Shown here one piece after another: positions 1 through 26,520 of a DNA stretch of 26,520 bases (positions within the stretch are counted from its first letter, which is position 1; each line of letters opens with the position of its first letter). The position numbers and the translations under genes are program-made. The stretch spans positions 1 to 26,520 of IMG/VR virus record IMGVR_UViG_3300020074_000103. The stretch is one strand, 5' to 3'. The notes below the pieces were generated by a model. It was not told where the DNA came from. It saw only the letters and a program-made list of their open reading frames with translations, and did no database searches. Origin of the DNA: a virus.

Positions 1-16
1 AGGTGATTACTACAGT

Positions 17-24
17 TATTTATA
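17..24 (-). promoter_or_regulatory. T4-type late promoter, exact TATAAATA
   Basis: The minus strand reads TATAAATA here, just past the stop of the 369-residue gene, the same arrangement as the other late promoters in this window. Transcription would start near base 11 and run off the left edge into the next gene, whose start codon is not in the window. Confidence 0.6.
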
Positions 25-36
25 ATTGTTCTGTGG

Positions 37-1146
37 TTAACCGTGATTTTCTTCGAAATAATTTTTCAACCAATTCCAATCCACAGTGTTTTTCAAGGCT
101 TCCTTGTTGTCTCGGTGCTGTTCTGCGTATGCGTTTCCTTCTTTGGCACCCTTCAGAACCCAGTCTGCGTTGGCTCCTTCAGCAAAAGCTAACCAACGGT
201 CCAACCAAAGATGTGAATCTTCACCATAGCTCACAGTCAGTTTCACAACTTCACGAAATGCTGTTCTCCAGGCTTCGTAAGGAGTTGTAGCAAACATGGC
301 TTCACTAACAGTTCTGGGAACTGTGATGGTCTTGCTGTATTGTGTGAAATCTAAGCCGAAGCTGGCAGGAGTGTTCAACACCAGATTGCTATTGTAACAC
401 ACCACGCCCATATGACCATATTCCAAACGATTGCTCATGTTCTTGGCATGAAAGATGATGTGTGCGTTAGTAATAGTTTCCACAGGATAATCAAACACTG
501 TGAGGTCGGTGATGAAGTTTTTTCCTGTCACCACAAAGAATTGTGTGGCGTCACCTGCTAAATCTACACAACGATGAAACATTTTTCTGCGTCCATTTAT
601 ACCATCAATTCTGACAGCTCTGGGACAAATCTTCACCAGATGATTCCAGTTTTCCTCGGCATTGGTCTCACCGTTACTGGCAAAGAACACAGGCACAGCA
701 TCCTTCTTGGCAGTTCTACGAACCTTCAAAGTGTGTAATGCCACCACGGGATCCACTTCAATAATCATCTTGTCTGGCCATTCCCAGGGATCATCGCTGG
801 TTTTTTTGGCCTTTTCAATCACCTTGCGTTCTCCAGCCCAACCCGCAATGAACACCTGTTCTTCATCTTTTCGAACCACAAAAATAACCGGTCCTGAAAT
901 GTGTTCCCAGGTGGTGCCATTGTTGCACCGATACAACTTTCTTTCAGAACCTTTGGCATCAATGATTTCCACGTAATCAAACGCAGTCAGTTCTTTGTCA
1001 CCTGCTTGAGCCCAGCCTTTGGCATCTTTCACTGTGTCAATGAAGTCTGTGAACCATCCTAGACTGCGAACCCAGTGTTTAGTTTCCAGAACCCAATGTT
1101 GTGTGAACAACTCGCTATGTGCCAACCATGTTTCATTATTCAGCAT
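37..1146 (-). CDS. Hypothetical protein, 369 aa, unknown function
   Basis: I do not recognise this protein. It is soluble-looking, rich in Trp, Asn, Lys and charged residues, with no signal peptide or membrane segment. The N-terminal part has repeated WxxxxGWF-like aromatic stretches, the middle is probably beta-rich, and the C-terminal 60 residues are Trp-, Ala- and Asn-rich and probably helical. It starts inside the end of the glycosyltransferase gene (11-base overlap), and GAGG lies four bases before the ATG, so the two are probably translationally coupled. It is the last gene of the accessory cassette, followed by a late promoter for the next unit. A role with the glycosyltransferase in modifying a surface or the virion is only a guess from position. 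Confidence 0.85.
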   Translation of the reverse strand: MLNNETWLAHSELFTQHWVLETKHWVRSLGWFTDFIDTVKDAKGWAQAGDKELTAFDYVEIIDAKGSERKLYRCNNGTTWEHISGPVIFVVRKDEEQVFIAGWAGERKVIEKAKKTSDDPWEWPDKMIIEVDPVVALHTLKVRRTAKKDAVPVFFASNGETNAEENWNHLVKICPRAVRIDGINGRRKMFHRCVDLAGDATQFFVVTGKNFITDLTVFDYPVETITNAHIIFHAKNMSNRLEYGHMGVVCYNSNLVLNTPASFGLDFTQYSKTITVPRTVSEAMFATTPYEAWRTAFREVVKLTVSYGEDSHLWLDRWLAFAEGANADWVLKGAKEGNAYAEQHRDNKEALKNTVDWNWLKNYFEENHG

Positions 1147-1852
1147 TCTTCCTCACTTTTTTCATTTTGGTGATTTTCTTCACTTCATTATCAATACGTT
1201 TTTCTTCATTCACACCCAAGTTGGCACCAAAGGCCCATTGACCTACGTGCTTCACTTGGAAACTTAAATTCATGTCAATCCAAATTTTGTATCCGGCTTT
1301 TCGGAGTTTTTCTTGAAAATAGAAATCTTCTCCATGCCAGTTTCCATCATAGTACTCAAAGTTGAAGAAAGGGGGTTCGATGTTCTTCAAGATTTCTGTT
1401 TTCATCATCATACATCCCATACCTACACCTTCCACTTCCTGAAGTTCCTGGTCACCTTCCAATGGCAACCAGTTGTTCCAATCGCCTCGTTCAGGATATG
1501 CCACTGTTTGTAAAGGCACTGAACGTTTCATATAGTTGGAACACACCACATCAACATTATGACCCATCAATCTCATGGCGGTGGTGCTGGGAAACAGCAT
1601 GTCAGAATCCAACCACAAGGAATAATCTGCGTTTATTTGCAGAGCCTGGTTTGCCAAACGTTCACGTTGAGCCAACAAGATGGTGCTTTGGTCATACAAA
1701 ACATGAACATCAATACCAGCCATGGTAGTGGTCTTCACCAACTCTACAAGAGCTGAAGTAAACAAACTATACATGGATTCTTTGCATGGAATCAGAATAG
1801 CAAGTTTTGTGGGACGCGTTTTCCAGATGCTTAAATCATAGATGTTCTTCAT
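1136..1852 (-). CDS. GT-A fold glycosyltransferase, family 2-like, 238 aa
   Basis: Probably transfers a sugar from a nucleotide-sugar donor. The N-terminal Rossmann-like half begins with the strand LAILIPCKES (residues 18-27). The metal-binding DxD motif is D82-S83-D84, after a predicted strand (YSLWL). In the second half, a glycine-rich stretch near 142-147 leads to WHGED at 172-176, whose E175-D176 fits the usual ED catalytic-base position, and H202 could be the third metal ligand. The 238 residues cover a complete minimal GT-A domain with no membrane anchor, so it should be cytoplasmic. The start overlaps the preceding stop by four bases (ATGA), which indicates coupling. The acceptor is unknown; phage structural protein, DNA base or host surface sugar are all possible. 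The fold call is fairly firm, the substrate is not known. Confidence 0.75.
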   Translation of the reverse strand: MKNIYDLSIWKTRPTKLAILIPCKESMYSLFTSALVELVKTTTMAGIDVHVLYDQSTILLAQRERLANQALQINADYSLWLDSDMLFPSTTAMRLMGHNVDVVCSNYMKRSVPLQTVAYPERGDWNNWLPLEGDQELQEVEGVGMGCMMMKTEILKNIEPPFFNFEYYDGNWHGEDFYFQEKLRKAGYKIWIDMNLSFQVKHVGQWAFGANLGVNEEKRIDNEVKKITKMKKVRKNAE

Positions 1853-2307
1853 AGACCTGCCACTCCAGACGCCAATGTTGACGCTTGGTTGGTGATTTCA
1901 CGAATCATCGTAGTAATTTCTTGAACTCGTTTGACAAAAAGTTGATAATCGGCTAACGGAAATTGCGTGACTGTATTTAATGTTTCAATACTATACTTGT
2001 CAAAGATAAGAATTTCCATGGAAGCTTGGCGGGCCCATTTCTCAATCATGGCAAATCTAGTGGTCTGCGGGTCATTGTTCAACAGATTCAACAGATGTTC
2101 TGAATCATGTTGTGCCAACACATCTTCCAAGAAAGCAATTCTTTCTGGCCACTGACCTTCTTCCTTCAGATACTTCAATTCATACAGAAGTTCTGCCAGT
2201 TTCTTTTTGTCATACCCAATGGAAACCCATCGGACATAACGTTCTTCGTATTCCGATGGGTGGTCATTGATGGCGTTAATCAATATGTCCAATGTAATGT
2301 CTGTCAT
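1849..2307 (-). CDS. Hypothetical protein, 152 aa, helical
   Basis: I do not recognise this protein. It reads as mostly alpha-helical, with Leu, Glu and Lys heptad-like stretches (for example LAELLYELKYLKEEG) and no membrane segment. A GTG codon at 2316 is in frame upstream, but GGAG at 2319-2316 lies eight bases before the ATG at 2307, so 2307 is the better start. The gene opens the three-gene cassette that ends with the glycosyltransferase and the 369-residue protein, and its stop overlaps the next start as ATGA. A promoter-like region at 2330-2368 precedes it. Function cannot be assigned; a helper of the glycosyltransferase is possible from position only. Confidence 0.85.
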   Translation of the reverse strand: MTDITLDILINAINDHPSEYEERYVRWVSIGYDKKKLAELLYELKYLKEEGQWPERIAFLEDVLAQHDSEHLLNLLNNDPQTTRFAMIEKWARQASMEILIFDKYSIETLNTVTQFPLADYQLFVKRVQEITTMIREITNQASTLASGVAGL

Positions 2308-2339
2308 GATGCTCACTCCACATAAAAATAGTATAAAGA

Positions 2340-2368
2340 AATTTATATATGTGCTACAATTTTGTCAA
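2340..2368 (-). promoter_or_regulatory. Composite promoter: TTGACA plus TATAAATT
   Basis: On the minus strand a perfect TTGACA (2368-2363) is followed after exactly 17 bases by TAAATT (2345-2340). The overlapping word TATAAATT (2347-2340) matches the T4 late consensus at seven of eight bases. Either element would start transcription about 25-30 bases before the ATG at 2307. It therefore looks like both a host sigma-70-type promoter and a phage late promoter for the accessory cassette. The -10 hexamer is a weak four-of-six match. Confidence 0.5.
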
Positions 2369-2371
2369 GTC

Positions 2372-2548
2372 TCAGTATGTGAATGGTGTTGTTCGGCCGC
2401 CAAAGTCAGTTGACAAACGAATCTGACCAGCAGTAATACCAATTTGTGCGCCTAAATTGCCACGTAATGTAACTTGACCAGACAGGCCGTATGCATTACG
2501 CACACGCCCCATCAATATCTCTGAACCTGTATTTGGAATTATTCCCAT
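2372..2548 (-). CDS. Small tail-associated protein candidate, 58 aa
   Basis: A complete short reading frame starts ATG at 2548 and ends TGA at 2372. It begins MGIIPNTGSE and ends GGRTTPFTY. The start is well supported: AGGGAG (2560-2555) lies six bases upstream, and a late promoter word lies at 2580-2573. The composition (Gly, Ser, Thr, short beta-like stretches, ending in an FGG motif and an aromatic tail) resembles the short glycine-rich segments found in phage tail fibre and collar proteins, with the pattern isoleucine-serine-leucine then a terminal FGG. It directly follows the S74 tail fibre gene. I infer a small virion or fibre-associated role. The gene call is firm, the function weak. 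Confidence 0.7.
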   Translation of the reverse strand: MGIIPNTGSEILMGRVRNAYGLSGQVTLRGNLGAQIGITAGQIRLSTDFGGRTTPFTY

Positions 2549-2571
2549 CGTATACTCCCTGAAGGCCTAAA

Positions 2572-4527
2572 TTATTTATTGCAGTTGCAAATCTTCTTTA
2601 CTTCATCAAGTTCCAACTTTAAGGCCTTGATGGCTTCCACTAATAATGGAACCATTTTCTCGTACTTCACTGTAAGATATTGTTCATCAATGGGTGCTGG
2701 TGCCACCACTTCTGGTAGAACTGCTTGTACTTCTTGTGCGCTTAAACCAACTTGCATTGCATCATTGTTGTAACCTAGTGACTTGGCTACTTCATTTTCT
2801 GTGAAGTAGTAACCATTCAATGATGCCACCTTGTCCAAGGCATTGTCAATAGTGCCTTGGAAGTTCTTCAAACGAGCATCTGAATAGAAAGCGGTGATTT
2901 CATTGGTGGCTCTGATTTCACCTGCTGTTCCTGAGCCTGCTGTACCCACACCCAAAGAGTTGAATTGTACATTGGAGCCTGTACCTACTGCTTGCCCAAT
3001 GCTGATGGTGACGGCGCCTGTGGCACCGGACACTGAAACACCTGTGCCTGCCACATTGCTAGTGACACCCGCGTTGGTCAATGTCACAGAACCACCAAGT
3101 GACACTGAACCGCCACCTGACATACCAGTACCTGCTGTGACTGTTACTGCACTGTTCACCAAGCCACCGTTTGGAAGACCTGTGCAATTGGTCAATGTGC
3201 CTGAGCTAGGTGTGCCTAGAGCAGGTGTCACAAGGGTTGGGCTGGTTGCCAACACCACAGAACCTGAACCAGTGGTGCCATTGCTCAAGTTGGAAGCAGC
3301 AATTTGTGAACCGTTGATGAGATAGTTCTTACCGGTTGGGATGTTGATGTGTTCTGAACTGCTCCAAGAGTTAGTGCCGTTGCTGTAGGTCCAAGTTTTG
3401 TTACCTGCAGTTGTGGCTTCCACAGTTAGACCTGCGCCATCTGCACCTGCGTTTGTGGCGTTGCCCTTGGCAACAGTCAAGTTCAAATCATCAATATCAA
3501 CTGTGGTGCTGTTCACTGTGGTGGTGGTACCGTTCACAGTCAAGTCACCTGATATAGTAACAGCATTACCACTCAATGAAATGGCAACTGCGCCTGTTGA
3601 GGACTTGATGTCATTACCTGTCACAGTCAAATCACCCTTCACTTCCACATCAGCGGCATTCAATGTGATGGCAGTGGCACCTGTTGAGGACTTGATGTCA
3701 TTACCTGTGACTGTTAAATCACCTGTGATAGCAACATCTGCTCCTGCCATGGTGATGGCGGTGGTGGCGCTGGAGCTGGAGGCAACAACTAATTGACCGC
3801 CAGATTGTGTGAAGCGACCGAATTCTGTGCCACCGTCTCGCAAAATGATGTCACCGCCATCAGCATCCAGAACAATGTCAGCAGCAGCATCCAGAGTGAA
3901 ATCTGCTGATGCATTCACTTGTGCAATGGTGGGTGTGGTGATGGTTGGGCTACTGTTGAACACCAACAAACCTGTACCAGTTTCATCAGACACAGCAGCA
4001 AGCATTTGTGCTGATGTGGCAGTCAATGTGTTGCTGGCAAGGCTGATGGTTTTATTGGTCAATGTTTGTGTAGTGTCAGTGCCCACCATGGTTGTGGTAG
4101 CATCAGGTATGGTGACCACTCTATCTGCTGTAGGATCCACCACAGTCAATGTGGTTTCAAATGCATCCGCAGTGGCACCTTCAAAGAACAAACCGTTGGT
4201 GACAATAGCAGCATCCAAAGTCTTGTTGGTGAGTGTTTGTGCACCATCCAGTGTGGTTAAAACACGTGTGGCAGCTCCTGTGTAGAACTTGAAATCACCG
4301 GCATTGTTCCAGAAGTCACCTGAAACAGGTGATGTTGGGTCGGCACTACCAGCTACAACACGGACGCTAGCTGTGGAAGCACTGCTGGTGACTGTTGTCA
4401 GTTTACCAGTCATGGAGTTACTGCCATCTTTCTCCAGTTTATCAGAGTTCAAATTACTGAAGTTGGTGTCTACTTCAGTATTTGTAAGTGGTGTACCTTT
4501 GACGTTTCTTAAGGTTAATGTGGACAT
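2572..4527 (-). CDS. Tail fibre with C-terminal S74 self-cleaving chaperone domain, 651 aa
   Basis: A receptor-binding fibre, expected to be trimeric. The N-terminus (LTLRNVKGTPLTNTEVDTNF) is the type that anchors such fibres in T4-like marine phages. The shaft, roughly residues 40-540, is a low-complexity Thr, Ala, Gly, Asn and Ser beta-rich stretch with TLTNKT motifs and 29-residue repeats around GDLTVTGNDIKSSTGA. From about 549 to the end lies a peptidase S74 intramolecular chaperone. It has the S549-D550 cleavage site in YSDARLKN, the GLSAQEVQAVLPEVV motif, YEKMVPLLVEAIK, and a final coiled coil. S74 domains fold the trimer and then cut themselves off at the Ser-Asp site. The last residues, CNCNK, are unusually cysteine-rich. 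AGAGGA lies five bases before the ATG, and a late promoter sits in the preceding gene. Confidence 0.9.
   Translation of the reverse strand: MSTLTLRNVKGTPLTNTEVDTNFSNLNSDKLEKDGSNSMTGKLTTVTSSASTASVRVVAGSADPTSPVSGDFWNNAGDFKFYTGAATRVLTTLDGAQTLTNKTLDAAIVTNGLFFEGATADAFETTLTVVDPTADRVVTIPDATTTMVGTDTTQTLTNKTISLASNTLTATSAQMLAAVSDETGTGLLVFNSSPTITTPTIAQVNASADFTLDAAADIVLDADGGDIILRDGGTEFGRFTQSGGQLVVASSSSATTAITMAGADVAITGDLTVTGNDIKSSTGATAITLNAADVEVKGDLTVTGNDIKSSTGAVAISLSGNAVTISGDLTVNGTTTTVNSTTVDIDDLNLTVAKGNATNAGADGAGLTVEATTAGNKTWTYSNGTNSWSSSEHINIPTGKNYLINGSQIAASNLSNGTTGSGSVVLATSPTLVTPALGTPSSGTLTNCTGLPNGGLVNSAVTVTAGTGMSGGGSVSLGGSVTLTNAGVTSNVAGTGVSVSGATGAVTISIGQAVGTGSNVQFNSLGVGTAGSGTAGEIRATNEITAFYSDARLKNFQGTIDNALDKVASLNGYYFTENEVAKSLGYNNDAMQVGLSAQEVQAVLPEVVAPAPIDEQYLTVKYEKMVPLLVEAIKALKLELDEVKKICNCNK
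2573..2580 (-). promoter_or_regulatory. Late promoter word AATAAATA
   Basis: The minus strand reads AATAAATA, matching the NATAAATA late consensus known from T4-like cyanophages. It overlaps the stop codon of the S74 fibre gene. The start of transcription would fall near 2567, giving an 18-base leader with AGGGAG for the 58-residue gene. Confidence 0.6.
3593..3708. repeat. Two 29-base direct repeats 87 bases apart within the tail fibre gene
   Basis: The segments 3593-3621 and 3680-3708 are identical over 29 bases and lie 87 bases apart. They encode, on the minus strand, the conserved part of a 29-residue shaft repeat (TVTGNDIKSSTG). The reading frame is kept, so this is an internal protein repeat in the fibre shaft that could change length by recombination. 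Confidence 0.8.
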
Positions 4528-4529
4528 CG

Positions 4530-4727
4530 TTATCCTCTATTGGCAATTAATAGTTGTAGCATTTTTTTAATATCTGTTAATTCTTGTTTTACACTATTTA
4601 TATCAGTTTCAAGTTCTTTCATTTTGTCTTTACTGAAACGTCTGGCTTTATATGCTGCCAACCCCTCTAAATCAGTGTTTACAACCGCAGAACTGTGACT
4701 GTCTCGTCGAATTTTAATTTCATCCAT
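4530..4727 (-). CDS. Small coiled-coil protein, 65 aa
   Basis: The protein has an N-terminal charged stretch (MDEIKIRRDSHSS) and a basic segment (YKARRFSKDK). A C-terminal heptad region follows (MKELETDINSVKQELTDIKKMLQLL, residues about 36-60, given here as pattern M/L-x-x-x-I/L) that should form a coiled coil. It lies between the 743-residue structural gene (4-base gap) and the S74 fibre gene (2-base gap), so it is translated with tail genes. Short coiled-coil proteins at this position in T4-like marine phages are usually uncharacterised; a fibre-connector or assembly role is an inference. The leader lacks a strong ribosome binding site, suggesting coupling to the upstream gene. Confidence 0.8.
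   Translation of the reverse strand: MDEIKIRRDSHSSAVVNTDLEGLAAYKARRFSKDKMKELETDINSVKQELTDIKKMLQLLIANRG
4595..4602 (-). promoter_or_regulatory. T4-type late promoter, exact TATAAATA, inside the 65-aa gene
   Basis: The minus strand reads TATAAATA within the coding sequence of the 65-residue protein (codons for Asp-Ile-Asn). Transcription would begin near 4589, about 61 bases before the tail fibre ATG at 4527. It probably gives the fibre and its 58-residue neighbour extra late expression. Confidence 0.6.
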
Positions 4728-4731
4728 GGTA

Positions 4732-6963
4732 TTATGCCATTATAGCCAGAGCACGCATGCTGTTCACCGCAGGAATGTAGTAGGAATCCACACTAAGCAT
4801 CACGATTTTCACAGCAAATGCAGTGAATTGACTGAATGTGGAACCACTGGATGTGTAGGTAAACACACCAGAGCTGTTCAATCCTCCTACCACCGTGTCC
4901 TCATCATGACCATTTTTGTTGAACTTGTACACCAGCTCTCCAGCACCTAGACTGTTGCTGTTGGCACTTACAATCATCTGTGTCCAAGGACGGTTCTTGG
5001 GGTCTGTGGTATCACCTGGTGCTATTAGTTTTGCATACACTTTGATATCAGCTCCTGATGGAATTTCAGCATCCAAGAACACCAACAAATCATCAGCATC
5101 AGATCCAGTGGGCAATGAAACCAGTCTGGTGTGATACTTGGAATTGCCTTGCACGTCTGTGGCTTCGTAATCCACAGTGATGATGTCATCTGTGCCATCA
5201 ATTGCTGCGTTAGATTCCAATGTGATGCCGTCTCTGGCTGTGACCGCACGAACCACGCCAATCACCTTGCCTGCAGAATTACGAAGTACTGAACCATTGA
5301 TAACTTGGTCAATGAAAGCAGTTTCATCACCTGAAGTTTTACCTGTCACGGTGGTGCTGCCAGTGTTGAAGGTGGATGTGCCTGACAATGTTCTACGTAC
5401 ACTACGAATCACATGCTCATATCCAATCACCTGTGACTTGGTGATGTCCACGATGGGTGAGATGTTGGAATTGTTGGTGGCAAAGTTCACTTTCACCAAC
5501 ACAGACCCCAAAGTGTCGTCTGAGATGTTCAACCCACCTGCCAGTGTTTCATAACTGTGTGAATACACCGTCTTTTCTTCGCTCAATGTGAAAATACCTT
5601 CTTTTTTCATCGGTGTGAAATCGGCAGGTTGCACTTCAGAAGAATTGTAGATTTTATGTTCAAATGAAAGAGAAGAATCATTGTATTCCACATAGGAAAT
5701 GCCAGGTGACATTTGATGAATCAATTTACCTTCAACGTCATCTTCATATGGTTCTAAAGTTATCACAGCAGTTCCTGAGCTAGAAGCTGTAGATGTTCTC
5801 TTGATAGTTACAGTTTCACCTTCAGAGAATGTACCAGATGTGATTTCTGTATGTGCCACTTTGTTGTATCGGTCAAAATACAACACAGAACCAATGGCAC
5901 CACTGGTGCCACCTGTCAAGGTGTCACCCGCCAGAATTTCAACAGAATTGCTACTGATGCCAAGATAATCAATCTTTTTGTTCTTCAAAATCAAACTACC
6001 GCTGGACACAGTGAAGTTGGCTCGATATATAGTGAATTTCATGTCACTGGTTTCTGACACGGTCCAATTTACGCTGTTGCTGGACACATAGAAACGACCC
6101 GCAGCTGGTTGTTTGTCAATTTTTTCTTCTGTACCAATTTTGTTTTGACCCAACACAGCAGTCCATACTTCATATCCTTCTCTACCACCTGCTGGCAACA
6201 ACACCATGGCATATTCTTCATTGTTCTTCAAGTACACAGGTGATGAAAATGTGAACTGTGTAGGTGCAGTAGCATCAGTTGATGCATTCACATCTTTAGG
6301 ATTCAATGTCACAGTGCTGAAAGGAATAATTTCTGTACCTGGATTTCCATTTGTAGTGGTACGAATTTGCAATGTGATGGGCACTGTGGCAGAAGTTGGC
6401 CTGGTCTTGAAGTATATATCCACCTTTGTGATGAAAATACCATTGTCCAAACCAGACACAAAGAAGGTTTGAGCTATTGGATCCTTGAAGGTGGTTGTGG
6501 ATGGATTCACTGTAACAGTGCGTTCCACTGACAACTCTCTGGGAGAAGTGGAACGAGCGAATGTGATGTTGGGTGCTCTGGTGGATGCAATCTTACCTGT
6601 ATCGTAGGTGATGGCACCGTATGAATTATATGTTGTGATGGCTACACAATCTGTCTGAGCATTTGGATCAGTGGGATGATTGATAAGTGTAAACAATCTG
6701 GTGCCAGTTTTGAATGTTTCAGCAGGAATACGAAACACACCATCAAGTTCACCGCTATTATTTGTGACAAGATTTCCACCAAACGCAGTTGCAACAATAG
6801 GACGGCAATGGTCTGTGACTGACTGTCCATCAAAGAAAGGAAACACCTGAGTGTTGGGTTTCAATCCCTTGGCAGTGAAGTTGATGGTGGCACTGCGCAT
6901 ATAGGATAGTGGTACATCTGTTGGCAGTTGTAGAGTTGGGAGTCCGGCGCCGAGTTCGGTCAT
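4732..6963 (-). CDS. Large virion structural protein, 743 aa
   Basis: Probably a peripheral baseplate or tail protein. The first 60 residues include RSATINFTAKGLKPNTQVF and FFDG, a segment I associate with large structural proteins of T4-like marine phages. Around residues 140-315 lies a beta-rich domain with DPIAQTFFVSG (161-171), followed by GIFITKVDIYF and a YAMVLLPAGG stretch, which looks like a jelly-roll. Later residues carry GDTLTGGTSGAIGSVLYF and GETVTIKRT modules, small beta units repeated in many phage structural proteins. There is no signal peptide or membrane segment. It sits 12 bases after the DUF4815 gene, and I infer that the two products act together at the outer baseplate. 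The exact T4 counterpart (gp9, gp10 or gp11 level) cannot be determined. Confidence 0.75.
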   Translation of the reverse strand: MTELGAGLPTLQLPTDVPLSYMRSATINFTAKGLKPNTQVFPFFDGQSVTDHCRPIVATAFGGNLVTNNSGELDGVFRIPAETFKTGTRLFTLINHPTDPNAQTDCVAITTYNSYGAITYDTGKIASTRAPNITFARSTSPRELSVERTVTVNPSTTTFKDPIAQTFFVSGLDNGIFITKVDIYFKTRPTSATVPITLQIRTTTNGNPGTEIIPFSTVTLNPKDVNASTDATAPTQFTFSSPVYLKNNEEYAMVLLPAGGREGYEVWTAVLGQNKIGTEEKIDKQPAAGRFYVSSNSVNWTVSETSDMKFTIYRANFTVSSGSLILKNKKIDYLGISSNSVEILAGDTLTGGTSGAIGSVLYFDRYNKVAHTEITSGTFSEGETVTIKRTSTASSSGTAVITLEPYEDDVEGKLIHQMSPGISYVEYNDSSLSFEHKIYNSSEVQPADFTPMKKEGIFTLSEEKTVYSHSYETLAGGLNISDDTLGSVLVKVNFATNNSNISPIVDITKSQVIGYEHVIRSVRRTLSGTSTFNTGSTTVTGKTSGDETAFIDQVINGSVLRNSAGKVIGVVRAVTARDGITLESNAAIDGTDDIITVDYEATDVQGNSKYHTRLVSLPTGSDADDLLVFLDAEIPSGADIKVYAKLIAPGDTTDPKNRPWTQMIVSANSNSLGAGELVYKFNKNGHDEDTVVGGLNSSGVFTYTSSGSTFSQFTAFAVKIVMLSVDSYYIPAVNSMRALAIMA

Positions 6964-6975
6964 GATTTATCTTTG

Positions 6976-9900
6976 TTAAATTTGGTTAACATCTTGGAAA
7001 GCAAAAGAAGATATTTGATCGAATTCTCCACTGAGCGAGGGCACCCCGCCGCCACCGTATGATACGGGTTCACGACCACCGCTGCCTCCGCCGCCAAGGT
7101 CTGCGGGGATGTAGGTTGATGGTGTTTCTTCTACAGGAGCAGGTGAATCTATTGGCAAGGAGATAGGGAATCCTTCTTCTAAAATTATTGGTGTGACTTC
7201 AATGATGGCTGGAGGTCCTAAAACACCACCCACAGCGTTAATCTTGATGGGCTTCAAATTCCAATCCTGTTCAATGAATACAGGAGGTCTTTCCTTTTTG
7301 ACAGGGGGAGGAGGGGGCTCGATAAGGATGATTGGCTCGGTGACACCTACACAAGTAGGAACAAAAGTTTCTACAATTTTTTCCAAGTGACGAACCACTT
7401 CCACTTGTTTCTCCACTTCCTTGATGATGACTTCTGTGTTGTAATTATTAATGATTTGTGGTTGTGTTCTGTGTTCAAACCAAACATCTTCTGCTGGAAT
7501 CAATCCGATGCTACCTTCATAACCGTAAACCACATTGTTGGTCACAGACACAGATTCAGAGGCATAGGGATTTTCAGAGAACACTTCATGTTCATATGGC
7601 AGCGTAGCAATTTCACCATCAGATGGATAACTCACCAGGTCTGGACGGAAATCTTCTGCCAAAATGGCTGCTGTGATGTTGGTGTAGGTGATGAGACCTG
7701 TGGTGCTGGTGGTGGTGCCTGTGACGGTGAATGCCGTGTTGGCCACAAAAGTTCCTGTGCAATTCACCAAGTACAATCTTGACCACTTGAAGTTTCCACC
7801 ACGTGCAATTTCCACAATATGTTCTATTTCACCCGTGGCACTTGATGTGGCTTGTGACACTGTTTCACCCACAGCAAATTTGGTGGCACCTACTGTTTGA
7901 CGAACCACAATTTTAGCATCTTTAGGAGCCAACACCACACTGCTGGTGCTAGACACTTCAAGGTCAATTGGGTCAGAGTCCAATCTAGGTGACAAAACTC
8001 CTCGGAAAATCAAACAGTTATTGGTTTCATTATTGATATTGACTTTGTCCGCTCTGTCAAATGAATCCACCAACACACCATTCTTGAATCGTTCTTCACC
8101 TGAATCATTGTAAATCAGAGTGTTGATGGTCTTTTGTTCCAAGAAGGACAACTTGGTGAATTCTTCCAAATTACCCAAACGCTTGTCAATCACACCAATG
8201 TCCGCCATGGTGTACCGACGTTGTAAAGCTGCCTTGCTGAAACTGGAAGCGTTGGCGGGACGACCTGCCAACTTGGCAGCTTTAGGTGACAATGCCGGGA
8301 AGGGAGGTAGTTGCAACACACCTAGATCCATACAATTGGATGGCAATCTTGGCGTCAAGGGATTTTCAGATGCCTGTCCTTCAATCACTGTGAAGTTGCC
8401 ATCAGCATCCAGAATCACTCTGTCCACACGCGGCAGATTCCATTCAACATCTGTGATGAATTCTTCTTGTGGATGAGGAAGAAAATGTGGTGTGAATCCT
8501 GTGAAGGATTTTGTGGATGCGGTGTAACCAATAGGATTGATGTTGGATGAAGTCAGTGTGGTGGTGGAAGTTGCCACGTTGGCCACAGTGACACGGAAAT
8601 CCAAAACATCTCTCATTTCATATTTCTTACCATTACTACCTACGTACAATGGCATCTTGTGCCAATCAATTTCTGAGGCGGTAGGGCTATCACCTTGTGT
8701 AGGCAAAGGATAGCTGTCCACATTGAAGAAGGCACCTGCATTGTGTACAAAGTGATCCACACGAATCACATAGCGACGTTCTTCCAGGAAGCTTCCACTC
8801 ACAGTTCCTAAATTGTAATGACTGTCTGTTTGTCCGTTTTTGATTTTGAATTGACCTGTAAAGTCATCACCTGAAGCATCAATGGTGGCCCAGGCGGTTT
8901 CCACGTCACCTGCCTTGATGTAATCCAACGCATAAATGTCACACAGACCCAATGAAGGTGAGGTGGTGAACTTCTTGGCCACCACATCCCAGTTTGGATG
9001 CACCACACGAAGAGGTGTGCTACTTGTAGTGGTGATGTTAGCGGCGGAATTGGCTGTCAACACTACAATTGGACCAGTTGAAGTTCCATCATTTCTTGCT
9101 GTCACAGATGACACAGTGCCCAACAAAGCATTGGCGGAGGTGTAGATGTTACTGCCTGCTGGACAATCTTCTGAAGTGATGTTCACAGCAGCGTTATATG
9201 CAAATGTGATGTTGGCAGAACCAGTGCTTGCTGTTGCCACTAGGTAGGTGCTACCACTGACAAAACCTAGTTTCTTGGTGGCTTGAATTCTGATGTATCG
9301 GTCTTTGTTCAAAGTTTTGGTTCTGGGAGTGACATCAGAACGTGACACTGAAGCCAACACAGACACCGTGGGTGAACCAGTCAAACCACCAGGTGTATGA
9401 ATATTGAAATTGATGGTGTTGGTGCCAGGTGTCACAGTCATGTTGCCACCAGTCATGTTGATGACTTGACCGGCTGTGTAAACAGCACTACCTGTGCTTA
9501 CCGCAGTTTCTGCTACCACAATGAATTCAGCTAGAATAGTGGCGTTGGTGGCAGAAGTGAAAGCGAATGTTTCATCACCTGACACACTGATGGAAGCTGA
9601 ACCGTTAGCAGCTACAGCCACAGATGTGAAATGTTTTCTGTATGTGAATGAATTGTCAAGTGTGTTGGGTTGCAACGTCTTGACATAATTGTATGTGGTG
9701 GGAAAGATGTAAGGTGAGTATGTAGATTCTTTCAACACAGCAGGAGTAGTTACCACGTCAGCATGAAAGTCTTTGGCTGCATTATCACGATACAATCCAC
9801 GAATGTCTGCCACACTACCGCCAGTCATTTCAATATCATACAAGTACACACGATATTGTGCGGCTGCGGCACCAGGTGTGCCTGTGATGTATTCCACAGT

Positions 9901-11184
9901 GGCAACACGTGCTGTACCAATTTCTGAACCTGGAGCTGATGTTGCTGAATATGTTGTGGCTGTGACAGCACCTGCAGCTGTTCCTCGTAGTGAAATCAAG
10001 GCACCATTGGAAGGAAAACTACCACACAATTCATCCACAATCAAATAGTTGCCGTAGGCTGTGGACAATCTGACGGCTGTTCTTTCAAGGGTGTTTGTGG
10101 GCTTCTCAACATCCAAATATTTGGTGGCAAACAGCTCATATTCAAAGCCTCGTACATAGGCTTTGCCAGGTTCCACTCCTAGGGCCAGTTTGCCATTGTC
10201 ACCACCTTGTCCTGATGTGTACACACCATCAGTGTCATCATCCACAAGATGTTCACGAATATGATAGTTGAAAGGACGTACCACGTAGTCACCTGATTCA
10301 TCATAGGTTCTACGTGCCAATGTGTTGTTTAATTCTGCAAATTGTGTTCTGTCATACCGACGGCTGATGGCACCAGCATTCACTTCATACAGAATGAAGA
10401 ATCCTTCCACTGTTTCATTGATAGGGAAAGCCACCAATTCAGTAGACAGTTTGAATCTATCAGCACCTGGAGCAGTGTAATTGAATGCACCTTGTGCTGG
10501 ATCCAACAATGTTTCATCATCATCAGAGGTGATGATTTCTTCATTTACTGAGAAACCTACTTTTTTGCTAGGTGTCTCACTGTACTTTTCCAACACGATG
10601 GTTTGTGCGTAATGACGAATGAAGAAGCCGTTGGCATACACCACACCATCACCCACAGAGAACAATGAACCCTTGGTGATAGGTGTTTCTGAAACGTCAG
10701 CAATGATTACTGTGATGTTTTCATCATCATCTTGGGTGAGCACTTCATCAGCAGCAAATGTTTCTGTGGTACCACTATCACCTTGTGAGATGTACTGGAG
10801 GAACAATGCCTTGTATGTGGTGGTTTCACTACCAGTAGCCACCTTCTTCACAACAGCTTTTACATTATCATCAGCACCTACCAATGTTTTTCCTTCCAAT
10901 GCCAACAAATTTTCGTCTGTGATTTCTTGACCGGAAGTATCAGTATCAAGAATTTTCACAACATCCACACTAAAGTTTGTGGATTCTGGACATCCAGAAA
11001 TCACACTACCTTCCTTGAAGATGTTGTCACCAAATCTCTTGACTTGATCCTGTAGGATGGTTTGAAGTTGTGTTAGCTCACGAGCTTGAACTGAAAACCC
11101 TGGTTTGAACAGAACCTTGTGAAAGTTCTTGTTCAAATCAAAGTCATCATAGTATGGATAGGTGTTGAGATTAAGCTTGGCCAT
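6976..11184 (-). CDS. Giant baseplate or tail structural protein with N-terminal DUF4815-like domain, 1402 aa
   Basis: The N-terminus (NTYPYYDDFD, then FKPGFSVQARELTQLQTILQ) is the signature of the DUF4815 family, found in structural proteins of marine T4-like phages. The next part, to about residue 560, holds VNEEIITSDDDETLLDP, RRYDRTQFAELNNTLARRTYDESGDYVVRPF and PGKAYVRGFEYEL-type stretches. The middle is beta-rich with Ala, Thr and Ser modules. The C-terminal 160 residues change character: a heptad coiled coil (about 1245-1275, IIKEVEKQVEVVRHLEKIV), a PPPPP-containing proline-rich linker near 1290, and a Gly-rich tail with GGGGSGG. That tail could be a flexible tether to a fibre. No Shine-Dalgarno is evident six bases after the gp8 stop. 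A gp10-like role is possible from gene order but not shown. Confidence 0.75.
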   Translation of the reverse strand: MAKLNLNTYPYYDDFDLNKNFHKVLFKPGFSVQARELTQLQTILQDQVKRFGDNIFKEGSVISGCPESTNFSVDVVKILDTDTSGQEITDENLLALEGKTLVGADDNVKAVVKKVATGSETTTYKALFLQYISQGDSGTTETFAADEVLTQDDDENITVIIADVSETPITKGSLFSVGDGVVYANGFFIRHYAQTIVLEKYSETPSKKVGFSVNEEIITSDDDETLLDPAQGAFNYTAPGADRFKLSTELVAFPINETVEGFFILYEVNAGAISRRYDRTQFAELNNTLARRTYDESGDYVVRPFNYHIREHLVDDDTDGVYTSGQGGDNGKLALGVEPGKAYVRGFEYELFATKYLDVEKPTNTLERTAVRLSTAYGNYLIVDELCGSFPSNGALISLRGTAAGAVTATTYSATSAPGSEIGTARVATVEYITGTPGAAAAQYRVYLYDIEMTGGSVADIRGLYRDNAAKDFHADVVTTPAVLKESTYSPYIFPTTYNYVKTLQPNTLDNSFTYRKHFTSVAVAANGSASISVSGDETFAFTSATNATILAEFIVVAETAVSTGSAVYTAGQVINMTGGNMTVTPGTNTINFNIHTPGGLTGSPTVSVLASVSRSDVTPRTKTLNKDRYIRIQATKKLGFVSGSTYLVATASTGSANITFAYNAAVNITSEDCPAGSNIYTSANALLGTVSSVTARNDGTSTGPIVVLTANSAANITTTSSTPLRVVHPNWDVVAKKFTTSPSLGLCDIYALDYIKAGDVETAWATIDASGDDFTGQFKIKNGQTDSHYNLGTVSGSFLEERRYVIRVDHFVHNAGAFFNVDSYPLPTQGDSPTASEIDWHKMPLYVGSNGKKYEMRDVLDFRVTVANVATSTTTLTSSNINPIGYTASTKSFTGFTPHFLPHPQEEFITDVEWNLPRVDRVILDADGNFTVIEGQASENPLTPRLPSNCMDLGVLQLPPFPALSPKAAKLAGRPANASSFSKAALQRRYTMADIGVIDKRLGNLEEFTKLSFLEQKTINTLIYNDSGEERFKNGVLVDSFDRADKVNINNETNNCLIFRGVLSPRLDSDPIDLEVSSTSSVVLAPKDAKIVVRQTVGATKFAVGETVSQATSSATGEIEHIVEIARGGNFKWSRLYLVNCTGTFVANTAFTVTGTTTSTTGLITYTNITAAILAEDFRPDLVSYPSDGEIATLPYEHEVFSENPYASESVSVTNNVVYGYEGSIGLIPAEDVWFEHRTQPQIINNYNTEVIIKEVEKQVEVVRHLEKIVETFVPTCVGVTEPIILIEPPPPPVKKERPPVFIEQDWNLKPIKINAVGGVLGPPAIIEVTPIILEEGFPISLPIDSPAPVEETPSTYIPADLGGGGSGGREPVSYGGGGVPSLSGEFDQISSFAFQDVNQI

Positions 11185-11190
11185 GTGTTA

Positions 11191-13848
11191 TTAGAAGTTG
11201 ATAAACAATTTGAATGTTTCTGTTTGTTCAGACTGACGCACCAATGGTGCGATATTACTCAGATAGATAACTTCACCTGCACGTTGAGAAATTTCAGGCT
11301 CAACCAATGAGGTGATGGTCAACCCAGATTCACCTGTTGTGACATTTTCCAATATGGATTCATCACTGATATTATTTATCACTGGTAGCAGATAAACAGT
11401 TGTGTTGTCCACATATGCCACGATGTACTCTCCATTACTATCTGTAGTCACAACATCATCAAGATTGTATTTGGTTCCATCAGGCACTGTTATCACGAAA
11501 CATGCGTTACCTGTGTTGGCAGAGAACAAAGTTTCATTGTCAAATGTCTTAATGTTTTTGATGACGCCATATTGACGAAAATCATTTTCTAGGAAAAAAT
11601 CTTCTTGAAAATCTTCAATGGCTACTGCGATGCCTATTGTTGTGGCAAACAATTCTTGTGGAATATTGGAACCATGACCGCCTTGAGGTGAAATCACGGC
11701 ACGAAGTTCACCCTCTGTGCCATCACCACTGATGTTCAATTCAGCAAATGAGTATCCTGTGCCACGGTCTGTGATGGTGACGGCAGTGATTTCACCATCC
11801 ACCACTGTCAACTCAGCTGCAGCTCCAGTGCCATCACCGTTGATGGACACACTAGTGGTGGCTTGAACATATCCGGAACCACCATCAACAATTTCTATGA
11901 AATCAATTTGTCCGTTGGTGGCAACAGCATATCCAGCAACATTTTGATTCACAATGTTGGGCAAGTCTGTGGTTTCAATAACCACAGAACCTGAAGCACC
12001 TGTACCACCACCACCAAGAATCAACACAAATGCAAAGCTGTATCCAGAACCGCCATCAGTGAGATTCAATTCTGTAACCAGACCTGCGGATATCTCAGCT
12101 GTGGCTTCAGCACCAACACCATCACCTACAATGATGACTGTTGGTGTTGTGGTGTAGCTGGATCCTTGGGAATCTAGAATTATTTCACTGATGGTGCCGT
12201 TATGGTCAAATCGTGTGGATGTACCATAGAATTTCACTGGGATGTAATCATCATTCAGAAATTTCACACGGTCTGCAGCAGGAACTTCATACATCAACTG
12301 CCAGGTGTATCCATCAGACAATGTTTTAGGACCCACTTCTGAGAAGGCAGGTAGCACTGTGGATGGATTGCCATTGTTGTTGTCCAAACACTTGTAGATT
12401 CTGAAATTGTTACTGTTGAACGCATAGAAATCTTCATCTGATATATCCACAGTGTCATCATATTGCACATAGATGGTGTCAGCTTCCCAATCAATTCTTC
12501 TTGCCATCAATGTAATATCACTAGGATTCACCTTCTTCACACCTAAAATGTTTCTCTTTACAGAACTGTCCTCAGAACGTGTGTCCACAGGAGTAGGTGC
12601 TGTAGGTTCTGTTGCCCATTCCAAAGGACGAGACAAGAACACGTAGAAGAAATCATGTGGGTTGGGAAAATTGGTTATGGTGAAGGTGTTGATGGTCACA
12701 GTTTGATCCAAGGGACCTGTCAACGTGGTGTCACCCAGTCCGAATAGAGGAGTGATGTTGATGGCAGTACCAGCATCAGCATTGGCAAATGTAGTGGCCA
12801 ACTTGATGGTATCGGCTGTCACTTTGATGATGAAATAATTAGTGCTATCTGTCAATGTTGCAATTGAGCCAGAATCTTCCGTGTATGTGACTTCTTGTCC
12901 AGTCACAAAACCATGGTCAGGTAGATAGAATGTGTTGTCAATTTTCAGAAATGCTTGTGCACTGTTTCCTGTGCCTGTGAGATTGATGGCTGATCCTCCA
13001 GATGTCGAGGACACTTGGAAGGTGTTTGCGGTGGCTCCCACCACAAAGTATTCAGTCTCATTTACCAATCCTCCGATGGCAGTGCCACCATTGGAAAAGT
13101 AACTAACTATATCACCGTTAGAAAATCCATGGGAGGAACTGGTGATGGTTTCTGTGGCTGTGTTCACACCTGAGGTTAACACATTCACACCATGTAAATT
13201 CAACAGTTGTTCATCCACTGCAGCACCTTCAATGTATTCTTCCACAAGAATCAGTTGAAAGGCAGAACCTGATGCAGCGGATGCATTTATATTGATGGCA
13301 GTAGGTGAGGATGCAATGGCAAATGCCCGACTTGTTGCCAGTTTGATGGTGTCATCATCTATCACAATAATGAAATAGGACACAGCGTTCACCAGATTGG
13401 TGATGCCAGCTGCGGCGCCATTTTCGAAATAAATCACCTTGTCACCTTCATTGAATCCATGATCCACGTAGGTGATGGTGTCTGCACCGTCATCCACATC
13501 AGCGGCCGCGAATTCTATTCCATTGATGGTGAGTGTGGTGACTTCTTCACCTATGGGTGTCAGAAGTTCCACACTGGTACCATCTGTGGCAATGTAGTCC
13601 TCAGTTAACACTTTGTCACCATCTACAAAGACTTCAATTCTTCCAGGTGTGTAGGTCAAAGTTTTACCTTTGATGTCCTCACCTGTGAATGTAGTGTCTC
13701 CAGCAGTTGCCGAATAGGTGTACATTGTGGTGTCCAAAGTGTTCAGAGTGTTCAACTCTCCACTAGGGACATTCAATGTGTTTACAATATCTCGGTGAAA
13801 ACTGCGTGCAAGTTCCGTCCGGAACCTAATCGGCAATAATGCTGGCAT
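11191..13848 (-). CDS. gp8: Baseplate wedge subunit gp8, greatly expanded, 885 aa
   Basis: T4 gp8 is a 334-residue wedge subunit that dimerises in the baseplate. Conserved gp8 blocks remain here in order: FRTELARSF at 9-17; FYVFLSRPLEWA at 401-412; NILGVKKV, then MARRIDW at 447-453; FRIYKCLDN at 482-490; SDGYTWQLMYEVP at 511-523 with DDYIPV after it; and the C-terminal GEVIYLSN to QTETFKLFINF (858-885). About 550 extra residues lie between these blocks. There are three HGF-x-x-G modules at about 125-366 and GGSGY/GDGTGA modules at about 563-715. A DDVVTTDSNGEYIV module near 797 resembles one in gp53. A GGHGSNIPQELF block at 723-734 may be conserved in this branch. The start has no clear Shine-Dalgarno. 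Homology is argued from remembered T4 motifs and from position after gp6 and the gp7-slot gene. Confidence 0.8.
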   Translation of the reverse strand: MPALLPIRFRTELARSFHRDIVNTLNVPSGELNTLNTLDTTMYTYSATAGDTTFTGEDIKGKTLTYTPGRIEVFVDGDKVLTEDYIATDGTSVELLTPIGEEVTTLTINGIEFAAADVDDGADTITYVDHGFNEGDKVIYFENGAAAGITNLVNAVSYFIIVIDDDTIKLATSRAFAIASSPTAININASAASGSAFQLILVEEYIEGAAVDEQLLNLHGVNVLTSGVNTATETITSSSHGFSNGDIVSYFSNGGTAIGGLVNETEYFVVGATANTFQVSSTSGGSAINLTGTGNSAQAFLKIDNTFYLPDHGFVTGQEVTYTEDSGSIATLTDSTNYFIIKVTADTIKLATTFANADAGTAINITPLFGLGDTTLTGPLDQTVTINTFTITNFPNPHDFFYVFLSRPLEWATEPTAPTPVDTRSEDSSVKRNILGVKKVNPSDITLMARRIDWEADTIYVQYDDTVDISDEDFYAFNSNNFRIYKCLDNNNGNPSTVLPAFSEVGPKTLSDGYTWQLMYEVPAADRVKFLNDDYIPVKFYGTSTRFDHNGTISEIILDSQGSSYTTTPTVIIVGDGVGAEATAEISAGLVTELNLTDGGSGYSFAFVLILGGGGTGASGSVVIETTDLPNIVNQNVAGYAVATNGQIDFIEIVDGGSGYVQATTSVSINGDGTGAAAELTVVDGEITAVTITDRGTGYSFAELNISGDGTEGELRAVISPQGGHGSNIPQELFATTIGIAVAIEDFQEDFFLENDFRQYGVIKNIKTFDNETLFSANTGNACFVITVPDGTKYNLDDVVTTDSNGEYIVAYVDNTTVYLLPVINNISDESILENVTTGESGLTITSLVEPEISQRAGEVIYLSNIAPLVRQSEQTETFKLFINF
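12751..13476 (-). repeat. Three divergent HGF-module repeats in gp8
   Basis: The encoded protein has three related units of about 60-75 residues, at about 125-200, 235-302 and 308-366. Each has a HGFxxGDxVxY-type opening, then xxLxxxxxYFII/YFVV, then DTIKLAT or NTFQVSS, then an AINI/AINL strand. They are a tandem beta-rich insertion between the first gp8 block and the gp8 core. Confidence 0.75.
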
Positions 13849-13858
13849 TAGTTTTTAA

Positions 13859-14317
13859 TTATGAAAGTGTGACAGTCCAAGTGATGGTCATAGCGTCTGA
13901 TGCACCTTTGTTCACTACTGAGAACACAGTGCGGCACAACATGGTACCTGCTGATGAAGCATTGAAGATACCTGCTTCCACTAGAGCACCTGTACCTGTA
14001 CCGGCTGCGAATGTACAAACATATTGCACAGAGTCGTTGGCGGTTGATGAGGTGGTTTGTGTTGATGATGTCAAAGAAGTACGTGAGCCTGCCACAGCTG
14101 CACCTAGAGTGGTGTTGCCAGCTGCTGCTGCTGTGTTGTCTGTACCCACTTCCATGTGTGACATCACACCTGAAGATGTGCCAATCATACGTGAAGAGAT
14201 GTATGCTTTACCTACAGTCACCACTAGATTGTCAATGTTCCGTTCTTCTTTTACTACACCATTTTCATCATGTACTACAATCTTCACCTTACCGGTTGCT
14301 TTGATTAGTTCTTCCAT
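13859..14317 (-). CDS. Beta-rich phage structural protein, 152 aa
   Basis: The sequence begins MEELIKATGKVKIVVHDENG and continues with a MEVGTDNTAAAAGNTTL stretch, a Thr/Ser-rich middle and a C-terminal half with VEAGIFNASSAGTML then VFSVVNKGASDAMTITWTVTLS. This pattern (GTG-A, EAGIFN, GTML-RTVF, NKG, ITWT) occurs in small tail-associated structural proteins of many tailed phages; I know of no defined function. It has its own late promoter (14371-14364) and a good ribosome site, GAGGAA, shortly before the ATG. It may therefore be made in larger amounts than the giant proteins around it. It ends 10 bases before gp8. A decoration or fibre-attachment role is an inference. Confidence 0.8.
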   Translation of the reverse strand: MEELIKATGKVKIVVHDENGVVKEERNIDNLVVTVGKAYISSRMIGTSSGVMSHMEVGTDNTAAAAGNTTLGAAVAGSRTSLTSSTQTTSSTANDSVQYVCTFAAGTGTGALVEAGIFNASSAGTMLCRTVFSVVNKGASDAMTITWTVTLS

Positions 14318-14363
14318 TGTTTTCCTCTGGTTTTAAGTTGATGAAACTACGAATCAATACTAG

Positions 14364-14371
14364 TATTTATA
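14364..14371 (-). promoter_or_regulatory. T4-type late promoter, exact TATAAATA
   Basis: The minus strand reads TATAAATA in the 60-base gap between the 963-residue and 152-residue genes. Transcription would start near 14358, giving a leader of about 40 bases with GAGGAA before the ATG at 14317. It is one of the few true intergenic gaps in the block, which strengthens the call. Confidence 0.75.
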
Positions 14372-14377
14372 CAAAAT

Positions 14378-17269
14378 TTAGAAACTGCTAGTGGTTCCCA
14401 CGTAAGTGGATGTAGTGGTTTGTGTGGTTGTGTAATTTGCCTCAAAATAACTTTCTAGAACTATATCTCCCCCAACATCTGTCGGGGTGATGCTGTCTGT
14501 GACATCCTTTTCTACATCTTTGTCGTCTGCGTCACTGATTGTGATGGTGTCTGTGGGAATCACATAATCCAGATTCAATTCTACATCATCTCCCACTGTT
14601 ACATCTTCTTGCAGGTCACTGGATGCATCATTCTGTTGGTTGAAGTTTCTGACCATGGTGTCAGACAATGTAACAGTATCCGACAAGGTGAATTCCAATT
14701 CCTTCACAACCACGTCAGACATGGAGGCGTTATCTGCCAGAGTTAGTGGAATCACAATCAACAAGTTCACATTGTCTGATGTTGAAACAGAATCAGTCAA
14801 TGGAGTGCTGACATCCAAAGACAAATTATCCGTGTTGTTTTGTGTATCAACTAACGTGTAATCAACATTCTTGGTCAATACATCTGAGGTGCTGATGGTG
14901 TCTGTCTTGTTTAAATTCACATTCACAACACTGGCATCAGTCTGGTTGAAACTGTCTGTGAACACATAATTGGTGTTCAATGTCAACTCATCAGAGAAGG
15001 ACACATCTTCTTGTAAATCAGATGTGGCGTCATTCTGTTGGTTGAAGTTTCTGACCATGATGTCAGACACATTAAGGGTGTCTGTGAATGCCATTTCTGT
15101 ATTCAAGGTGACAATTTCTGTCGTGCCTATAGCATCAGTCTTGAATGGTTCCACAGAATTCACAGACACGTCTGAGGTTACCACATCATCAGAGAATGGC
15201 TTGGTCACTGTGAATGCTGTTGCATCATTCATGGACACATCATCTTGCAAATCAGATGTGGCGTCATTCTGTTGATTGAAATTGTAATTCAATGTGTCTG
15301 TGACACCCACGGAATCTGCCAACACAATGGCACTGCTGAGTATCACATTTTCAGACACAGTGACACCATCTGTGGCTATAGGCTCTAATGAAATGGTCAA
15401 CACATCAGCACTGTTAACAGTATCAGTCTTACTGATGCTGTTGTTGAATGTCATCAAGTCTGAACTGTTGAAGGTGTCTGTTAAGGTTTCTAGAATTACG
15501 AGCGAAGCATTGAATGTTTCACTCAAGGTTACTGATTCAGTGAATGGCTTGCTGATGGTCTTGAGCACCAGTTCTGACGCTGTGACCGTGTCTTCCAGTT
15601 CACGGTATGGGAGGTCTTCAATATCCACCTGGTCAAATTCATCTTCTATTGTGACGGTGGGAGGTATGATGTCACCTGTGAGCAACAGATTGGCAAACAT
15701 CTTGAACCCTGCAGGGTGTGTGCTCTTTAAGTAGATGTTTTTCCAGTTGGACAACTGTTCTGTGGTTTCAATGACATAGGAATAAGGCTGGTAGTAGTCA
15801 TTGTCTTGCAGTTTAATGATGTCAGACAAGAAGCCTGCATTATCCACATACTCACCTGGTGCATGATAGATGTGACCTGTGCTGAAGGTGATGGTGGCGG
15901 TAGAGGAACCAGAACGACCATTGTTGACATCCACGGTGAATGTTTCCACCGGTGTGAAGTCTGTGGAGATGTTCAGTTCCAACACAGCACCTGTTCCAGA
16001 ACCAGATGCTGTCAATGTGGTCAATGGAAGTCCTGTGATGAGATCCAATTCACTGCTATAGTTGGCACCACCATTCACCACAGTGACCTGTGTGATTTCT
16101 CCATCAGCCACCAACACACGGAACTCAGCACCTGTACCGTCGCCCACCAGATTTACTGCTGTGGCACCCACAGCATATCCAGAACCACCATCCAGAATGG
16201 TGACAGATTCAATCACACCTGTCTTGCGAACCAGGAACTTTTCACCACTATCCACAATGGACAACAACTTGATTTTACCACGTGTGGGAGCTGAAGCATA
16301 ATCACCAAACAAAGTGTAATCTTCCAGGAAGTATTGTTCAGCAAAGGTGTTTTCAGTTTTCACCACACGAACAATGGCGTTGTTCTGTAAAGATTCAAAG
16401 GCGTAGGCAGCAGAACCTGTGGTGACTTCTGTGTAGTCGCCTGCAAAGTACAACCCTTCAATACCTGTTTCTGAGATGAAAAAGGTGTCATCTCGACGGA
16501 ACCTGCTACCTGCTTCATCAACACTTACTACACGGGTCAACTGTTTGGAAATGGTGCCATAGGTGGTGGTGGTGTCACCAACAAATTGCACGTACACGTG
16601 TGTATCATAGTTACCCAGACTGACAGCCAAATCAGTGTCAGCAGAAATATCATCCGGAAACACAAAATCAGGATTGATGTCCACTTCCAACTGATAGATG
16701 TTGGGACGAGAGGTTTCATACACATCCAAACATCGTGTTGTAGTGGTTCTGGAGAAATTACCTGCACCTGAAATGAATTCCAGATAGGACAAGGTGATGA
16801 TTTTTTCCTTCAACTCAAAGATGTTTTCATCAGGGAATCTGGTGGTTTCCACTTTGATGAAACGTTTTCTGCTCCATCGACCGTCTGAGGCGCGAAGGAT
16901 AAAATCACCTGGATATTTTACTTCAGCTGTGTCATTGAACATGAAACGGAAAAACATTTCCGTGGCTGTTTCTGATCCCTTGGCTTCATAGTACTGATTG
17001 ATGTACTTGATTAATTTTCTGTTGGCAAGGACGGTGTCACTGGGAAAATCATGAGTGAATTGAGCTCTGAAATATGGAATGAAGGCATCTAGTGTGATGT
17101 CAATATCTGTCCAATCAGAATTACTTAACAGAACATCATGAGCTTCACCCTCTTGTTCCAGAAATTTATAATAATATTCCAGAAATGTTACAAACTGCGG
17201 GTGTTCCACCCGCACAAATTCCGGGATTTGCCCGGAAATCAGATGATGTAACTTTCTCTTGATAGACAT
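14378..17269 (-). CDS. Giant baseplate-associated repeat protein in the gp7 slot, 963 aa
   Basis: The N-terminus (FVRVEHPQFVTFLEYYYKFLEQ, shown here as the motif EHPxFVxFLEYYYKFLEQ) and KLIKYINQYYEAKGSETATEMFFRFMF at 85-111 match large structural proteins found after gp6 in T4-like marine phages. Residues about 351-430 carry GGSGY/GDGTGA modules. Residues 461-530 hold a compact block with PGEYVDNAGFLSD, KLQDNDYYQPYSYVI and THPAGFKMF. From about 558 to 940 the protein is a run of short, acidic, Thr/Ser/Asp repeats of the DTVTLSDT type, interrupted by three copies of FNQQND(A) at 664, 742 and 876. The C-terminus is Tyr/Thr-rich. In T4 this position holds gp7, the wedge initiator (1032 residues). 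Gene order and length fit, but I see no direct gp7 sequence match. Confidence 0.65.
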   Translation of the reverse strand: MSIKRKLHHLISGQIPEFVRVEHPQFVTFLEYYYKFLEQEGEAHDVLLSNSDWTDIDITLDAFIPYFRAQFTHDFPSDTVLANRKLIKYINQYYEAKGSETATEMFFRFMFNDTAEVKYPGDFILRASDGRWSRKRFIKVETTRFPDENIFELKEKIITLSYLEFISGAGNFSRTTTTRCLDVYETSRPNIYQLEVDINPDFVFPDDISADTDLAVSLGNYDTHVYVQFVGDTTTTYGTISKQLTRVVSVDEAGSRFRRDDTFFISETGIEGLYFAGDYTEVTTGSAAYAFESLQNNAIVRVVKTENTFAEQYFLEDYTLFGDYASAPTRGKIKLLSIVDSGEKFLVRKTGVIESVTILDGGSGYAVGATAVNLVGDGTGAEFRVLVADGEITQVTVVNGGANYSSELDLITGLPLTTLTASGSGTGAVLELNISTDFTPVETFTVDVNNGRSGSSTATITFSTGHIYHAPGEYVDNAGFLSDIIKLQDNDYYQPYSYVIETTEQLSNWKNIYLKSTHPAGFKMFANLLLTGDIIPPTVTIEDEFDQVDIEDLPYRELEDTVTASELVLKTISKPFTESVTLSETFNASLVILETLTDTFNSSDLMTFNNSISKTDTVNSADVLTISLEPIATDGVTVSENVILSSAIVLADSVGVTDTLNYNFNQQNDATSDLQDDVSMNDATAFTVTKPFSDDVVTSDVSVNSVEPFKTDAIGTTEIVTLNTEMAFTDTLNVSDIMVRNFNQQNDATSDLQEDVSFSDELTLNTNYVFTDSFNQTDASVVNVNLNKTDTISTSDVLTKNVDYTLVDTQNNTDNLSLDVSTPLTDSVSTSDNVNLLIVIPLTLADNASMSDVVVKELEFTLSDTVTLSDTMVRNFNQQNDASSDLQEDVTVGDDVELNLDYVIPTDTITISDADDKDVEKDVTDSITPTDVGGDIVLESYFEANYTTTQTTTSTYVGTTSSF
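14450..15598 (-). repeat. Acidic DTV-x-x-SD repeats with three FNQQND copies
   Basis: The C-terminal 380 residues of the 963-residue protein are short imperfect repeats with the pattern hydrophobic-x-D-T/S-hydrophobic-x-x-S/T-D. Three longer near-identical copies, FNQQNDATSDLQEDV-like, begin at residues 664, 742 and 876, separated by 78 and 134 residues. The matching DNA around 14609-14660, 15007-15065 and 15241-15280 is also nearly identical, so duplication looks recent. Confidence 0.8.
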
Positions 17270-17271
17270 TG

Positions 17272-19155
17272 TTATTGTGTGAATGGACGACAGCTAATAA
17301 TCAAACCTGCTGAAATATTAGCTTCTGAATTGCTTTCACTATCATCTAGTGTTAGAATGTTATTTCTGGAAGGAGTTGCTTCTATAGAACTTGTAGCTGT
17401 CTCAGCTGTACGAACAATACTACTGGAAATGTTTTGATATAGTGGTTGAGGTTGTACATTTACATACACTTCATTTACATTACCCACATATTCTGTGACA
17501 ATAACATTTCGCAGTGTTACAATTCCTTGATTGTAATTAATGGTGCCTACATTTGCAATAGGTAAACGTGTATCTTGGTCCACAAATTTTATAGTTCCTT
17601 CTCCATCCCTATTTGCAATAACATCATTGGCAAAATCTTGTAGATGTCCAAAATATGATAGGTTATTTACTGTAGTGATGAAGTTACTGCTTCTGAAGGT
17701 CTCTGGCTCAATAGCAGTTAAAAAATTCAATGTTTCAGAATATCCAGATGTATCACTAGTTCCAATAACAACACGTTTTTGTAGTCGAATTTGAAACACA
17801 GAACCTACAATGGAAGTGTTCAATTGTTTCACGGTTTCTGAAATTTTAGACAAAAAGAACGTTCTGTCCAAAGTACCCAATTCATTGTCAAAATAATCTT
17901 GAATACCTGCAATCACCAATGAACTCAATTCTGAAGCTTTCAATGAGGTCAATTTAGGATTGTAATTCACAATACCTTGCAAACCAAGATAAACATATTC
18001 TGGATCCACAAACTCATGTTTGATGCTCATCACACTTCGTGGACGAAGAATGGTTTCTTTGATGAAGTCTTTATCAGCATTAGTTATGACTGCGTTCGTG
18101 ATGGGATCAACAGAAATGAACACGGTACCGTAAACTGGAGGATCATTTTCTTCTCCTCCCCAAACAGTGACTTCTCTGGCTTTAGAAAAATTTTGTTTGA
18201 TTAATGTTCGATAATCTGCTGCTGTAACAGCTCTGTTTCTGTTGGCATTGAACTTGGGTGCATTGAAACGAATACTATCAACTGATTCTCTGAAAGAACC
18301 ACCTGTTGCGGGTGAAACCAAAGTTATGGTAACCTCAGTTTCTCCATCAATATCACCAATAAGAGAAAAATCTCTGGCGCCATTTGGTGCAGAACCTTCA
18401 GACACAAGGTAGGTCACAGTCACAATGTTTCCAGGTATAAGTGTAGCACCAACATTGCCATCACCAAACACAATGTGATATTGACCTGAATTGTTTTCTT
18501 CCACGAAGAACACTTTGCTGGTGTCAGTTATATTTACTATAGATGATGTTTTGGACCAATCTGTTGATGACAGGTCGGCTGAGGAAGTTTGAACAGCAAC
18601 TTGTATTGTCGTGGTGTCTACGTTTCCATTAGGAATAATCAAAGGTCCAGATGTGTTGTCTGAACCAATCAAAAATGTGTTGGAAAGATAGATTCCTTCA
18701 ATCAGTTCCACATCTTCAAACACAAACACCTCACCTTCACTTACTGTGGCTGTTTGATTTTCATTCACATTAAAGGTGTAGGTTTCTCCATTTATAGCTG
18801 CATTAAATTTAGTGCTATTAGTAATGCTTAATGTGTTACCTGCTGTGACATCCTTTGTTACTATCAGATCCACGGTGGCTTTTGCTGAAGTTGTGGACCT
18901 TGGACTGTATCCCAACATCTTAGCCAATGACACCACAGATGTTCTTTTGATGGCTGTATCAATGAACATCTCATTGGCTTGAAGATTTGCCAACACAGCA
19001 TTGTAATGTGTGTTGTATGCCAACACATCCAACAACAAACTCAAAGCAGAACCACTGAAGTCATAATCTGTGAATTCAGTTTGTGCTGCCAGATAGGTTC
19101 GTAGATTGTTTTTAATAGTGTCAAAATCTAGCTCTGTGACATTTAGTTCAGCCAT
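17272..19155 (-). CDS. gp6: Baseplate wedge gp6, Baseplate_J family, 627 aa
   Basis: gp6 forms the connected inner ring of the T4-type baseplate and is usually about 660 residues; 627 fits. The N-terminus, FDTIKNNLRTYLAAQTEFTDYDFSGSALSLLLDVLAYNTHYN (key words TEFxDYDFxGS and LLDVLAYNTHYNA), is typical of T4-like gp6. A core with NRAVTAADYRTLI (about 305-320), VTVWGGEENDPPVYGTVFISV and PRSVMSIKHEFVDPEYVYL belongs to the Baseplate_J/gp47 family. It begins on the stop of gp25 (TAATG overlap), exactly the gp25-gp6 order of T4. The C-terminal 120 residues are variable. Expected partners are gp7 and gp53 in the wedge. Confidence 0.9.
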   Translation of the reverse strand: MAELNVTELDFDTIKNNLRTYLAAQTEFTDYDFSGSALSLLLDVLAYNTHYNAVLANLQANEMFIDTAIKRTSVVSLAKMLGYSPRSTTSAKATVDLIVTKDVTAGNTLSITNSTKFNAAINGETYTFNVNENQTATVSEGEVFVFEDVELIEGIYLSNTFLIGSDNTSGPLIIPNGNVDTTTIQVAVQTSSADLSSTDWSKTSSIVNITDTSKVFFVEENNSGQYHIVFGDGNVGATLIPGNIVTVTYLVSEGSAPNGARDFSLIGDIDGETEVTITLVSPATGGSFRESVDSIRFNAPKFNANRNRAVTAADYRTLIKQNFSKAREVTVWGGEENDPPVYGTVFISVDPITNAVITNADKDFIKETILRPRSVMSIKHEFVDPEYVYLGLQGIVNYNPKLTSLKASELSSLVIAGIQDYFDNELGTLDRTFFLSKISETVKQLNTSIVGSVFQIRLQKRVVIGTSDTSGYSETLNFLTAIEPETFRSSNFITTVNNLSYFGHLQDFANDVIANRDGEGTIKFVDQDTRLPIANVGTINYNQGIVTLRNVIVTEYVGNVNEVYVNVQPQPLYQNISSSIVRTAETATSSIEATPSRNNILTLDDSESNSEANISAGLIISCRPFTQ

Positions 19156-19553
19156 TATCGTAATCTCTCTAAAGTAACCGTAAGGGAAGTTGGTTGATTG
19201 ATACCTATGACAGTGAAATACAGAGAAATCTCATAGGCATTGTCATCTTCAAAAGGAAACACCACCACTTGTTCCAAAGCAATGCGAGGCTCATACAAAC
19301 TGATGGTGTTTTCAATACTACGTTTTATAGCCATGGTTGTGATAGCATCCACAGGCTCAAACAACAAATTACGTAAAGGTGACCCAATGTTAGGTTGAAA
19401 CAATCTTTCTCCCAAGTTGGTGTTCAACAATAATTTCAAAGATTGTTTTATAGAATTGGCATCTATTTTTTTCAACACATCCTGAGTTTGTGGATGTGCT
19501 GCAAAAGACAAGTCCAAATCTTTGTACAGTTTGTTGGGAGAAAGAATAGGCAT
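19155..19553 (-). CDS. gp25: Baseplate wedge gp25, 132 aa
   Basis: gp25 nucleates the wedge and sheath in contractile tails; T4 gp25 is also 132 residues. The protein shows the gp25/lysozyme-like fold signatures: DIKQSLKLLLNTNLGERLFQP-like block (SIKQSLKLLL, GERLFQPNIGSPLRNLLFEP), then YEPRI with the conserved EPR triplet, then alternating strands to the C-terminus. A late promoter word sits only nine bases before the ATG, and no Shine-Dalgarno is visible. Translation may be leaderless from that promoter or coupled to gp5, which ends 21 bases upstream. It overlaps gp6 by one base. Confidence 0.95.
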   Translation of the reverse strand: MPILSPNKLYKDLDLSFAAHPQTQDVLKKIDANSIKQSLKLLLNTNLGERLFQPNIGSPLRNLLFEPVDAITTMAIKRSIENTISLYEPRIALEQVVVFPFEDDNAYEISLYFTVIGINQPTSLTVTLERLR

Positions 19554-19562
19554 TTTATTGAA

Positions 19563-19570
19563 TATTTATA
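19563..19570 (-). promoter_or_regulatory. T4-type late promoter, exact TATAAATA, close to gp25
   Basis: The minus strand reads TATAAATA between the gp5 stop and the gp25 start. With T4-type spacing transcription would start near 19557, leaving a leader of only about four bases before the ATG at 19553. It is well placed to drive gp25, gp6 and the gp7-slot gene. Confidence 0.65.
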
Positions 19571-19573
19571 TGG

Positions 19574-22102
19574 TTATGCGAGGGCTATAAACTTGTTGAA
19601 TTCCTTCTGACGGTCTGCCAATCCATTGTACCCACCGTTCACAACTTTAGTTACAGGAGAGACAGCTTCCAGACCTCCGTCTGCCTTGGAGTTAAGATTT
19701 CTGGTGCTCCAGAACCAGGCAGCTGACAACAAAGGATATTTGGTGGCTACCAGGTCAGGGTTGGCCACCACATCGTCAGGAACAAACTTCCTGAATGCTA
19801 TATAGTTGGATTTACCCGTCAATTGAATGTAACCACGACCACGATACTTGAATCCTTCACCTGAGGCTTCTGGGCCATTACCTATTCTATTAGCATAGGC
19901 GCGACTAGCAATTCTTTCAGGCTGTCTTTCATATTGTTTGGCTATCTCATCAGTAGGGAAATATTTGCCAAAAACAGCTCTTAAACTTTTCCAGCTGTAG
20001 TTTAGATTTTCTTGCACCGCTTTGAAATGACCGGACTCATGTGAACATTGTGCCAGGAAGTGAGACAGACGTTGTGGTGTGTTGATTTTGAATTTACACA
20101 CCACTTCAGGAATCTGTAGCCGCACTGTTTCTGGGATTTTGTTCTTCAATTTTTCTATGTAAGTAGCCATTGCTGGTGATAGACAATCATCCGTAACTGT
20201 TGCAGCGGGGGCGGGTTCCTGACAGCTATCTGGAAGATGAACAAATTTCATCTTTCTGCCGGGATTAGGATACTTCACAAAACATCCACATCCTGAGCGA
20301 TCGAATCCAGCTCCCCCAGTGGTGTTTCCTTCAATAGTTTTTAATCGTTTGTCAGGAGCTGCATCTGGATAGATGCCAGCCACGATACCTATGTGATTGG
20401 CATGGTTGGGTCTGGCTGGATCACCATAATATAAAATAGCAGCTCCCAACTTGGGTGTATTAGACAATAGACCTTTAGCCTCTCCCCATTCATGCCAACC
20501 ACGGCAGGCAGCTGGATCTTTGGGAGGTGTTGGAGCACCTGCAGCTTTCCACCAATAGGTCACAGCTGAAGCACACCACTCAACACCTTTACCTGTGTTT
20601 TTCAATTGTTGTTGATGGAATGCATAAGATGTGGTGCTCTTCACCATTTCATCTATGATGCCTAACTGCCCGGCGGGTAGTTCACCGCCACCTACCTTAC
20701 CACCTGTGTTTTTTGCTGCTCCTGCACCAGTACCTGTTTCCAACATACCAACGTGTTTCATGGCTTCTTCAATAACTTGCTTGGCAAGCTCACATGTGGC
20801 TTGTTGTGGTTCAGGATTGGATGCAGGGGCAGAAATGACTTCTGCCACATCTCCTTCAGATTGTTTCAATGATGCATATTCTTGGGACATTGGGTCATCT
20901 AAAGCTCTGGCTTCCAATGCTTCAGCAAAATAAGCAGCACGTTGTTCAGGTGTCAGTGTGAATCCAGGAGGTGTGATTTCTGGTTCTTCCGGTGTTTTTT
21001 CCTCAACTGCGTCAGCAGGTGTGGCTGCGGTGTAAGGAACAGGTGTTGGAGGAGAAACTGACAAGGCTCCTTTGAATGTACCTTGAATGATGTTTCCTGA
21101 TGTGATGGGACTGGTGAGAGAAGTTTTTGTGGCAGCTTCCAATTTCAAATTGGATCCTGAATTTATGCTAATGTCAGAAGAAGAAACCACATCAATAGAT
21201 CCCTTGGTATCAACATTGACATCTTTGCCTGCAATCATATCAATTTTTCCTGCCACATTCAATTCATAATCACCGTGTACTTGTGTTTTTAGGTTTCCAT
21301 CCACCTGCAAATTGCAATTGTTTTTCACATAAATGTTGCAACTACCTTCCACAGTGATATTGGCTTTACCTTTGATATTAACAAAACCATTACAATCAAT
21401 GATGTGATAATCATCACCGACAATATGACGAATCATAGTACCGGCTCCATCCACTTCTACATAAGTTCCTTTGGTGTGATAGATGTGTAATCTTTCAGCA
21501 CCAGGACTATCATCCAGTTCAATAACATGACCGCTTTCTGTTTGTGTTACATGATTGTAAGGATATTTCGGGCCGTAAGGAATTTCTGGTTGTTCCCAGG
21601 TACCACCGTTATTGGCAACATCCACTAAAGTGACACGTGCCTCCTTCTTTTTTTCAACAATGGTTTCTTGTACTTTTTGATTTCTGGCTAAACGATTGGT
21701 GTCAGGTTCATTGATGTATTCAGGGAGTGGATATTTGTTGGTGGGATCTTGGAATCCATAATTACTGGTGTTTTTCAACTTGTCATAGTAGGAACGAGCC
21801 ATGACACCACCAATGGTTCCCATTATCAAAGGTTCTTGACAATCTTCACCATCTCGGAAGAATCCCACAACCCAAGTGCCTTCCACTGGACCTATAGGTG
21901 TGGTTCCAATACCTGACATGGCAGCAGAGGTGATGGGTTGCATGGGATATGCCCATGGCAAACTATAAGTGGGTAGTTCTACTTTGTCTGCGGTGTGATA
22001 ACCAACACAGCGAACTTTACATCTACCTAAAAAAAGTGGGTCATTTCTATCTTCAACAACACCCACCCACCAGAAAAATCCATTGCCGTAAATGTTTTCC
22101 AT
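19574..22102 (-). CDS. gp5: Baseplate hub spike gp5 with C-terminal CHAP-like and GH19 lytic domains, 842 aa
   Basis: gp5 is the cell-puncturing spike under the tail tube. Residues 1-105 form the gp5 OB-fold (FFWWVGVVEDRNDPLFLGRCKVR, key words WVGVVEDR and GRCKVRCVGYH, and MGTIGG). Residues about 185-335 are the short repeats of the triple-stranded beta-helix needle (NGFVNIKGKANITVEGS-type). A Pro/Glu linker follows. Residues about 436-625 look like a CHAP/NlpC-P60 amidase-peptidase: C510 in GVEWCASAVTYWW and H570 in NHANHIGIV are the likely catalytic pair. Residues about 640-842 are a GH19 chitinase/lysozyme-type glycosidase, with E689 in QCSHESGHF as acid, E698 in QENLNYS, and YRGRGYIQLTG at 753-763. 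T4 gp5 (575 residues) instead carries an internal GH24 lysozyme. The hub gene is one base upstream. Confidence 0.9.
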   Translation of the reverse strand: MENIYGNGFFWWVGVVEDRNDPLFLGRCKVRCVGYHTADKVELPTYSLPWAYPMQPITSAAMSGIGTTPIGPVEGTWVVGFFRDGEDCQEPLIMGTIGGVMARSYYDKLKNTSNYGFQDPTNKYPLPEYINEPDTNRLARNQKVQETIVEKKKEARVTLVDVANNGGTWEQPEIPYGPKYPYNHVTQTESGHVIELDDSPGAERLHIYHTKGTYVEVDGAGTMIRHIVGDDYHIIDCNGFVNIKGKANITVEGSCNIYVKNNCNLQVDGNLKTQVHGDYELNVAGKIDMIAGKDVNVDTKGSIDVVSSSDISINSGSNLKLEAATKTSLTSPITSGNIIQGTFKGALSVSPPTPVPYTAATPADAVEEKTPEEPEITPPGFTLTPEQRAAYFAEALEARALDDPMSQEYASLKQSEGDVAEVISAPASNPEPQQATCELAKQVIEEAMKHVGMLETGTGAGAAKNTGGKVGGGELPAGQLGIIDEMVKSTTSYAFHQQQLKNTGKGVEWCASAVTYWWKAAGAPTPPKDPAACRGWHEWGEAKGLLSNTPKLGAAILYYGDPARPNHANHIGIVAGIYPDAAPDKRLKTIEGNTTGGAGFDRSGCGCFVKYPNPGRKMKFVHLPDSCQEPAPAATVTDDCLSPAMATYIEKLKNKIPETVRLQIPEVVCKFKINTPQRLSHFLAQCSHESGHFKAVQENLNYSWKSLRAVFGKYFPTDEIAKQYERQPERIASRAYANRIGNGPEASGEGFKYRGRGYIQLTGKSNYIAFRKFVPDDVVANPDLVATKYPLLSAAWFWSTRNLNSKADGGLEAVSPVTKVVNGGYNGLADRQKEFNKFIALA

Positions 22103-22103
22103 A

Positions 22104-23360
22104 TTATGGTAGTTCCTTTTGATATGAATCTTTCATGACTTCCATGTACATTGTATGCTTTTTAGCCACAATGCTATGCCGAATAGCTGTCACCAGATAG
22201 TTTCCTGAAAGATATTGGTCTATTAAATCTCTACCAGTTGCTTGATTTAAATCACGTTCTGTTGATTTCGGAATGTTCAGAACAACTACTTTTCCCACTT
22301 CCATGTCTGTTCTTCCTAGGACTTCAACCATCAAATGAAAGTTACTGGCTTCATACATCAAACTGTTTCTTTGTGCTGCCCATTTTTCAAACAATGGATC
22401 CTTGGTTTCTTCAAACATGCTGTATTGTTTGGTTCTTACACGACGAAACATATCTGGTTTTCTTGGTATTGTTTGAGGAAATGTTTGAGATTTTCCTGTA
22501 TCATGCAAATTCAACACTTTGTTATGATATTCAAACTGATTATGAAAATTTTCATAATATTGTTTCAACGTGATGTCATGAGTTATCAAATTGCTAGCAT
22601 AGTATCCAAAATCTTGAGCTTGAAACACGTCAAAAAATGTGGAAGGACTGATGTTCAAAATTCTTCTGAATTGAACACTAACATTCAATGCTTCTTCTGT
22701 GGCCGCAGTGGCACTGTATTGAAATGTGTCATATGGATTGCTTACACCCTGGCGAATCAAGTGTTCAATGCTAGTCAAATAGAAATTTTTGTTGCCTTCA
22801 AAGAACACCACATTAGGAGCATTTTTGTAACTTCTGGTGACTATCCAGTTGATTAATTTCAATGGTGACCAGTAAGGTGACACCACAGTAGTGCTGGACA
22901 GATGTTCCTCTAGAATTTTTAATTCTTTTTTATCTTTCAGGTATTTGTTAAACACAGCCTGAATGATTTCATGAGTTTTTCCAGAAAACTGTTTACTGAT
23001 ACGTGTGATGTTGTCTGTTAATGCTTCCAATGAAATCAAACTGATGCTGTATATTTGTTGTGTGTTGTCTATAATACGTTCTTCCACACCATTCACATAG
23101 AACTGCTTTTTAAACACACTTTCTCGAAATTGCGGTGTTCGAAATTGTATTGTGACTTGTTCAATACCTGCCAAGGGCAATTGTGTGATGAAGCTGGCAG
23201 AGTCTTTAACCACGATGTATCCAGTCATCACACTGGAAAAAATGTCCTCGTAGATGGATGTTTCCAACACCAGGTTACGAATGTCAAATTTTTTACCGCC
23301 CGCAGTTACAGATATTTCTTCAATTTTGATATCACCTGCTTCTAGAATTGCATCCGGCAT
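22104..23360 (-). CDS. Baseplate hub protein, gp27-like, 418 aa
   Basis: Probably the trimeric hub that links the tail tube to gp5. The N-terminal half has a beta-barrel-like pattern, with SIYEDIFSSVMTGYIVVKDS at 34-53 and QFYVNGVEERI. The middle includes SPYWSPLKLINWIVTRSYKN. The C-terminal domain has VEVLGRTDMEVGKVVVLNIP, then DLIDQYLSGNYLVTAIRHSI and HTMYMEVMKDS. That C-terminal pattern (metric value, GxYLVxxIRH) is common to the gp27/gpD hub family. T4 gp27 is 391 residues. It overlaps gp53 by one base and gp5 follows after one base, which is the expected co-expression of hub and spike. The exact T4 name is inferred from position, not a confident alignment. Confidence 0.75.
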   Translation of the reverse strand: MPDAILEAGDIKIEEISVTAGGKKFDIRNLVLETSIYEDIFSSVMTGYIVVKDSASFITQLPLAGIEQVTIQFRTPQFRESVFKKQFYVNGVEERIIDNTQQIYSISLISLEALTDNITRISKQFSGKTHEIIQAVFNKYLKDKKELKILEEHLSSTTVVSPYWSPLKLINWIVTRSYKNAPNVVFFEGNKNFYLTSIEHLIRQGVSNPYDTFQYSATAATEEALNVSVQFRRILNISPSTFFDVFQAQDFGYYASNLITHDITLKQYYENFHNQFEYHNKVLNLHDTGKSQTFPQTIPRKPDMFRRVRTKQYSMFEETKDPLFEKWAAQRNSLMYEASNFHLMVEVLGRTDMEVGKVVVLNIPKSTERDLNQATGRDLIDQYLSGNYLVTAIRHSIVAKKHTMYMEVMKDSYQKELP

Positions 23361-24064
23361 TATCCATCACCATTAATTAAATCAGTGAATTGTTGTACCA
23401 CAGCTTCTACATACAGGCTGCTCAACACTTTGATGGGTCTTTTGGCATCATTCACATCCACTTCATGTTGATAGTTTGTGACAGGATTGGTGGAGGCAGA
23501 ATATCCTTCATCCACAATGTATCCTATTTCTGTATCATAATAATGATGCACATCTTCTTCTGGATCCGTTACAGAACTGATAGGCAAATCTTCTGTTTCT
23601 TGCGTGATGTTGTTCAACACATTGTCTGTTGTTAGAATAATTTTTCCCACCTGAGAACGCATGTGTACAACATCATCTACAATTTTAGTTACCAGAAACT
23701 TTCCATCATTGTCTGAGGTGATGACATCATCAGCAGCATATTCTGATGAATCCGGCACTTCAATTTTGAAATCATACTTCAGATACACCAAGTCTGTAAC
23801 TTGTGCATCTGGGATAGGCCATTCTTCTCTGGGATTGGTGATGTCATTCACCAGCAACACCAACCAGTGATACATTGGTTTTCCGTAGAACAAATTGCTC
23901 ACCATTTCAGGTGTTTCACCATCTTTCACTAGATGTTGATCCATGAACACTGTGTTTTCACGAAATTTTTCTGACAAGGAAACTCGACGAAGAAAATCCG
24001 TGATGATGATGGGTTTGTTGTTGCTTTGAACCAGTACTGCAGGAAATCGTGAAAAGTAGTCCAT
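23360..24064 (-). CDS. gp53: Baseplate wedge gp53, 234 aa
   Basis: gp53 is the last wedge component to be added and joins adjacent wedges. The N-terminal half is characteristic: MDYFSRFPAVLV, then TDFLRRVSLSEKF, then the LysM-like region with VKDGETPEMVSNLFYGKPMYHWLVLLVND, key words DGETPE, LFYG and HWLVLLVN. The protein is about 40 residues longer than T4 gp53 (196). The extra length matches a beta module at 110-152 (AADDVITSDNDGKFLVTKI) that resembles one in this phage's gp8. The C-terminus resumes with NDAKRPIKVLSSLYVEAVVQQF. Its start lies two bases after the gp48-like gene, and its stop overlaps the next start (TAATG). Confidence 0.9.
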   Translation of the reverse strand: MDYFSRFPAVLVQSNNKPIIITDFLRRVSLSEKFRENTVFMDQHLVKDGETPEMVSNLFYGKPMYHWLVLLVNDITNPREEWPIPDAQVTDLVYLKYDFKIEVPDSSEYAADDVITSDNDGKFLVTKIVDDVVHMRSQVGKIILTTDNVLNNITQETEDLPISSVTDPEEDVHHYYDTEIGYIVDEGYSASTNPVTNYQHEVDVNDAKRPIKVLSSLYVEAVVQQFTDLINGDG

Positions 24065-24066
24065 GA

Positions 24067-25278
24067 TTAGAACCCAGCAGTAGCAATGCGGTCGCGAAAC
24101 AACAATTCCAATTCCAAAAAAGTCAATGATAGAGAAATTTCTGAAGGAGCACCACCAGTACCACGTACAGATATGAAATCACTGCCACCATATTCCACTT
24201 TCATGTTGGTGAGTGCACAGCTACTGGTTCTAAACAAATTGGTGTTTCTTCCTTCATCTTTGAAGTGATATTCAATCTGAAATTCAGCAGGATAGGACAC
24301 GAAAAATTTTTCGTCACCTAGTGTAGGATGCATATAGTATTTGAATAAATCAATGATATCCAACACTTGATTCATTTCATAATCATTTTTTGGAATGAAT
24401 GTGTAATCAAAATTGAAGGTACGAAAATTCATGGTCTTGAACAACTGTGATTTGAAAGGATTTACAGCAGTTCCAGAAAATGCACTGGCTGCAGAAGCAA
24501 TACTACCCATGCCACCCAATCCCATTTCATTCATGGCACTGTCAGCATTTTGCAATGCAATAGCTGCACCTGCGCCACCTGCGGTTTTGATAGCGTCCAA
24601 AGCAGCTGAGGCACGGCCGGCCATACCGTCACCGTTACCAGTCATTATACCTCTTATTGCACCAGCAGCTTCACTTGCCATGCCTCCTAAAGCTCCTAAA
24701 TCTTCATCTGCCCACGTGGCATTGTATTCAGTTCTGGGTTTGTTGTTCATGTACAATGCCACAACGTATTTCAAAAATTTTGCATCTCTGGCAGAACCAC
24801 CTTCAGCTGTGGCTACTGTGGCGGCGAGGGTACCACCGGCTACACCACCTGCTACAGTAGCTCCAGTTGTGGCAACGTTGGCTAAATTTTGTTTCGTGGT
24901 GTCAATAACCCTAACACCTGTTTTTTGATTCAACCCAAAGAAACTAGTAGTTCTTCTGGCAACTCCTCTAGCCACACTGGCACCACCTACAGCACCTGCA
25001 GCTCCTGACACAGCTGCGGCCGCAACTGGACCCACTTGTGTTTCTGGACGAAATTGTGAGCTGGGTTCCACAAGATTTAATGCTTTCACAGCCTTGTCAC
25101 TTGCCAATTGTTCCTTGGGAGTGACACCAGAACGTTCTGAGATGTAGAACATCATGTAATGCGGCGTGGTTTCACTGCCCACATCCTGAGGATATCTGTA
25201 CACTGTCAGTTCATTGGCTTCTAAACCTGTAATGGCATTGCCAGGTGTCAGGGTGTTTGCACTTCGATATTTGGCCAT
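24067..25278 (-). CDS. gp48: Baseplate tail tube cap/initiator, gp48/gp54-like, 403 aa
   Basis: In T4, gp48 and gp54 sit on the finished baseplate and start tail tube polymerisation. The N-terminus carries LTVYRYPQDVGS and HYMMFYISERS, typical of the gp48 group in T4-like marine phages. The C-terminal 130 residues hold MNFRTFNFDYTFIPKNDYE (key words FRTFNFDYTFIPK), IIDLFKYYMHP, FLSYPAEF-like FFVSYPAEFQIEY and LSLTFLELELLF, the tube-like beta domain. The middle, about residues 82-260, is Ala/Gly-rich with hydrophobic low-complexity runs. AGGA lies nine bases before the ATG and a late promoter lies 30 bases upstream. No separate gp54 gene is in the window. T4 gp48 is 364 residues. Confidence 0.75.
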   Translation of the reverse strand: MAKYRSANTLTPGNAITGLEANELTVYRYPQDVGSETTPHYMMFYISERSGVTPKEQLASDKAVKALNLVEPSSQFRPETQVGPVAAAAVSGAAGAVGGASVARGVARRTTSFFGLNQKTGVRVIDTTKQNLANVATTGATVAGGVAGGTLAATVATAEGGSARDAKFLKYVVALYMNNKPRTEYNATWADEDLGALGGMASEAAGAIRGIMTGNGDGMAGRASAALDAIKTAGGAGAAIALQNADSAMNEMGLGGMGSIASAASAFSGTAVNPFKSQLFKTMNFRTFNFDYTFIPKNDYEMNQVLDIIDLFKYYMHPTLGDEKFFVSYPAEFQIEYHFKDEGRNTNLFRTSSCALTNMKVEYGGSDFISVRGTGGAPSEISLSLTFLELELLFRDRIATAGF

Positions 25279-25283
25279 AAATA
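25276..25283 (+). promoter_or_regulatory. Late promoter word CATAAATA driving gp4
   Basis: The plus strand reads CATAAATA, fitting NATAAATA. With T4-type spacing transcription would begin near 25289 and reach the gp4 ATG after 26 bases. The word overlaps the first codon of the gp48-like gene on the other strand. Confidence 0.5.
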
Positions 25284-25307
25284 GTTTCCTTGGGAATACT
25301 TTACAGA

Positions 25308-25315
25308 TATTTATA
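25308..25315 (-). promoter_or_regulatory. T4-type late promoter, exact TATAAATA, driving the leftward block
   Basis: The minus strand reads TATAAATA. Transcription would start near 25302 with a 24-base leader containing AAGGAA before the gp48-like ATG at 25278. Its first base pair is also the first base of the gp4 start codon on the plus strand. Confidence 0.75.
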
Positions 25316-25773
25316 TGGCTTATACCAAAGACACATACAAAGGAAGATTCATCCCGAACAACCCCAAGAAATATGTCGGGGATGTCATGGAAATCATCTA
25401 TCGCAGCAGTTATGAATTGAAATTCATGAAATGGTGTGACAACAATGATGCTGTGTTACGATGGGCCAGTGAAGAAATTGTCATTCCCTATGTCAGTCCA
25501 GCAGATGGATTGGTTCACAGATACTATGTGGACTTTTACATAGAAGTTCAGGACAAAACTGGCAAACGAAAAAAATATCTGGTGGAAGTGAAGCCCTACC
25601 GTTTCACTGTACCACCCAACATTCCACAAAGAAAAACCCAACGCTTCATCTCGGAAGTGAAGCAGTGGGGAGTGAATAATGCCAAATGGACAGCAGCACG
25701 GCGTTTTGCTTCTCAGAACGGATGGGAGTTTATGCTGATTACAGAGAAGGATTTAGGGACTACTTATAAATAG
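25315..25773 (+). CDS. gp4: Head completion protein gp4, 152 aa
   Basis: gp4 (also called gp50 in T4, 150 residues) is needed after DNA packaging so that tails can join heads. The family is nuclease-like. The sequence matches it well: an N-terminal GRFIPNNPKKYVGD, then IIYRSSYELKFMKWCDNNDAVLRWASEE (key words RSSYELKFMKWCD and WASEE), then IPYVSP, then HRYYVDFYIEV and KYLVEVKPY. The spacing E34 or nearby, D with VDF, and ExK in VEVKP is the PD-(D/E)xK nuclease arrangement. KWTAARRFASQNGWEFMLITE follows. It is transcribed away from the tail block. Only a weak GGGA is seen, 19 bases upstream of the ATG. Confidence 0.9.
   Translation: MAYTKDTYKGRFIPNNPKKYVGDVMEIIYRSSYELKFMKWCDNNDAVLRWASEEIVIPYVSPADGLVHRYYVDFYIEVQDKTGKRKKYLVEVKPYRFTVPPNIPQRKTQRFISEVKQWGVNNAKWTAARRFASQNGWEFMLITEKDLGTTYK
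25765..25772 (+). promoter_or_regulatory. T4-type late promoter, exact TATAAATA, at the gp4 stop
   Basis: The plus strand reads TATAAATA across the last codons and stop of gp4. Transcription would start near 25778, giving a leader of about 76 bases for the gene that begins at 25854. Confidence 0.65.
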
Positions 25774-25797
25774 TAAGTAGTTTTTAACTTCATACCG

Positions 25798-25822
25798 GAC
25801 ATAGTGAATTTATCACCTTGTC
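25798..25822 (+). other. Imperfect hairpin in the leader of the 190-aa gene
   Basis: GACA-TA-GTGA-ATTTA-TCAC-CT-TGTC can fold into two 4-bp stems separated by a small internal loop. It lies in the predicted leader between the late promoter and the ATG at 25854. It has no U-run after it, so it is not a standard terminator; RNA stability or translation control is possible. Confidence 0.35.
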
Positions 25823-25853
25823 AAGTAGTAGTCAAGCCCTGAATTTCACCATA

Positions 25854-26426
25854 ATGCTAAACAAATCCATTCAACAACTGCGAGACCGAGAAACACCCAC
25901 TAGCACGTTCCGGTGGTACCAGGACATGATTCGAAAGTTGGGTATGACCAATATCCAACCACAAAAAGTATTGAAAAGTGACATCGGTGAATTTGTCAAC
26001 ACCATCATCACTGGTCAAATGTATTTGTTCATGTACGATCCCAAGATGTCTGCCAAACTACCATACTATGACACACTACCTGTAGTCGTGGTGTTCAGAA
26101 AAGTACCTGAAGGATTTTTTGGATTGAACATGCATTATCTTCCACCATTGTTTCGAATGAAGTTGTTGGACAGAATGTTGGAACTGGTAAATGATGAAAC
26201 CATGGGTGAAGATACCAGAATGATGGTGACTTGGAAGTTGTTGAGTAATTTCACACGATATCCAGGTGCCAATGTGGCAGTGAAACGGTACTTGTATGAA
26301 CAACTGGGTTCCAGATTTATGAAAATCTATCCTAAAGATTGGAGAAAAACCATCATGTTACCCATTGACAATTTCGAAAAAGCCTCACGTAATCAAGTGT
26401 TCAACGACGCACGGAGCAAAATTTAA
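25854..26426 (+). CDS. Conserved phage protein, possible DNA-end or head-finishing factor, 190 aa
   Basis: The pattern MYLFMYDPKMSAKLPYYDTLP, then VVVVFRKVPEGFFGLNMHYLPP and RMKLLDRMLELV (key words YDPK, LPYYD, GLNxHYLPP), then KRYLYEQLGSRF and DWRKTIMLPIDNFEK, is one I associate with a protein conserved across many tailed marine phages. Its function is not settled to my knowledge; next to gp4 a DNA end-protector (gp2-like) role has been a plausible label. A longer reading frame opens with TTG at 25818, but that codon falls inside a hairpin with no ribosome site. The ATG at 25854 starts MLNKSIQQLRDRETPT and is preferred, though it too lacks a clear Shine-Dalgarno. Its stop overlaps the next start (TAATG). 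Confidence 0.7.
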   Translation: MLNKSIQQLRDRETPTSTFRWYQDMIRKLGMTNIQPQKVLKSDIGEFVNTIITGQMYLFMYDPKMSAKLPYYDTLPVVVVFRKVPEGFFGLNMHYLPPLFRMKLLDRMLELVNDETMGEDTRMMVTWKLLSNFTRYPGANVAVKRYLYEQLGSRFMKIYPKDWRKTIMLPIDNFEKASRNQVFNDARSKI

Positions 26427-26520
26427 TGAGTCTTAACGCGATAGGAAATGCTATCAAGAATACAGCTAAAGGTTTAGTAAATCTTACCAAACCTGTGAAA
26501 CCAGAAGGAGATACAGGAAC
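26426..26520 (+). CDS. Partial gene, product begins MSLNAIGNAIKNTAKGL
   Basis: An open frame starts ATG at 26426, overlapping the previous stop by one base, and runs off the right edge with 31 complete codons. GGAG at 26413-26416 lies nine bases before the ATG, a good ribosome site, and the TAATG overlap supports coupling. The visible N-terminus is a short amphipathic helix followed by a Pro/Lys/Glu segment. This resembles the start of many phage head or tail structural proteins, but too little is present to name it. Confidence 0.7.
   Translation, partial: MSLNAIGNAIKNTAKGLVNLTKPVKPEGDTG

Follow-up and report, generated by a model that had tools for sequence, protein, structure and literature searches.

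A T4-type central spike with predicted CHAP and GH19 peptidoglycan hydrolases behind its needle in an uncultured myovirus

Within a 26.5-kb metagenomic fragment of an uncultured T4-like phage (IMGVR_UViG_3300020074_000103, positions 1-26,520; hereafter the window, meaning this entire stretch), we find an 842-aa protein that by sequence comparison is the gp5 central spike of a T4-like myovirus, and whose C-terminal half is predicted to hold two enzymes of different bond specificity. Our main reading, to which we give a probability of roughly 0.8 on the sequence evidence, is that this protein is a virion-borne spike able to hydrolyze both kinds of peptidoglycan bond, and that it acts at entry. 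The spike gene, its modules, and its baseplate neighbors are as follows:

17272..19155, minus strand: gp6 baseplate wedge (phrog_219, 1.3e-153; PF21379)
19155..19553, minus strand: gp25 baseplate wedge, directly downstream of gp5 (PF04965, 7.2e-19)
19574..22102, minus strand: gp5-type spike gene, 842 aa, ATG start, in the order OB - needle - linker - CHAP - GH19
21788..22102, minus strand: OB-fold domain of the spike, residues 1-105 (PF06714, 1.4e-28, passing the Pfam cut-off)
21593..21787, minus strand: connector, residues 106-170 (GFQDPTNKYPLPEYINEPDTNRLARN), from a phmmer alignment to T4 gp5 residues 4-123
21068..21592, minus strand: trimeric beta-helix needle, residues about 171-345, from phmmer to T4 gp5 376-570 and a custom needle HMM
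20795..21067, minus strand: A/P/E-rich linker, residues 346-436 (91 residues), conserved in the clade
20228..20794, minus strand: predicted CHAP (NlpC/P60 superfamily) domain, residues 437-625, with C510, H570, and E591/N593
19577..20182, minus strand: predicted GH19 glycosidase domain, residues 641-842, with E689, E698, and YRGRGYIQLTG
22104..23360, minus strand: hub-position tail protein (gp27 position), 418 aa, directly upstream of gp5 (phrog_350, 7e-68)
23360..24064, minus strand: gp53 baseplate wedge (PF11246, 3.7e-7)
24067..25278, minus strand: baseplate tail-tube cap, gp48-like (phrog_230, 2.1e-48)

The original prediction had named the protein gp5 from its letters alone, and database searches bear this out—besides the PF06714 match of its OB fold, the full protein matches PHROG 430, 'baseplate hub subunit and tail lysozyme' (1.9e-97), and its best solved relative is T4 gp5 (1.8e-47, phmmer). 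Three stretches of the spike (residues 5-126, 169-278, and 212-317) align to T4 gp5 in the phmmer search, spanning the OB fold and the needle and jumping over the T4 lysozyme. Among relatives, the OB-fold domain retains 93-99% identity, with dN/dS of 0.03-0.05. The gene sits in a baseplate operon with gp25, gp53, and gp6, as does a T4-type gp5, and its placement between the hub-position gene and gp25 is the same in the window, in two homologous loci (L216 and L218), and in loci of the KVP40/D479 type; in L216 and L218, a phrog_350 hub-position gene precedes gp5, and ORFs the size of gp25 and gp6 come after. A Pfam search of the 418-aa hub-position protein returned no match. Elsewhere in the window, a tail fibre (2572-4527) ends in a Peptidase_S74 intramolecular chaperone (3e-10), and two wedge genes on the minus strand are separated by a gap that contains a 165-aa plus-strand ORF (13839-14336), which overlaps an ORF of 152 aa on the minus strand.

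Neither Pfam nor phmmer detected a lysozyme family between the OB fold and the needle, where an internal GH24 enzyme of T4 type would lie; together with the jump in the T4 alignment, this upholds the proposed absence of the T4 lysozyme from that place. The accompanying claim that the OB fold passes directly into the needle needs correcting: a 65-residue connector remains, a homologue of the T4 linker between OB fold and lysozyme. The needle itself aligns with that of T4 gp5 at i-Evalues of 1e-14 and 7e-7 (phmmer) and reaches 2.7e-5 against Pfam Gp5_trimer_C, under the cut-off. The linker behind it keeps the motif LTPEQRAAYFAEALEARxxDDPMSQEYASLKQSE across the clade and is partly common to gp5 proteins with a C-terminal M15 peptidase (L027-L029), to L216-L218, and to a separate CHAP protein (L229; E 2e-4).

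For residues 437-625, sequence and structure modelling together make a sound case for a CHAP/NlpC-P60 domain. Taken singly, the window domain stays below the PF05257 cut-off of 26 bits (6.3e-4 at 20.6 bits, and at most 23.8 bits), a Pfam scan of three relatives (L008, L012, and L013) left their CHAP unmatched, and a direct search of PDB sequences with the CHAP profile gave no relevant match. Its closest named relative is an endolysin from a Streptomyces phage, Speedwell, whose CHAP shares 31% identity with it over 119 residues and itself passes Pfam (1.8e-9). Scanning viral contigs with the window-Speedwell CHAP alignment as seed retrieved L216 (49% identity) and L217/L218 (46%), and the domains of L216 and L218 pass PF05257 at 1.6e-11 (44.9 bits) and 2.7e-7 (31.4 bits). 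The catalytic Cys-His pair named in the original prediction, C510 and H570, stands in CHAP/NlpC-P60 order and is invariant in 63/63 CHAP sequences, with a TxEGNT (TIEGN) motif coming after. An AlphaFold model of the whole C-terminal half, built from six close sequences, reached a pLDDT of 39 and was discarded; the model of the CHAP alone, from the 63-sequence alignment, has a papain-like fold (pLDDT 85, pTM 0.86). In Foldseek, its best PDB matches are mostly hydrolases of the NlpC/P60 and CHAP types, one of them being the CHAP of the phi812 hub protein; probabilities reach 1.00, but the best E is 6e-3 (all above 0.001).

The GH19 domain is recognized directly—it matches PF00182 at 5.5e-9 (36.6 bits, above the cut-off of 25.5) and solved GH19 endolysins down to 3.7e-33 (phmmer), and both catalytic glutamates, E689 and E698, are invariant in 6/6 GH19 sequences, in agreement with what had been read from the sequence at first. 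Judged by its endolysin relatives, the enzyme would be of N-acetylmuramidase type, with peptidoglycan rather than chitin as its probable substrate. The two families would thus have complementary targets, peptide bonds for the CHAP and glycan bonds for the GH19, as had been proposed.

The five-part order is not confined to the window. Scanning viral contigs with the window protein yielded 14 loci, among which several span its full length with 76-100% identity, and the full domain order recurs in independent IMG/VR contigs with catalytic residues intact. In L218, from a divergent second lineage (L217/L218), OB-needle-linker-CHAP-GH19 is kept with a CHAP 46% identical to that of the window spike; L216 consists of OB-needle-linker-CHAP and lacks the GH19. 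All modules are under purifying selection, with dN/dS well below 1 in each and a maximum of 0.37 in the linker (the L013 CHAP is saturated). We also weighed whether the fusion might stem from chimeric contig assembly or from a local sequencing error, given that the window record is a metagenomic fragment and that IMG/VR may contain chimeric gp5 ORFs, of which locus L077 looks like an example; yet the recurrence of this open frame across many independent contigs, the divergent L218 included, together with the low dN/dS, leaves this source a negligible probability, and we take it to be refuted by these sequence comparisons. In L077 (3560-5299), the second half of the gp5 ORF resembles by eye a cellular aminoacyl-tRNA synthetase, and the contig is probably chimeric. 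Two further gp5-type ORFs have unusual layouts—a 1380-aa protein that contains collagen-like repeats and ends in a long fibre-like region (L042:3450-7589), and a protein of Rhizobium phage LG08 in which a transglycosylase-like stretch precedes the needle and no OB fold is recognizable by eye (L205:1930-4011).

A separate scan of 80 gp5 loci showed how the C-terminal position is used more widely: 10/80 have a C-terminal M15 peptidase and one has CHAP-GH19, on a contig whose gp5 is identical to that of the window, while custom HMMs recognized no enzyme in the rest, although a few of the latter ORFs run off their contigs. Among named phages, none of 4118 records matching the window spike covers 80% of it, and none of 3541 matching L218 covers 80% of that homologue; the circumstance named as refuting the original prediction, that this order be common in named T4-like phages, thus did not arise. 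When a genome collection was scanned with the CHAP-GH19 tail, relatives were absent from bacterial and archaeal genomes.

Phylogenies of the separate modules point to where the extension may have come from. In a tree of the OB fold and needle, the window clade falls inside a group (support 0.95) whose gp5s are extended at the C-terminus, in most cases by a peptidoglycan hydrolase—an M15 peptidase in L027-L030, L033, L034, L049, L056, L079, and BUCT-ZZ01, and a glycosidase-like domain in phiN3. CHAPs borne on gp5 make up a clade of their own (0.93), nested among CHAP proteins with an N-terminal domain starting MSWxIFK; the GH19s of gp5 fall together (0.96) with those of separate genes that directly follow CHAP genes of the MSWxIFK type, and stand-alone GH19s branch elsewhere. 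Spikes of BUCT-ZZ01 and PhiW-14, which have their GH19 in the T4 lysozyme slot, draw it from a second, different GH19 branch. In both loci whose neighbors were scanned (L220 and L236), gp25 follows just downstream of these separate genes for CHAP and GH19. The branching of both domains with separate neighboring genes beside gp25 suggests fusion within the baseplate locus, and the simplest reading would be that C-terminal modules on gp5 were swapped or added from adjacent baseplate genes. Separate genes beside gp25, OB-needle-CHAP in L216, and OB-needle-CHAP-GH19 in L218 and the window suggest a route of fusion that is open to checking by sequence comparison. The separate genes have features of their own: in L236:1551-4399, L225:2275-4446, L231:1371-3500, L220:2110-3522, and similar loci, a CHAP gene is followed immediately by a GH19 gene, the CHAP protein having an N-terminal domain of the form MSWxIFK...GxGVxAYW and the GH19 protein another, IIDDFIxYATxHLTTV.... 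In L236, a MSW-type protein with an M15-like C-terminus precedes the pair.

We propose that a CHAP peptidoglycan endopeptidase/amidase and a GH19 glycosidase, tethered behind the needle by a flexible linker, would replace the single lysozyme that T4 places between OB fold and needle. As a trimer, gp5 would present each enzyme in triplicate at the tail tip; tail contraction would push the spike through the outer membrane, and the tethered enzymes, folded back along the needle or trailing beside it, would enter the periplasm with it and there cut stem peptides and glycan strands, making a passage for the tail tube. We infer the trimeric state, virion location, enzymatic activity, and entry timing of the window spike, as well as the tip-side geometry of its enzymes. 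This geometry had been seen as raising a topological question, with enzymes beyond the needle perhaps having to be shed or folded back before penetration. The same geometry occurs in 'evolved' VgrGs, and the 91-residue linker, fully extended, would by arithmetic span about 300 A against a needle length of about 100 A in T4 (PMC4576200); the enzymes could thus rest folded back against the needle until the tail contracts, making shedding unnecessary. Fold-back is therefore allowed, but shedding finds no support here.

Whether the tail acts at entry at all bears on a competing explanation, namely that CHAP-GH19 is the endolysin, which proteolysis or internal initiation would free from gp5 for use when the infection ends. 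T4 gp5 is cleaved on maturation, a precedent for such release; 78/79 scanned GH19 loci lack gp5 domains, nearly all being stand-alone ORFs of about 160-320 aa, and the nearest named kin of the CHAP is, as described, an endolysin. Against this, the two domains group with proteins encoded beside gp25 and not with stand-alone GH19s, and a 101-kb contig with an identical gp5 has a separate Amidase_2 gene (L118:15661-16191, 4e-25), a candidate endolysin, so that the gp5 enzymes need not perform lysis. Between residues 330 and 545, moreover, there is no Shine-Dalgarno-like motif with a start codon, which disfavors an internal start before the CHAP. Taking both sides together, we regard release as an endolysin as distinctly unlikely and favor action of the intact spike at entry.

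The window has no PAAR gene between gp5 and gp25, which raises the idea that the C-terminal extension replaces the PAAR tip protein, leaving the needle capped by enzymes and not by a PAAR cone. PAAR is likewise absent from all seven contigs of the clade (the window and six relatives, including contigs of 101 kb and 69 kb), from nine contigs with an M15-extended gp5, and from the L216/L218 records, and the 20/44 records of one survey that do have PAAR all lack a recognized C-terminal hydrolase on gp5. On the contrary side, a PAAR gene accompanies the C-terminally extended gp5 of BUCT-ZZ01 and of phiN3, a PAAR-like match under the cut-off lies next to gp5 in Melnitz, phages with non-extended spikes, P-TIM40 among them, lack PAAR too, and the IMG/VR records are fragments, the extended ones being related to each other. 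Replacement is therefore unlikely in our view, and as a rule that extension always replaces PAAR it is rejected by BUCT-ZZ01 and phiN3. Unlikely as well is the fuller picture of an uncapped needle with a tethered peptide and glycan cutter ahead of or around its tip, derived from fused adjacent CHAP/GH19 baseplate genes; if true, such a needle would be an alternative design for crossing peptidoglycan. In Pseudomonas phage Deifobo, a PAAR protein carries a C-terminal M15-like peptidase related to the M15 of Melnitz gp5 (L203:1937-2959), a tip peptidase by another route.

Comparison with known spikes shows which elements of this architecture have precedents. The window spike has its OB fold, needle, and gp53/gp25 neighborhood in common with T4 gp5, and virion-borne peptidoglycan cutting, a property of T4, is predicted for it; whereas a single GH24 lysozyme separates OB fold from needle in T4 gp5 (PMC4576200), that slot is empty here and two other enzymes follow the needle. 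Similar in layout are the M15-type gp5s of Kyanoviridae (Synechococcus phage BUCT-ZZ01 and Methylophilales phage Melnitz), in which needle, long linker, and C-terminal peptidase follow one another as in the window, but with an M15 metallopeptidase in place of CHAP; these and the IMG/VR gp5s of this type (L027-L030, L033, L034, L049, L079, and L096) belong to groups close to the window spike in the gp5 tree. BUCT-ZZ01 gp5 also has a GH19, and thus two cutters, but in the T4 slot and from the other GH19 branch. CHAP and GH19 occur together on the gp5 spike of Delftia phage PhiW-14 and Acinetobacter phages SH-Ab 15599 and nACB2, where both occupy the stretch from OB fold to needle and two genes, one OB-CHAP and one GH19-needle, share the spike between them; in PhiW-14, the missing first half is an unannotated 328-aa ORF with OB and CHAP directly before gene 82 (L002:2986-3972).

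A CHAP enzyme on gp5 was described in 2011 for CBA120, and the Vi1 orthologue of CHAP-bearing gp5 was detected in virions (PMC3184105). Such Ackermannviridae gp5s (Kuttervirus Se-B, Taipeivirus May, and CBA120) resemble the window spike in bearing a CHAP (TIGR02594), but have this single enzyme in the lysozyme slot; an hhalign comparison of the two CHAPs is weak (probability 36%), and we therefore treat them as separate, distant subfamilies. In Sinorhizobium phage phiN3 (phiM12 group), gp110 runs, like the window spike, from OB fold to needle to a C-terminal endolysin-family domain (phrog_90; P0007), but this is one glycosidase-like domain of another family, and the next gene encodes an M15 peptidase protein. 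Beyond phages, 'evolved' VgrGs such as Vibrio cholerae VgrG3 and its pesticin-like variant VgrG3cp are OB-needle homologues with a peptidoglycan hydrolase after the needle, and the C-terminal domain of VgrG3 has been shown by experiment to cut peptidoglycan, working in the target periplasm (PMC9927483). The window spike has the same placement of an enzyme C-terminal to the needle, but VgrG3 is a bacterial weapon with an immunity protein and one enzyme, of other families; lying in a phage baseplate operon and not in a T6SS cluster with an immunity gene, the window spike is not a VgrG member. Glycosidase and endopeptidase are also joined in phi29 gp13, a podovirus tail-tip protein of unrelated architecture with lysozyme and LytM folds.

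Neither the named phages nor the searched literature offered a case of CHAP and GH19 together after the needle in one chain. The novelty first proposed therefore holds for this order, but not for multi-enzyme gp5s or post-needle lytic domains in general, which named phages already possess (BUCT-ZZ01, Melnitz, PhiW-14, and phiN3). The comparison shows the enzyme of T4-type spikes to be a replaceable module with two possible places, before or after the needle, and the contrast between slot-type and tail-type spikes makes the position of the wall-cutting enzyme during penetration testable; CHAP and GH19 together are also candidate Gram-negative-active lysins. The parts of the window spike are thus known separately from these systems, and what is new, as judged by sequence, is their arrangement—one clade has stacked two predicted bond specificities behind the needle in a single chain.
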